Assembly (NCBI GenBank): GCA_009937425.1
Contig: JAACFO010000003.1
Coordinates: 1 to 64,000 of the forward strand
DNA: 64,000 bases
From: Gammaproteobacteria bacterium
Lineage (GTDB): Bacteria; Pseudomonadota; Gammaproteobacteria; HK1
Direction of reading: 5' to 3'
How positions within the stretch are numbered: the stretch's first letter is position 1; each line of letters begins with the position of its first letter. The notes under the pieces are model-generated. The model was not told the origin of the DNA. It ran no database searches and saw only the letters and a program-made list of their open reading frames with translations. A program made the position numbers and the translations under genes. Of the stretch, positions 1 to 64,000 are shown one piece after another.

Positions 1-210
1 CTCCAGGTCAGTGCCTGCCGATCGCCGAAAGGCCTCTAAACGACCGGCTTCACTATGGAGCGGCCATTTCGCCTCGATTCGCTGACCGTCCGGAAATGGC
101 CGATTCCCGCCTGACGCTGTGCAGTATGATTGCTCATGGTCGGCGGTCGGCGGTCGGCGGTCGGCGCCGAAAACATAGGGGCAGCGCATCTGCCAAGGAG
201 AAGAGCGTCG

Positions 211-816
211 ATGGAGCTATACGGAATCGCATCGTCACGGGCGCGGCGCGCCCTATGGACCCTCGTTGAGGCCGGGGCGGAGTTCAGCTTTCACAAGGTC
301 GATCTCTCTGCCGGGGATCATCGCAAGCCAGCCTTCCTGGCCATCAATCCGAACGGCAAGGTGCCGGCCCTCGTCGACGGGGACCTCACTCTGTTCGAGT
401 CCGGGGCCATCTGCAACTACATCGCGCAGAAGTTCCCGGAAGCCAAGCTTCTTCCACAGCCGGACACGAAAGAAGCGGCGCTGTGTCAGCAGTGGATTTT
501 CTGGGTGGTGGCCGAGCTCGAGCAGCCGCTTTGGACCATGGGCAAGCACCGCTTCGCCCTCCCGACCAAGCAGCGGCTTCCTCAGATGCTCGAGGTCGCC
601 GCCTTCGAATGGCAGGGCCCGGCCACGGTCCTGGCCGATCACCTCGATGGACGCGAATACATGATCGGCGAGTTGTTCACTGTCGCCGACATCATGGTTG
701 CCCATACTCTCAACTGGGCGCGCGGGTTCGAGGTGCCCCTGGGCAGTGATGTGACCGAAACCTATCTCGATCGGATGACCGCACGCTCCGGGTTCAAGAA
801 GACCCTGGAATACTGA
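211..816 (+). CDS. glutathione S-transferase family protein
   Basis: MELYGIASSRARRALWTLVEAGAEF...NPNGKVPALVDGDLTLFESGAICNYIAQKF is a GST N-terminal thioredoxin-like domain; the internal ATG at 211 fits better than the ORF-track start at 130. Confidence 0.88.
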   Translation: MELYGIASSRARRALWTLVEAGAEFSFHKVDLSAGDHRKPAFLAINPNGKVPALVDGDLTLFESGAICNYIAQKFPEAKLLPQPDTKEAALCQQWIFWVVAELEQPLWTMGKHRFALPTKQRLPQMLEVAAFEWQGPATVLADHLDGREYMIGELFTVADIMVAHTLNWARGFEVPLGSDVTETYLDRMTARSGFKKTLEY

Positions 817-997
817 ATAAGCGTTCAACCAACAGGTAGAGTCGAGGCGATCAACCCGCTGCCTTGCATAGCGCAATGTCGCATATGGAATGAGATCTGG
901 ACGTTTAAAGCCACGTTTAGACAAATTGCTCAACTTCCGCTCCTGGCCGATTCGCGCCTTCCTGAGTGACGCCTCATAATGGGCGTCAGGCTCGCCT

Positions 998-1465
998 TTA
1001 AGGGTTCTGATCCCAGTTCGGGTCGTCGCTCGGGCTGAGTGGTTGTTCGCCAGCCAGGAGTCCCTTGCCAGGCAGATAGTTCACTTCCAGCCGGATCCCA
1101 TCGGGATCTTCGAAGACGACGTAGTAGTAACCAGGCGCCCAGTCCCCTTCAATCGGTCCTCGGTCGATGAATGCGTCCATCTCGCGGAGTTTCTCGGCAA
1201 TCGCCTCCACGTCCTCGCGCGAGCGAGCCCGAAAGCAAAGATGATGCATGCCAACCCGATTGGGGTTGAAGCGCTCCCCGACCTGCTCGTCCGCACAGCG
1301 CTGGATGCCAAGCGCCGTGCGGGCCCCGACGTGGTAGACGAAGTTGTTCCCGTCATAGACCTTCTGCAGCCCAAGAAAAGGCAGCAGCTCACAGTAGAAG
1401 GCGCGCGACTTCTCGAACTCGCTCACCGTTAGAACAACGTGGGCCATGCCGTTCACTTCAACCAT
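998..1465 (-). CDS. VOC/glyoxalase-family protein
   Basis: MVEVNGMAHVVLTVSEFEKSRAFYCELLPFLG...GMHHLCFRA...YYVVFEDPDGIRLEV; start trimmed to ATG at 1465. Confidence 0.85.
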   Translation of the reverse strand: MVEVNGMAHVVLTVSEFEKSRAFYCELLPFLGLQKVYDGNNFVYHVGARTALGIQRCADEQVGERFNPNRVGMHHLCFRARSREDVEAIAEKLREMDAFIDRGPIEGDWAPGYYYVVFEDPDGIRLEVNYLPGKGLLAGEQPLSPSDDPNWDQNP

Positions 1466-1599
1466 CGTGCTCTCCATCCAGGTGCTCAGGGGTAGACTGC
1501 GTTGCCTCGCCAAGACTCGTCGACGGCACAAATCGTGCGCAGGCGCGCGTACACATAACACACTATCCGCCGCATCGGACATGCGAGTCGAACGGAGCT

Positions 1600-1772
1600 C
1601 GCGAACCATCGAACTGCCGACCGCCGTGATTGGACACTACGATACCAGTGCAGCCGATCTCGGCCGCACGCTTCGCATCAGCCGCCGACATGATGCCCTT
1701 TAGACAGAACTGCCCGTTCCAGAAGCGAACCATATCCGCCACGTCATTCCAGTTCATGGAAGGGTCCAGCAT
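1600..1772 (-). pseudogene. fragment of an FMN-dependent alpha-hydroxy-acid (L-lactate) dehydrogenase
   Basis: MNWNDVADMVRFWNGQFCLKGIMSAADAKRAAEIGCTGIVVSNHGGRQFDG matches the LKGI..EDA..A...G..GI.VSNHGGRQLDG signature; both flanks of the domain are missing. Confidence 0.75.
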
Positions 1773-2091
1773 CTCGGTACGGCCGGAGGAAGAAAGCTGA
1801 ATGAGAATGTCAATACGATTGCGCAGACGGCCACGCTGAGTCGATCTAAAATCATTTGCTTCCTTGCCACATCGTCGAATGTAAAATCAGTGCCATGCCG
1901 GCCAGCTTGAACAAGACCGTGCCTGAGCCCGTGCGAGAGTCTGCCAGGAAAATCCTGTCGATCCAACTGCGTTGGGCACCAGCTACTCGGTACTCGTTAT
2001 CCCCAATGTCCAGTGTAGGGTACGGAGCAGACTAACGAATGTAACGCACTTCAAGTTAAACTGGTGCACTGGCAGGGATCGAGCAGTACAA

Positions 2092-5000
2092 ATGTCCGAC
2101 CGCGTCATTCGATGGTTAGAGGAGATTGGTCTTGGCGAATACACGGCCACGTTCGCGGAAAATGCAATCGATGAGGATGTGTTGTCCGACCTCACCGAGG
2201 CTGACTTGGAGAAGGTTGGGGTCAAGCTCGGTCATCGAAAGAAGCTCCTCAAAGCGATAGCAGCGCTGGCGGGCGAGAAACCGCCAGCTTCAGTTCGGGC
2301 TTCCAGGGAGACCACCTCACAAGCCCATGAACCAGACGAGAGCCTGGCGGCATGGGAACGACAGCCCGGTGAGCGAAAGCCGGTAACGACGCTCTTTGCC
2401 GACATTACGGGCTCCACGGCGCTTACTGAGAAGCTCGATGCGGAGGAAACCCACGACCTGCTCTATGGCGCGACACAGCGCATGTGTGAAGCAGTGGAGA
2501 ACAACCGGGGGACGATTTGCCGCTTCATGGGCGATGGGGTAATGGCGATGTTTGGCGCTCCGGTCGCGAGCGAGCACCATGCCGTTGATGCCTGTGAAGC
2601 AGCCCTTGAGATGCAGCACGCTGTCCGTAATTACGCGAGCGACGTCGAGGCCCGTCACGGGAGTGGATTACAGATCCGCGTCGGGCTTCATTCCGGGGAA
2701 GTTGTCGTCCTCATGGTGGGCGAAGGCGACAAGGTCGAGTATGACGCTTCAGGTCCGACGGTGCCCATTGCAGCACGCATGGAGCAAGTGGCACAACCTG
2801 GGGAAGTCTATCTCACTACCGCTACCCACTCGCTCGCTGCACACAGAATCGAGACGGAAGCGCTCGAGCCCGTGTCGGTCAAGGGCATCTCCGAGCCTGT
2901 CCCGGTCTTCGTGCTTCGCCGGGTGAGGTCGGCCGAGGAGGCACGACACGACAGCGCACGTACACCGTTTGTAGGCCGGCGTGCGGACCTCATCCAATTC
3001 CGCGGCGTGCTGGAGGCGTGTATCGAGGAAGGCCATGGACAGACCTTTTACATTCGCGGTGAGCCTGGCATCGGCAAAACACGACTCGTCGAGGAATTCG
3101 CGGGCATCGCCGCAGAGAAAGGCGTCTCGAGTCACCGTGGTCTTGTCCTCCCTTTCGGTGTCGGTAAAGGCCAGGATGCCATCCGTTCTCTCGTGAGGAG
3201 CCTGCTCGGCATACCGGTAGAAAGCGGCAAGGCTGAGCGAGTACGGGCAGCGGGCATAGCAATCAACGATGGCCGCCTCGGGCCCGACCAGGCGGTCTTC
3301 CTCAACGACCTGCTGGACCTCCTCCAGCCCACAGAGCTACGGGCACTTTACGACGCCATGGATAACACCACGCGCAATGAGGGCAAGCGGACGGTGGTGT
3401 CGGCCCTGGTGACCGCAACCAGCAGCAGCCGGCCAGTGCTCGCCATCGTTGAGGACGTCCACTGGGCCGACGTCATCACCCTGGCGCACCTGGCCGCTCT
3501 CACAAGGACGGTGGCTGAGTGTCCGGCACTGCTCGTGATGACTTCACGCATAGAGGGCGACCAGCTTGACCAGAAATGGCGGAGCAGCACTGAGGGCAGC
3601 CCTTTCATCACCATCGACCTGGGCCCACTGAGGAAGCAAGACTCGATTGCGTTCATCTCCGAGTTCATCGATGCCACCGACCCTTTGGCCGAGCGTTGTC
3701 TTGAACGGGCAGCCGGCAATCCATTGTTTCTGGAGCAGCTCCTGCGCACCGCGCAAGAGGGATCGGCCGCGAGTCTGCCGGATTCCATCCAGAGCCTGGT
3801 GCTGACCCGGATAGACCGACTCGACCCTGACGACAAAAAAGCGCTGCAGGCGGCCGCTGTCATCGGGCAGCGATTTCACGCCGATGCGCTCAGCCATCTC
3901 CTTGGGACGAGCAACTACGACTGCGGTGAATTGGCTAACCACAACCTGATACGGCCTGAAGGAGACGGTTATCTGTTTGCCCACGCCCTCATTCAAGAGG
4001 GCGTATATGGCTCACTTCTCAAGCGTCAACGTCACGAGCTACACCGCAGGGCGGCCGAGTGGTATGCGGGCGATGATGCCGTACTGCACGCCGAACATCT
4101 GGCGAACGCCGATGATGACAATGCACCAAGGGCTTTTATCGAAGCCGCTCGCGAACAGGCTGAGCATTACCGCTTTGAGCGGGCGCTCGACTTGACGGTA
4201 GACGGACTGGCGCTTGCAACAGAACAATCAGACCAACACAGCCTGAGTTGTCTGAAGGGTGAGCTGCTACGCGACCTTGCAGACATTCAATCCTCGATAA
4301 CCGCTTATCAAGAGGCCCTCGAGAAGGCAGTTGACGATGTGCAGCGTGCCGATGCTTGGATGGGCATCGCCGCCGGCATGAGGGTGATGGGGGATCAGGA
4401 GGAAGGGCTTGTGCTGCTTGACAGGGCCGAGGCCGTGGCGACGAGCCACGACGATAACTCGACGTTGACGAAACTCCATCATCTTCGCGGCAACTTGTAC
4501 TTTCCCTTAGGAAGAACCGGCGACTGTTACGAACAACACCGGCTTGCGCTGCACTTCGCCAAGCAAAGTGAATCCGTCGAGGATGAGGCGAGAGCATTCG
4601 GTGGACTAGGGGATGCGGAGTACGCCCGCGGTCGGATGATAACGGCACACGGCCACTACAGTCGTTGTATAGATCTCGCTCGCAAACACGGGTTCGGCCG
4701 CATCGAAGTGGCCCACCTTGGTCAACGCGGGTTCACTCGCGTCTACTCGGGTGATTGGCGCGGCGCAAAGGTGGAAGGCCTTGCAGCGGTTGAAGCGGCC
4801 ACCAAGGTCGGTGATCGCCGCGTAGAGATGAATGCGTTGGGGTGTGTACTCCACACAGTCGTCGACCTGGGTGAATACGACCTGCTTGAAGAATGTGCAG
4901 AGCGGCAACTGGCCCTGGCCCGAACGCTTGGCGCCCGCGCATGGGAGCCGCTCGCGCTTGTATGGAAGGCTATTGGTTTGGGGGCCAAGGGGCATCAGTC

Positions 5001-5466
5001 CGAAGCTCGAGAACTATTGATGCAAGCGGCCTCCATCACTCGCGAGGCAGGCCGTGCATTCAATGCGGGACGGGTATTCGGTGCTTTGGCATGGGTGATG
5101 GCTGGCGACGCTGCCGTTCGCGAAGCTGCGTTAGACGAAGGAGAAGCGGCTCTCCGCGAAGGCTCGGTAAGTCATAACTATTTCTGGTTCTATCGCTTCG
5201 CAATGGATGCGCTACTCAGCGTCAACGACTGGGCTCGGGTCGAGAGATACGCTGCAGCGCTCGAAGACTACACTCGCGACGAACCATTAGTGTGGACCGA
5301 CTTCTACATCGCCCGTGGTCGTGCTCTCGCCGCCTTTGGACGAGGCAAGCGAGACGAAACCACAATGAAGGAACTGCAGCGTTTGGATGATGAAGCGCAA
5401 CGTGCAGGGCTCAAGGTCGCCAAATCCGCTTTGGAGAAAACACGCTCGTCGAGCGGCCACCGCTGA
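2092..5466 (+). CDS. SAM domain - class III nucleotidyl cyclase - AAA ATPase - TPR protein
   Basis: N-terminal SAM-like domain (MSDRVIRWLEEIGLGEYTATFAENAIDEDVLSDLTEADLEKVGV), cyclase motif (TTLFADITGSTAL...GDGVMAMFGAP), P-loop (GEPGIGKTRLVEEF), long helical repeat C-terminus. Confidence 0.9.
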   Translation: MSDRVIRWLEEIGLGEYTATFAENAIDEDVLSDLTEADLEKVGVKLGHRKKLLKAIAALAGEKPPASVRASRETTSQAHEPDESLAAWERQPGERKPVTTLFADITGSTALTEKLDAEETHDLLYGATQRMCEAVENNRGTICRFMGDGVMAMFGAPVASEHHAVDACEAALEMQHAVRNYASDVEARHGSGLQIRVGLHSGEVVVLMVGEGDKVEYDASGPTVPIAARMEQVAQPGEVYLTTATHSLAAHRIETEALEPVSVKGISEPVPVFVLRRVRSAEEARHDSARTPFVGRRADLIQFRGVLEACIEEGHGQTFYIRGEPGIGKTRLVEEFAGIAAEKGVSSHRGLVLPFGVGKGQDAIRSLVRSLLGIPVESGKAERVRAAGIAINDGRLGPDQAVFLNDLLDLLQPTELRALYDAMDNTTRNEGKRTVVSALVTATSSSRPVLAIVEDVHWADVITLAHLAALTRTVAECPALLVMTSRIEGDQLDQKWRSSTEGSPFITIDLGPLRKQDSIAFISEFIDATDPLAERCLERAAGNPLFLEQLLRTAQEGSAASLPDSIQSLVLTRIDRLDPDDKKALQAAAVIGQRFHADALSHLLGTSNYDCGELANHNLIRPEGDGYLFAHALIQEGVYGSLLKRQRHELHRRAAEWYAGDDAVLHAEHLANADDDNAPRAFIEAAREQAEHYRFERALDLTVDGLALATEQSDQHSLSCLKGELLRDLADIQSSITAYQEALEKAVDDVQRADAWMGIAAGMRVMGDQEEGLVLLDRAEAVATSHDDNSTLTKLHHLRGNLYFPLGRTGDCYEQHRLALHFAKQSESVEDEARAFGGLGDAEYARGRMITAHGHYSRCIDLARKHGFGRIEVAHLGQRGFTRVYSGDWRGAKVEGLAAVEAATKVGDRRVEMNALGCVLHTVVDLGEYDLLEECAERQLALARTLGARAWEPLALVWKAIGLGAKGHQSEARELLMQAASITREAGRAFNAGRVFGALAWVMAGDAAVREAALDEGEAALREGSVSHNYFWFYRFAMDALLSVNDWARVERYAAALEDYTRDEPLVWTDFYIARGRALAAFGRGKRDETTMKELQRLDDEAQRAGLKVAKSALEKTRSSSGHR

Positions 5467-5553
5467 CAACATGGACCCACATCCCACCGATAAATGCTCG
5501 ATCACGCAAAAACGGGCAGTTATACTTTCTTGTAGTCCGGTGGTGCCCAATTC

Positions 5554-6492
5554 ATGACTTTTCGAGAAGCCTTCGAGTCGACGTCGGTCCTGCTTGTGAA
5601 TGGCGGGGTCATGGCGCAGATAATGGCCCGCCCGGACATCGAGCTCGATCCACACGTGCTTCACACGACTGCCGTGTACGACGAGCGCGCCCGCCCCATT
5701 CTTGCCGACGTGTACGCGAGCTATGCCGACGTCGCCGTTCGCTACCGGCTGCCGATGATGTGCTCGACTCCGACGCTGCGGGCCAACGCAGAGCGCGTTC
5801 CACAATCCCCGTACGGAGATACCCGTAGTGTGAATCGTAACTGCGTAGAGTTCCTGGACGAAACGCTGGACCGGTTCGCGGACTGGCGCGAGCACCTTTA
5901 TCTCGCCGGCAGCGTTGGGCCGAAGGGCGATACTTATCGACCCGAGACTGCGCTACCGACCGAGGAAGCTGCCCGGTTTCACGTAGAGCAGACCGAGGCG
6001 CTCGTGGAAGCCGGCGTCGATCTGCTTGTCGCCTATACCCTTCCCGCATTTGTCGAGGCTGCCGGCATGGCCAAGGCCTTCGCGGCTACTGATATCCCCT
6101 ATGTACTCAGTTTCGTGCTCGATCGTGAAGGCCGCCTTCTGGATGGCACTCTGCTCGAGACTGCAATAGATGCCATTGACGACTCAGCGGAGCAAGCACC
6201 CTTGTTCTATCTTACCAATTGCTCGCATTCCCTCGCTATTCGCGCCGGGCTCGCCCGCGTAGGTCGTGATGCGCCGCATGCGTTGAAACGCATCGCCGGG
6301 GTCCGGCCGAACGCGTCACCCAAGAGTCACGCCGAACTCGAAGGTCTCGATCACATAGAGACCGAGTCGCCGGAGGATTTCGCCAGCGCGATGGTGACGT
6401 TGAGAGGAGAGTTTGATCTCAAGGTGTTGGGAGGGTGCTGCGGAACCGACGAGGGGCACTTGGAAAAGCTGGCGAAGTCTATATCAGGCTAG
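5554..6492 (+). CDS. homocysteine S-methyltransferase family protein
   Basis: Zn-site motifs YLTNCSH and LGGCCGTDEGHL; 312 aa. Confidence 0.88.
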   Translation: MTFREAFESTSVLLVNGGVMAQIMARPDIELDPHVLHTTAVYDERARPILADVYASYADVAVRYRLPMMCSTPTLRANAERVPQSPYGDTRSVNRNCVEFLDETLDRFADWREHLYLAGSVGPKGDTYRPETALPTEEAARFHVEQTEALVEAGVDLLVAYTLPAFVEAAGMAKAFAATDIPYVLSFVLDREGRLLDGTLLETAIDAIDDSAEQAPLFYLTNCSHSLAIRAGLARVGRDAPHALKRIAGVRPNASPKSHAELEGLDHIETESPEDFASAMVTLRGEFDLKVLGGCCGTDEGHLEKLAKSISG

Positions 6493-6664
6493 CAATCCCA
6501 CCACCCCTTCTCCCTCTCGGCCACGAGGTCGCCGCCCGGCGCGCAGGCGAGACATCAGCCTTCTGGCAGCATCACCGTGGCTCTGAAGCGCGTTATGCAC
6601 GCGCTCGATGTCGGACTCGTCAACGAAATTAACCTTTAGACAGCGTTTCAATTCTGCATCGTCG

Positions 6665-7603
6665 TCAGGGAATAATCGCGTGAGCGATTTCCGTCACATG
6701 GCGTATGTCACAGCCGCAGCAACCGCCAAAAACGTTGATCCAAGGCGATCTATCACGCATCTCCTTATGCTGCTCTCCAAATTCCACTGGGTTGCCATCA
6801 TCAAGGGTATCGCTCGCTTCGAGCTCCGCATGGCTTTTGCGTGAGGCGTTGCAGAAGACGCCCTTGATGCGGCGAGCCCAGACTCTGTCTTCGAGCAGGT
6901 GCGCAAAATGGTCGGGATGCGTGCAATTCACCATGAAATAGGCAGCGCCAGAATCGGTCGCCTCGTCCACTGCCACGATCGCGTCCGCAAGTGACTGGCC
7001 CGTCTGCAGATTGCCGTCGGTCTCCAGCGTGAACGAAATGACGACAGGAAGATCAACTGCCTGGGCGGCGCGCACGATGCCGATGGCCTCGTCCGTCTGG
7101 TTGAGGGTTGCTGCGGTGATCATGTCGACTTCGGTCTCGGCCAGCCATCCGATCTGCTTAGCGTGGTATTCCTCGGCCTCGAACGCTGCGATCTCCTCTT
7201 CCGGCGCGTAGCAATCGCCCCGGGGGCCGACGATACCATCCAGCACGATCGGCTTTGCTATGTCTGAAAACTCGTCCCGTATCCCCGCGATGAACGCCGC
7301 TGATTCATGATTAGCCTGGTGAAGCTCCTCTTCCGTGGCGCCCTGCTCTCCGGCCCAATGCATGTGTGCCTTCCAGGTTTGGGTGTCGAGAACAATTCCC
7401 ATATTCTGTTCACGGGCAAGTGCGAGATACTGCCGATAATAGTTGGCGATGGCGTTTCGACCCATTGGGTCTTTTAACAGGACATGAGTGGCAAACCCGG
7501 GGATCTCAAATCCTTGATTGTAAATCAAGTCCGTCTCGAGCCCTGCAGGCATAAGAAATATCGTGTCCGACAATTGCGGCAGTTGGTTGCGATAGAGTGC
7601 CAT
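6665..7603 (-). CDS. homocysteine S-methyltransferase family protein
   Basis: MVNCTHPDHF and VFGGCCGCDIRHV motifs; 312 aa; convergent to the 5554 gene. Confidence 0.88.
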   Translation of the reverse strand: MALYRNQLPQLSDTIFLMPAGLETDLIYNQGFEIPGFATHVLLKDPMGRNAIANYYRQYLALAREQNMGIVLDTQTWKAHMHWAGEQGATEEELHQANHESAAFIAGIRDEFSDIAKPIVLDGIVGPRGDCYAPEEEIAAFEAEEYHAKQIGWLAETEVDMITAATLNQTDEAIGIVRAAQAVDLPVVISFTLETDGNLQTGQSLADAIVAVDEATDSGAAYFMVNCTHPDHFAHLLEDRVWARRIKGVFCNASRKSHAELEASDTLDDGNPVEFGEQHKEMRDRSPWINVFGGCCGCDIRHVTEIAHAIIP

Positions 7604-7965
7604 TTCAGGACCTCCCGTTCAAAGACCGCGCCAAGTTTGACACAAGACGGATCGCTACTACAGTTCAGGGCGGCATCCATTTCTGATGCGTGGATGGCTC
7701 CCACCTGCGGTCCTCATAATGTTCGTTTCCGGCCGCAAGTAAACCTCCGATACACATTTTTGCCAAAAGTGTGGCACTAAAAAATAAACGGTTTGAAAAG
7801 CCATTACTCTTCGCACCTGATCTCGACTCAGGCACGTGTCCAATATGGACATCCGTGCGAATGTTGATGAAGACAAGCGCCCGTATTTCGTCCTAGACAT
7901 CGGTGATGTCCCGGGATACCTTTTCAGACGTGCGTTAGATGACGGACCAAGAGAGGATCGGCGAG

Positions 7966-8634
7966 ATGGCAAATCAATGGCTATTCAAGAGCGAAACTTA
8001 CGATAACTGCAATTGCGCTGTAAATTGTGGTTGCCAGTTCAACTTGCCGAGCACCTATGGCTATTGTCAGTCGGCCTTCGTCGGGAACATTGTTGAAGGT
8101 CATTTCAGTGATACGCCGCTCGCGGGGCTGAATTGGGCGGGGCTGTACAAGTGGCCAGGCGAAATCGCGGAAGGAAATGGCAAACGCCAGATTGTTATCG
8201 ACGAACGTGCCGATGAAGCTCAACGGGTCGCACTTGAAACAATTATCTCAGGCCAGGAATGCGAACCAATGAGCAATTTGTTCTCCGTATTCGCGTCCAC
8301 ATGCTCGGAATTTTGCGAGACATTGTTCTTGCCAATTGACCTCGACGCGAACTTGGAACTCAGAACCGCAAGAGTTGATATACCGGGCATCATGAGGAGC
8401 AGCGGCAAACCGATAAGCAATAAGTTTAATGGCCAACCGTTCCACGTTGCGCTGGCACGTCCCAGTGGCAGTTTCGAGTTTACCTACGCAGAAATCGGAC
8501 TGGGTACGACCTCGGTGACGGGTGATATGGAGATGGCGTTCGAAGATTCATGGGCCCATTATTGTGTTCACCACTTCAGTCAGGATGGGCTGGTCCGCGA
8601 AAGATCACGGCTCACAGCATGGCTTGGCGCATGA
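7966..8634 (+). CDS. DUF1326 domain-containing protein
   Basis: MANQWLFKSETYDNCNCAVNCGCQFNLPSTYGYCQSA...GLNWAGLYKWPGEIAEGNG pattern typical of DUF1326; start trimmed to internal ATG. Confidence 0.78.
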   Translation: MANQWLFKSETYDNCNCAVNCGCQFNLPSTYGYCQSAFVGNIVEGHFSDTPLAGLNWAGLYKWPGEIAEGNGKRQIVIDERADEAQRVALETIISGQECEPMSNLFSVFASTCSEFCETLFLPIDLDANLELRTARVDIPGIMRSSGKPISNKFNGQPFHVALARPSGSFEFTYAEIGLGTTSVTGDMEMAFEDSWAHYCVHHFSQDGLVRERSRLTAWLGA

Positions 8635-8691
8635 GTACCCACTCCCGTGACTGAAGGAAGTGGAACAAAACCGGACCGACGAACGTGAACG

Positions 8692-8717
8692 ACTCCGCAC
8701 GCGCCGGAGTTTTCTTT
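8692..8717 (+). terminator. intrinsic terminator after the DUF1326 gene
   Basis: actccg-cacgcgc-cggagt stem-loop followed by ttttcttt. Confidence 0.65.
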
Positions 8718-8846
8718 GTAGCCGGTCAAGAATCTCTGACTGAACCTATTCCGCACGCATGATTGGGCCCTGGCTTCACGCAGCGCGATAAGACCGTCAT
8801 GGCCATCGGGCCGTGGATTGGCAGTTCACGCTCGTGAAATCTTGTC

Positions 8847-9764
8847 TCAACCTTCGTCGATGCACCGCCCAACCGCTTCCAGTACGCCCTCGGAAAAACG
8901 TATCCGCACGCGGTCACCATCGATTTCGAAAGCTGCGGCCATACGCGCATCGTCGTGGTACTCCAGAGCGTGCTCCAACACCAAGACGGCATCTCCCACG
9001 TCCACCTCGAAAGGCACGCCCCATTCCGCGGTACCACGCATGAAGCGATAGGCACGCTCCGCGGTAAAGTGCGTATCGAAACGGAAGTCTTTTTCCTTCG
9101 GGAAAGGTTGATAGCTCGCGAGAACCTCATCCTGACGGGTGCGCGGCACTGTTATCCCTGCGCGCATCCTGCGCAACATGTCCACCATCAGCGCAGCGCC
9201 CCTCTCGGCCAATCTGGCGTTAACCTCTGAGAAACGGGCTCCAACCGGTAGCGGCATCACGCCCTGCGCGACGATGTCCCCCGCGTCCAGATCTTCTTCG
9301 ATAATGTGAAGCGTGACGCCAGTCTCCGGCTCGCCTTCTCGGAACTGCCAGAACAGCGGCGTGGGTCCACGGTACGAGGGCAGTACGGAGGGGTGCACGT
9401 TCACGCACATCTGTTTCGGTATCCTCAGCCACGGTCCATTGAGAATCATGGGAAAGCAGGCTACAAGCAGAATATCTGCCTCCAGGCTTGCCACGCGACT
9501 CAGGACCTTCTCGTCGTGCATGGAGCCAACCCGAACCAGCGGTACGTTACCTTCGCTGGCGATGGCAGGCCCGGTACCGGTCACCACCACCGAAATTTCC
9601 TCGCCCAGAGATTCGAAGGCCCTGGTCGGAGGAGGTGCCTCGTGACTAACGAAACCACACACCTCGGTGCCTGCTTGGAGCAAGCACCTCAAGACAGTCC
9701 CCGAGAAAGCGCTGTCGCTTCCGAGCATAAGTATCTTCGGAGCCGAGTTGTCGGTAGTGTTCAT
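8847..9764 (-). CDS. formyltransferase-family protein (methionyl-tRNA formyltransferase-like)
   Basis: NVHPSVLPSYRGPTPLFWQF and EEDLDAGDIVAQ motifs of the Fmt/PurN formyltransferase fold. Confidence 0.82.
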   Translation of the reverse strand: MNTTDNSAPKILMLGSDSAFSGTVLRCLLQAGTEVCGFVSHEAPPPTRAFESLGEEISVVVTGTGPAIASEGNVPLVRVGSMHDEKVLSRVASLEADILLVACFPMILNGPWLRIPKQMCVNVHPSVLPSYRGPTPLFWQFREGEPETGVTLHIIEEDLDAGDIVAQGVMPLPVGARFSEVNARLAERGAALMVDMLRRMRAGITVPRTRQDEVLASYQPFPKEKDFRFDTHFTAERAYRFMRGTAEWGVPFEVDVGDAVLVLEHALEYHDDARMAAAFEIDGDRVRIRFSEGVLEAVGRCIDEG

Positions 9765-9787
9765 ATGCCTATCACGGCGCTACGCGT

Positions 9788-10210
9788 TTACCGGAAAAGC
9801 GGTTCAACGTCCGCCCAGTGATCCTCCAAGGCGCGCAGAATATCAGCGCGGCTGATTTGACCCGTCATACGACCATTTTCCAGAATCGGGAAACGTCGAA
9901 AGGTGGAACTCATAAACATGTCAGCGGCCTTGATGATATCGGTGCCCGACGCGATGGTCGTTACCTCTTTGCTCATGTAATCAGCCACGCAGCCGCCCCA
10001 CTCCTGGTGATAGCTGGTGTTGTAGACGACTTCCAAGCAGTCCGCTTTCGACAGAACACCGACCAATTTCCCTCTGGGATCGATGACAGGCGCACCGGAA
10101 ATGCGCTCATCCAACAGCAACTTGACGGCCGTGTGAATGTCATCCCCGGGCATAACGGTGATCAGATCCCGTGCCATGTAGTCATCGACGATCGGTACTG
10201 ACTTACTCAT
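9788..10210 (-). CDS. CBS-domain protein
   Basis: two CBS repeats (DYMARDLITVMPGDDIHTAVKLLLDERISGAPVID...; DYMSKEVTTIASGTDIIKAADMFMSSTFRRFPILE...). Confidence 0.85.
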   Translation of the reverse strand: MSKSVPIVDDYMARDLITVMPGDDIHTAVKLLLDERISGAPVIDPRGKLVGVLSKADCLEVVYNTSYHQEWGGCVADYMSKEVTTIASGTDIIKAADMFMSSTFRRFPILENGRMTGQISRADILRALEDHWADVEPLFR

Positions 10211-10249
10211 GGTCCGTCCTTTGTGCATGAACAGTTCATACAGACGCAC

Positions 10250-11494
10250 TCACGCCTGTTCACCCGCGGAACTCGCTCCGCCAAAGTCATCATAATGGAT
10301 GCTTTCCGCTTCCACCCCGAGGTCATCCAACATCGCGAGCACTGCCTTCACCATCAACGGTGGACCGCAAAGATAGTATTCGCAATCTTCCGGCTCAGGA
10401 TGCTGGACCAGATAGTGATCGTAAACGACTTTGTGTATGAAACCTGTATATCCGTCCCAATCGTCCTGTGCCTCCGGGGCGGACAAAGCCACGTGCCAGG
10501 AGAAGTTGTCATGCGCTGCATCGAGTTTCTCGAACAGCTCAGTGTAAAAAAGCTCTCGTCTCGAGCGGCCGCCGTACCAAAAGCTGATCTTGCGCTTGGA
10601 CTTGCGCGTCTCCAGCAGATCCAGAATCTGCGCACGCAGCGGCGCCATCCCGGCGCCACCGCCGATGAACACCGCCTCCTTGTTCGTATCCTCCACGAAA
10701 AAGTGACCGAAGGGCCCGGTCACTTGGACCGAATCAGCAGCCTTCAGTGAGAACAGCCAGCTCGATACGACACCGGGTGGAACCTTTTTTGCGTACGGGG
10801 GTGGCAGGGCGATACGGACGTTGAGAAGGATGTTGTGTTTTTCCCCCGGGTGATTCGCCATGGAATAAGCACGGGTCTGCGTTTGTCGCGCGGCTGCTTC
10901 GAGGGTCCACAGATTACCCCTGTCCCAAGCATCGCGAAAAGCGTCCTCGATATCGAAATCCTTGAAATTGACGCGGAACGAAGGGCAAGTGATCTGCACG
11001 AACCCTCCGGCCCGGAAGTCCATCTCCTCGCCCTCGGGCAGGCTGAGCACGATTTCGCGTATGAGCGTGGACACGTTGCGCGTGCTTTCCACGGTGCACG
11101 TCCAGGTACGAACGCCGAAATAAGCATCGTCCACCTGGACGCTCATGGGAGCCAACACCGGCACCTGACAGGCGAGGCGCGTGCCTTTTAAGGCCTGCGT
11201 TCGCGTCATCTGCGCCAGCTCCTGGGGGCCGGCCTCACCACCGCCTGCGATGACTTGCAGCTTACACAGGCCGCAAGTGCCGGCGCCCCCACAGGCGCTC
11301 GGCAGGCGCACCTCGGCATCTGCTAGCACCTCGAGAAGCCTGCGACCGACGGGAGCTTTAATGGTCATGCGGTCGTTGACGTCGATCTCGCATTCGCCCG
11401 AGGGCACGAACAATCTCCGTGCGAGCAGCACGAACAGTCCCAGCACCAGTACGATGCCGGTAAAGAAGACAACGCCGACGCCAATCTCCACCAC
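10250..11494 (-). CDS. nqrF: Na+-translocating NADH:quinone reductase subunit F
   Basis: 2Fe-2S motif SACGGAGTCGLCKLQV plus RLACQV; FAD motif RAYSMAN; NADH-binding C-terminus ending YDDFGG; operon context. Confidence 0.95.
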   Translation of the reverse strand: MVEIGVGVVFFTGIVLVLGLFVLLARRLFVPSGECEIDVNDRMTIKAPVGRRLLEVLADAEVRLPSACGGAGTCGLCKLQVIAGGGEAGPQELAQMTRTQALKGTRLACQVPVLAPMSVQVDDAYFGVRTWTCTVESTRNVSTLIREIVLSLPEGEEMDFRAGGFVQITCPSFRVNFKDFDIEDAFRDAWDRGNLWTLEAAARQTQTRAYSMANHPGEKHNILLNVRIALPPPYAKKVPPGVVSSWLFSLKAADSVQVTGPFGHFFVEDTNKEAVFIGGGAGMAPLRAQILDLLETRKSKRKISFWYGGRSRRELFYTELFEKLDAAHDNFSWHVALSAPEAQDDWDGYTGFIHKVVYDHYLVQHPEPEDCEYYLCGPPLMVKAVLAMLDDLGVEAESIHYDDFGGASSAGEQA

Positions 11495-11497
11495 GCT

Positions 11498-12103
11498 CTA
11501 CCCTAAGCCCGAAAAGGCCATGAATCCGAGGGACATCAGCCCGACGACCATGAAGCTCATACCGAGGCCCTGGAGACCGTCCGGAATGTCCGAGTATTTG
11601 AGCCGCTCACGGATGGCTGCCAGCATGACGATTGCCAGCGCCCAGCCAGCCCCGGTGCCGAAGCCGTAGACCACGCTCTCCGCGAAGGTGTAACGGCGCT
11701 CCACCATGAACAAGGTGCCGCCCAGAATCGCGCAGTTGACGGTAATCAGCGGCAAGTAGATGCCCAGCGCCCGGTACAGCCTCGGTATGCGGTACTCCAG
11801 AATCATTTCCATGACCTGCACCATGGCGGCGATGACGCCGATGAAGGCAATGAGGCTCAAGAACGACAGATCCACCTCATCGAGCCCCGCCCAGGCCAGG
11901 GCCCCTGGTGCGAGGATGTAGACATAGATGAGGTTGTTGACGGGTACCGTCACGGTCTGCACACAGATGATGGCCAGTCCGACGCCGAAGGCCGTATCAA
12001 CGCGCTTGGAAACGGCCAGGAAAGTGCACATGCCGAGAAAAAACGACAGCGCCAGATTATCGATGAATACCGAGCGCAGCAGAATATCGAAAGACGCGTT
12101 CAA
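11498..12103 (-). CDS. nqrE: Na+-translocating NADH:quinone reductase subunit E
   Basis: [13 protein letters not shown] and [10 protein letters not shown]; polytopic; operon context. Confidence 0.95.
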
Positions 12104-12762
12104 CGTCGTTCCTCCTGCAGTTTCTCGCGAATCTGGAACTCGGACCTATCGACCTGTTCAGGTCTTTTCGTACGGATCAACCAGATGATTCCGCCGATGA
12201 TGAAAAATGCGCTTGGTGGCAGGAGCATCAATTGCAGCGGATCGAAACCACCACCCTGGGCGGTGGTCCAGAGGATTTGAACGCCCAGCAGACTGCCGTG
12301 CCCGAAAAACTCACGTATCGCACCAACCAGCAGAAGTATGAAACCGTAGCCAAGACCGTTTCCTATACCATCGAGAGCGCTGGCGATTACGCCGTGATGC
12401 ATGGCAAAAGCCTCGGCACGACCAAGAACGATGCAGTTGGTGACAATCAGACCCACGAAAACGGATAGACGCAGGCTTATCTCGAATGCAAAGGCCTTGA
12501 GCAATTGGTCGACGATGATGACCAGGGAGGCAATGATGGTGATCTGCACGATAATGCGCACCGAACGTGGAAGGTAACGCCGGATCATGCTCACCGATGC
12601 ACCGGACAACGCCAACACGCAGGTCACAGCACCGGACATGACCAACGCCGTATCCACCGTCGTGGTGACGGCCAACGCGGAGCAGATGCCGAGGATCTGC
12701 AGGGTTATCGGATTCTCCCCGATCAGCGGCGTGGTGAGTGAGTCCCAGTATCGATTGGCCAA
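12100..12762 (-). CDS. nqrD: Na+-translocating NADH:quinone reductase subunit D
   Basis: [14 protein letters not shown] and [16 protein letters not shown]; operon context. Confidence 0.95.
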
Positions 12763-12765
12763 TGT

Positions 12766-13548
12766 TCAACCCTCCCCGCGCCGCACGCGCTCTAGAAATG
12801 GCCCAAAGCCGAAATCACCGAGCCAGAACCGCAACAGATCATGCACACCCTGGCTGGTGCGAGTCGCGCCTGAGATGCCGTCGACCATATGCTCTGCATC
12901 CATGGAGCCCGGTGTAAGCCTGCCCCTGGCAACGCCAATCCTGAGAGCGCCGGCATCGTCGTAGACCCGCTTGCCCGGCCACAGCGCTTCCCATGACGGA
13001 TCCTGTATGCGCGCGCCCATTCCCGGCGTGTCACCCTGCTCGTAGAATTTGAGCGCCACCACCGTAGAGGTGTCGCCCGCCAGAGCCAGAAAACCGTAAA
13101 GGGACGATTGATAGCCGCTGCCGCGCACCGGCAGGATTATCAGCGCAACGCCGCCGTCGGCATCACGAACCAGAAATACAGTGGCATGCTTTTCGCGGCG
13201 TTGGATACCCGCAATGTCATGGTCCGGGGGAATCGGTGTACTGCCGCCGGGATCGGTCGCCGCCTTGCGCGCATCGAAGGTAGCGGGGTCGAACTTGTCG
13301 GAGTAGCGGCCGCTGGTGAGCTCGACGAGCCGGCTTTCGATGTTCTCTGCTGCGACTTCGTGCACCGTTCCCGACAAGGCGCTGAGAATGGATTCGAGCT
13401 GCGCCAAACGGTGTGCTTCGAGATTGGCAACATAGTGTGGCCGCAGCTTGACCGCCGAAACGGAAACCAGCAGTGCACACACCACGGCAACTCCAAGCAC
13501 CGTCAAGAGGGCTTGGATGGGATTTTCACTGAGAGTGCTTTCAGCCAT
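12766..13548 (-). CDS. nqrC: Na+-translocating NADH:quinone reductase subunit C
   Basis: covalent FMN motif DGISGATRTSQGV intact; N-terminal TM segment; operon context. Confidence 0.95.
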   Translation of the reverse strand: MAESTLSENPIQALLTVLGVAVVCALLVSVSAVKLRPHYVANLEAHRLAQLESILSALSGTVHEVAAENIESRLVELTSGRYSDKFDPATFDARKAATDPGGSTPIPPDHDIAGIQRREKHATVFLVRDADGGVALIILPVRGSGYQSSLYGFLALAGDTSTVVALKFYEQGDTPGMGARIQDPSWEALWPGKRVYDDAGALRIGVARGRLTPGSMDAEHMVDGISGATRTSQGVHDLLRFWLGDFGFGPFLERVRRGEG

Positions 13549-14620
13549 ACCCTCGTGCTCGGTGCTTCACGTTGAACCAGATCACAACGTGATCGATGAG
13601 CGGCGCCAGTATGGAACCCATGAGGATGGCGAGGATTACGCCGTCGGGATGTGCCGGATTGGCAACCCGCATGGTCACGACCAGCGCGCCGACGATGAGT
13701 CCCTGCGCCCAGCGCCCCGCATTGGTCGAAGCAGAGCTGGCCGGGTCCGTCGCCAGAAACACGGCGCCGAATGCGAAGCTGCCAAGCAGCACATGCCAAT
13801 ACCACGACAACGTCGTGATCCCCTCCTCACCACCAAACAAATTGCACACGGTGGCGACCAACACGAGGCCAAGCAATTGACCGAGAATCAGCCGCCAGGA
13901 AGCAATGCGCGTCACTATCAACAAAGCCCCGCCCAGGCCTATAGCGAGCAGCGAGGTCGTACCCATCATTCCCTGCAGGTTGCCGAAAACTGCAGCCCAC
14001 CAATCGATGCCCGCTGATACGAGACCATCACCGCCCTCGTTGTGATACAGGGCGAACGCTCTGCTGCCACCATAGCCGGCGATGCCAGTCCACAGGGGGT
14101 GCCCGGTCAGCGCCGTGGGAAAGCTGATCAGCATCGCGGCTGCACCGACCAGGGCCGGATTGACGAATGTCTTGCCCTCACCGCCGAAAATGCCCTTACC
14201 GAAAACGATGGCAAAGGACATGCCCACCGCCAGATGCACCAGGGACACCCCGGGCGGCATCAGCAGCGTCATGAGCACGGCGATCACCAACAGGCCGCTC
14301 TCCCGTTTGCGGCGGCGATAGGTGGCAAACAGCTGCTCCCAAACACCCCCGACCAGTAGCGCCATACCCAGCGCCGGCAGCACGTGGACGAGCCCGGCGG
14401 CGAGCACGTCGAACATTGCAGGATCCGAATAGTTCAGACCCAGGTCTTGCACTAGGCGGCCGCGCCAATCGTATTCATCCACGCCGCCCATCGTATTCAG
14501 CGCTGACAGATATTGGTGGCCGGTGTTGATGACTGCGGCAATCAGTACAGGCAACAACGCAAGCAGGCGGATCGCCTGGATTCGCGCCAGGCTGATCGGC
14601 GCGCGTGCATGCGGCGCCAC
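13541..14620 (-). CDS. nqrB: NqrB-like subunit of Na+-translocating NADH:quinone reductase (divergent)
   Basis: polytopic; GKGIFGGEGKTFVNPALVGAAAML, WWAAVFGNLQGMMGTTSLLAIGLGGALL; operon position between nqrA and nqrC; FMN motif altered (see findings). Confidence 0.92.
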   Translation of the reverse strand: MAPHARAPISLARIQAIRLLALLPVLIAAVINTGHQYLSALNTMGGVDEYDWRGRLVQDLGLNYSDPAMFDVLAAGLVHVLPALGMALLVGGVWEQLFATYRRRKRESGLLVIAVLMTLLMPPGVSLVHLAVGMSFAIVFGKGIFGGEGKTFVNPALVGAAAMLISFPTALTGHPLWTGIAGYGGSRAFALYHNEGGDGLVSAGIDWWAAVFGNLQGMMGTTSLLAIGLGGALLIVTRIASWRLILGQLLGLVLVATVCNLFGGEEGITTLSWYWHVLLGSFAFGAVFLATDPASSASTNAGRWAQGLIVGALVVTMRVANPAHPDGVILAILMGSILAPLIDHVVIWFNVKHRARGYG

Positions 14621-14640
14621 ACGGGTGCGTCCAGGTGTGT

Positions 14641-15927
14641 TTATGTTGCCTCCTCACGCAGCTGCTCGAGCACCCTTCTCAGCAGCAATCCGTAGTCCGT
14701 CTTGGATGGACAAACATAAGAAAGAAGCATCAAATCTTCCTCCACCAGCTCCAGGGCCCCCAGGTCACGGGCACGTTCAACGTCGCCAACCAATAGAGCA
14801 CGCAGCAACGGAACGGGGAGAATGCCTGGTAACGCGACCCGCTCGAAATCGCCGGTAGGAATGAGCGGGCCCGGCTCGCCACCGAGCGCGGTATCAAACA
14901 CCGCTGTGCGCCACGGCGACAAAGATTCCTGATTCGCTTCCGGTAGCGCGGTTATCTGACGATGGTGTCGTCCAAGATAAGCCTCGGTGCCGACAGCAAT
15001 ATGACCGGACAAGAAGGAACCTGAAATTACCCGCGCACCTTCATCGTTCAGTTCACCAGCCGCTACTTCATCGATGGCTGCACCAACCGGAAGCGTAATA
15101 AGGCGTGGATCGTCGACCGCAGGGCCTGCCAGCGAAATGACTCGTTGCAGCCATGACCGGCCAGTTGCCATCAAGCAGCCCAGGGCGATGACGTCCTGGT
15201 AACCGATATGCCACACTTCTGCCCCGTCGAATCCAATGGGGCAGAGTTGATGAATATGCGTTCCTGGAAGCCCGGCCGGGTGCGGGCCCTCGAACTCGGC
15301 AACGTGTAAACGCCTTGATTCGCCCACCGGTATGTCGGCGTTCCCCGCCTGGCAGAGGTATAGCGGTGATTCGGTGAGTTGCGACAAGGCATCCATTCCG
15401 CGGCAGAACTCTGACGGGTGCGCCGCGATGACCAGCGCCGGGTCCGGCGCGAGCGGCTCAGTATCGACAGCAGTGACGAAGAGCGCCTTCGGCTCGCCGG
15501 CGGGATCGGGAATATGACCAAAAGGTCGCGACCTGAGCGCCGTCCAAAGACCAGAATCCAACATCAGCCGCCGGATCTGAGCCCTGCTCGGCATGTCGGG
15601 CACATGGAATACAACGGCATTGTCCGCGTCGTCGCCAATTACCGTCAGGGAAACGAGCGCCCGCCTGGCTCCCCGGTTGATGCTACCCAGCGTTCCGCTG
15701 ATTGGTGAGGTGAAGACGACGGCCGGACGGTGACGGTCACGTAGCAAAGCTTCGCCTGCCTTTACGGAGCTACCTTGCTCCACCAACAGCTCGAACTTAA
15801 CACCGGGGAACTCGCGGCCGAGAATTGCCGCGCTCGCGACGGCCTTTTCATGCACGGTATCGCCTGCCGGCGCACCGGCAATGCTCAAATCAAGCCCCGT
15901 CTTTAATTCGCATCGCATATGCCGCAC
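14641..15927 (-). CDS. nqrA: Na+-translocating NADH:quinone reductase subunit A
   Basis: LKTGLDLSIAGAP...G.EFPGVKFELLVEQGSSVKAGEALLRDRHRPAVVFTSPISGTL; first gene of the nqr operon. Confidence 0.93.
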   Translation of the reverse strand: MRHMRCELKTGLDLSIAGAPAGDTVHEKAVASAAILGREFPGVKFELLVEQGSSVKAGEALLRDRHRPAVVFTSPISGTLGSINRGARRALVSLTVIGDDADNAVVFHVPDMPSRAQIRRLMLDSGLWTALRSRPFGHIPDPAGEPKALFVTAVDTEPLAPDPALVIAAHPSEFCRGMDALSQLTESPLYLCQAGNADIPVGESRRLHVAEFEGPHPAGLPGTHIHQLCPIGFDGAEVWHIGYQDVIALGCLMATGRSWLQRVISLAGPAVDDPRLITLPVGAAIDEVAAGELNDEGARVISGSFLSGHIAVGTEAYLGRHHRQITALPEANQESLSPWRTAVFDTALGGEPGPLIPTGDFERVALPGILPVPLLRALLVGDVERARDLGALELVEEDLMLLSYVCPSKTDYGLLLRRVLEQLREEAT

Positions 15928-15976
15928 TCATCGAATCCTTTCATCTTGGCAGCGTGTTGCATCGGTCTCAGTTGAG

Positions 15977-17203
15977 TCATCCCGATGGGATGATACGCAA
16001 ACTGGCACTTGACGGTTTACTTCCATCAATCGCCTGTTTCAACTCTCTGAGCCGGTCCTCGACTTCCGGCGGCAATCGACCGCCGGGGGATTGCAGGTAT
16101 GTTCGCTGTATTTTCTCCACGAGAAGCGAGTATGCGGGCATCGCCCAAGGCGCATCGGGCGCCAGCACGATGGCGACCTCCAGGTAGAGTTCGGCCTGGG
16201 GCAGCCAGTCGTCCCGATAAATCCGATACTCCGCCAGCCCGAGCAGGTAATGCGCCTCGGAGACCTCCATGGCGCTCGACGGTTTCGAAGCCAGGTATCG
16301 ATGCAGCAGGCTGGACGCCGCAATATTATCCACCAGAGCGCTTCTCCGACTCGGGAAGTCCACACTGGTCGACGCATCAATCACGTCCCTCGCCGACTGC
16401 AGCGGGTCACCGATGAACGGCATGTCTCGAAAGTGCTGCAAACTCACCAACCAGGTTTCCACATCCCCACGCCATGCCGATTGCGGGACGCTGCGCTCCT
16501 CGACGGACTCGAGCACGGGGATGGGACGTTCCATATCACCCTTCACACGGATGTTGACGATCAAATAAGTCCGGAGCACATCCTCCAAGACGACAGGATC
16601 GGCAAATTTCGGTGATTCAATTATCGTTTCCAAGGTGCTGAGAGCGTCGTCGAAACGTCGCATCGCCACTTGGATCCGCGCTCTTTTGTTCAACGGCAAC
16701 GACCAGGCCGCCTGAGAATCAACAAATTGCTTCGCGACCGGCGAGTCACGGGAACTTGGTAAGCGCGTGTGACAGGCGATGCAAACGTCGGTAATCCCAT
16801 AGAGAAGCTGTTGCACCCGTTGGGGCTCGCCGCGCTCGTAGCTTCGCAGGAGCAGGAGGGAATAGCGCTCCAGAACGCTCGCCAGGAACACTCCGGCGCT
16901 GTCCTCGTAAAAACCATGGGATGCGAGAATTGCTGACTGCTCGTCCAGCTCTCGAAGCGCTTCGAGAACTTCTGCCTGGTTCTCTGAACTACCGAAATCT
17001 GCGTCGGACATATCGACCTGAAACAGAAAACGCAGATTCTCGAAAATAACCTGCATGGTTTCGCGGGTAGCCTCTCTCTCGGTCCAATCTGACGATGTCA
17101 CTTCCGTCGTACCGAGAATGCAGAACAAGGCGACAACAAGGCCGCGCCAAAAGCGTCGTCGCCGTCCTGGCTGGAGGCGTGGATCTGATGGGTGAGAACT
17201 CAC
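15977..17203 (-). CDS. exported protein with one CxxCH heme motif and TPR-like repeats
   Basis: signal-like RFWRGLVVALFCILGTTEVTS, CIACH motif, helical repeats; GTG start at 17203 preferred over the ORF-track start at 17341. Confidence 0.65.
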   Translation of the reverse strand: MSSHPSDPRLQPGRRRRFWRGLVVALFCILGTTEVTSSDWTEREATRETMQVIFENLRFLFQVDMSDADFGSSENQAEVLEALRELDEQSAILASHGFYEDSAGVFLASVLERYSLLLLRSYERGEPQRVQQLLYGITDVCIACHTRLPSSRDSPVAKQFVDSQAAWSLPLNKRARIQVAMRRFDDALSTLETIIESPKFADPVVLEDVLRTYLIVNIRVKGDMERPIPVLESVEERSVPQSAWRGDVETWLVSLQHFRDMPFIGDPLQSARDVIDASTSVDFPSRRSALVDNIAASSLLHRYLASKPSSAMEVSEAHYLLGLAEYRIYRDDWLPQAELYLEVAIVLAPDAPWAMPAYSLLVEKIQRTYLQSPGGRLPPEVEDRLRELKQAIDGSKPSSASLRIIPSG

Positions 17204-17282
17204 GATAAACGCGGTGCCGCAGACTGGGCCCGGCGAGAGCCAGGCATATAGCGTAGATTGATGCCGGATCGCCCGCAACACA

Positions 17283-17296
17283 TTGACAGAGATCAA
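17283..17296 (-). promoter_or_regulatory. FNR/DNR-family box
   Basis: minus-strand TTGATctctGTCAA, matching the TTGAT-N4-GTCAA pattern, upstream of the 15977-17203 gene. Confidence 0.65.
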
Positions 17297-17347
17297 GATA
17301 GCCCGGCGGCAGGATTGCCCCACAGGCGCAGGAAAATCCATGATTGA

Positions 17348-17361
17348 TTGATCTGAATCAT
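17348..17361 (+). promoter_or_regulatory. FNR/DNR-family box
   Basis: TTGATctgaATCAT, one mismatch to TTGAT-N4-ATCAA, in the divergent intergenic region. Confidence 0.6.
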
Positions 17362-17433
17362 TGTCCTCGAGGCCCTTGATCGTTCAGATGAAATTGTGAA
17401 GGTAGTGATGAGCAAGCCGCGAGAGTCAAGAAT

Positions 17434-17649
17434 ATGTCCAAGCTAATTGATTCACCGTTTGAAGTCTGCGCGGTATGTGACGAGTACGTATTTCTCGATC
17501 AGACTCAGCGTCAATGCGCGCGCGAGCACCATTGCGAAAACGTCAAATGTCCGTTGGCGCGATTTTTCGTAGGCAGAGAGGTACGGAATTCAGGCGCTGA
17601 CGATGCTGAAAGTGTTCCTGCCGAGACAGAGTTGGTGGAGGAATACTGA
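17434..17649 (+). CDS. small cysteine-rich protein (71 aa)
   Basis: ATG ORF with VCAVC...CAREHHCENVKC, behind an FNR-like box and in front of the cytochrome gene. Confidence 0.6.
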   Translation: MSKLIDSPFEVCAVCDEYVFLDQTQRQCAREHHCENVKCPLARFFVGREVRNSGADDAESVPAETELVEEY

Positions 17650-17719
17650 CGGGTGAGTAAAGTTACATCCCGCCAGCTGCCAGACCGCACCCCATAGCCC
17701 CCACGATGGCAAATCGGGT

Positions 17720-17733
17720 TTGACATGGATCAA
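17720..17733 (+). promoter_or_regulatory. FNR/DNR-family box
   Basis: TTGACatggATCAA (reverse complement TTGATccatGTCAA), about 75 bp upstream of the cytochrome start. Confidence 0.65.
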
Positions 17734-17805
17734 TCCGGTGACCGGAGAGCCGTGATACAACAACACCGAACTGGGACGCTCACAGCAGCATCGGGAGTGC
17801 AAACC

Positions 17806-18537
17806 ATGAAGAAAATGCAGGCAGCAACATTGCTCGGCGCCGGAATTATCTTTGCCATCGGCGTACTCGCCTGGCCCGGTGCGAGCCTGGCCAAGGAGGT
17901 CGAATCGTCCATGGCGCGTGGCGGTCTTCTCTATGACAAGTGGTACAAGGAAATTGGCGAGAAGGCTCCCGGCACGAAGCATCCGCTGTATCCGGCCGAG
18001 GGAAAGTACGCCAAGAAGGCCGGCGACACCTGGCGCTGCAAGGAGTGCCACGGCTGGGACTACAAGGGCAAAGACGGCGCCTATGCCAAAGGCAAGCACT
18101 ACACGGGCATCATGGGCATCCATGGCATGGCCGGCGGCGATCCGGGGAAAGTTGTCGCACTGCTCAAAGACGACAAGCACGGCTACGGTGACAAGCTGTC
18201 GGACACGGATCTGCAGGATCTCGGCAACTTCGTGACCAAGGGCCAGGTCGATGCGGACAAATACATCGATAGCGCCACCAAAATGCCCAAAAGCGGCGAC
18301 AAGGCCAAAGGTGCGGCCGTTTTCAATACCATGTGCGCGAAGTGCCACGGCATGGATGGCACCGAGCCCGACGACATGAAGAAGTCGCTCGGCAAGCAGA
18401 TGGGTAATCCCTGGGAAGTGATGCACAAGATAATGAATGGTCAACCCGACGAGGAGATGCCGGCGCTGCGTGCGCTGGATCGCGGGGTGGTCATGGACGT
18501 CATGTCGCATATCACCACGTTGCCGAAGAAGCCCTAG
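17806..18537 (+). CDS. diheme c-type cytochrome
   Basis: signal peptide MKKMQAATLLGAGIIFAIGVLAWPGASLA; two CxxCH motifs (CKECH, CAKCH). Confidence 0.88.
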   Translation: MKKMQAATLLGAGIIFAIGVLAWPGASLAKEVESSMARGGLLYDKWYKEIGEKAPGTKHPLYPAEGKYAKKAGDTWRCKECHGWDYKGKDGAYAKGKHYTGIMGIHGMAGGDPGKVVALLKDDKHGYGDKLSDTDLQDLGNFVTKGQVDADKYIDSATKMPKSGDKAKGAAVFNTMCAKCHGMDGTEPDDMKKSLGKQMGNPWEVMHKIMNGQPDEEMPALRALDRGVVMDVMSHITTLPKKP

Positions 18538-18552
18538 TCGAAACCCACTCAC

Positions 18553-18586
18553 GACGCCCTGCCGCAGGATCGGCAGGGCGTCTTTG
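18553..18586 (+). terminator. intrinsic terminator after the diheme cytochrome gene
   Basis: perfect 12-bp stem gacgccctgccg-caggat-cggcagggcgtc followed by ttt. Confidence 0.7.
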
Positions 18587-18649
18587 GGTCGGTCACTTTC
18601 TACCAGCCAGCCGCAAAAAATGGGCTCACTCTGAAATACGGGGACCGAC

Positions 18650-19234
18650 GTGATCAGTCTAGTGCAGCGCTCTTGGCAATGGTTCTGGCGACCCAGCAGC
18701 AAGTACACATGGGGTGGCATCTTCCTCATCGGCGGAGTTGCCGGCATCATTTTCTGGGGCGGCTTCAATACCTTCATGGAGTACACCAACACGATGCAGT
18801 TCTGCATCTCCTGCCATGAGATGGAAGAGAACGTCTACCTGGAATACAAGGAGACCATTCACTTTAAGAACCGTACCGGCGTGCGGACCATCTGCGCCGA
18901 CTGCCACGTCCCCAAGGAGTGGGTCCCGAAGCTCATCCGCAAAATCAAGGCCTCCAATGAGCTGCTCCACAAGGTCATGGGTTCGATCAACACGAAGGAG
19001 AAGTTCGAGGCCAAACGGCTCGAACTGGCAGAGAACGTATGGGCGGCGATGGAGGCGAACGACTCGCACGAGTGCCGCAACTGTCACTCCTTCGAAGCCA
19101 TGGACTTCAAGAAACAGCAGAGTCGCCCGCGCAAGAAGCATCCCAAGGCGAAGAAGCAAGGTAAGACGTGCATCGATTGCCACAAGGGCATCGCACACAA
19201 GCTGCCGGAAGGCTATGAGGAAGAAGACTCATAG
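18650..19234 (+). CDS. nirT: NapC/NirT-family tetraheme cytochrome c
   Basis: N-terminal TM anchor and four CxxCH motifs (CISCH, CADCH, CRNCH, CIDCH). Confidence 0.88.
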   Translation: MISLVQRSWQWFWRPSSKYTWGGIFLIGGVAGIIFWGGFNTFMEYTNTMQFCISCHEMEENVYLEYKETIHFKNRTGVRTICADCHVPKEWVPKLIRKIKASNELLHKVMGSINTKEKFEAKRLELAENVWAAMEANDSHECRNCHSFEAMDFKKQQSRPRKKHPKAKKQGKTCIDCHKGIAHKLPEGYEEEDS

Positions 19235-19250
19235 GCCGACCGGCCGCTAT

Positions 19251-19264
19251 TTGACCTATGTCAA
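19251..19264 (+). promoter_or_regulatory. FNR/DNR-family box upstream of nirS
   Basis: perfect palindrome TTGACctatGTCAA, about 117 bp upstream of the nirS ATG. Confidence 0.7.
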
Positions 19265-19379
19265 AGACCGCTCAGGTGAGGTTTCGGCACTATGTGCCGT
19301 GGATCGGTCCCCGCCGATGGTCCGACGCTAAGAGACTATCGGTCGTGGCCAAACTGAGTAAACAAAAGGAAAGATAGCC

Positions 19380-20990
19380 ATGAAACGAGCAGCAATTGCC
19401 CTCTCTGCCGCCAGCCTGGTGCTTGGACTCGGCCTGAGCGGAATGGCAACGCCAACGGCCGCGGCCGAACCGACCCTGACAGAAGACCAGTTCGAGCACG
19501 CAAAGAATTTGTACTTCCAGCGCTGCGCGGGCTGCCATGGCGTACTTCGCAAAGGCGCCACCGGCAAGAATCTCGAGCCGAAGAACACCCGCAAGAAAGG
19601 CCAGAAGAAGCTCGAGCGGATTCTCACCTTCGGCACCGAAGGCGGCATGAACAACTTCGACGACATCTTCACCAAGGACGAGATCGCGATGCTCGCCACC
19701 TACATCCAGATGCCGCCGCCGATACCACCCGAGCTCAGCCTCGCCGAAATGAAGAAGCGCTGGAAGGTCTTCGTGCCACCCAGCGAGTATCCAAAAAAGC
19801 CAATGCACAGCCGCAATTGGCAGAACTTCTTCCTGGTGATCCTGCGTGACGCGGGCAAACTCGGCGTGATTGACGGCGACACCAAGGAAGTCGTAGCGAA
19901 GGTGGACACGGGCTACGCCGTGCACGTACTGAAGGAGTCCTCGGACGGCAGGTTCTGGTTCACCATGGGCCGGGATGGCAGAATGACCAAGATCGACTTG
20001 TGGATGGATCCGCCAAAGGTGGTGGCCGAGACCCAGATCGCCTTCGACGCACGCGACGTCGCGGTGTCGCAGTACGGCGAGTGGAAGGACAAGTACGTCA
20101 TCGGCGGGAGTTACTGGCCGCCGCACTTCGTCATTCTGGACGCTGAGACCATGGAGCCATTGAAAGTCGTATCCACCCGCGGTGTAAATGTCGACGGCGA
20201 GTATGTGAACGAGTCGCGGGTCGCGGCAGTCTACAACACCCCGAATGCGCCCACCTGGATCGTGGCTGCAAAGGAGCTCGGTCAGCTCTGGCAGGTAGAC
20301 TACAGCGACCTGGATAACCTGCGCATCGATGTGATCAACAGCCACAAGTTCCTGCATGACGGCTTTTTCGATCCCACCCAGCGCTACTTCCAGATCGCCG
20401 CCAACGCCTCTGACCGCATAGAGATAATGGATTCGGTCGAGCGTAAGTTTGTCGCCTCCATCGTGACCGGCAAGAAGCCGCACCCGGGGCCCGGCGCCAA
20501 CTGGATCGATCCGAAGTGTGGGCCGGTCGCCGGCACTACGCACCTGGGCGAAGGCATGATCACGGTGTGGGGCAACGATCCGAAAACCCGCCCGGATGAG
20601 GCGTGGAAGATCTGCTACAAGGTAGAGACGGATGGGCCGGGATTGTTCATACGGACTCACCCGAATTCCAAGTACGTCTGGGCCGATCAGACCAAGCACC
20701 CCGAGCCCTCTGTACAGCAGTCGGTGGTCGTGCTGGACAAGGAGACCGGCAAGATCGTGAAAACAATACGCGTAACCGAGTTTCCCAAGGCCGTCGCGGT
20801 GCACCAGGAGTTCAACAAGGACGGCACCGAGGTCTGGGTGTCCGTGTGGGCCCGCGGCCCGGGCGACCGTGCGAAGGGGGAGATCGTGATTTACGATGCC
20901 AACACCCTCGAGGAGAAAGCGCGTATCAAGGGATTGGAAACCCCCACCGGCAAGTTCAACGTCTACAATCGGATGCACCACGTTACCTGA
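19380..20990 (+). CDS. nirS: cytochrome cd1 nitrite reductase
   Basis: signal peptide, N-terminal heme c (CAGCHGVLRKG), d1 propeller with GYAVH, FLHDGF, PHPGPGANW...THLG and C-terminal PTGKFNVYN. Confidence 0.93.
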   Translation: MKRAAIALSAASLVLGLGLSGMATPTAAAEPTLTEDQFEHAKNLYFQRCAGCHGVLRKGATGKNLEPKNTRKKGQKKLERILTFGTEGGMNNFDDIFTKDEIAMLATYIQMPPPIPPELSLAEMKKRWKVFVPPSEYPKKPMHSRNWQNFFLVILRDAGKLGVIDGDTKEVVAKVDTGYAVHVLKESSDGRFWFTMGRDGRMTKIDLWMDPPKVVAETQIAFDARDVAVSQYGEWKDKYVIGGSYWPPHFVILDAETMEPLKVVSTRGVNVDGEYVNESRVAAVYNTPNAPTWIVAAKELGQLWQVDYSDLDNLRIDVINSHKFLHDGFFDPTQRYFQIAANASDRIEIMDSVERKFVASIVTGKKPHPGPGANWIDPKCGPVAGTTHLGEGMITVWGNDPKTRPDEAWKICYKVETDGPGLFIRTHPNSKYVWADQTKHPEPSVQQSVVVLDKETGKIVKTIRVTEFPKAVAVHQEFNKDGTEVWVSVWARGPGDRAKGEIVIYDANTLEEKARIKGLETPTGKFNVYNRMHHVT

Positions 20991-21011
20991 TCGATTCCGG
21001 GTGAAACTTGA

Positions 21012-21046
21012 AACGGGCATGGGTTTCTCATGCCCGTTTTCTTTTT
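21012..21046 (+). terminator. intrinsic terminator after nirS
   Basis: aacgggcatg-ggtttct-catgcccgtt stem followed by ttctttttg. Confidence 0.75.
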
Positions 21047-21098
21047 GGGGACTTTAGCGTCATCATGGCCGCTGTGAATCTAAGCGGAGGCTAATGCC

Positions 21099-21443
21099 AT
21101 GAGGACGGCTGCATTCGTTATCGCTGCATTGCTGGCATGCGGTTTTCTCGCGAGCGGGAACCCCCTGCTCGCCGCGGAGACCGTGACCGTTGACGTGCAG
21201 AAGTACAAGTTCGTCCCGCCGGAGATCACCGTCAAGGCCGGCACCACGGTGCGCTGGGTGAACAAGGAGAAACGCCAGTACCACAGCGTCTGGTTCAAGG
21301 AGTCGGGCGAGCCGGAGTCCGAGTACTTCTTCCCCGATGAGACCTTTGAACGCACCTTCGACACGCCGGGCGTCTACCCGTACGTCTGCGAACCCCACGA
21401 GACAGACTACGACATGAAAGGTGTTGTTCGCGTCGTTCCGTAG
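21099..21443 (+). CDS. exported cupredoxin (plastocyanin/azurin-like)
   Basis: signal peptide; VNKEKRQYHSV and YVCEPHETDYDMKG supply His, Cys, His and Met type-1 copper ligands. Confidence 0.87.
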   Translation: MRTAAFVIAALLACGFLASGNPLLAAETVTVDVQKYKFVPPEITVKAGTTVRWVNKEKRQYHSVWFKESGEPESEYFFPDETFERTFDTPGVYPYVCEPHETDYDMKGVVRVVP

Positions 21444-21556
21444 GTGACCGGTCTCTGAAGTAATTCGAGACACAACCTGCAGCGGCACATGCCGGCACTA
21501 GTTCGGCTACCCGCCTCGGAGAATCAGCGCGCAGCGATTGCTCGATGATGATCGCG

Positions 21557-22369
21557 TTAAGTGATGCGTGAGCGCACCGATGCCGAGATAAACTCACTCA
21601 CCAGGACGACTCCGAAGATGGCCACCAGTATCACCGCCACCTCGTCCCAGGCGAACAGATTGATGGAGGAGTAGAGTACGATGCCGATGCCACCCGCACC
21701 GACGAATCCGAGCACGGTGGATTCACGAATGTTGATGTCCCAGCGGTAGATAATCGTTCCAAACACGACGGGTAGCACTTGGGGCAGCACGGCGACCAGC
21801 AGCACTTGCAGCCGGGAGGCACCGGTGGCTTCAATGGCCTCCACGGTACCCTCGTCGATCTCCTCGATGGCCTCGGCGACGAGTTTACCGACGAAGCCGA
21901 TGGAGCGCGCCGTGACGGACCAGACCCCTGCCATGGGACCGGGACCGAATATGGCCACGAAGAATAACCCCCACACCACCGTATTCACCGACCGCGACGC
22001 CACCAGTATGAAACGACCGATGAACCAGGTAACGGCGTTGGGCGTGGTGTTCCTGGCCGCCAGAAACGCGATGGGCAACGCGATGAAAAACGTGGCGGCG
22101 GTGCCGAGAGTGGCAATGTGAACCGTTTCCACCAGCGGATCGATGATCTCGGCAAAGAATTCCCAATACGGCGGCACCATACGGACAAGGAGATCTGCTG
22201 CCTGCTCGTGAGCGTCGAGGAAATAAACCCAGGTAATGTCGAGATTGCTGAGCGACCATACGGCGATGAACACGATCCCTAAGTACCAGCTGTAGCGGAT
22301 CAGTGTTTCCCGCGGTGTGAATCGCTTCCACACTTCGGGGTATTTTCGTGCGTGTTCCTCTGGAGTCAT
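21557..22369 (-). CDS. phnE: phosphonate-type ABC transporter permease (PhnE family)
   Basis: PhnE-like membrane topology and EAIEATGASRLQVLLVAVLPQVLPV; operon context. Confidence 0.88.
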   Translation of the reverse strand: MTPEEHARKYPEVWKRFTPRETLIRYSWYLGIVFIAVWSLSNLDITWVYFLDAHEQAADLLVRMVPPYWEFFAEIIDPLVETVHIATLGTAATFFIALPIAFLAARNTTPNAVTWFIGRFILVASRSVNTVVWGLFFVAIFGPGPMAGVWSVTARSIGFVGKLVAEAIEEIDEGTVEAIEATGASRLQVLLVAVLPQVLPVVFGTIIYRWDINIRESTVLGFVGAGGIGIVLYSSINLFAWDEVAVILVAIFGVVLVSEFISASVRSRIT

Positions 22370-22381
22370 TGTCGAATCGGC

Positions 22382-23182
22382 TCAGCGCAGGCGCGCGCGT
22401 ACCCAGTTGCTGAAGAATTCACCGGCGAAAACCAGCGAGATGATGCTGAGCAGAATCGCCAGACTGAAGTCGTAGTCGTAGCGCGAGAACGTAGCCGCCA
22501 GGGTTTGGCCGATACCGCCGGCGCCCACGATACCGACTACGGTGGAATGGCGGATGTTGGCGTCCAGACGGTAGATAGATACACCCACATAACGCGGCAA
22601 CATCTGAGGCTGGACCGCGTAGAGGAGCATCTTGCCGAAGCTGGCTCCGGTGGCGCGAACCGCCTCCAGCTGTCCCGCACGCATGTTCTCGATATCTTCG
22701 GCCAGCATCTTACCGATGAAACTCATGCTCGCCACCGTCAACGTCATCACACCCGCCAGAGGCCCAAAACCGAATATCTTCACGAAGAAGATGGCGATGA
22801 TGACCTCGTGGAACGTCCGCGAGACGACCAGCACGCCACGCGCCGCGAGATAGACGGGCTTCGGCACCAGATTGGCGGCAGCGCAAACCCCCAACGGAAT
22901 AGCCAGCACCATGCCCATGAAGCTCGCTGCGAGCGCCATCTGCACGCTTTCCAGCAAGCCACGCGCGAGCAGCTGCCAGCGACTGAAATCCGGTGGCACC
23001 ATGCGTGCGAACATATTGCCGGCTCGAGCCATTCCCTGGTCCACACGATGCCAATCGATGTCGAGCGCACCCACCGACCAGGTGAAGTAGACCACTGCTG
23101 CCAGCAGTAGCCCGTAGCGGGTATAGGGATTGGGGATGAACTTCGGCGGGCGCCAGCTCGTAGGATACGCGTGCGAGGTCAT
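22382..23182 (-). CDS. phnE: phosphonate-type ABC transporter permease (PhnE family), second copy
   Basis: [33 protein letters not shown]; operon context. Confidence 0.88.
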
Positions 23183-24000
23183 CCAGCCGCCGATTCGCCT
23201 TCCAGACGGTGGGAGCTGCTCTGGTCCTCTTCCTCGTCGACCTTGCGTATGGTCGTGCTCCAGTCCTCCTCGCCGTAGATGTCGGTGAGCACCTGGGGGG
23301 TCACGGCCTCGGGTGGACCATCGAAGACGACCACGCCGCCGCTCAAGCCAACGATGCGATCCGCATGAGCCTGAGCCAACCCCACGTCGTGGATGTTGAC
23401 CAATGCCGGCGTGCCGCGCTCGTGGGCGAGTTCGACCAGCAAACGCATGATTTGTCGCGCCGTCTTGGGATCGAGGCTCGCCGTTGGCTCGTCCACGAGC
23501 AGCAGTTCGGGTCGCTGCATGAGGGCGCGGGCGATGCCGACGCGCTGGCGCTGACCACCGGAGAGCGCGTCGGCTCGGGTATCCTGGTAGCCCTTGAGCC
23601 CGACCCGCTCGAGCAACTCAAAAGCGGCCGAGATGTCCTCGGGAGGGTACTTCCGCCGGTAAGCCTGCCAGAAGCTCACGTAACCGAGACGTCCCGATAA
23701 CGCGTTCTCCATCACCGTGAGCCTCTCCACCAGATTGTACTCCTGGAAGATCATGCCCATGCGCCGCCGCGCCTTTCTCAATTCCCGCCGGCCGAGGGCC
23801 GTGACGTCGAGGTTGTTGAGAACGACCCGGCCCGAGGTGGGCTCCACCAGGCGATTCACGCACCGGATGAGGGTGCTCTTACCGGCTCCGGAAGAGCCGA
23901 TGATGGCGACCACCTGGGGTTCGTGAATGGTGAAGGTGATGCTCTCGAGAGCGCGGGTGCCGGTCGCATATTCCTTGGCGAGTTCGGTGATGGTCAGCAT
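23179..24000 (-). CDS. phnC: phosphonate-type ABC transporter ATP-binding protein
   Basis: Walker [10 protein letters not shown], signature [15 protein letters not shown], Walker [12 protein letters not shown]. Confidence 0.92.
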
Positions 24001-24026
24001 ATCGGACGACGCACGTCAACAAATAA

Positions 24027-24052
24027 GCCCCGCCCGTATGCACAGGCGGGGC
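24027..24052 (-). terminator. hairpin between phnD and phnC (partial terminator or stabilising stem)
   Basis: gccccgcc ... ggcggggc inverted repeat followed on the minus strand by ttatttgttg. Confidence 0.45.
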
Positions 24053-24080
24053 CTTGGTGAGTTTTAGACTCCAGTGTGAC

Positions 24081-25109
24081 TCAGCTCTTCTTCTTCTTTT
24101 TCTTCTTCTTGAGCTTGAGTCCCTTGAGTGCCTCGTCACTGTAGACGACGCCGTTCTCTGTCTGGATCACCCGGATTGGCTTCCACTGCTCCTTGAACGT
24201 GATGGCGCAGAACTTGTCGGCCTGCTTGCCGAACTCCTTGGCGAGCGCGGTGCCCTTCCAGTCGAAGGTCAGGAATGCGTCGCTCACACTCTTTTGCAGA
24301 TCGGGATGCAGATTGTGCGCGTAGCCGTAAGAGGTCGTCGGAAACGGCTGCGACTCCCAGATGACGCGCAAGTCGCCCTTGTTGACGATCCCTTTGCTCG
24401 CCATGCGATCGAGGACACTCGAGGCAATCGGCGCTGCATCGTAGTCTCGGTTGGCAACACCCATGATGGAGTTGTCGTGCTTGCCCGAGTAGATGACCTC
24501 GTAGTCCTGATCCGGTACCACGCCCATGTCCTTGAACAACGCACGCGGCGCCTGGTTGCCGGAATTGGAGGACGGCGTCACGTGGGCCACCTTACGGCCC
24601 TTGAGATCGCTCACTTTCATGATGTCCGAATCCTGCTGGGTAATGAGCTGCAGCTTGTAACCGAAGCTACCGTCACCCTTGCACATGATGGACATGGGCA
24701 CGTAGCCAGCCAGGTTCACGCCGAAGACCGTGGGTCCCGTGGAGATGCCGGCGACGTGCAGACGGCCAGAGCGCATGGCCTCCACCTGGGCGGCGTAAGA
24801 TTCGGCGCCGTACCACTTGACCTTTTTGCCGGTCTTCTTTGACAGATAGTCCATGAACTCGGTGAATACGTTCTCGTAAACCGACGGGTCTTCCACCGGT
24901 GTGTACGAGAAGATCAGCGTATCGGGATTGAGCAGTTTGCCGGTGTCTGTGGGCGTGTCTGCCACCAGATCACCATTGTCATCACAATAGCGAGAATCGA
25001 GATCGCCGCGATTCTTGCATTCCGCCGCCGCAGCGCTGGTACCGATAAGACAGGTAGCAGCGAGAGCGAGGGCCATCAGGCGTATAAACGATATGAGATT
25101 GTTCGGCAT
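24081..25109 (-). CDS. phnD: phosphonate-type ABC transporter substrate-binding protein
   Basis: signal peptide; SYTPVEDPSVYENVFTEFMDYLSKKTGKKVKWYGAESYAAQVEAMRSGRLHVAGISTGPTVF; operon context. Confidence 0.88.
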   Translation of the reverse strand: MPNNLISFIRLMALALAATCLIGTSAAAAECKNRGDLDSRYCDDNGDLVADTPTDTGKLLNPDTLIFSYTPVEDPSVYENVFTEFMDYLSKKTGKKVKWYGAESYAAQVEAMRSGRLHVAGISTGPTVFGVNLAGYVPMSIMCKGDGSFGYKLQLITQQDSDIMKVSDLKGRKVAHVTPSSNSGNQAPRALFKDMGVVPDQDYEVIYSGKHDNSIMGVANRDYDAAPIASSVLDRMASKGIVNKGDLRVIWESQPFPTTSYGYAHNLHPDLQKSVSDAFLTFDWKGTALAKEFGKQADKFCAITFKEQWKPIRVIQTENGVVYSDEALKGLKLKKKKKKKKS

Positions 25110-25388
25110 GGGACTCCTCCTTTATCTTTATTTTCTAGCGCCTACGGTAATCACCGCGTGGCACTGGCATACCAGGATCAACGGCCCGCAGGACCAGCTG
25201 AAAATGTCGCACCGCAAGGTACGAATATGACGGTATCTCCACAATGTATGCGAAATTGGTTGAAGGCCGCAACCGGACGAGCCCCGCCGAGTAATGTGGT
25301 TCCTTCGCGGGAGGGGCGTTCGCGTGGCCGAATGCGTGATCGGCGCATTTTCTATTAAGATGCGGGCAGACATCACGAGGATTACCCG

Positions 25389-26825
25389 GTGACCGATTCC
25401 GTACCCCACTATCAGTCCATCACCGAGCTGGGCCGGTGGCTGCGCACCGGTGAACTGTCGCCGGTGGCGCTCACCGAGGCGCTATTAGCGCGTATCGAGG
25501 ACCTGGATGGAAAGCTTGGCGCCTTCCAGCTCGTCTGCAAGGATCGGGCCCTGGCGGCGGCCCGGGCGGCGCAGACAGCCCTCGCTGCGGGCCAGGATCT
25601 GGGGCCGCTGCACGGCATTCCCTACGCCGCCAAGGATCTCTTCGACGTGAGCGGCCTGCCCACCACCGCGGGCACCCGGCTGCTCGCCGACAACATCGCC
25701 GCCGCGGATGCGGCCGTGGTGGCGCGCCTCACCCGTGCCGGCATGGTACTGCTCGGCAAGACCAAGACCGTGCAGTTCGCCTACGGTGGCGCCGGGGTCA
25801 ACCGCGACCTGGGCACGCCCCACAATCCCTGGCATCAGAGCCACCACCTGCCGGGGGGCTCGAGCAGCGGCTCCGCCGTTTCTGTGGCCGCCGGCATGGC
25901 GCCGGCGGCGCTTGGCAGCGATACCGGTGGATCCGTGCGCATCCCCGCGGCCCTTTGTGGCATCACCGGACTCAAGACCACCGTCGGCCAGGTCAGCCGC
26001 GCCGGCGTTTATCCGCTCAGCTGGAGTCTCGACTCGGTGGGCCCCCTCACCCGCAGCGTCGAGGATGCCGCACTCATCTACCAGGCCCTGCAGGGACCCG
26101 ATGCCGGCGACGATACAACCCGCGGCCGACCCTTGCAGGATGTCATGACGAACCTTCGTAAGGGCGTCAAAGGACTGCGCATCGGCATCGCCGAAACCAT
26201 CTTCTGGGATGACGCCCATCCGCAAGTGGCGGCAGCGGTGCGCGCCGCAGCGCAAACTTTCGAGAGCCTCGGTGCCCACGTGCGCAGCTTGGACTTTCCC
26301 GCCGCTGCCGATGCCGTCACTCTTAATCCCCGCGGTCTGGTGATCGCCGCCGAAGCCTACGCCATCAATCGCCGTTTCATCGACGAGCACTACGATGAGC
26401 TCGATCCAATAGTTGCCTCGCGCATGATCAACGGACGCGATGTCACGGCGGCGGACTATCTGCAAACGACCCTGGACTGGAAACGCCTGCGATTGGAGGC
26501 CGTTGGTCAGCTCATGGATGTGGATGCCGTGCTGTGCCCGACCACGCCCATACCGGCTTGCACGCTTGCCGAGACAAATGGTGACATGGAAATGTATTCG
26601 CACAAGAATCTGATGTACCTGCGCAATACCGCCATCGGCAACATCCTCGATCTGTGCGGCTTGAGCGTACCCTGCGGCCTGACGGGAGACGGGCTGCCTA
26701 TCGGACTCATGATCTACGGTCGCCCCTTCCATGAAGACAGGGTGCTGCGCATCGGCCATGCTTACCAGCAGGCTACGGAATGGCATTTGCAACAACCGGG
26801 TCTGAAATGGGCGGCGTCTGGCTGA
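25389..26825 (+). CDS. amidase signature family enzyme
   Basis: GGSSSGSAVSVAAGMAPAALGSDTGGSVRIPAALCG; GTG start. Confidence 0.92.
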   Translation: MTDSVPHYQSITELGRWLRTGELSPVALTEALLARIEDLDGKLGAFQLVCKDRALAAARAAQTALAAGQDLGPLHGIPYAAKDLFDVSGLPTTAGTRLLADNIAAADAAVVARLTRAGMVLLGKTKTVQFAYGGAGVNRDLGTPHNPWHQSHHLPGGSSSGSAVSVAAGMAPAALGSDTGGSVRIPAALCGITGLKTTVGQVSRAGVYPLSWSLDSVGPLTRSVEDAALIYQALQGPDAGDDTTRGRPLQDVMTNLRKGVKGLRIGIAETIFWDDAHPQVAAAVRAAAQTFESLGAHVRSLDFPAAADAVTLNPRGLVIAAEAYAINRRFIDEHYDELDPIVASRMINGRDVTAADYLQTTLDWKRLRLEAVGQLMDVDAVLCPTTPIPACTLAETNGDMEMYSHKNLMYLRNTAIGNILDLCGLSVPCGLTGDGLPIGLMIYGRPFHEDRVLRIGHAYQQATEWHLQQPGLKWAASG

Positions 26826-26856
26826 GGCGCGCCGCTGCGAATTTCGCTATCGACAA

Positions 26857-29800
26857 ATGATATTCGACAAACCCCTGCCCCAGCGCGACGGCCTGCGCGG
26901 CGAAATCGCCCAATGGCACCGGCGCGACGAAACAGAAGTCGTCGAAAGGCTGCTGGATGCAGCGCATCTGGACCGCGACTCGCTGGATCGCATCGCCGAG
27001 CGCGCCCGTGCCCTGGTCGGCGAAGTGCGGCGTCATCGCATCGGCAAGGGCGGCATCGACGCCTTCATGCAGGAGTACGAGCTATCCAGTCAGGAAGGCG
27101 TCGTGCTCATGTGTCTCGCCGAAGCGCTGCTGCGCATTCCCGATCAGGAGACAGCGGATCGCCTGATCCGCGACAAACTGGGGCCGGCGGACTGGGAGAA
27201 ACACGTCGGCAACAGCGAATCGGTTTTCGTCAATGCGTCGACCTGGGCATTGATGCTCACGGGACGGGTCGTGTCCTTGCACGAATACCGGGATCAATCG
27301 TTGAAATCCGTGCTCGGACGCCTGGTGGGCCGGTTCGGCGATCCCGTGATTCGCCAATCCATCACCCAGGGTATGCGCATACTCGGGCGGCAGTTCGTCA
27401 TGGGGCGCAGCATCACCGAAGCGCTGGACCGCGCATCCGCCGACGAGGAGCGTGGTTACCGGCACTCCTTCGACATGCTCGGCGAGGCGGCCCACACCGC
27501 CGCCGACGCGAAACGCTACTTCGATGCCTACAGCGACGGCATCGCCACCATCGGCGCGCAGGAGGCAGGCCGCGGACCCATCGAATCATCCGGCATTTCC
27601 ATCAAACTCTCGGCCCTGCACCCACGGTACGCATTTGCCCAACGCGAGCGCGTCATGGCCGAGCTGGTGCCGCGACTGATGGCGCTCGCCACCCACGCGC
27701 GGGAGGTCGACATCGGGTTCACCGTGGATGCCGAGGAGGCCGACCGTCTGGAGCTGTCCCTGGACATCATCGCGTCCGTCTTCAGCGACGACGCGCTCAA
27801 AGGTTGGGAAGGCTTCGGGCTCGCCCTGCAAACCTATCAAAAGCGCGCATACCCCACCGTCGAGTGGCTCGCGGAGCTGGCGCGGGCCAACGGCCGGCGG
27901 CTGATGTTGCGCCTCACCAAGGGCGCCTACTGGGACTCGGAGATCAAGCTCGCCCAGGAAGGTGGGTACGAAGGCTATACCGTATTCACGCGCAAGGCGG
28001 CGACGGATGTGTCATACATCGCCTGCGCACGCCGGGTTCTCGCTCATGGCGATGCATTCTTTCCCCAGTTCGCCACCCACAACGCCCACACCCTGGCGAC
28101 CATCGTGGAGATGGCCGGACAACGCCGGGACTACGAGTTTCAACGTTTGCACGGAATGGGCGAGGCCCTCTACGAGCAGGTGGTGGGAAGCGATGGTCAG
28201 GCGCTCGCCTGCCGTATTTACGCACCGGTAGGCAGCCATGAAGACCTGCTGCCCTACCTGGTACGGCGATTGCTGGAGAACGGCTCCAACACTTCTTTCG
28301 TCAATCGCATCGTCGACGAACGCGCACCGGTGGACGACATCATCGCCGATCCGTTGCAGAAGATGCAGAGCCTCTCGGTCAAACCCCACCCGCGCATCCC
28401 CGCCCCGCCGGATATCTACCAACCGGAGCGCCGTAATTCTCGCGGCATCGATATTTCCGATCCGATGGAATTACAACCTCTGGATGCGGACATGCGCAAA
28501 GCGCTGGAGCGCGATTGGCGTGCCGCGCCGCTCATCGGCGGTGTAAATCAGAAAGGAGAACGGCAACCGATTCTGGATCCTGCCGATCGGCGACGCCAGG
28601 TGGGCACCGTCATCACGGCGGATCCCGCACAGGTGGACATTGCCATGACAGGCGCCGCCAACGCGGCACCGGCCTGGGACGCTGCCGATGCGGAGGAACG
28701 GGCCCTTGCCCTGGAACGAACGGCGGAGTTGATGGAACGGGACATGCCGGTGCTCATGGCCCTTGCGGTGCGCGAAGCCGGTAAGACCGTGCCCGATGCG
28801 ATCGCCGAGATCCGCGAGGCAGTGGACTTCTGTCGTTATTACGCGGGCCGCTGCCGCCGGGATTTCGCAGAGCCCATGAGCCTCCCGGGTCCGACCGGCG
28901 AGCGCAACGAGCTTTCTCTGCACGGGCGCGGCGTATTTGCGTGTATCAGTCCGTGGAATTTCCCCCTCGCCATCTTTACCGGCCAGGTAACGGCGGCGCT
29001 GGCGGCGGGTAACGCGGTGGTCGCCAAACCGGCGGAACAGACGCCGCTCATCGCTCATCATGCCGTAACGCTGATGCACGAAGCAGGCGTCCCGGCGGAA
29101 GTGCTGCAGCTTCTTCCCGGCGACGGTGAAACCGTGGGCACGACCCTCGTCAACAATCCGCTGATCGGCGGCGTTGTATTCACGGGATCGACGGAAACCG
29201 CGCGCGCCATTCATAAGACGCTGGCGAGCAAGGGCGGCCCCATCGTGCCGCTGATTGCGGAAACAGGTGGCCAGAACGCCATGATCGTGGATTCCTCGGC
29301 GCTCCCTGAGCAGGTCGTCACCGACACAATCGCATCGGCATTCCAGAGCGCAGGCCAGCGTTGCTCGGCCTTGCGCGTGCTCTACCTGCAGTCGGACATC
29401 GCGGACAAAACCATCGAGATGCTCACGGGGGCAATGGCGGAGCTCACCGTCGGCGATCCCGCGCTGCTCAGCACCGACGTGGGTCCGGTGATCGACGCCA
29501 CGGCACTGGAGGTGCTGGAAACTCATGCCGCGCGCATGGGAAAAGAATCACGTCTCATCCACGAATGCGCACTCGGCAGCCAATGCGCCGCGGGAACCTT
29601 CTTCGCACCCCGGGCCTTCGAGATTGAATCCATCGCTCAGCTGGAACGGGAAGTGTTCGGCCCTATCCTGCACGTGATTCGATTCCGTGCCGCCGAGGTG
29701 GATGCGGTCATCGACGATATCAACGCCACCGGTTACGGACTGACGGTGGGCATACACAGCCGCATCGACACAAGCATCGAATACATTCACTCGCGCCTGA

Positions 29801-30003
29801 AGGTCGGAAACACATACGTCAACCGCAACCAGATCGGCGCCGTCGTCGGGGTCCAGCCATTTGGGGGAGAAGGACTCTCCGGCACCGGGCCGAAGGCGGG
29901 TGGACCTCGCTATCTGTATCGTTTCGCCACCGAACGCAGCCTGTCCGTCAATACGACGGCCCAAGGTGGCAATGCCAGCTTGATGTCACTGGACGAAGAC
30001 TGA
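26857..30003 (+). CDS. putA: bifunctional proline dehydrogenase / L-glutamate gamma-semialdehyde dehydrogenase
   Basis: PRODH domain (KLSALHPRY, RLTKGAYWDSE) fused to ALDH domain (ISPWNFPLAIFTGQVTAALAAGN, AETGGQNAMIVD, GQRCSALR). Confidence 0.95.
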   Translation: MIFDKPLPQRDGLRGEIAQWHRRDETEVVERLLDAAHLDRDSLDRIAERARALVGEVRRHRIGKGGIDAFMQEYELSSQEGVVLMCLAEALLRIPDQETADRLIRDKLGPADWEKHVGNSESVFVNASTWALMLTGRVVSLHEYRDQSLKSVLGRLVGRFGDPVIRQSITQGMRILGRQFVMGRSITEALDRASADEERGYRHSFDMLGEAAHTAADAKRYFDAYSDGIATIGAQEAGRGPIESSGISIKLSALHPRYAFAQRERVMAELVPRLMALATHAREVDIGFTVDAEEADRLELSLDIIASVFSDDALKGWEGFGLALQTYQKRAYPTVEWLAELARANGRRLMLRLTKGAYWDSEIKLAQEGGYEGYTVFTRKAATDVSYIACARRVLAHGDAFFPQFATHNAHTLATIVEMAGQRRDYEFQRLHGMGEALYEQVVGSDGQALACRIYAPVGSHEDLLPYLVRRLLENGSNTSFVNRIVDERAPVDDIIADPLQKMQSLSVKPHPRIPAPPDIYQPERRNSRGIDISDPMELQPLDADMRKALERDWRAAPLIGGVNQKGERQPILDPADRRRQVGTVITADPAQVDIAMTGAANAAPAWDAADAEERALALERTAELMERDMPVLMALAVREAGKTVPDAIAEIREAVDFCRYYAGRCRRDFAEPMSLPGPTGERNELSLHGRGVFACISPWNFPLAIFTGQVTAALAAGNAVVAKPAEQTPLIAHHAVTLMHEAGVPAEVLQLLPGDGETVGTTLVNNPLIGGVVFTGSTETARAIHKTLASKGGPIVPLIAETGGQNAMIVDSSALPEQVVTDTIASAFQSAGQRCSALRVLYLQSDIADKTIEMLTGAMAELTVGDPALLSTDVGPVIDATALEVLETHAARMGKESRLIHECALGSQCAAGTFFAPRAFEIESIAQLEREVFGPILHVIRFRAAEVDAVIDDINATGYGLTVGIHSRIDTSIEYIHSRLKVGNTYVNRNQIGAVVGVQPFGGEGLSGTGPKAGGPRYLYRFATERSLSVNTTAQGGNASLMSLDED

Positions 30004-30022
30004 AGCTACGGACCGCAATTGG

Positions 30023-30295
30023 CTAGATTTTTCCTTGCATGGCCTGGGCGGCATCCGCCGAGGAAGTAACGGAAATGACCTCGAACTCCACGATGTCACT
30101 CCAATTTTCAATCCACTCGTCCATGAGTGTTGGATCCGATGTCTCCATGATCTGATAGCAACGCTCCAGCTTCGTGTCCACCCAGCTGGAGAGGTACTCG
30201 AGCCCATCCGGCGTCATGCGCCCCTTTTCGTGAAAGCGACGATAAACCGGCACGGCATCCTGGTTCTTAAAACGCTCGATCACCATGTAGAGCAT
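30023..30295 (-). CDS. DUF3303-like small protein
   Basis: MLYMVIERFKNQDAVPVYRRFHEKGRMTPDGLEYLSSWVD...CYQIMETSDPTLMDEWIENW. Confidence 0.7.
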   Translation of the reverse strand: MLYMVIERFKNQDAVPVYRRFHEKGRMTPDGLEYLSSWVDTKLERCYQIMETSDPTLMDEWIENWSDIVEFEVISVTSSADAAQAMQGKI

Positions 30296-30300
30296 CCTGC

Positions 30301-30489
30301 TTACTCCGCCGATCTCAAATAGGGCACGAGAAACACGATGCAGGCGGCAAGAAAGAACAGGCTGCCGAACAGCCCGGGGATATCGCCGCTTATCGCGGTG
30401 GAGGCAACAAAGAAGACGGCGGATACGATGAACAGGCTCCAACCCCAGATCTCGTATTTTCGATTCTTACCGCCGCCTTCTGTTGCCAC
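30301..30489 (-). CDS. small two-TM membrane protein
   Basis: two hydrophobic segments; 62 aa; packed between same-strand small genes. Confidence 0.55.
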   Translation of the reverse strand: MATEGGGKNRKYEIWGWSLFIVSAVFFVASTAISGDIPGLFGSLFFLAACIVFLVPYLRSAE

Positions 30490-30541
30490 GAATTACGCTC
30501 CAGGTTCTCACTGTTTCGCCAAGCGATCCTGAAGCCTGTGG

Positions 30542-30832
30542 TTACGCGGCCGACTCTGCCGTCAGCGGGTCGATCATACGGCGTACTTCCGTGACCGTCG
30601 TTGCGGGGAAGCCGCTTCGCTCGGCATGTTCCATCACCAAGGCCTCACTGTCCGAGCGATAAATACAGAAGGTCTTGTCATTCACCACGTAGCTGTGCTC
30701 CCAGTAAATATTCTTTCCTTCCGCCTGCATCGATTGCAATACACCGTTGGATTTCTGGGACGCGTCGCGCATTGCGGCACGATCCGCCGATCCGATCTCC
30801 GGAATGTCTCGTTCGATAACGAATCTTGGCAT
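30542..30832 (-). CDS. DUF4242-like protein
   Basis: MPRFVIERDIPEIG...IYWEHSYVVNDKTFCIYRSDSEALVMEHAERSGFPATTVTEVRRMIDP. Confidence 0.75.
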   Translation of the reverse strand: MPRFVIERDIPEIGSADRAAMRDASQKSNGVLQSMQAEGKNIYWEHSYVVNDKTFCIYRSDSEALVMEHAERSGFPATTVTEVRRMIDPLTAESAA

Positions 30833-30910
30833 TGTTCTACCCCCTCTCCAGTTTCAGTTATTGACGTTAGATAAAAGACGGCCCGCAGATCTTGGTGATT
30901 GCTTCCATTG

Positions 30911-31747
30911 CTAAGCCGCCGCGCCCGACAGTTGACAGCACGCTGAAACAACCGGCCAGCAGACAAGCACTCCGTCACTCGATACGACGCTATTTCGTAG
31001 ATTCTCCTCGAGCTGCTCCGCATTCTCGGCGCCGAAACCACGGATATCATGGGAATCGGCCATGGCAAGCATACTCCGAACACTCTCCGCCATGTAGCGA
31101 TAGATAAGACTGTCGGCACCGCCCCCGACAGGAGCTTCCATACGAAGGTCGGGGGCAGGCAATTTCGCCGCCTGGAATATTCGGTAAAGACCGAGACCGG
31201 CTTCGATGTCCGCGCCGGCAGCCGCGACGACGCGACATTTCCAGCGTACGACCTCGTCGTAGATTTCAGAATGGGGAAAAGAGTGTTGTGTGTCCAGCAA
31301 CCCGGCCATGTGCGACTCGAGCATCATGATGACGCCTCCGGGTCGAAGTGCTCTGGCGGCCTCGGCCAGGGTTTGCGCGGGAGACGGCTGATGCATCAGA
31401 AAAAAGCGCCCAGTCAGTGCATCGAAGGTGCCGGGTTCGGCAAAGGATCCCGCCTCGCCTTCCTCGAAGGCGACGTTGCCAATGCCCAGTTGCGCCGCTC
31501 TCGCCCTCGCGGATTGCACGGACTCAGCGTCCATATCGATGCCGAGCGCCGAGCCCGACGGGCCTACGAGCTCCGCCGCCAGCCGCGTGACATCGCCGGA
31601 ACCGCAACCGATATCGAGGACCCGCATACCTGTCGCGATACCGCAGTCCGTCAATGCCCGCCGGGTGGCGTCGCGGTAAATGATCCCCTGAAGGTCGAGC
31701 CGATTGAGCTCGCGCTCAGTTCGGTCCAGTACGTAGGCTTTATTCAT
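30911..31747 (-). CDS. class I SAM-dependent methyltransferase
   Basis: MRVLDIGCGSGDVTRLAAELVGPSGSALGIDMDAESV SAM-binding motif; start at MNKAYVLDR. Confidence 0.87.
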   Translation of the reverse strand: MNKAYVLDRTERELNRLDLQGIIYRDATRRALTDCGIATGMRVLDIGCGSGDVTRLAAELVGPSGSALGIDMDAESVQSARARAAQLGIGNVAFEEGEAGSFAEPGTFDALTGRFFLMHQPSPAQTLAEAARALRPGGVIMMLESHMAGLLDTQHSFPHSEIYDEVVRWKCRVVAAAGADIEAGLGLYRIFQAAKLPAPDLRMEAPVGGGADSLIYRYMAESVRSMLAMADSHDIRGFGAENAEQLEENLRNSVVSSDGVLVCWPVVSACCQLSGAAA

Positions 31748-31769
31748 ACGGTCTCCGTTGTCCTGCCCG

Positions 31770-33443
31770 CTAGCCTTCCTCCATGGGCAGATCGAGACCC
31801 TTTTCCCGGGCACATTGCTGTGCAGTCTCGTAACCGGCGTCGGCATGGCGCATAACGCCGGTAGCGGGATCGTTCGTCAACACGCGCGCGATGCGGCGCG
31901 CGGAGTCCTCGCTGCCATCACACACGATGACCATGCCCGCGTGCTGGGAAAAACCCATACCGACCCCACCGCCGTGGTGCAGACTCACCCAGGTGGCACC
32001 GCTGGCGGTGTTCAGCAAGGCGTTCAACAGCGGCCAGTCGGAAACCGCATCGCTGCCGTCGCGCATGCCTTCGGTCTCGCGATTGGGGCTCGCCACCGAA
32101 CCCGAATCCAGATGATCGCGGCCGATGACCACGGGTGCTTCCAGCTCACCGCTGGCCACCATGGCGTTGAAGGCAAGGCCGAGCCGCGCCCGCTCGCCAA
32201 GACCCACCCAGCAGATGCGCGCCGGCAGTCCTTGAAACTGGATGCGCTCGCGAGCCATGGCGAGCCAGTTGTGCAAATGCGGGTCGTCGGGAATGAGCTC
32301 CTTGACCTTGGCGTCGGTGCGGAAAATATCCTCGGGGTTTCCGGACAGCGCCGCCCAGCGAAAGGGTCCCACCCCACGGCAGAACAGCGGCCGAATGTAC
32401 GCGGGCACGAAACCGGGGAAGTCGAAGGCGTTGTCGACACCCTCCTCCAGCGCGACCTGGCGGATATTGTTGCCATAGTCGAAAGTTGGAATTCCCAGGG
32501 CATTGAATTCGAGCATGGCGCGCACGTGCACGGCCATGGATTGTTTTGCCGCCGCAACAACCCGCTCGGGTTCCCGGGCACGCAGCTCCACGGCCTGCTC
32601 CAAAGTCCAGCCGGCGGGCAGGTAACCGTTGAGCGGATCGTGGGCGCTGGTCTGATCGGTTACGGCGTCCGGGTGCACGCCGCGGCGTACGAGCTCGGGG
32701 AGAATCTCGGCGGCGTTGCCCACAAGTCCCACTGAAACAGCCTTGCCATCCGTCTTGGCCTGCTCAATGTGCGCCAGTGCGGTGTCCAGATTGGACTCCA
32801 TCATGTCCAGGTAGCCGCTCTCCAGACGCTTACGGATGCGTGACGGATCGCATTCCACCGCAAGCATGGAAGCCCCGGCCATGGTCGCCGCCAATGGCTG
32901 GGCGCCACCCATACCACCAAGTCCCGCGGTCAGAATCCAGCGCCCGGATAAATCACCGTCGAAATGTTCCCGGCCCATGGCCACGAAAGTCTCGTAGGTG
33001 CCCTGAACGATGCCTTGACTACCGATGTAGATCCACGAGCCCGCGGTCATCTGCCCGTACATCATGAGGCCCTGCTGATCGAGCTCGTTGAAGTGCTCCC
33101 AATTGGCCCAATGGGGCACGAGGTTGGAATTGGCGATGAGCACCCGCGGCGCGTCCGGATGGGTCTTGAATACCCCCACGGGCTTGCCCGACTGCACCAG
33201 CAGGGTTTCATCACCCTCCAGGCGTTCCAGCACATCGACGATCTTGTCGAAACATTCCCAATCCCTGGCCGCGCGCCCGATACCGCCGTAAACCACCAGC
33301 TCCTGGGGCCTCTCCGCCACTTCCGGGTCCAGATTGTTCATCAGCATGCGCAACGGCGCTTCCGTCAGCCAGCTCCTGGCGGTTAATTTCGTACCCCGCG
33401 GAGATCGCACAATGCGGTTGGAAATGCGTGTACCCTTGCTCAT
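31770..33443 (-). CDS. hutU: urocanate hydratase
   Basis: [59 protein letters not shown]. Confidence 0.95.
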
Positions 33444-33479
33444 AGGTCTACCCACTGCAGCCGTGTTGGGAAACACGAC

Positions 33480-33510
33480 CATTCTACTTTGTCGGAGTCA
33501 AAGTAGAATG
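33480..33510. promoter_or_regulatory. perfect inverted repeat between hutU and hutG (operator or leader hairpin)
   Basis: cattctactttg-tcggagt-caaagtagaatg, 12-bp perfect arms, ending 17 nt before the hutG ATG. Confidence 0.6.
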
Positions 33511-33527
33511 TCTCCTGGAGCCTCTCC

Positions 33528-34325
33528 ATGGATACGTTCGAATTCACCGAGGGCACGACGCCGCTGCTGGTCAGCATGCCCCATGACGGCACCGCCATTC
33601 CCCTGGATTTGGCCGACTGCATGACGGCATATGCCCGCACCACGCCGGATACGGATTGGCACATGACGCGGCTCTACGATTTCGCCGGGGAGCTGGGCGT
33701 CAGCATTCTGAGACCTTTTTATTCACGCTTCGTCATCGATCTCAACCGCCCACCCGATGGCGAGCCCCTCTACCCCGGCGCCGACAATACCGAACTGTGC
33801 CCGACCCGGTGCTTCGATGAGACGGCCATCTACCGGGTTGGCGAAGCACCCGGCGCCAGTGAAATCGGCGCGCGCCGGGATCGCTACTGGCAGCCCTACC
33901 ACGATCGGATCGCCTCGACCCTGGCGGCACTGAAAGCACGTCATGGCATCGCATTGCTCTTCGATGCCCACAGCATCCTCTCGGTAGTACCGAGATTCTT
34001 CGAGGGAAAACTGCCGGACCTGAATCTCGGCACCGCCGGCGGCACGAGCTGCGATCCATCACTGCAAGCGGCCCTGACGACAGTGCTCGAAAGCGCAAGC
34101 GACTACACCCAAGTCGTCAACGGCCGTTTTACCGGTGGTTATATCACCCGAACCTACGGCGATCCCGGCAACAAGGTGCACGCAGTGCAACTCGAGCAGG
34201 CCCAATGCAGCTACATGGACGAGAATCCGCCCTACGACTACCGCGAGGATCTGGCGGACGGCGTGCGCCCTACTCTGCGCAGGCTGTTGGAAACGATGCT
34301 GGAGTGGAGCGCGAGTCAGACTTGA
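33528..34325 (+). CDS. hutG: N-formylglutamate deformylase
   Basis: TPLLVSMPHDGTAIP, LFDAHSI, NGRFTGGYITRTYGDPGNKVHAVQLEQAQCSYM. Confidence 0.92.
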   Translation: MDTFEFTEGTTPLLVSMPHDGTAIPLDLADCMTAYARTTPDTDWHMTRLYDFAGELGVSILRPFYSRFVIDLNRPPDGEPLYPGADNTELCPTRCFDETAIYRVGEAPGASEIGARRDRYWQPYHDRIASTLAALKARHGIALLFDAHSILSVVPRFFEGKLPDLNLGTAGGTSCDPSLQAALTTVLESASDYTQVVNGRFTGGYITRTYGDPGNKVHAVQLEQAQCSYMDENPPYDYREDLADGVRPTLRRLLETMLEWSASQT

Positions 34326-34345
34326 AGAATTCCGGCATCCGTCGG

Positions 34346-35644
34346 TCAGGGGTTCGACCGGCGGCCGCTCTTGATCACTTGGTGGCAGGGATTGAAACCG
34401 ATGCGGTAGGCAAGCTCCGCGGGGTGGTCAATGTCCCAGAGGACGAAGTCCGCCTGCTTACCCGCTTCCAAGGTGCCCACCTCGTCCGCCCTCCCCAGCG
34501 CCGCCGCAGCGTGACGTGTAACACCCGTTAGAGCCTCCTCCGGCGTCATTTGGAACAAGGTACAGGCCATGTTCAACATCAGCAGCAACGAGCTGACCGG
34601 TGAGCTCCCGGGATTGCTGTCGGTGGCGATGGCCATGGGTACGTCGTGCCGGCGAAACAAATCCACCGGCGGCTTACGGGTCTCGCGCAGAAAATAAAAT
34701 GCGCCGGGGAGTACAACGGCGACGGTCCCGGATTCGGCCATGGCCTCGATGGATGGCTCGGATACGTATTCCAGGTGATCCGCCGACAGTGCGCCGAAGC
34801 GTGCGGCGAGCGCCGTACCGCCCAGATCGGAGAGTTGCTCGGCGTGCAATTTGACGGGCAAGCCCAGTGCCCTGGCTTTGTGGAACACGCGTTCAGTCTG
34901 TGCAATCGTGAATCCAATGCCTTCACAGAACGCATCGACGGCGTCGGCAAGGCCGAGCTCCGCTACCCGCGGCATCACCTGGGCACACACGAAGTCGATG
35001 TAGTCATCGCCGCGCCCGGCGTACTCCGCCGGTAGCGCGTGTGCACCGAGAAAGCTTGTCACGACATCGACGCCACCGCCCTCACCCAGGCGACGGGCCG
35101 CACGCAACATTTTCAGCTCCGTATCCCCATCGAGTCCGTACCCGGATTTGATCTCGATGGTGGTAACGCCCTCGGCCACCAGGGCGGCCAGCCGCGGACC
35201 TGCCGAATCCACCAGCTGATCTTCGCTTGCTGCGCGCGTCGCCGTGACCGTCGAAACGATGCCGCCACCCTGGCGGGCGATCTCCTCGTAGCTGACGCCG
35301 GTCAGGCGTTGCTCGAACTCCCTGGCGCGATCGCCGCCGTATACGAGATGGGTGTGACAGTCGATGAGCCCGGGCGTCACCCAGCGGCCGCCCGCCGAGT
35401 GCACGCTTACGCCGGCGGGAATGTGGCTGGGTAATCGTGATTGGTCGCCCACCCAGCGGATGCGATCTGCAGCCACTGCAATAGCGCCGTTTTCGATGGC
35501 GCCGTAGGGATTCCCCCCTGCCGGCGCCATTGTTGCAAGCCGCGCGTGAGTCCACAGGGCATTGCAGCTGGAAAGGTCTATGGGATCGGACAAGGTCTTT
35601 TTACCGGTTTGGGCGTTGCAATCTTCTGGTGCTCTCGCGAGCAC
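34346..35644 (-). CDS. hutI: imidazolonepropionase
   Basis: [56 protein letters not shown]. Confidence 0.94.
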
Positions 35645-35797
35645 ATCCTACCCCCATGGTCACACACGAATACAGGGAGTTATCGCAACCATCCATTGAA
35701 ATGTCCGGATACGCTTGCGCAGCTGACCGTCGCTCGCCATCCACAAGCCCCGGCGATAGTATCTTCTGTACCCCCCAGGTTGGAGAAGCACCTCCGC

Positions 35798-35955
35798 ATG
35801 GAAGACCGTCTACCCCGTAAGCTTGCTGCCATCCTTTACGCGGATGTTGCCGATTACAGTCGGTTGACCGGGGAGGATGAAGATGGGACCCATCGGTGGA
35901 GACACTTCTAGACGCATTGCGCGATGCCGGGTTGCCCGAGATAGCTCGAGGATAA
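35798..35955 (+). pseudogene. collapsed remnant of a cyclase/TPR gene (N- and C-termini only)
   Basis: MEDRLPRKLAAILYADVADYSRLTGEDEDGTHRW (frame ending 35911) matches the start of the 38156 gene; in another frame 35896-35955 encodes VETLLDALRDAGLPEIARG*, resembling that gene's end VVERIVSDLGDAGLPE*. Confidence 0.75.
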
Positions 35956-36054
35956 CGGTTTCACGCTTCATGTTTGCTGTCGTTTGCTCGCGTCCGAGAC
36001 GCTGTGGCGCTACCATCGGTCGAATGCTTCCAACCTGAAGAAGGGCAGCGCCGA

Positions 36055-38028
36055 ATGGACGAGAGTCTGACTCGTAAGCTGGCTGTTCTATTGCACGCCG
36101 ATGTGGTGGGCTCGACGGCACTCGTCCAGGCGAACGAAACTCTTGCTCACCAACGCATTCAAGACGCCTTCCGACGTTTCTCTGAGACCATCATCGGTCA
36201 TGGGGGAACCCCCCATGAGATTCGAGGCGACGCGCTTGTCGCAGAGTTTTCCAAAGCCTCGGATGCGGTTAGTGCATCGGTTACCTTTCAGGAGGCAAAT
36301 ACTGCCCACAACGACGGCCTCCCCGATGAGATCTGCCCGGTAGTTCGGGTTGGCATCGCCCTGGGAGAGGTCGTGGTTGCCGATAACACGGTCACCGGCG
36401 AAGGCATAGTGCTGGCACAAAGACTGGAGCAATTGGCTGAGCCGGGTGGGGTGTGTATTCAGGATGCCGCTTACCAGACTGTGCCTAAGCGTCTGCCGTT
36501 CGAATTCGCCAGTCTGGGCGAACGGGAATTGAAGGGATTCGACGAGCGCGTGCGGGCTTATTCTGTCTCGCTGATAGATGATAGTGCGACCCCTGACCCG
36601 GAGGCGCCTGCCGCCGACGTGGGACCGCCAGCCGCGCAATCCCGGTCCCGTTATGTGATTGGGCTGGCGGCAGCAGTGGTAATCATCGTTGGCGGTGGTC
36701 TCGCTTGGTGGCAGCCGTGGCACCCCGAGGCCACGCCGGCCCATCCGCTTCCGGACAAGCCGTCCATTGCCATTCTTCCGTTCGACAATCTGAGCGACGA
36801 TTCATCCCAGGAATATTTTGTCGACGGCATGACCGAGGATTTGATCACCGACCTGGCGAAAATCGAGAGTCTTTTCGTAATCGCCCGCAATACGGTGTTC
36901 ACCTACAAAGACAGATCCGTCGTTGTGCCTGACGTGGCCAGGGAACTGGGTGTCAAATACGTGCTGGAAGGCAGTGTGCGACGCGTTGCCGACCGCGTTC
37001 GCATCAACACCCAGCTCATCGATGGCGCCAGCGGTGAGCATATCTGGGCGGAGCGCTATGACGGGTCGCTGACCGACATATTTGCGTTGCAGGATAAGGT
37101 AACGGGCGAGATCATCGGCCAGCTCAAGATCAGGCTCACCCCTGACGAGCAAGTACGACGGGCGCGCAAGGGCACCGATAACCCGGAGGCCCATGACGCG
37201 TATCTGAAAGGCTGGCAGTTGTACCGACGCTACACGCCGGAGGATTTCGTCGAGGCTATCCCTTATCTCGAGCGAGCCACCGAGCTGGATCCGGACTATG
37301 GACGGGCTTGGGCGGCACTCGCGTCAATTTACTGGATCACCTATCGAAAGAACTTTGCGTGGTCCTTAATCGTGAATCCGAACAGGAACATCGTGGTCTC
37401 GTGGATTGGGTCGTTCCACAAGACGGACTACTATCTACGACAGGCAATGCAGAATCCAACGCCGCTGGCGTACCAGATCGAATCCCAGATATCCTCGGAC
37501 TATCGGCAGTTCGACAAGGCGATCAGTGAGGCGGAGCAGGCCGTAACACTGGATCCGAACGATCCGGAGGGGCATCAGGCAATGGCCTGGGCCCTGATCT
37601 TCGCGGGCCGCGCCGAAGAGGCCATCACGTCAGCGGAAAACGGAATGCGCCTGGACCCTTACTACCCCGCGCCTCACCTTTACGTGCTCGGAACGGCCCA
37701 CCTGATGTTGCAACAATACACGCAAGCGGAGGCAGCGTTGAAACGCGCCTTTGGGCTCAATTCAGAAAACAAGAACATACTGTTGCCGTTGACAGCCACT
37801 TATGCTCATCTCGACAAACAGCAAGAAGCGCGGGCCACGTTAAAACAGTTCGACGAATTCTTAGTCTACTGGACGCCGAAGATTTCAACGCACATGGAAT
37901 GGTGGCAGTTCAAGCGCGAGGTCGATGTGCGGCTCTTTGGCAGTGGCCTCGTCAAGGCAGGCCTTTGTTGCGAGGAAGGGTTGGAAGCGTATATCGATGT
38001 TATCCGCCGGGGCAGCGGGCTCGAATAG
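36055..38028 (+). CDS. cyclase-like domain - TM - TolB-like domain - TPR protein
   Basis: MDESLTRKLAVLLHADVVGSTALV... cyclase homology; single TM (YVIGLAAAVVIIVGGGLAWW); KPSIAILPFDNLSDDSSQEYFVDGMTEDLITDLAKI; TPR tail. Confidence 0.88.
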   Translation: MDESLTRKLAVLLHADVVGSTALVQANETLAHQRIQDAFRRFSETIIGHGGTPHEIRGDALVAEFSKASDAVSASVTFQEANTAHNDGLPDEICPVVRVGIALGEVVVADNTVTGEGIVLAQRLEQLAEPGGVCIQDAAYQTVPKRLPFEFASLGERELKGFDERVRAYSVSLIDDSATPDPEAPAADVGPPAAQSRSRYVIGLAAAVVIIVGGGLAWWQPWHPEATPAHPLPDKPSIAILPFDNLSDDSSQEYFVDGMTEDLITDLAKIESLFVIARNTVFTYKDRSVVVPDVARELGVKYVLEGSVRRVADRVRINTQLIDGASGEHIWAERYDGSLTDIFALQDKVTGEIIGQLKIRLTPDEQVRRARKGTDNPEAHDAYLKGWQLYRRYTPEDFVEAIPYLERATELDPDYGRAWAALASIYWITYRKNFAWSLIVNPNRNIVVSWIGSFHKTDYYLRQAMQNPTPLAYQIESQISSDYRQFDKAISEAEQAVTLDPNDPEGHQAMAWALIFAGRAEEAITSAENGMRLDPYYPAPHLYVLGTAHLMLQQYTQAEAALKRAFGLNSENKNILLPLTATYAHLDKQQEARATLKQFDEFLVYWTPKISTHMEWWQFKREVDVRLFGSGLVKAGLCCEEGLEAYIDVIRRGSGLE

Positions 38029-38155
38029 CCGCCGCCACGATAACCGCCTGCCCTATTTTCGGATCCGCTTGTCAGCCCGAAACGATTCCTCGCCCCCCAC
38101 ACATGCCCGCGATAGTATCCCAGTAGCGCCCAATCTTTAAGAAGACCACTCCTTC

Positions 38156-40411
38156 ATGGAAGACCGCCTGCCACGCAAACTTGCTGCCATCTTGTATGCC
38201 GATGTGGCCGGATACAGCCGGTTGACAGCGTTGGATGAAGATGAGACCCACCGTGGTCTCACTAAGTCCCTGGATCTAATTGCCGAACTGGTGCAGGCGC
38301 ATCGAGGACGGGTGGGACACTATGCAGGCGACGCAGTGCTTGCAGACTTCGCCAGTGCTACCGATGCGCTGGCATGTGCCTTGCGGGTCCAGCAAATGCG
38401 AACCGAACGGAATGCGGCATTGCCGGCAGAGCGTCAGCTACAGTTCCGCATCGGCATAAACCTCGGTGAAGTCATCGACGATCGCGGGGAAGTTTATGGG
38501 GACGGCGTCAACATCGCAGCGCGTCTCGAGGCATTGGCCGTCCCGGGCGGCATTTGCGTCTCGGACGCCGTTCGATCCGCCGTGGGTAATCGCCTGCCTC
38601 TTGGGTTTGAGGACTTGGGTGACTGCAAGGTCAAGAACATCCCGTCGCCCGTTCATGCTTGGCAGGTACACGCGTCCGCTCGGAGGCTTGAAAAAGATGA
38701 TGCAGTCGTTTTTCGTGCAGAGGTTCGCGCCTACAGTGTGCTGATGGGTGTGGACCACCGGGAGACCCGTGCTGCTCTCGACCATGCTCGCCGGATGTTG
38801 ACGAGTGAGATCGAGAAGCGGGGTGGTGACTTGCTAGATACGCCGGGAGAGGCCGTACTAGCGGCATTCGACGAGGTTAAAGAGTGCGTGGTTTGTGCCC
38901 GACAGGTACGCGATACGATCGAACAGAAAAATGCAAGTATGCCTGCGCAGGAGAGAGTTCACTACCGCTACAGTATCGATGTTGGGAAGCTGGACAGGAA
39001 TGAGGAAGGTGTGCTTGGCGCAGCAATTGCGCGTACCGCAACTCTTTGCGCGTCAGCGCCGCCGAACGAGATTCACGTAACTGAAGTAGTTCGGGAGTGT
39101 TTGGCGGATGATGACAAGTTCACATTATCAGCTGTTGCCGCCAGCACTTACGCCCTCTCTCGAACCAAAGAGATTCACGAGGAAAGTGCCACTGTCCCTC
39201 CACAGTTGGAATCCCTTGATCTCCCACTACCCGAGAAGCCGTCTATCGTTTTGTTGCCGTTTACGTTCATTGGTGAAGATCCGGTTGGGGATGCGTTTGC
39301 GGACGGATTTCGAATCGACATCCAGAACGCGCTGGTCAAGATGTCGGGACTGTTCTTGATCGCCGCTGGTGCAGCCAATGCCTTCCGGGGTAAGGATCCA
39401 ATCGAGGCTGCACGATTTCTTGGAGTGAGACATGTCATGGAAGGGAGTGTTCGGCGCTCGGGAGATCGCGTACGAGTGAACGTTCAATTGACCGACACGA
39501 CGGACAATATGGTGAGTTGGGCTGAGCAATACGATCGTAGTGTCGATGACGAGTTTACCCTTCAGGATGAAATTACTGAACGCGTGATTACTGCGCTTGA
39601 TGTAAAGCTTGCAAGCGGAGAACAAGCTCGGATTTGGCGTAAGTGCTTGTCCAGCCCAAGGCCTCGAGATCTATTCTATCGCGGCATCCACGAATTCTTT
39701 CAGATGAACGCCGAGTCCATTGCCAAAGCCAAGGGACACTTTGAGCGCATCGCGGAGTTGGTTCCGGATTCGCCACTTGGGCCGACCTGGATTGCGATGT
39801 GTCTCTGGTTTGAAGCGACCCGAGGCTGGGCTGCAGATCTCGAGCGGGCGCGCCTCGATGCTGGAGCGTGGGCGGAGAAAGCTGTCGCATTGGAGGACGC
39901 CGACGGGCAAGCACACACCGTGCTTGGCAATGTTCGATTGCTTCAGGGGCGCTACGAGGAGGCGATGGAAGTTGCCCGCGGCGCCGTACTCATCCGCCCT
40001 GGCTGCACAAATTCCAACGGCTTTCTCGCAAACGTCTTGTTGCATTGTGGCGAACCGCAAGCCGCGCTCACCCACATCAAACGGGCGATACGACTGTCGC
40101 CCGTATATCCGCCGTGGTTCCTCGAGATTCTCGCTGCTTCGTATCGTGAGGCTGGAGAAATAGGACTTGCAGTGACCGCGGCGCAGGAAGTGCTGCGTCT
40201 GGCTCCACATACTATTCAGGGACGTGTGATTCTCGCCAGTTCACTCGTTCGCGCCGGTTGGACCGCGGAAGCAAAACGGATAGGAGCAGAGATCCTCTCG
40301 GAGAATGAGGACTTCTCGTTGACTCGGTTTAGTGAGCAGCAAGTATTTCGAGACGAAGCAGTGGTGGAACGAATCGTTAGTGACTTGGGTGACGCGGGAT
40401 TGCCCGAGTGA
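38156..40411 (+). CDS. tandem cyclase-like domains - TolB-like domain - TPR protein
   Basis: MEDRLPRKLAAILYADVAGYSRLT...VYGDGVNIAARLEALA, second cyclase-like unit (VRAYSVLMGVDHRET...PGEAVLAAF), KPSIVLLPFTFIGEDPVGDAFADGFRIDIQNAL, TPR. Confidence 0.88.
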   Translation: MEDRLPRKLAAILYADVAGYSRLTALDEDETHRGLTKSLDLIAELVQAHRGRVGHYAGDAVLADFASATDALACALRVQQMRTERNAALPAERQLQFRIGINLGEVIDDRGEVYGDGVNIAARLEALAVPGGICVSDAVRSAVGNRLPLGFEDLGDCKVKNIPSPVHAWQVHASARRLEKDDAVVFRAEVRAYSVLMGVDHRETRAALDHARRMLTSEIEKRGGDLLDTPGEAVLAAFDEVKECVVCARQVRDTIEQKNASMPAQERVHYRYSIDVGKLDRNEEGVLGAAIARTATLCASAPPNEIHVTEVVRECLADDDKFTLSAVAASTYALSRTKEIHEESATVPPQLESLDLPLPEKPSIVLLPFTFIGEDPVGDAFADGFRIDIQNALVKMSGLFLIAAGAANAFRGKDPIEAARFLGVRHVMEGSVRRSGDRVRVNVQLTDTTDNMVSWAEQYDRSVDDEFTLQDEITERVITALDVKLASGEQARIWRKCLSSPRPRDLFYRGIHEFFQMNAESIAKAKGHFERIAELVPDSPLGPTWIAMCLWFEATRGWAADLERARLDAGAWAEKAVALEDADGQAHTVLGNVRLLQGRYEEAMEVARGAVLIRPGCTNSNGFLANVLLHCGEPQAALTHIKRAIRLSPVYPPWFLEILAASYREAGEIGLAVTAAQEVLRLAPHTIQGRVILASSLVRAGWTAEAKRIGAEILSENEDFSLTRFSEQQVFRDEAVVERIVSDLGDAGLPE

Positions 40412-40838
40412 TTCGAATGAGACTGTTCTGGCGTTTGCGCTCCTTTCCGGCGGCGTGAGGGGCGCTCGATGCCGTGGGCTGTTCGAGACAGATCGTTGGA
40501 TTTTCGCAGCGTTGTCATTAACACTGAACGTGTCCGGCAGGGCCAAGGTTGGATTGGGGTCGGTTCTTGCCGTTCAGCGGGGCCTCGCGGCCACGCACCT
40601 CGATGTTGCAGTGCATGAGGCTGGAAACGGCCAGATCCGGCCATTCGTCCCGAACGTGATACGTCCATTCTGAACACCTTATCCGCTTTGTTTTCGGCGT
40701 ATACTGCGTTCAAGCGCCGCCAAGAAGTGCGCTCCCATCTCTCCAAGGGCTGACGGCCGCCCTTCTTTAAGCTGCACCCTGCAGCGACCGCCCATCAGAG
40801 TAGGCCATCCATCTGTTTGCCGGGGGAGGGGAATTCAA

Positions 40839-41165
40839 ATGATGACTCGATTCTGCTGTTACGTCTTCTTGGCGCTACTCTTGCCATCGGCGGCCTGGGC
40901 GCACACTTGTGGCCCTCAGACGCTGGAAGTCAAGAAAGGCGATACCGTGGAGTGGGGTCTTAACGGGAGTGATTTTATTGAATTTCAAATCGCCGAAAAG
41001 GGAGATCCTCTCGTGGCGAAGATCGTACCCCCGATGAAAAATGATGAGCGCGATGTATTGTTCAAGATCGTAGGCGCGGGGTCCGGCGTCACCAACTTCA
41101 AGATTAACTGGGACGGCTCTAGTAGACGAGGAACCTGTTACATCGAAGTCAACGTCAAAGAGTAG
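40839..41165 (+). CDS. small exported protein of unknown function
   Basis: signal peptide MMTRFCCYVFLALLLPSAAWA, compact 108-aa ORF. Confidence 0.6.
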   Translation: MMTRFCCYVFLALLLPSAAWAHTCGPQTLEVKKGDTVEWGLNGSDFIEFQIAEKGDPLVAKIVPPMKNDERDVLFKIVGAGSGVTNFKINWDGSSRRGTCYIEVNVKE

Positions 41166-41692
41166 GCAAACAAAGCACGCTACAGCGTAGAGGTCACGGC
41201 TCCCAAGTCACAGTCTCGGCGGCTGTGGGCGAACGGCTGTGTTTGGAGGGCTAGGTCCCCGAAAATCGTGAACGACTCCTTCGGGTCGCAAGTCGCCATT
41301 GGGCAGCCACGGATGGATTTCATCGTCTGAGCGGCGGGAAACGGCCATCCGTCAGTGCTAAGGCAGCGGTCGGGCGCGCCCCCCTTCAGCCGTAGCATCA
41401 AATTCCTACAAGGCAAATACCGTGTGCCAGAGGTTCGGGACAACCGCGATCGTCTGAGCCTGCACAATCTTGCGTCGCTCACGGTCACATTATCAAAGTT
41501 ACAGTTTGGCGATAAGGGGAGGTGACTATCCAATTTCGCCGGATAATTTTTCGATGCCAAGACAAGCGTCGACGCGTTGTGAACTTTCGTTTAATGTAAT
41601 CAAACACGGCGACGTTCGCGTCACAATTGCGTTCCTCGGGGCGCCGGATTTAACCTCTTGCATAAACAGTTCAACCTACGGAGGGAACGGCA

Positions 41693-42439
41693 ATGGCGTA
41701 CGAAGGCATGATCGCGGAGATGATCACCATCAGGGGCGACAACAACGATCCGGTTTCGGCCTATACGGCGCGGCCGATGGGACCGGGGCCGTTTCCCGGC
41801 GTGGTGCTGATCCATCACCTGCCGGGCTGGGGTGAATTTTACCGCGAGATGACGCGCAAATTTGCCCATCACGACTATGCCGCGATCAGCCACAATCTGT
41901 ATGAGCGCGTCGGCCAGGGCGACCCGGACGATGTCGCCGCCAAGGCGCGGGCCGAAGGCGGTGTGGCGGACAGCCAGGTGGTCGCAGATACCGAAGCCGC
42001 GGTGCAGTGGCTCAAGGCGCAGCCCTACAGCAACGGCAAGATTGGCGTGATCGGCAGTTGCTCCGGCGGACGGCAGGCCTTCATGTATGCGTGCAACACA
42101 CAGAGAATCGACGCGGTGGTCGAACAATGGGGCGGCCGCGTGGTTCAGGCGGAGGACGACCGGCCCGAAAAGCAGCCAGTACAGCCCCTCGACATGACCA
42201 AGGACCTGTCCTGCCCGATCCTGGGCCTCTTCGGCAATGACGATCGTGCGCCGAGCCCGGAACAGGTGGACCTGCACGAAGCAGAGCTTAAGAAACACGA
42301 CAAGGATTACAAGTTCCACCGCTATGACGGCGCCGGGCACGGCTTCTTCTACTACCACCGGCCCATGTACCGGGTGGAGCAGGCGCTCGACGGCTGGCAG
42401 AAGGTCTTCGACTTCTTCGGCAAACACCTGTCCGCGTAA
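41693..42439 (+). CDS. dienelactone hydrolase family protein
   Basis: GVVLIHHLPGWGEFYREMTRKFAHHDYAAISHNLYER...IGVIGSCSGGRQAFMYA...GAGHGFFYYHRPMYR. Confidence 0.9.
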   Translation: MAYEGMIAEMITIRGDNNDPVSAYTARPMGPGPFPGVVLIHHLPGWGEFYREMTRKFAHHDYAAISHNLYERVGQGDPDDVAAKARAEGGVADSQVVADTEAAVQWLKAQPYSNGKIGVIGSCSGGRQAFMYACNTQRIDAVVEQWGGRVVQAEDDRPEKQPVQPLDMTKDLSCPILGLFGNDDRAPSPEQVDLHEAELKKHDKDYKFHRYDGAGHGFFYYHRPMYRVEQALDGWQKVFDFFGKHLSA

Positions 42440-42451
42440 GGAGGCCATCAA

Positions 42452-42775
42452 ATGTGTACTTCGATTGTCGAGATCGCCGGCGCGGAAGGTGCCGGCAGGA
42501 GCATGGACGGCTGGTTCTCGCTGACCCATTCGGTCGTAGCCTATGATCACCCGCAGCACGCGTTGTTGGAGGAAGCGGTCACGATTGATTTCGTGAACCA
42601 TGCCAAGGATGCCGGCGCGCGGGCGGCGGTGGAGCTGACGCTGGACTCGGCGAAAGCGCTGCACGCGGCGCTGGCGAAGGTGATTGAGGCAGCGGAGATC
42701 GAGGAAGGGATGCGAGTCGAATATGCCGGCCCGGCGCACCCCCATTCGCGCAAGCAGGCGTTGGCCGCCGCATAA
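42452..42775 (+). CDS. small conserved protein (DUF6295-like)
   Basis: MCTSIVEIAGAEGAGRSMDGWFSLTHSVVAYDHPQHA...; 12 bp after the dienelactone hydrolase. Confidence 0.6.
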   Translation: MCTSIVEIAGAEGAGRSMDGWFSLTHSVVAYDHPQHALLEEAVTIDFVNHAKDAGARAAVELTLDSAKALHAALAKVIEAAEIEEGMRVEYAGPAHPHSRKQALAAA

Positions 42776-43262
42776 CGCAAGGGCGGATAGCACCAGACCT
42801 CACCGGGAACCGCGCGCGCATCGCGAGTGGCTCCTGCGGGTCGGATTTTGCCGCTTGCCGCCTTTCGGGCTGATTCGCTGCACTGTACAACAACCTTGAA
42901 GTGCGTCAGGCGAGAGACGGCCGGTTCTGTTGAAAACCTCGGGTTCTTCGGCCGAGGTCTGCGAATCACAAAAAATGTTGGCGCGGAGAGGCACTTCAAA
43001 TTGATGATTGCGGGACAAAAAATCCAAAGCAACGCACTCGCTGCGCCATTGGTGAATGGAAAAACGGCTTGAGATTCGATTGCCCGAGTTTTTCAACAGA
43101 ATGCGTTCAGCAGCCGATGTCCGGAGCCAGTGGCTCCGTCGCCCACCGTCTGCGCGGAACACACGCATGCCACTGGGGTTCGAAATGGGACGAATGTCGA
43201 GGCGACCCGCACTAAGGGTGTAGAATGCACCCAGTCAAACCGTGACCGCATGGAGGAATTTG

Positions 43263-43844
43263 ATGAATACGATTCTGCTTAGAGTGACGGGCGCACTGGC
43301 AATGCTTTTTTGTGGCGTGTTATCCGCGTACGCGGTGGAGGACTATTCCAGAAGTATTGCTGTATTCGAGAAGTCGCCGGCCTGTCAGCCCTACTTCAAC
43401 AAAGCCTACGGCTACGCCATGTTCCCCACCATTGGCCAAGGCGCTTTCGGAATTGGCGCTGCTCACGGCGACGGTCAGGTGTACCGGGGCGGCAAGGTAA
43501 CGGGCTACACTTCCATGACCCAGCTTTCCATCGGCTTTCAGCTCGGCGGGCAGGCATACAGCCAGATTGTGTTTTTTGAGGACAAACGCGCCTACGATAA
43601 CTTCACACGCGGCAACTTCGAATTCGACGCATCGGCGTCGGCAGTCGCCATTACCGCTGGGGCCCAGGCTTCGGCGGGCACCACCGGCACCACCGCCGGC
43701 GCGAGCGCGGGATCGGCGACGGGCAAGCAAGCCGTCACCAGTTATTACAACGGCGTATCGATATTCGTGCACACTAAGGGTGGCTTGATGTACGAAGCCG
43801 CCGTCGGCGGACAAAAATTCAGCTTCAAGCCGGTCGGCGACTAG
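43263..43844 (+). CDS. SYLF-domain lipid-binding protein (Ysc84-like)
   Basis: signal peptide; FNKAYGYAMFPTIGQGAFGIGAAHGDGQVYRGGKVTGYTSMTQLSIGFQLGGQAYSQIVFF. Confidence 0.85.
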   Translation: MNTILLRVTGALAMLFCGVLSAYAVEDYSRSIAVFEKSPACQPYFNKAYGYAMFPTIGQGAFGIGAAHGDGQVYRGGKVTGYTSMTQLSIGFQLGGQAYSQIVFFEDKRAYDNFTRGNFEFDASASAVAITAGAQASAGTTGTTAGASAGSATGKQAVTSYYNGVSIFVHTKGGLMYEAAVGGQKFSFKPVGD

Positions 43845-44112
43845 CCTGACGAACAGGAACCATTAAGATCAGCTGAAAGCGGTCATTGAGGCCATTTGGC
43901 TATCTGCAGGCAGCGCTCGTTTCGGCCCTCCAGGCCCGAATAACGCTGGTCACTTCACTCCGCAGCTTCTTCTCTGTCGGCTCTGCACATTGAGCGGGTG
44001 AGGTGTGCCCTGTCTGATGATCGGGATCAATTCGGTGCAGCCCCGAATGTGGTAAGCGGGGTCTAGATAACTTCACGATGGAGACTGCTTCAATCGCTCA
44101 GGACGGAGAGCC

Positions 44113-44274
44113 ATGAATACCATCAGCACCGCGCTGGAGAAACATCACAGGCCAATGATTTTCTCCCTTATGTTCCTCGTACTTTTCTTTGCGGCATCCT
44201 GCACATTTCACGACATCATCCCGGTCTGTCATTACCTGTTCGGGTGCGATCACTTACTACACACTACGGGTTAG
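44113..44274 (+). CDS. possible small membrane protein (53 aa)
   Basis: hand-translated ATG ORF MNTISTALEKHHRPMIFSLMFLVLFFAASCTFHDIIPVCHYLFGCDHLLHTTG*. Confidence 0.35.
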   Translation: MNTISTALEKHHRPMIFSLMFLVLFFAASCTFHDIIPVCHYLFGCDHLLHTTG

Positions 44275-44322
44275 CTTGGACGGTATCGAGCATGATTCGC
44301 GCGACCCTTCAGGAGGACGAAA

Positions 44323-44544
44323 GTGGATAAACAGATGAAAGAGCTTGTGGCCATGGGAGCGTCAGCAGCGGCAAATTGCCATCCGTGTATGGATTACCAC
44401 CTCGCGAAGTGCGACGAGTTGGGAGTCGACCGAGGGGAAGTCGCTGCAGCAGTGAAGGTAGGATTAATGGTTAACCGCGGCGCCGAAAATGGAATCCGCA
44501 AAAAGGCACGCGAGCTTCTTGGCGAGGCCACCATTGAAGACTGA
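44323..44544 (+). CDS. carboxymuconolactone decarboxylase/AhpD-like small protein
   Basis: ELVAMGASAAANCHPCMDYHLAKCDELGVDRGEVAAAVKVGLMV (CxxC...H); GTG start with aggagg upstream. Confidence 0.75.
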   Translation: MDKQMKELVAMGASAAANCHPCMDYHLAKCDELGVDRGEVAAAVKVGLMVNRGAENGIRKKARELLGEATIED

Positions 44545-44590
44545 CATTGAGTGAACCTCGGTGAAGATCTCAAAGCAGATGGAGGAAACG

Positions 44591-44845
44591 ATGGCAGAGT
44601 CAGTTCCAATGCCGATGTGCCCAATGGCTGAAACATGCAAGGGAATGATGAAAAAGCCGCTAGGTGGTTTCGCGCTGATAATCCCTGGGATTATTCTCGT
44701 TATCTTGGGTATAGCGGTTCTCATCGAGCCACGGATCCTTTTATGGCTCGTTGCGGTCGCTCTCATTGTGATGGGTATTGCCATGCTGGTGCTCTCCAAT
44801 TTTATGCGAAAGGTTGGTGAGCGGTTTCAGGGCATGCACGGGTAA
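44591..44845 (+). CDS. small two-TM membrane protein
   Basis: MAESVPMPMCPMAETCKGMMKKPLGGFALIIPGIILVILGIAVLIEPRILLWLVAVALIVMGIAMLVL. Confidence 0.6.
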   Translation: MAESVPMPMCPMAETCKGMMKKPLGGFALIIPGIILVILGIAVLIEPRILLWLVAVALIVMGIAMLVLSNFMRKVGERFQGMHG

Positions 44846-45181
44846 GTTTGGTAGCAAAAAACAAACCCTGCCCGGGGTGAATGGCTGCCCTTGCGCCGAA
44901 GCAGACGTTCGACCAAGAGATCGCCACTGACCGGTGCGAATAACCACGCCGATCCGACGGCGACTTTGCGCGTGTGGCGAGCGGCGCTACAGGGCATTCA
45001 GCGACAAGCGCTCGATGCGGGGACAAATGCAGAGTTCCCGGAGTTCATGTCCGACCTGTTCAGGCGAACAAGACGTGGCGGCGTTGGTAAAGGTATTGCG
45101 GGCTGGTTGACCGGAGTTACCCGCCACCCTTCAGTCACTTCGTGAAGAGGAACGGCTGGGGGGCACGGATTAAGAGTTGCA

Positions 45182-46630
45182 ATGACACGCCGGGACACGA
45201 TATATCGACAAGTCCCAGGCAACCATCGGCGCATCGACGCACCCTCAAAATCAGTGAAACTGCATGCAGCAACCGCGCTAATGCGCGACGGATGGGCCGA
45301 TGACGTGCTCCTGGAAGTCGACGGGATCGGCTTCATCAGTGCCGTCACAGCGGGGATAAGCGACCCACCGGAAGATGCCGAACGCCTGTCGGGACCAGCG
45401 ATCCCGGGCATGCCCAATGTGCATTCCCACGCCTTCCAACGTGCCATGGCCGGACTTACCGAGGCCCGGGGCCCCAGCGAGGACAGCTTCTGGACCTGGC
45501 GCCAGCGTATGTACGCCTTCGTGGAACGCATCGATCCCGAGCAGACCCAGAACATCGCCGCACAGTTGTACGTGGAAATGCTACAGGCCGGCTATACCAC
45601 AGTGGGCGAGTTCCACTACCTGCACCATCAAGCCGACGGCAATCCCTACGACACGGTCACCGAGATGTCCGATCGCATCATCGCGGCGGCGCGGCAAGCC
45701 GGTATCGCCATCACCCACTTGCCGGTGCTGTACGCTTGCAGCGGATTCGGCGGCGTAGCGCCGGAAATCGGCCAACGCCGATTCTTGAACGACAGCGACA
45801 GCTTTGCGGGACTGGTGGAGGATTTGGTCAACAAATACCGCGGCGATCCGCTGGTGCGCATCGGTATCGCACCCCACTCCCTGCGGGCCGTGACCCGCGA
45901 GCAATTGCTGCATGCCACGGACGCGATCAGCCGGCACGACTTTGCAGCGCCGATTCATCTTCATATCGCCGAACAAACCCGCGAAGTGGAGGAATGCATC
46001 GCGTGGAGCGGGCAACGGCCGGTGGAATGGCTGCTCAACAGCATCGACGTGGATCAGCGTTGGTGCTTGATACACGCCACCTACGCCAACGGCGCGGAAC
46101 GCGAGCGCCTGGCGGCCGGAGACGCAGTTGTCGGGATTTGTCCCACCACCGAGGCGAATCTCGGCGACGGTATTTTCCCGGCTACCGAGTATCTCGCCGG
46201 CGGCGGGCACATTGGCATCGGCTCGGACAGCAACGTCTCGGTGAGCGCCATCGAGGAACTACGCCTCCTGGAATACGGTCAACGCCTGAGTCATCGACGC
46301 CGCGCCCTGCTCGCCAACGCCGATTCGCCCTCCGTCGGCAGATACCTTTATGATGCCGCCATCGACGGCGGCGCCCGCGCCCTGGCCCAACCAATCGGTG
46401 GATTGGAAGTGGGCCGTCGCGCCGACGTAGTGGTGCTCGATGGTGAAACACCGGCGCTCGTCCATAAGACTGGCGATGCAATTCTCGACAGCCTCGTGTT
46501 CGCCGCAAATCACCGATCGATCAAGGATGTGATGGTGGCCGGGCGCTGGCACGTTCGCGATGGCCGTCACCAACAACAAGAGGCCATATTCGAACGCTTC
46601 AAGACTACGCTGGCATCACTGCTGGCATAA
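45182..46630 (+). CDS. hutF: formimidoylglutamate deiminase
   Basis: PGMPNVHSHAFQRAMAGLTEARGP...SFWTWRQRMY, VGEFHYLHHQ, IGSDSNVSVSAIEELRLLEYGQRL. Confidence 0.92.
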   Translation: MTRRDTIYRQVPGNHRRIDAPSKSVKLHAATALMRDGWADDVLLEVDGIGFISAVTAGISDPPEDAERLSGPAIPGMPNVHSHAFQRAMAGLTEARGPSEDSFWTWRQRMYAFVERIDPEQTQNIAAQLYVEMLQAGYTTVGEFHYLHHQADGNPYDTVTEMSDRIIAAARQAGIAITHLPVLYACSGFGGVAPEIGQRRFLNDSDSFAGLVEDLVNKYRGDPLVRIGIAPHSLRAVTREQLLHATDAISRHDFAAPIHLHIAEQTREVEECIAWSGQRPVEWLLNSIDVDQRWCLIHATYANGAERERLAAGDAVVGICPTTEANLGDGIFPATEYLAGGGHIGIGSDSNVSVSAIEELRLLEYGQRLSHRRRALLANADSPSVGRYLYDAAIDGGARALAQPIGGLEVGRRADVVVLDGETPALVHKTGDAILDSLVFAANHRSIKDVMVAGRWHVRDGRHQQQEAIFERFKTTLASLLA

Positions 46631-46658
46631 TCCACAAATTGAGGAACGCGACCACAAT

Positions 46659-47405
46659 ATGTCCGAAGTAATGATCGTCACCGGCGGTAGCCGGGGTATA
46701 GGAGCGGCAACCGCACGCCTGGCGGGAGAGCGCGGCTACGCCGTCTGTGTCAATTACCGTAGCGATACGAGCGCCGCGGCCGCAGTGGTGGCCGACATCG
46801 AGAAGGCCGGCGGGCGCGCTCTTGCGGTCGCCGGGGACATGTCGTCGGAGCAAGACGTTGTTAATTTATTCGAGACCAGCGACGCACAGCTCGGCCCGTT
46901 GACGGTGCTGGTCAACAATGCCGGTATCGTCGACGTCCAGTCGCGGGTGGAAGACTACACATTGGAACGCCTGCAACGGATGTTCGCCGTCAACATCACC
47001 GGCGCCTTTTTGTGCGTGCGCGAAGCCGTGCGCCGCATGTCGACCAAAAGGGGCGGTGCCGGCGGCGCCATCGTCAATGTTTCCTCCGTGGCCGCGCGCC
47101 TCGGCGGACCCAACGAGTACGTGGATTATGCTGCCAGCAAGGGCGCTATGGATTCCATGACCATCGGCTTGTCAAAGGAAGTGGCGGCGGAAGGCATCCG
47201 CGTCAACGCGGTGCGGCCGGGACTCATTTATACGGACATACACGCGAGCGGCGGCGAGCCCGGGCGCGTCGACCGGCTGAAGGACGGCGTGCCAATGCAA
47301 CGGGGCGGCTCGGCGCAAGAGGTGGCGCGCGTCATCTTGTGGTTGGCGTCCGACGAGGCCTCGTACACCACCGGTTCGCTGGTGGAATGCAGCGGCGGGA
47401 GGTGA
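46659..47405 (+). CDS. SDR family oxidoreductase
   Basis: VTGGSRGIGAATARLAGERGY, LVNNAGI, YAASKGAMDSMTIGLSKEVA; start at MSEVMIV. Confidence 0.92.
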   Translation: MSEVMIVTGGSRGIGAATARLAGERGYAVCVNYRSDTSAAAAVVADIEKAGGRALAVAGDMSSEQDVVNLFETSDAQLGPLTVLVNNAGIVDVQSRVEDYTLERLQRMFAVNITGAFLCVREAVRRMSTKRGGAGGAIVNVSSVAARLGGPNEYVDYAASKGAMDSMTIGLSKEVAAEGIRVNAVRPGLIYTDIHASGGEPGRVDRLKDGVPMQRGGSAQEVARVILWLASDEASYTTGSLVECSGGR

Positions 47406-47410
47406 GCGCG

Positions 47411-48178
47411 ATGAGCATCGACAACCACGCCCTGGCGGAGGCCTTCTGCTCCATTGCAGAGCGCGCCGGCAACGAAATCCTGCGCGTCTACCATGGCGAA
47501 TTCGAGGTGCGCAATAAGTTCGACGCCTCCCCCGTCACCGATGCCGACGAGCGCGCCGAGCGGCTAATCCTCGAGAGTCTTTCCGAGCTGGCTCCCGATA
47601 TACCGGTGGTGGCGGAAGAAGCCTTCGCGGCTGGACACGTTCCCGACATCAGCGCCGGGCGCTTTCTACTTGTAGACCCACTGGACGGCACCAAGGAATT
47701 CGTCAGCCGCAACGGCGAATTCACTGTCAACATCGCCCTGATCGAGAACGGCCATCCGGTGCTCGGCGTCGTGCATCTGCCGGTGCTCGCGGAAACCTAC
47801 TGGACGAGTGGCGACGGCGAAGCATGGCGCATTCGCAATGGTGAGCGCGCGCGCATTCACTGCCGCGCACCAGGGGCTGAGCTGGTCGCTGTCGCCAGCC
47901 GATCCCACAGCAATCCGGAAACCGATGAATACCTCTCGCGCTTTCCTATCAAGGAACGCATTTCCGCCGGATCGTCACTCAAGTTCTGTCGCATCGCCGA
48001 AGGCGTTGCGGACATCTACCCGCGCATAGGGCGTACCATGGAGTGGGACATCGCCGCCGGGCATGCGGTGCTCGCCGCCGCCGGCGGGCGCGTGATGACC
48101 TTGGACGAGGTTCCGCTGGGCTACGGCAAACCGGGCTTCGATAATCCGCCCATCGTGGCACGTGGCCTGAAACAGTGA
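47411..48178 (+). CDS. cysQ: inositol monophosphatase-family 3'(2'),5'-bisphosphate nucleotidase
   Basis: NKFDASPVTDADERAERLI, VVAEEAF, LLVDPLDGTKEFVSRNGEFTVNIALI, EWDIAAGHAVL. Confidence 0.88.
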   Translation: MSIDNHALAEAFCSIAERAGNEILRVYHGEFEVRNKFDASPVTDADERAERLILESLSELAPDIPVVAEEAFAAGHVPDISAGRFLLVDPLDGTKEFVSRNGEFTVNIALIENGHPVLGVVHLPVLAETYWTSGDGEAWRIRNGERARIHCRAPGAELVAVASRSHSNPETDEYLSRFPIKERISAGSSLKFCRIAEGVADIYPRIGRTMEWDIAAGHAVLAAAGGRVMTLDEVPLGYGKPGFDNPPIVARGLKQ

Positions 48179-48194
48179 TGGTTGGACAAAGACT

Positions 48195-49205
48195 ATGAGC
48201 GAACAGATCCCATCGACAATGCGTGCCATCGAGATTACCGAACCCGGCGGGCCCGAAGTCTTGCGCATCGGTGAACGCCCTGTTCCCGAACCGGGTGAGG
48301 GGGAAGTCCTCATCAAGGTTGCAGCCGCGGGTATAAACCGGCCCGACGTCATGCAGCGCACGGGTATGTATCCGCCGCCACCCGGCGCCTCAGACATACC
48401 CGGGCTCGAGATCGCGGGTACCGTGGTAGCACTTGGCCCTGAAGCCAGTGGTGTTCAGGAGGGCGACTCCGTGTGCGCATTGGTCACCGGCGGCGGCTAT
48501 GCCGAATACTGCCCCGCGCCGGCATCACTTTGCCTGCCCGTACCCGAGGGTTTAGACAGCGCGCAGGCGGCGGCCATTCCCGAGACTTTCTTCACCGTCT
48601 GGACAAACGTCTTCGATCGCGGGCGCCTCGCAAGCGGCGAATCGTTGTTGGTGCACGGTGGTTCCAGCGGTATCGGCACCACCGCCATCCAACTCGCCAA
48701 GGCATTCGGATCGACGGTATACGTCACCGCGGGTAGCGACGAGAAGTGTCAGGCATGCACGGATCTCGGCGCGGATGCAGCCATCAACTACAAGACCGAG
48801 GATTTCGTAGAGCGCATTTCAGAGCTCACCAATGAGCGCGGAGTCGACGTCATACTCGACATGATCGGCGGCGACTACCTGCCGCGAAATCTCAAATCCC
48901 TTGCGGTGGAAGGGCGCATCGTGCAGATCGCACTGCAAGGTGGGCCGAAAGTGCAAATGAATCTCCTGCCAATCATGCTGAAACGCCTTACGCTGACGGG
49001 TTCTACCCTGCGACCGCGCACCGTCGCGCAGAAAGCGATGATCGCCCACTCCCTGCGGGAAAAAGTCTGGCCGCTTATCGAGTCGGAAAAGGTACGTCCC
49101 ATCATCCATGCGACGTTCCCGTTGGCCCAGGCCAGTGATGCCCACCGGATGATGGAGAGCAGTCAGCACATCGGCAAGATTGTATTGAGTAACGAAGAGA
49201 TATAG
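48195..49205 (+). CDS. NAD(P)H-quinone oxidoreductase (zinc-type MDR family)
   Basis: AAGINRPDVMQRTGMYPPPPGASDIPGLEIAGTV...LVHGGSSGIGTTAIQLAKAFGSTVYVTAGSDEKC. Confidence 0.92.
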   Translation: MSEQIPSTMRAIEITEPGGPEVLRIGERPVPEPGEGEVLIKVAAAGINRPDVMQRTGMYPPPPGASDIPGLEIAGTVVALGPEASGVQEGDSVCALVTGGGYAEYCPAPASLCLPVPEGLDSAQAAAIPETFFTVWTNVFDRGRLASGESLLVHGGSSGIGTTAIQLAKAFGSTVYVTAGSDEKCQACTDLGADAAINYKTEDFVERISELTNERGVDVILDMIGGDYLPRNLKSLAVEGRIVQIALQGGPKVQMNLLPIMLKRLTLTGSTLRPRTVAQKAMIAHSLREKVWPLIESEKVRPIIHATFPLAQASDAHRMMESSQHIGKIVLSNEEI

Positions 49206-49216
49206 GCGGGGGTGTG

Positions 49217-50725
49217 CTATTGCAGCGCGTCCAGAAACCGGTCGATATCATCCAGAAACGCGTATGCGGCGTTCAAATCCGTCGCTATTTCGCGATCTTC
49301 CTGCAACACGGCGACACGCTCACGAAAGGCCTGATGCAACGCCTCGATGGATTCACTGGAGCGCAGCGGCCGTAGCAGGTCGATCCCCTGGGCTGCCGCT
49401 GTCAGTTCGATGGCGAGAATGCGATAGGTATTCACAACGATGGGTTGCAGCTTGAGCACGGCGCCCATTCCCATGGAAACATGATCCTCCTTGTCCGCCG
49501 AAGTGGGGATCGAATCCACCGATGCCGGGTGGCAAAACGTCTTGTTTTCGCTCGCCAGGGCTGCCGCCGTAACCTGGGCCATCATAAAGCCCGAGTTGAG
49601 CCCGGCGTCTCGGGTCAGAAACGGCGGCAAACCGGAAAATGCGCTGTTGGTGAGCTTCTCGATACGCCGTTCGCTGATTGCGCCAAGCTCTGAAACAGCG
49701 AGGGCGAGCACGTCGGCGGCGAGTGCCATTGGCTCGCCGTGAAAATTACCTCCGGATACGACATCACCTTGCTCGGGAAAGATGAGCGGATTATCCGTCA
49801 CCGAATTCATCTCGATAACGAGCTTCGTTTCCACATCCCCAAGCAGATCGCGTACCGCCCCATGCACTTGGGGCGCACAACGCACACTGTAGGGATCCTG
49901 CACGCGCACGTCGCCCTGACGGTGCGAGTCGCGAATGCCTGAGCCTTGCATCAGGTGCCAGATGTTAGCGGCGCTTGCCCGTTGACCCGGGTGCGGGCGC
50001 AGCGCGTGCAGGCGCGCATCGAACGCGGAATCGGTACCGCGTAACGCGTCAGTTGCCATGGCGGCGATCAGATCCGCAATACGCACCAGGCGCCGGCACG
50101 CGAGCACTGATAGCGCCAGCAGCGAAGTCATCGCCTGGGTGCCGTTGATGAGTGCCAACCCCTCCTTCGGTTCCAGGGTCAAGGGTGTTAATCCGGCGCG
50201 TTCGAGTCCCTGGCCGGCCGGCATCACTTCACCGGCAACGCGCACTTCGCCCTTGCCCAGCAGGGGTAATGCGAGATGCGCCAGCGGTGCGAGATCGCCA
50301 CTGGCGCCCACCGAGCCGCGGCTTGGAACCAACGGCAGAACGCCGCTATTGAGCAGCGTCAGCAACGATTCGATGAGCAGCGGGCGCACGCCGGAATGTC
50401 CGCGGGCCAGGGTATTGGCACGCAGCATCAACATGCCGCGCACGGCGGTGTCGGCCAACGGCTCCCCCACTCCGGCGCAATGGCTGAGGATCAACCGCTC
50501 CTGGAGCAGCGCGAGATTGCTATCTTCGATGCGCACGTTGGCCAGATCGCCGAAGCCCGTGTTGACGCCGTAGGTGGCGTCGCCACGACTCACGGTTTCT
50601 TCGACGGTACGCCGCCCGGCCTCGACCCGATTACGTGCATCGACGGCCAGGGTGCAGGCAGTACCATCGAACACAACGTCCCGAAATTGTGCGAGCGTGA
50701 GGGACTGGCCGTCGATAGATATCAA
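49217..50725 (-). CDS. hutH: histidine ammonia-lyase
   Basis: YGVNTGFG, MIO motif GSVGASGDLAPLAHLALPLLG, KEGLALINGTQ. Confidence 0.95.
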   Translation of the reverse strand: MISIDGQSLTLAQFRDVVFDGTACTLAVDARNRVEAGRRTVEETVSRGDATYGVNTGFGDLANVRIEDSNLALLQERLILSHCAGVGEPLADTAVRGMLMLRANTLARGHSGVRPLLIESLLTLLNSGVLPLVPSRGSVGASGDLAPLAHLALPLLGKGEVRVAGEVMPAGQGLERAGLTPLTLEPKEGLALINGTQAMTSLLALSVLACRRLVRIADLIAAMATDALRGTDSAFDARLHALRPHPGQRASAANIWHLMQGSGIRDSHRQGDVRVQDPYSVRCAPQVHGAVRDLLGDVETKLVIEMNSVTDNPLIFPEQGDVVSGGNFHGEPMALAADVLALAVSELGAISERRIEKLTNSAFSGLPPFLTRDAGLNSGFMMAQVTAAALASENKTFCHPASVDSIPTSADKEDHVSMGMGAVLKLQPIVVNTYRILAIELTAAAQGIDLLRPLRSSESIEALHQAFRERVAVLQEDREIATDLNAAYAFLDDIDRFLDALQ

Positions 50726-51137
50726 AGGGGGGCGCTCCTACTGAGGGCGGAGTGAGAGTGCGATAGTCAGCCCGTCATTGCCCGCATAAAGCAGTGGCCC
50801 AGTTGGATGTAATCAGAATTCGGCAAAGAGAAAAACCGCAGAAAATCCGCCGTCGTCATGAATCCCTGAATGAATCGGTCGAAAAACTGCTGACTGACGG
50901 GATGCAGTCGATCAGGAAACTGGCAAATGACCTGGGCAAGCTCGGGAGTCATGTGAATGAGCCTTCAGCGCACTTGATTCATCCTAGGTCGCCGGACAGC
51001 GAATAGCAAAAGAAGGGCCGCCCGTTTACATATCCCGTGGTGCGCTGTCGTAGCCGAGAAGCCTGCCGACGCCCTGCTCCCGCGCCTTTTCGCAGACCAG
51101 ATGCCCGATGACAATATCGTCGACCGCTCGAGCGCTT

Positions 51138-51938
51138 CTAGTGTATCTGCGCGTAGCCGGCGGCACGCGCTGCATTCTCCATATCATCGACGCAGCGGTA
51201 GGCGTCATAGTCGAGCACCTGAATGCCTGCGAGCATAAGTGTGTCGCGAGCGCTGGCGAGACGCGGATCCGCAAAAGCTTCACTCAGGCCGTCACGTAAG
51301 CGGCGCAGATACTCGCCGCCAACTCCGGCTCGTGTGACGTAGGGTAATCCGGGAGCACTCGGGGTAGCAGCCAGTATGCGCGTTCCTGCCAGCGCGGCCG
51401 GCCGATGTTTTTCGAGAAGCCCATGGGTCACGCAATCCACCGCGCACAGGTCGGCCTTGCCGGTAGCGACCAGCTCGAGGCTGACAGGGTGTCCGCCACT
51501 TTCGATGACCCGCGAGAAAAATGCATCGCCGCCGGCAATCGGTGCGACGGCGGCACGCAGCGTGTTGTAGCCGGATTGGGAATCGCGCCCGTTAAAGGTA
51601 CACACGGCGCCGCGCAGATCCTCCACGACCGCCGCCGGATTGTTTTCGGAAACCACGACAAAGCTGCAGTAGTCGCTACCGCTGCAGCCGTCCGCCGAGT
51701 AGACCGGCGTGGCTACCAACTCGACGACACCCGCTAAGTCATGGGTCAGCGGGTAGCCGCAAGTCTGACTGAGCAGCAACTCGGGGGAATGCCAGACATC
51801 GATGTCCGGGTCTCTGGTCAGTGTTTCCGGAACAGCTTCTATGCCGGCGTGCTGCAGTGCGGATGCGATCCCGCGCCACCAGGCGTCGGTGGCGGCGCGT
51901 ACCTCGGGAAAATCGTACATGGCCAAGCTCGCGAGCAT
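51138..51938 (-). CDS. PhnD-like phosphate/phosphonate-type binding protein lacking an obvious signal peptide
   Basis: DIDVWHSPELLLSQTCGYPL...LRGAVCTFNGRDSQSGYNTLRAAVAP...FFSRVIESGGHPVSLELVATGKADLCAVDCVT. Confidence 0.8.
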   Translation of the reverse strand: MLASLAMYDFPEVRAATDAWWRGIASALQHAGIEAVPETLTRDPDIDVWHSPELLLSQTCGYPLTHDLAGVVELVATPVYSADGCSGSDYCSFVVVSENNPAAVVEDLRGAVCTFNGRDSQSGYNTLRAAVAPIAGGDAFFSRVIESGGHPVSLELVATGKADLCAVDCVTHGLLEKHRPAALAGTRILAATPSAPGLPYVTRAGVGGEYLRRLRDGLSEAFADPRLASARDTLMLAGIQVLDYDAYRCVDDMENAARAAGYAQIH

Positions 51939-51953
51939 GGTTCTCCTCCCCCC

Positions 51954-52832
51954 CTACGCCGACATCGGCTTCGCGCGATGGTCAACAGTGACCTCGCGCA
52001 AAAGTCGCTCTAGATATTCGATGACTTCCGGCGGCTGCATGACCGCGGCGCGGATGAGATTGTCGAAGTGTCCGGTGAGCACGCGAATGTGTTCCTGGGA
52101 AGTGGACACCAGATACATGTCGCCGATGTAGATCGCCGCCCGCTGAGGCCCGAAGACGGTGAGCGGCACCGAGTAGTTCTTACGAATGTCGAAAAGAAAC
52201 CAACGAAATGTCGGGTACAGCTCGTCCAGCAGTCTGATCATCGATTCGAGCTGTGCGATGCGCGTGTCGAAAGCCAGGTCCTGCCATTGACCCTCGCCGC
52301 GGACAAACTGGGCCAGTGACTGGTAGGAGCTGCACGCCTCCATGTCCGTCTCAGGCCGGCGACTGTAAGCAAGCCGCGCCTCGGCGTACTCGATACGGCC
52401 CTCGGGTTCCAGGGTGTCGTGTTGCACGTACTCGTAGCGGATGACTTCCTCGGTTTTCAGCAAATCCGGCAGGGTCGTCGGCACGTAGCGAATCTTGTAG
52501 CCGGCCGCCTCGCTGTGCCAGCCCTTCAGGCGTTCGTCGGCTGGCGACGCCGATCCCGGCTCGATGGCCACCGCCTCGTTCAACACATCTGTGCTCAGCT
52601 GGCCTTTGGCGCTGAGACCCAACAACCAGTCCACACTCACCTGGGCCACGCCGGCGATTGCGGCGATGGTCTCCGCCCGCGGCAGGCGGGTGCTGTCCGA
52701 GGCAAGAAGCTGGGACAGGGTCGAGCGATCAGCCCCGATGCGGCGGGCGAACTCGCTGCGGCTCATCCCCGAGCCCTCGATGACCTCCACAAGACGGGCG
52801 CGAAAGATTTCGACAGTTTCGTTGCGATGCAT
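51954..52832 (-). CDS. XRE-family transcriptional regulator
   Basis: N-terminal HTH RARLVEVIEGSGMSRSEFARRIGADRSTLSQLLASDSTRLPRAETIAAIAGVAQVSVDWLLG. Confidence 0.87.
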   Translation of the reverse strand: MHRNETVEIFRARLVEVIEGSGMSRSEFARRIGADRSTLSQLLASDSTRLPRAETIAAIAGVAQVSVDWLLGLSAKGQLSTDVLNEAVAIEPGSASPADERLKGWHSEAAGYKIRYVPTTLPDLLKTEEVIRYEYVQHDTLEPEGRIEYAEARLAYSRRPETDMEACSSYQSLAQFVRGEGQWQDLAFDTRIAQLESMIRLLDELYPTFRWFLFDIRKNYSVPLTVFGPQRAAIYIGDMYLVSTSQEHIRVLTGHFDNLIRAAVMQPPEVIEYLERLLREVTVDHRAKPMSA

Positions 52833-53039
52833 GGTTGCCAAGTTAACAAATGGGTAGATTATGCGCAATAGTGGTAAATCTGTGACAACCTGCCGTGAAT
52901 TGTGCGAATTCCCTCGTTGTTGCCAAGGGAAAGCCGGTATCTAATGTAACCAATTCGGGCGGCCCATGAGCGGACACCACGCTCCGGGGGGAGCAGGCCG
53001 TCGGTCCACTTTGATCATTGGTACCTGGAGTTCCAGTGG

Positions 53040-53945
53040 ATGTCTGACGTTTCGCGTCCAGCTGTCGAATGGCCGACCCTGGCGGTGGCTGCCACCATCT
53101 ATATGGGCTATGGCGCTCTGACGCTCAATTACCACAGCTTGCCCTGGTGGCTGGTGCTGCCTGCCGGCGGCCTGTTGCTGGCCTGGCACGGATCCCTGCA
53201 GCACGAGATAGTGCACGGCCACCCCACCCGCTGGCGCTGGCTGAACCGGGCCCTGGTATTCCCCAGCCTGTGGCTGTGGATGCCACTGGAGGTATACGCC
53301 GACACCCACCTGCGCCATCACCACGACGAGTCGATTACCGATCCCCTGGAGGACCCGGAGTCTTACTATCTGTCACAGGAGGATTGGGCCCGGGCTGGAC
53401 CCCTTCGCCGCGCCCTGCTGCGCTTTCACAATACCGCCGTGGGCAGGCTGCTCATAGGACCTGTCGTGTCGGTGTCGCGCCTGATAGCAGTGGAGACAAA
53501 AGCCTTCCGCAATGGCGACTTCTGTCATTCGAAAGCCTGGCTGTTACACCTGTTGGGGTGTGTGCCGGTGATCATGTGGGTAAGTGTTGTTTGCCAAATC
53601 CCCCTGCTTGCTTACCTGCTGCTGTTCGTTTATCCCGGCATCGCCATCACACTGCTGCGCTCCTTCGCCGAGCACCGCGCACGCCCCGCGGTCGGTGAGC
53701 GTGCTGCCATTGTCGAATCGGGGCCACTGATGTCACTGCTGTACCTGAATAACAATTTGCACTACATGCATCACGAGACACCACATGCTGCCTGGTATCA
53801 GCTGCCGGCGCGCTGGCGCGCCGGGCGCGATGTTGTGTTGGCGGCCAACGGTGGTTACCACTATTCGGGATATGGAGAAGTGATTCGGCGCTTCGCATTT
53901 ACCGGCAGGGAGCCGGTGGCCTGGCCCATAAAAAAATCGTCCTGA
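53040..53945 (+). CDS. membrane fatty acid desaturase
   Basis: histidine boxes HEIVHGH, HLRHHHDE, HYMHHETPHAAWYQLP. Confidence 0.88.
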   Translation: MSDVSRPAVEWPTLAVAATIYMGYGALTLNYHSLPWWLVLPAGGLLLAWHGSLQHEIVHGHPTRWRWLNRALVFPSLWLWMPLEVYADTHLRHHHDESITDPLEDPESYYLSQEDWARAGPLRRALLRFHNTAVGRLLIGPVVSVSRLIAVETKAFRNGDFCHSKAWLLHLLGCVPVIMWVSVVCQIPLLAYLLLFVYPGIAITLLRSFAEHRARPAVGERAAIVESGPLMSLLYLNNNLHYMHHETPHAAWYQLPARWRAGRDVVLAANGGYHYSGYGEVIRRFAFTGREPVAWPIKKSS

Positions 53946-53950
53946 TCCTC

Positions 53951-54041
53951 ATCCCCTCTCCCCCTTTGGGGGAGAGGCTAGGGTGAGGGGGGGGAGCGAG
54001 CAATTTCCCTCACCCCAACCCTCTCCCAGAGGGAGAGGGGG
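53951..54041. repeat. intergenic compound palindrome
   Basis: cccctctccccctttgggggagagg and ccctctcccagagggagaggg hairpins flanking gggtgaggg...ccctcacccc arms, between convergent genes. Confidence 0.7.
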
Positions 54042-54048
54042 CAAGATC

Positions 54049-55584
54049 CTAAGTCGCGCGAACGCCACCCTCTTCTTTTCTACGCGCAATAAATTCCACC
54101 AGCTCGTCGCTGCGCGCTTTCTCCAGCGGCGGCGGCTCGAAGTCGGTGAGAATTTCCCGGTAGAGCTTGTTGGCACGTTCGGTGACAGTGTGAGCGCCCG
54201 CTTCTTCCCATGCCTCGTAGTTACGCCAATCCGAGAGGATCGGCGCGTAGAATGCGGTTTCGTAACGATCGAGCGTATGCTGGCTGCCGAAGAAGTGACC
54301 GCCGTGGCCAACCTCGCGCATGGCTTCGAAGCCGAGGGTTTCTTCGTTGACTTCCATGGGCGTCAGAAACTCCGCCATCATCTGTAGAAGCTCTGCGTCC
54401 ACCACGAATTTCTCGAAGGATGCGCACAATCCCCCTTCCATCCAACCGGCGGCGTGCAACACGAGACCCGCATGCCCCATGATCGCGCCCCACAACGACA
54501 TCTCCGATTCGTAGGCCGCCTGGGCGTCGACCACGTTGCAGGCATTCGCATTCGAGGATCGATAAGGGATGTTGTAACGCCGCGCAAGCTGCCCGCCGGC
54601 GAGTGCCGCTTTCGTGTATTCCGGTGTCCCGAATGCCGGTGCGCCGGACTTCATGTCTACGTTGGAAGTGAAGCCGCCGTAGATTACCGGTGTGCCGGGA
54701 TTCACGATCTGGGAGAACGCGAGTCCCGCCAGAGCCTCGGCATTCTGCTGGGCCAGCGCACCGGCAAGGGTCGCTGGCGCCATGGCGCCGGCCAGGGTGA
54801 ATGGCGTCAGCGCCATGACCTGATTGTGGCGCGCCATCTCGATGACGCCTTCCAGCATCGGGCCGTCGATGCGCAGCGGCGAGCTCGAGTTCACGACTGT
54901 TAACAGAGCAGGCTCGCGCAGCATCTGCTCACTGGAAACACCACGGGCGATACGGGTCATTTCGATGCCGTCGATAATGCGCTCACGACCGAGGGAGTAT
55001 GCGAAGAACACCTTATCGCCCAGGCGGATGAAGGCGTCGGTGCAATCCAGATGGCGCGTCGGCGGTGGCAGATCCACCGGTTCCACCGGATAGCCGCCAA
55101 ACAGATGCACTACGTTCAGTGCCTGACCGAGGCGCAGAAAATCGCAGTAGTCACGGTAACAGCCGGGCCGTCGACCGCCCTGCATATCCGAGGCATTGGG
55201 GGCGCTGGCCACGGTGGAAAAATTGATGTTGTTGCCACCGAACGTAATGTTGTGCGCAGGATTGCGCGCGTGCATGACAAAGCGCGCCGGCGCCTTCGCG
55301 ATTTGCTCTTCGATCAGTTGCGCATCGAAACGAACGACCTGACTTTTGTGATCCACGTCGGCACCGGCGGCGGCGAGGATATCGAGGGCCTCCGGCGACA
55401 GGAACGCGATGCCGAGTTCAGCGAGAATGCGCAGCGACGCGCGATGGATCGCCTCCACCTGATCGGCGGACAGGACTTCGATGGGAGCGTAGGGATTGAC
55501 GAGATTGCGCCACGGCAATTGGTGAAAGCCCTGGCGCTCGCTGCGCTCCCGGCGCTGCCCGCGACGACCGCCCGACCTGGGCAT
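54049..55584 (-). CDS. trimethylamine/quaternary amine methyltransferase (MttB family, non-pyrrolysine)
   Basis: LPWRNLVNPYAPIEVLSADQVEAIHRASLRILAELGI...VIYGGFTSNVDMKSGAPAFGTPEYTKA...HFFGSQHTLDRYETAFYAP; no in-frame TAG. Confidence 0.87.
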   Translation of the reverse strand: MPRSGGRRGQRRERSERQGFHQLPWRNLVNPYAPIEVLSADQVEAIHRASLRILAELGIAFLSPEALDILAAAGADVDHKSQVVRFDAQLIEEQIAKAPARFVMHARNPAHNITFGGNNINFSTVASAPNASDMQGGRRPGCYRDYCDFLRLGQALNVVHLFGGYPVEPVDLPPPTRHLDCTDAFIRLGDKVFFAYSLGRERIIDGIEMTRIARGVSSEQMLREPALLTVVNSSSPLRIDGPMLEGVIEMARHNQVMALTPFTLAGAMAPATLAGALAQQNAEALAGLAFSQIVNPGTPVIYGGFTSNVDMKSGAPAFGTPEYTKAALAGGQLARRYNIPYRSSNANACNVVDAQAAYESEMSLWGAIMGHAGLVLHAAGWMEGGLCASFEKFVVDAELLQMMAEFLTPMEVNEETLGFEAMREVGHGGHFFGSQHTLDRYETAFYAPILSDWRNYEAWEEAGAHTVTERANKLYREILTDFEPPPLEKARSDELVEFIARRKEEGGVRAT

Positions 55585-55662
55585 GTTGTGTGCCTCGGAT
55601 GCAAAAACAGGCGGCTATCCTACTCCCAAGAACCGCGCGCCCGCCATACACGGGGAACATGC

Positions 55663-56328
55663 CTAGGCCATCTCGCGCTGGAAGCTCAGCCAGTCGCCTC
55701 CCGTCAGCGGCAGGTCCCAACGCACCAGCACACAGTCCGCGTCGTACCAGATTTCGCGGTCCAACTGACCGCGAATGGTATAACGGTGTGCCTCTATATC
55801 ACCCCCGCCTTGTCGCAGGGTCTCCTTGCCGGCATATCTCGGGCGCACGAATAGCACGGCTCCCTTTTCCACGTCGAGGAAGGCATCGGCGAGGCGGGTG
55901 TCCCGATGCCACAGGCTGCTCGGCACGAGATAAGTGCTCACCTGGAACGGCCGGACCTCACTCCCGTCCACCATGAGCGAGCCGTTCTGGCGTTGCGCTT
56001 GCACCGTCTGCACGCGCCCGTCAACGCGCGTCCGGGACGTCAACCCATGCAGCCAACCGGCCTGCCAGACTTCCCGGGAGTCGTGGTTAAAACTGACATC
56101 GCCGGCCCCGGGCGCGGCGAAGCGCATCGCCGTTTTCACATGCGCCACGAACTGGCCGGGCTCGCGATCGAAGGAGATTTCCTGCCGGCCGACGACGCGC
56201 TCACCCTGCCAGGCCACGTAGCGATCGGTCACATCGGCGGGAAACAGCCGGCGCGCCATGGCCGGGGGGGGCGCCAGGCCGGCACCGGCGAGCAGCGCCG
56301 AGCCGGTCAAAAATCGCCTTCTTTGCAT
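55663..56328 (-). CDS. DUF6134-like exported protein
   Basis: RR-type signal MQRRRFLTGSALLAGAGLAPPPAMA; GERVVGRQEISFD...GSEVRPFQVSTYLVPSSLWHRD. Confidence 0.6.
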   Translation of the reverse strand: MQRRRFLTGSALLAGAGLAPPPAMARRLFPADVTDRYVAWQGERVVGRQEISFDREPGQFVAHVKTAMRFAAPGAGDVSFNHDSREVWQAGWLHGLTSRTRVDGRVQTVQAQRQNGSLMVDGSEVRPFQVSTYLVPSSLWHRDTRLADAFLDVEKGAVLFVRPRYAGKETLRQGGGDIEAHRYTIRGQLDREIWYDADCVLVRWDLPLTGGDWLSFQREMA

Positions 56329-56581
56329 CGCCGCCCTCGCCCGTCGCTGCAAGTCCCTATCTAGCCGGGGCCGGCCGTAAAAGGCAAGCATGCTGCACTA
56401 TGGCCCACAAACCCGAATTTCTACCCGCGCGTACCTTGTATGGGTCCGGGCAATGGGGGTAATCTCGCTCGAGACGCGTCGCCACTGCGGACCCTAGAAT
56501 CCACCGGGCGTAGCGAATAAACCGCTTGCTCACGATCCGAAATAACAACGGCCAGCAGCCGATCCCAGGAGGACGGAATAA

Positions 56582-58249
56582 ATGAGTTCCAAGAAACCTA
56601 AATATCCGCATCCCTATATCCCCGAACTCGTCGAGAACCTACGCCAGAAAAAGGTCGATCGGCGGGAGTTTTTGCGTACCTCGACACTGCTCGGCCTGTC
56701 GGCCACCGCGGCCTACGGAATCGCGGGGCAAATCACTGGCCAATCCTTCATGCCGGTCGCCAAGGCGGCGGGCAGGGGCGGCACGCTCAGGGTCTCCATG
56801 CCGGTCCAGGAAATGGCCGACCCGTCGACCTTCGACTGGGTGCCGAAATCAAACGTGGCGCGCCAGTTCGTCGAATACCTGACCGTCACCGGTCCGGACA
56901 ACATCACCCGTCCCTATCTGGCCGAGAAGTGGGAAGCTTCCGACGATCTCAAGACCTGGACCTTCAAGCTCAGAAAAGGCATCAAATGGAGTAACGGCGA
57001 CGACTTTAATTCCGACGACGTGGTGTTCAACTTCGAGCGCTGGCTGGATCCGGCCACCGGCTCGTCGAACATCGGCTTGTTCGCCTCCATGGTGGACGAG
57101 ACGGAAGGCTCCGACGGCAAGAAAATGAAGTCGATGACCGCAGGCGCCGTCGAGAAGGTGGATGGTCACACGGTGCGGCTGCACCTGAACCGAGCGGAAC
57201 TCTCCATCCCGGAGAACCTGTACAACTACCCCACCGCCATCGTCCACCGGAGGTTCTCCGACGAAGGCGGCAATCTCTCCAAGAACCCGGTGGGTACGGG
57301 CCCCTACGAGCTCACCAAGTTCGCCATTGCGGAGCGCGCGGAACTCACCAAACGCAAAGACTATTGGGGTGGTGACGTGAGCCTCGACAAGATCATCTAT
57401 TTCGACCATGGCGACGATCGCAACGCGGCGCTCGGCGCGCTGGCGTCGAACCAGGTGGATCTCGTCCACGAGCTCAACATCGACCAGGTGGACGTCATCC
57501 AGTCGCTGCCCAACGTGCAGCTGTTCGAAGCCGTGACGGCGCAAACGGGCGTTGCGCGCATGCAGATGACCCAGGCTCCCTTCGACAACCCGAAGGTGCG
57601 CCAGGCCCTGCAGGCCTGCATCGACCACCAGAAGGTGCTCGACCTGGTCTACCGTGGCAAGGGCTCACCGGCCGAGGACCACCACGTGGCGCCCATTCAT
57701 CCCGAGTACTTCAAGCTCCCGGCGCTCAAGCAGGACTTCGCGAAATCCAAAGCGTTGCTCAAGGAAGCCGGTCACCCGAACGGCGTCAAGGTTTCCATCG
57801 ACGTCAACAACAACCAGAAGTGGGAGGTCAACGCCGTCCAGGCCATGCGCGAGATGTGGAAAGCCGGCGGCATCGACGTGACCATCAACGTCATGCCCGG
57901 CGCCCAGTACTGGGAGGTCTGGGACAAGACGCCCTTCGGTTTCACCGGCTGGACGCACCGCCCCTTAGGTGTAATGGTGCTCAACCTGGGCTACCGCTCC
58001 GGCGTACCGTGGAACGAGTCGCGCTATAGCAATCCAGCCTTCGACAAGGCGCTCGACGAAGCCGGCGGAATTCTGGACGTTGACGAGCGGCGTAAGAAGA
58101 TGGAGAAGGTGGAGAAAATTCTGCAGCAGGACGCGATCATCGTACAGCCATTGTGGCGCTCGGTAATCTCGGCTGGCACAAAGAACGTGCACGACTACGC
58201 CATGCACCCCACCATCTATCATCAGCTCAATAAAGTCTCGGTCAGCTGA
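56582..58249 (+). CDS. peptide/opine-type ABC transporter substrate-binding protein (SBP_bac_5) with Tat-type signal
   Basis: DRREFLRTSTLLGLSATAAYGIAG; YLAEKWEASDDLKTWTFKLRKGIKWSNGDDFNSDDVVF...NPVGTGPYELTKF. Confidence 0.92.
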   Translation: MSSKKPKYPHPYIPELVENLRQKKVDRREFLRTSTLLGLSATAAYGIAGQITGQSFMPVAKAAGRGGTLRVSMPVQEMADPSTFDWVPKSNVARQFVEYLTVTGPDNITRPYLAEKWEASDDLKTWTFKLRKGIKWSNGDDFNSDDVVFNFERWLDPATGSSNIGLFASMVDETEGSDGKKMKSMTAGAVEKVDGHTVRLHLNRAELSIPENLYNYPTAIVHRRFSDEGGNLSKNPVGTGPYELTKFAIAERAELTKRKDYWGGDVSLDKIIYFDHGDDRNAALGALASNQVDLVHELNIDQVDVIQSLPNVQLFEAVTAQTGVARMQMTQAPFDNPKVRQALQACIDHQKVLDLVYRGKGSPAEDHHVAPIHPEYFKLPALKQDFAKSKALLKEAGHPNGVKVSIDVNNNQKWEVNAVQAMREMWKAGGIDVTINVMPGAQYWEVWDKTPFGFTGWTHRPLGVMVLNLGYRSGVPWNESRYSNPAFDKALDEAGGILDVDERRKKMEKVEKILQQDAIIVQPLWRSVISAGTKNVHDYAMHPTIYHQLNKVSVS

Positions 58250-58260
58250 CCCACGTAGAC

Positions 58261-58299
58261 AACCCCGGGGGTGACACCACCCCCGGGGGTTTTTTTTTT
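58261..58299 (+). terminator. strong intrinsic terminator after the substrate-binding protein
   Basis: aaccccgggggtg...cacccccgggggtt stem followed by a T run. Confidence 0.88.
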
Positions 58300-58302
58300 G
58301 AG

Positions 58303-58359
58303 CAAGAGGTACCGGGCACCTCTTGCCTTATTAAGGCAAGAGGTGCCCGGTACCTCTTG
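58303..58359. repeat. 57-bp near-perfect palindrome (28-bp arms, 1-nt centre)
   Basis: caagaggtaccgggcacctcttgcctta-t-taaggcaagaggtgcccggtacctcttg. Confidence 0.85.
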
Positions 58360-58361
58360 AC

Positions 58362-58721
58362 TTATTTGCTGTTGGTGAGCTCGCGTTTTCTGCGGGTGAC
58401 GTAGTCTTGTAGAGCTTCGTCGATTCCGGGGGTCAGTTCAGGTTGCTGGTATTCGCGTAGTAATTGCTTCCAGATCGTGTTGGCGCGTTGCGCCGTGCTT
58501 TGGGCGCCCGATTCCTGCCAGGTCTCGTAATTGCTCCAGTCCGAGACCAACGGTGTATGAAAAGCGTCCTCATAGCGATCCAGTGTGTGCGGCGTGCCGA
58601 AGAAATGGCCGCCGGGATCCACCTCGGCGATGGTCGCGAGCCCGAGGGTCTGCTCGTCGACCGCCATGGGCTTCAGGTATTCCAGCATCATCTGCAGCAT
58701 CTCGGCATCGAAGCGGATCAT
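58362..58721 (-). pseudogene. C-terminal fragment of a third MttB-family gene
   Basis: FDAEMLQMMLEYLKPMAVDEQTLGLATIAEVDPGGHFFGTPHTLDRYEDAFHTPLVSDWSNYETW... aligns only with the last ~119 residues of the two full copies. Confidence 0.8.
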
Positions 58722-58787
58722 GATCTATTCGCAGCAATCGCTATGCTATCGTGCGCCGTCACCGTTACCGAGTGGGGAGAGTGAAGA

Positions 58788-61208
58788 ATGAAAAGCCATG
58801 CGCGTGTAGCCGTCATCGGTGGTGGTGTCACGGGTTGCAGCATTCTCTATCACCTGGCCAAGGCCGGATGGCGCGACGCGGTGCTGCTGGAACGATCGGA
58901 GCTCACCTCCGGTTCCACCTGGCACGCCGCCGGTGGCACCAGCGCGCTCACCGGAAGCGCCAACATGAGCACGCTGCACAAGTACAGCTTCGAGCTCTAC
59001 CCGAAGATCGAGCAAGAGACTGGTCAGTCCTGCGGCTTTCATCCCGTCGGTCGAATCGCCCTGGCGCGCACCGAAGCTCGCGTCGAGGAGATCAAAATTC
59101 TCAAGGCCAAGGCGCGGCGAGTGGGCCTCGATCCGGTTTTCCTGAGTAACGAGGAAGCCATGGAGCGAGCACCCATCCTGGACTTGAGCGGAGTCCGGGC
59201 GGTGCTCTTCGACCCCGCCGCTGGACACGTGGATCCCAGCGGCGTCACCCAGGCCTTCGCCGCGGGAGCGCGCCTGCACGGGGCGGAGATCTACCGCCAA
59301 TGCCCGGTAATAAAGACCAATCCCCGCCCCGACGGGAGCTGGGAGGTGGTGACCGAGCAGGGCTCTGTTGTCGCCGAGCACATCGTCAACGCCGCCGGGC
59401 TGTGGGCCCGGGAGGTAGCGGCGCTGGCGGGCGCCTGGCTGCCGCTGATGCCGGTGGAGCATCACTACTTCGTTACCGAGAATATCCCGGTGCTGGAGGA
59501 GCTGGACCACGAGATCCCCATGATCGGCGACGCCGACGCGGAGTTCTACATGCGCCAGGAAGGCAAGGGTCTGCTGCTCGGCGCCTACGAGAATACCTGC
59601 ACCCATTGGTCGGAACACGGCACGCCTGCGGATTTTGGCCATGAGTTGCTAGCTGATGATTTGGATCGCATCGAGCGAAACCTCACCCAGGCCGTGGAGA
59701 GCATTCCGGTGCTCGGCACCGCCGGCATCAAGCGCGTGGTCAATGGCCCGATGATCTTCTCGCCGGATCTGAATCCGCTCCTCGGCCCCTATCCCGGTCT
59801 CAGAAACTACTGGTGCGCGTGCGGCGTGATGACGGCCTTCAGTCAGGCCGGCGCCGTCGGCATGCTGCTCACGAACTGGATGACGGAGGATGATCCCGGC
59901 CTGGATGTATTCATGTGGGACGTGACCCGATTCGGCCCATGGGCCGGCAAGTCCTATACCCGGGCGCGCACCGCGGACATGTACTCCACCCGCTTCAAGA
60001 CCATCTACCCGTACGAGGATCGGCAGGCGGGACGGCCGGTCAAAACGACGCCGATTTTCGAAGTGCAGAAAGCCAGGGGAGCCGTGTTCGGCGCCAACTA
60101 TGGTCTCGAATATCCCCTGTGGTACGCCGCCGACGGCAAGCAGCAGGCGGACAATTTCACCTTCCGGCGCCCCAACTGGTTCGAATCCGTGGGCGAGGAG
60201 TGCCGCGCCTTGCGTTCCGGCGTGGGACTCCTGGAAGTGTCCACCTACGCCAAGTACCGAATATCGGGGCCGAAGGCCGAGAGCTGGCTCGATCATGTGC
60301 TGGCCAACACCGTACCCAGGGAAGCCGGCCGGGTCGTCTTGAGTCCCATGCTCAATCCCCGCGGCCGCCTGGTGGGCGACTTCACCGTCAGCCGGCTCGG
60401 CGACGAGGAGTTTTTCCTGGTGGGCTCCGGCGCCATGGAACGCTTTCACCTGCGCTGGTGGGATCGGTGGTTGCCGGCCGATGGTGTGGTCGTGGAGAGT
60501 CTTACGCCGCGCTGGGTCGGATTCAACATCGCCGGTCCGAAGGCCAGAACGCTACTGGAACGCCTTTGCGATGTGGATGTCTCCGGCGACGCCTTCCCCT
60601 TTCTCACCGCCCAACCGATGGAAGTGGGGCCCGTGCGTGAAGCCGTCGTGCTGCGCATTTCCTTCACCGGTGAGCTGGGCTACGAGATGTTCTTTCCTCC
60701 CGAGTATCAGCGCCCGCTGCTGGCGGCCATCGAGGAAGCCGGCGAAGACCTGGGGCTCAGGCTGGTGGGCAGCCGCGCACTGGCGTCGCTGCGCATCGAG
60801 AAGAGCTTTCCCAGCTGGGGCGCGGAACTGTCACCGGACTACTCGCCCTTCGACGCGTGCTTGGATCGATTCGTCAAGCTCGACAAGACCGACTTCGTTG
60901 GCCGCGACGCGGCACTCAGACTCAAGCAACAGGAACCCGCCTACCGGCTGACGGCGATGGAGGTGGATGCCGAGGATGCCGATGCCTGGGGTGGCGAACC
61001 CGTACTGCGCGACGGCGAATACGTGGGCTACGTGAGCTCCGCGGCCTTCGGGCACTGCGCCGGCAAGAGCCTGGCGCTGGGTTACTTGAAAAGCGATGTG
61101 GCACGCGAGGCGGGAGATCTCAGTATCGAGCTCGTCGGAGAAAGCCGAGGGGTGCGCACATTGGCGGAGGCGGCGGTGGATCCGAAAGGCGATCGCATGC
61201 GCGACTGA
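58788..61208 (+). CDS. FAD-dependent oxidoreductase with GcvT-like C-terminus (dimethylglycine/sarcosine dehydrogenase family)
   Basis: VAVIGGGVTGCSILYHLAKAGW, STWHAAGGTSALTGS, C-terminal aminomethyltransferase-like ELGYEMFFPPEYQRPLLAAI. Confidence 0.9.
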   Translation: MKSHARVAVIGGGVTGCSILYHLAKAGWRDAVLLERSELTSGSTWHAAGGTSALTGSANMSTLHKYSFELYPKIEQETGQSCGFHPVGRIALARTEARVEEIKILKAKARRVGLDPVFLSNEEAMERAPILDLSGVRAVLFDPAAGHVDPSGVTQAFAAGARLHGAEIYRQCPVIKTNPRPDGSWEVVTEQGSVVAEHIVNAAGLWAREVAALAGAWLPLMPVEHHYFVTENIPVLEELDHEIPMIGDADAEFYMRQEGKGLLLGAYENTCTHWSEHGTPADFGHELLADDLDRIERNLTQAVESIPVLGTAGIKRVVNGPMIFSPDLNPLLGPYPGLRNYWCACGVMTAFSQAGAVGMLLTNWMTEDDPGLDVFMWDVTRFGPWAGKSYTRARTADMYSTRFKTIYPYEDRQAGRPVKTTPIFEVQKARGAVFGANYGLEYPLWYAADGKQQADNFTFRRPNWFESVGEECRALRSGVGLLEVSTYAKYRISGPKAESWLDHVLANTVPREAGRVVLSPMLNPRGRLVGDFTVSRLGDEEFFLVGSGAMERFHLRWWDRWLPADGVVVESLTPRWVGFNIAGPKARTLLERLCDVDVSGDAFPFLTAQPMEVGPVREAVVLRISFTGELGYEMFFPPEYQRPLLAAIEEAGEDLGLRLVGSRALASLRIEKSFPSWGAELSPDYSPFDACLDRFVKLDKTDFVGRDAALRLKQQEPAYRLTAMEVDAEDADAWGGEPVLRDGEYVGYVSSAAFGHCAGKSLALGYLKSDVAREAGDLSIELVGESRGVRTLAEAAVDPKGDRMRD

Positions 61209-61219
61209 GGTCGCAGGCC

Positions 61220-62797
61220 TTACATGTCGTAGTCGAGTAGATCGGGGCCTGCGTCTATTTCCGCCTTTCGCCGCGTCACGTATTCCTCCAGGGCCTCGCG
61301 TATGCCCGGGTCCAGAGGCGGTGGCTCGTACTCCGCGAGTAGCTGCTTCCACACTGCATTGGCGCGCTGGGTTACCGTGAGTGCGCCACCGTCCTCCCAG
61401 CTTTCGAAGTTCTGCCAATCCGAGACGATGGGCTCATAGAAAGCCGTCTCGAAACGCGCCAAAGTGTGGGTGGCGCCGAAGAAATGCCCGCCCGGCTCCA
61501 CCTCCGCGATGGCATCCAGGGCCAGGGCCTCCTCGTCGACCGTCACCGGCGTGAGGTACTCGGCCATCATCTGCAGCATCTCCGCATCGATGATGAGTTT
61601 CTCGAAAGATGCCGTGAGACCACCCTCGAGCCAACCACCCGCGTGGAAAACCAGATTGGTGTGACCCATGACGGCGGCCCAGATGGACATTTCACTCTCA
61701 TAGGCGGCCTGAGCGTCGACCACGTTGGAGGCGTTGGTGCTGCTGGAGCGAAACGGCACATTGTATCGGCGAGCGAGCTGGGCGCCGGCTTGGGTGGCCT
61801 TCACGTACTCCGGTGTACCGAAGGCCGGTGCACCGGATTTCATATCCACATTGGAAGTAAAGCCGCCGTAAACCACCGGAGTACCCGGTCGGATGATCTG
61901 GCAAAGCATCATGCCGAAAAGCGCTTCCGCATTTTGCTGGGTGAGCGCGCCGGCAATAGTAGTGGGGGCCATGGCGCCGAGAAGCGTAAACGGTGTCACC
62001 ACCACCGGCTGCCCCGCAAGCGCGAGCTCGGTAAGACCAGCGGACATATTACCGTCCAATTGCCGGGGTGAATTGGTGTTGATGTTGCCCATGGTGACCA
62101 CATGATTGGGCATATCCTCGTATTCGATGCCGTGCACGATGCACTGCATCTCGAGTGCGTCCCTGGCGCGATAGCCGCCGAGTAGATTGGCGCTCCAGAC
62201 CTTGTCGTGGAGCGTGACGGCCGCGTAGTTCCTGTCCAGGTGCCGCGTCTCCGCGGGCAGGTCCAGTGGTTCGAAGGAGCCGCTGCCGCCCAGGTGAATG
62301 ATGTCCAGACTTTGCAGCACTTTCGTGAAGTCGCACATCTCCGCGAAGGTACCGGCGCGGCGCCCGCGATCCAGATCCGTGACGAAGGACGGCCCGCCTA
62401 CGGGTCCGAAGTTAACGTGATTGCCTCCGAGGGTGACGGATTTGGCCGGATTACGCGCTTTGATGGTGAAGTTCGAGGGTGCCAGGGCCATGAACTCGGC
62501 CACCATGCCCGGATCGCAGCGCACCATGCGATCGTCGTCGTTCACCTCAGCACCCGCCGCGGCCATACGCTCCCTGGCATCGGTACCGAGCACCTTGATG
62601 CCGATCTCCGAGAGCACGCGTAGCGAAGCCGTGTGGATAGCCTCCACGTGATCGGCGCTCAGCACCTCGATGGGCGGATAGGGATTGGTTAGATTCCGCC
62701 AGGGCAGGCGCGGGATCTGGCTGGCTTTTTCGCGACGCTCCTGACGTTCACGACGGCGGGTGGCTCGGCTCATGGCGCGCGTATCATCCCACGTCAA
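61220..62797 (-). CDS. trimethylamine/quaternary amine methyltransferase (MttB family, non-pyrrolysine), second copy
   Basis: LPWRNLTNPYPPIEVLSADHVEAIHTASLRVLSEIGIKVLG...VVYGGFTSNVDMKSGAPAFGTPEYVKA...HFFGATHTLARFETAFYEP; no in-frame TAG. Confidence 0.88.
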   Translation of the reverse strand: MTWDDTRAMSRATRRRERQERREKASQIPRLPWRNLTNPYPPIEVLSADHVEAIHTASLRVLSEIGIKVLGTDARERMAAAGAEVNDDDRMVRCDPGMVAEFMALAPSNFTIKARNPAKSVTLGGNHVNFGPVGGPSFVTDLDRGRRAGTFAEMCDFTKVLQSLDIIHLGGSGSFEPLDLPAETRHLDRNYAAVTLHDKVWSANLLGGYRARDALEMQCIVHGIEYEDMPNHVVTMGNINTNSPRQLDGNMSAGLTELALAGQPVVVTPFTLLGAMAPTTIAGALTQQNAEALFGMMLCQIIRPGTPVVYGGFTSNVDMKSGAPAFGTPEYVKATQAGAQLARRYNVPFRSSSTNASNVVDAQAAYESEMSIWAAVMGHTNLVFHAGGWLEGGLTASFEKLIIDAEMLQMMAEYLTPVTVDEEALALDAIAEVEPGGHFFGATHTLARFETAFYEPIVSDWQNFESWEDGGALTVTQRANAVWKQLLAEYEPPPLDPGIREALEEYVTRRKAEIDAGPDLLDYDM

Positions 62798-63041
62798 TCA
62801 GAGAGAAAGCCAGCCACGCCGTGAACTTCCCGTGGTCGACACGGCGCTTCGTTTGCGGACCCTGTGGCGATGGGCTATCGTGCCGGCTACAACAAGAACA
62901 TGGCCGAAACGGGCCCGGAATCCGAGGTATCTACCGGGCTCAACAACTAGAACAACAGAGGATCACGGGAACGATCCTGGCCTGAACGATCGTCGGGCTA
63001 TCGGGATCAATATACGGATCCGGCGTGGAGGAGCCCGTCTC

Positions 63042-63974
63042 ATGCTAGTTTTTGTCGCGAAGCGATTCGGCTTCATGATTGTCACCATGCTCGTGGTGTC
63101 GATGCTCCTGTTCCTGCTCCTGGAAATCAATGTCGACGGTGTGGCGACCAAGGTTCTGGGGCCGTACTCCTCCCAGGAATCCCGCGAGATTTGGCTACAG
63201 GAAAACGGCTATCGCGATCCGCTGGTGCTGCGCTATGGCCGTTGGCTCGGAAACGCCGCCGTGGGGGACTTCGGCGACTCGGTTCGCTTCAAGGTGCCAG
63301 TGGGTGACGTGATGTGGCCGCGGCTGTGGAATACCGCCATCCTGGGCTTCTGGACCTTCGCGTTGATGATCCCGTTGTCACTGACATTGGGAGTATTGGC
63401 GGGCATGAGGGAGGGTTCCAAACTCGATCGCACGATTTCCGTGACCGGCATCGCCACCACCTCGGTGCCCGAGTTCGCCAGCGCCGTATTCTTGTCCGCG
63501 ATATTCGTTTTCTGGCTCAAATGGCTGCCGGGCACCAGCAGCATGTCGGGTGGCTTCAGGTTCAAAGAGCTCGTGCTGCCGATCATGGTGTTGGTGATCT
63601 ACGATTTCGGCTACGTGGCGCGCATGACCCGCGCTTCCATGTCCGAGGTGATGACCACCCATTACATTCGCACGGCCGTCCTCAAGGGTCTGCCTTATCG
63701 GCAGGTGATCATCAAGCACGCGCTGCGAAACGCCCTCATCGCACCGTTCACCGTCATCATGCTGCAGGTCAACTGGCTGCTTTCTGGTGTCATCGTGGTG
63801 GAGTTCTTTTTTGCTTATAAAGGTTTCGGTGCGTTGCTCCTGGAAGCATCGCTCAATCAGGACATTTTCATGATCGAGGCATGCGCCATGGTGGCCGTGT
63901 TCGTGGCGGTAGGTACGCAGACGATCGCCGACATCGGCTACACCTATCTCAATCCGCGTATCCGGTTCAGCTGA
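63042..63974 (+). CDS. peptide-type ABC transporter permease (DppB-like)
   Basis: MLVFVAKRFGFMIVTMLVVSMLLFLLL...ARMTRASMSEVMTTHYIRTAVLKGLPYRQVIIKHALRNALIAPFTV; start trimmed to ATG at 63042. Confidence 0.9.
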   Translation: MLVFVAKRFGFMIVTMLVVSMLLFLLLEINVDGVATKVLGPYSSQESREIWLQENGYRDPLVLRYGRWLGNAAVGDFGDSVRFKVPVGDVMWPRLWNTAILGFWTFALMIPLSLTLGVLAGMREGSKLDRTISVTGIATTSVPEFASAVFLSAIFVFWLKWLPGTSSMSGGFRFKELVLPIMVLVIYDFGYVARMTRASMSEVMTTHYIRTAVLKGLPYRQVIIKHALRNALIAPFTVIMLQVNWLLSGVIVVEFFFAYKGFGALLLEASLNQDIFMIEACAMVAVFVAVGTQTIADIGYTYLNPRIRFS

Positions 63975-64000
63975 GGGAGCGACGACCATGGCAGAAGCAA

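Follow-up and report, generated by a model that had tools for sequence, protein, structure and literature searches.

Loss of the canonical FMN acceptor threonine from NqrB in a clade of six-gene Na+-NQR operons of uncultured Gammaproteobacteria

A distinct clade of gammaproteobacterial Na+-NQR operons encodes an NqrB in which the position of the canonical FMN acceptor, Thr236 in Vibrio cholerae (Vc), is never occupied by Ser or Thr. Purifying selection acts on these operons, which have all six genes, and from the sequences we infer that flavinylation of their NqrB no longer takes place at the canonical site. We consider the odds slightly better than even (a probability of roughly 0.5) that NqrB of this clade carries no ApbE-linked flavin at all, so that the FMN of NqrC would reduce riboflavin directly or via a non-covalently held group. 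An earlier note on the window (the whole stretch of 64,000 nucleotides analysed here) had suggested that one covalent flavin is missing or relocated. The canonical site of the NqrB flavin (FMN-B) has disappeared from an entire clade whose operons are complete and under selection, so loss and relocation are the right alternatives to consider.

According to profile and PDB matches, the window carries a complete nqrABCDEF operon on the minus strand (10250-15927), adjoined by a gene for a CBS-domain protein:

14641..15927, minus strand: nqrA, 428 aa (TIGR01936, 386 bits, cut-off 321)
13541..14620, minus strand: nqrB variant, 359 aa, GTG start (PF03116, 230 bits; PDB 7xk3_B, E 5e-75)
12766..13548, minus strand: nqrC, 260 aa, flavinylation motif DGISGAT intact (NF003749, 258.8 bits, cut-off 255)
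12100..12762, minus strand: nqrD, 2Fe-2S Cys27/Cys110 kept (TIGR01939, 277 bits, cut-off 245)
11498..12103, minus strand: nqrE, 2Fe-2S Cys26/Cys124 kept (TIGR01940, 313 bits, cut-off 248)
10250..11494, minus strand: nqrF, 2Fe-2S cysteines kept (TIGR01941, 546 bits, cut-off 295)
9788..10249, minus strand: CBS-domain protein gene adjoining nqrF (PF00571)

NqrA, NqrC, NqrD, NqrE and NqrF pass their NCBIfam cut-offs, and NqrB scores under those of the nqrB equivalogs (285.9 versus 349.9 bits for TIGR01937 and 328.1 versus 414 for NF003756). Despite these scores, the Pfam PF03116 and PDB matches leave no doubt that the protein is an NqrB, and the tree described below places it there too. Its frame, described previously as intact, is indeed open over 359 aa. 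The late start, put at about 50 residues in the earlier note, comes to ~44, since the alignment begins at Vc residue 45; upstream of the GTG codon there are at most 11 further in-frame residues and then a stop. The statements that NqrC keeps DGISGAT (D223-T229) and that the iron-site cysteines of NqrD (C27/C110) and NqrE (C26/C124) are present hold as well.

A gene with two CBS domains lies just downstream of nqrF (or apbE) in the variant and in most canonical operons (it is also found at L062, L064-L066, L069, L071-L074, L077, L078, L147-L150, L152 and L153) and was therefore rejected as a clade marker. Its product could be a nucleotide-sensing regulator of NQR. In the window it is followed by a formyltransferase-domain gene (8847-9764, minus strand), which is well under the fmt cut-off and whose position is conserved in the sister species only. 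Upstream of nqrA, 15977-17341 (minus strand) encodes a protein with one CxxCH motif and no Pfam family, of which a 68% identical copy lies by nqr in the sister species only. Beyond it are divergent genes for a cytochrome c, a NapC/NirT-type tetraheme protein and a cytochrome d1-domain protein (17725-20990, plus strand), the last of which has no NCBIfam match at 1e-20 and may not be a standard nitrite reductase, and phosphonate/phosphite ABC transporter genes (phnC, two phnE and a phnD-like gene; 21557-25109, minus strand).

The acceptor loop of NqrB was aligned to the Vc protein with HMMER, and the alignment is gap-free nearby:

14051..14080, minus strand: former FMN acceptor loop AGYGGSRAFA, residues 181-190, aligned to Vc DGYSGATALS
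14060..14062, minus strand: Arg187, equivalent to Vc Thr236, the canonical FMN acceptor position; never Ser/Thr in the 16 intact clade members
14063..14065, minus strand: Ser186, equivalent to Vc Ala235; Ser/Thr in 16/16 clade members

The alignment thus agrees with the original reading that SGAT has become GGSR, with Arg at the acceptor position, and that the preceding Asp is Ala: Arg187 matches Thr236, and Ala181 matches Asp230, the Asp of the ApbE motif. A sequencing error or frameshift is ruled out: in a second genome from this genus the orthologous NqrB is 74% identical and reads AGTR, and 14 further distinct genes have other non-Ser/Thr residues at 236. A search for an S/T-G-A-T/S acceptor elsewhere in this NqrB returned a single motif-like run, D292-PASSAS298, which we rejected: it falls on the cytoplasmic side, at Asp346 of the riboflavin site, and is absent from most clade members. 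An AlphaFold model built from a 36-sequence alignment has pLDDT 84, pTM 0.85 and a TM-score of 0.90 (over the query) to V. cholerae NqrB 7xk3_B. Its confidence is low at the acceptor loop (residues 181-183 are below 50), and for this reason loop geometry was not used.

For further relatives, 84,980 species genomes were scanned, as was a sample from the class. The clade with the same loss, for which a search had been proposed, comprises 16 distinct intact NqrBs and one frameshifted copy, all from uncultured Gammaproteobacteria; no member outside the class was found in a 399-genome sample of the phylum. The frameshifted sequence (L076) is a second nqrB-like clade copy in FCS_Gamma_070, its 3' half disrupted by decay or assembly error. 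At position 236 the intact proteins have Asp (seven), Arg (five), or Lys, Asn, His or Gly (one each). Asp230 is lost in all 16, so that the ApbE consensus D-x-x-[ST]-G-A-[ST] (PMC12052999) is absent from the clade NqrB. In a tree of 78 rows, computed without the acceptor loop, the membrane subunit groups with NqrB and not with RnfD (support 100), and the clade forms a single branch (support 100) inside NqrB. Pairwise dN/dS of the clade nqrB genes is 0.10-0.18.

Loss of the old hydroxyl is accompanied by a new one next to it. Position 235 is Ser in 14 and Thr in two of the 16 clade members, versus Ala in all 62 canonical rows of the alignment (33/33 NqrBs and 29/29 RnfDs). The acceptor might therefore have moved by one residue, with FMN bound covalently to Ser/Thr235 in a complex much like ordinary NQR. 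The interchange of Ser and Thr looks as if the hydroxyl matters, and the replacement of Thr236 by unrelated residues would fit a freed position. ApbE accepts Ser, and changing the motif Asp to Ala had a minor effect in a fumarate reductase (PMC12052999). The order of events points the same way. In a tree of NqrC-F, which leaves NqrB out, L148 adjoins the clade (support 100/97), with some risk in its exact placement as it sits on a long branch, and L075 is one step further out (100/100). The sister species carries L148 (L031/L148) as its second nqr operon, whose NqrB reads AGTT, with Thr at both 235 and 236. L075 has HGLSGAT in NqrB, keeping Thr236, and has already lost Asp230 and Arg209 of NqrB and Trp146 of NqrC, with Ser at NqrB position 335. 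The ladder from SGAT through AGTT to xG[ST]x shows that Ser/Thr235 arose before Thr236 was lost. Given that the new hydroxyl was there before the old one went, a one-residue relocation is the main rival to loss of FMN-B. Against it, the ApbE motif in the shifted register is poor, with Tyr/Phe instead of Ser/Thr at -3 and Gly instead of Ala at -1, and both the NqrC interface and the FMN-ring contacts have changed too. We regard relocation as a possible but tentative explanation.

The flavin surroundings bear on the same choice. At the level of the whole protein, 33% of 123 NqrB positions (those with 95% or higher conservation among 32 canonical sequences) are lost in the clade; positions invariant in six canonical operons are lost at ~8% in NqrD and NqrE and at 18% in NqrC, the bases differing so that the comparison is indicative only. 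In the structure of RnfD the FMN ring is lined by Arg130, Gly237 and Ser284 (PMC9588780), and the aligned Vc Arg209, Gly335 and Met383 are almost all changed in the clade. Glu185 (Vc Glu274) is Thr in 14/16, but this position varies in canonical NqrB too. All four canonical-invariant FMN positions are lost versus 37/119 other invariant positions (Fisher p 0.011); as the positions were taken from the literature and the clade is diverged, this lends modest support to a change of the FMN site. Among the riboflavin contacts (PMC10643135), Gly198, Phe342 and Asp346 are kept in all clade members and Ala205 in 15/16; Asn203 is Ser in four, Asn200 is Thr, Ser or Ala, and Thr162 of the riboflavin site is Ile or Val in ten. 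Every clade NqrC seen has the acceptor Thr and the Asp of D..SGAT, and NqrD, NqrE and NqrF likewise keep their cysteines. Changes in NqrC fall at Leu145 and Trp146, which are contacts of its FMN (FMN-C; PMC9325719), and at Leu226, which, changed to Cys, had been combined with NqrB P376C for disulfide mapping of the interface (PMC10643135). By alignment, NqrC is thus altered where FMN and NqrB are contacted. The corresponding sites in the window are:

14141..14143, minus strand: NqrB Ala160, aligned with Vc Arg209 and RnfD Arg130, FMN-ring lining
14168..14170, minus strand: NqrB Thr151, equivalent to Vc Asn200, riboflavin ribityl contact; Thr/Ser/Ala in the clade
13108..13113, minus strand: NqrC Tyr146-Gln147, equivalent to Vc Leu145-Trp146, FMN-C contacts; changed in all clade members
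12859..12864, minus strand: NqrC Thr229 (FMN acceptor, kept) and Arg230, equivalent to Vc Leu226; Arg in all clade members

NqrC needs ApbE, and ApbE was found in 18/19 genomes searched, the exception being the metagenome-assembled G383, where its absence is provisional. The apbE gene adjoins nqrF in only one of 12 clade operons with enough flank (L065), versus three of six canonical operons compared. The window genome has apbE copies elsewhere, one of the points raised at the outset: one near a canonical nqr operon on contig C84 and a second on C195. That canonical operon (VDGFSGATALS) is the second nqrB whose presence might have undermined the initial suggestion. That condition partly applies in the window genome, but most clade genomes lack another NqrB, with the exceptions of G000, G001 (AGTT operon) and G387 (two clade copies), these absences being provisional in metagenome-assembled genomes. 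In three clade genomes the clade gene is the sole PF03116 member, and others add RnfD only.

Loss of FMN-B is favoured because position 236 is never Ser/Thr, Asp230 is gone, FMN-ring contacts are changed while riboflavin contacts are mostly kept, the FMN-C contacts and an NqrB-interface residue of NqrC are altered, dN/dS is low and apbE is seldom by nqrF. It is disfavoured because Ser/Thr235 is invariant and older than the loss of Thr236, and because the gap between FMN-C and riboflavin would be long (published 5.7-7.8 Å, about 8 Å, plus ring length). It is further weakened because L075/L119 keeps SGAT although Arg209 and Gly335 are gone there as well, so that these changes by themselves are no proof of the loss of FMN-B, and neither is that of Arg209 alone. 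If FMN-B is indeed absent, the clade would have a six-subunit NQR in which NqrB is unable to take FMN from ApbE at the canonical Thr and NqrC is the carrier of the sole standard ApbE-linked flavin. Electrons would then flow from NADH to FAD and 2Fe-2S in NqrF, to the 2Fe-2S cluster of NqrD/E, to FMN in NqrC, to the NqrB riboflavin and to quinone, the step from FMN-C to NqrB leading through a rebuilt periplasmic pocket. The NqrC flavin might be re-docked and pass electrons on directly, a route that has been proposed for two-subunit Nqr/Rnf-like complexes (PMC10979944), or the step might use a non-covalently held group.

Several histidines of NqrB are characteristic of the clade:

14234..14236, minus strand: His129, equivalent to Vc Gln178; His throughout the clade and in none of the canonical NqrBs, RnfDs or near relatives
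14099..14101, minus strand: His174, equivalent to Vc Asp223; His in 14/16 intact clade members
13649..13651, minus strand: His324, equivalent to Vc Tyr378; His in the clade (16/16) and in the two nearest relatives

Together with His242 (15/16 clade members), they are all periplasmic by predicted topology. It is conceivable that the pocket holds another redox group, such as heme or a metal, on clade-specific histidines that take the place of flavin contacts (His178 with His378 or His223), and if this were true, a six-subunit NQR would run on a different cofactor chain. The strict restriction of His178 to the clade speaks for such a centre. However, neither His223 nor His242 is invariant, relatives keeping Thr236 have His378 too, and NqrB has no haem motif, which makes a histidine-held group quite improbable.

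Changes extend to the sodium path. Asp52, Glu157 and an exit Glu (E273 in the text, aligned here as Glu274) have been described as strictly conserved along the Na+ path proposed for NqrB (PMC10643135), and nearly all clade members have other residues at these positions, though two keep Asp52. The window's organism has Complex I, which is present in 16/16 genomes searched, and the variant NQR is therefore an additional NADH dehydrogenase. Such redundancy, the changed N-terminal region, the altered quinone and Na+ path residues and the frameshifted extra copy could all be taken to mean that the complex is decaying or no longer reduces quinone, with NqrB as a structural subunit. With 16 intact copies, the low dN/dS and all other cofactor ligands kept, we find this the least probable of the readings. 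NqrM, presumably required to mature the iron-sulfur cluster of NqrD/E, gave no match (PF04400) in nearly all clade genomes. The short model also misses it in G000, which has canonical NQR; NqrM may be absent or diverged, and its loss is at most a possible clade marker.

To our knowledge, loss of FMN-B was known before only in two-subunit Nqr/Rnf-like complexes, and the literature searched, with most subscription journals outside its scope, held no description of a six-gene NQR of this kind. The clade is a real variant of a known enzyme. It shares with V. cholerae Na+-NQR (PDB 7xk3, 8a1t) the six subunits, gene order, NqrF and NqrD/E cysteines, NqrC acceptor Thr, riboflavin Asp346, gate Phe338/Phe342 and overall NqrB fold (TM 0.90), and differs from it in lacking Thr236, Asp230 and the N-terminal ~44 residues, in having Ser/Thr235, and in changes to FMN-ring residues, to the Na+ path (Asp52, Glu157, Glu274) and to part of the riboflavin site. 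The V. cholerae NqrB-T236Y variant (PDB 9ud3, 9ud4), on which our literature search found nothing relevant, also has a residue at 236 unable to take FMN canonically, but it is a single engineered change as opposed to a natural, clade-wide loss with surrounding changes. RnfD of the RNF complex is an NqrB homologue, and Asp380 and Phe216 of the clade resemble it; nonetheless, the clade lies inside NqrB, and RnfD rows keep Thr/Ser236, Ala235 and Asp230. The two-subunit complexes (Huang et al. 2024, PMC10979944) similarly combine an NqrB/RnfD-type subunit lacking the flavinylation Thr with a flavinylated NqrC-type partner, but have two genes and a fused NAD-binding domain instead of six separate genes.

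FMN-B counts as an obligatory step in electron transfer through NQR/RNF, and the membrane-subunit cofactors are described as strictly conserved in a 2025 review (PMC12174285). With a natural clade whose complete operons lack the acceptor, the necessity of FMN-B becomes testable. Na+ pumping has been assigned to NqrB (Hau 2023, PMC10643135) and, in a rival model, to RnfA/E, the counterpart of NqrD/E (PMC11889175). Because the path acids of NqrB are lost and NqrD/E are nearly unchanged, Na+ transport in the clade bears on this dispute and could help decide between the two models. The clade thus offers a natural test of both electron transfer and sodium pumping in Na+-NQR.
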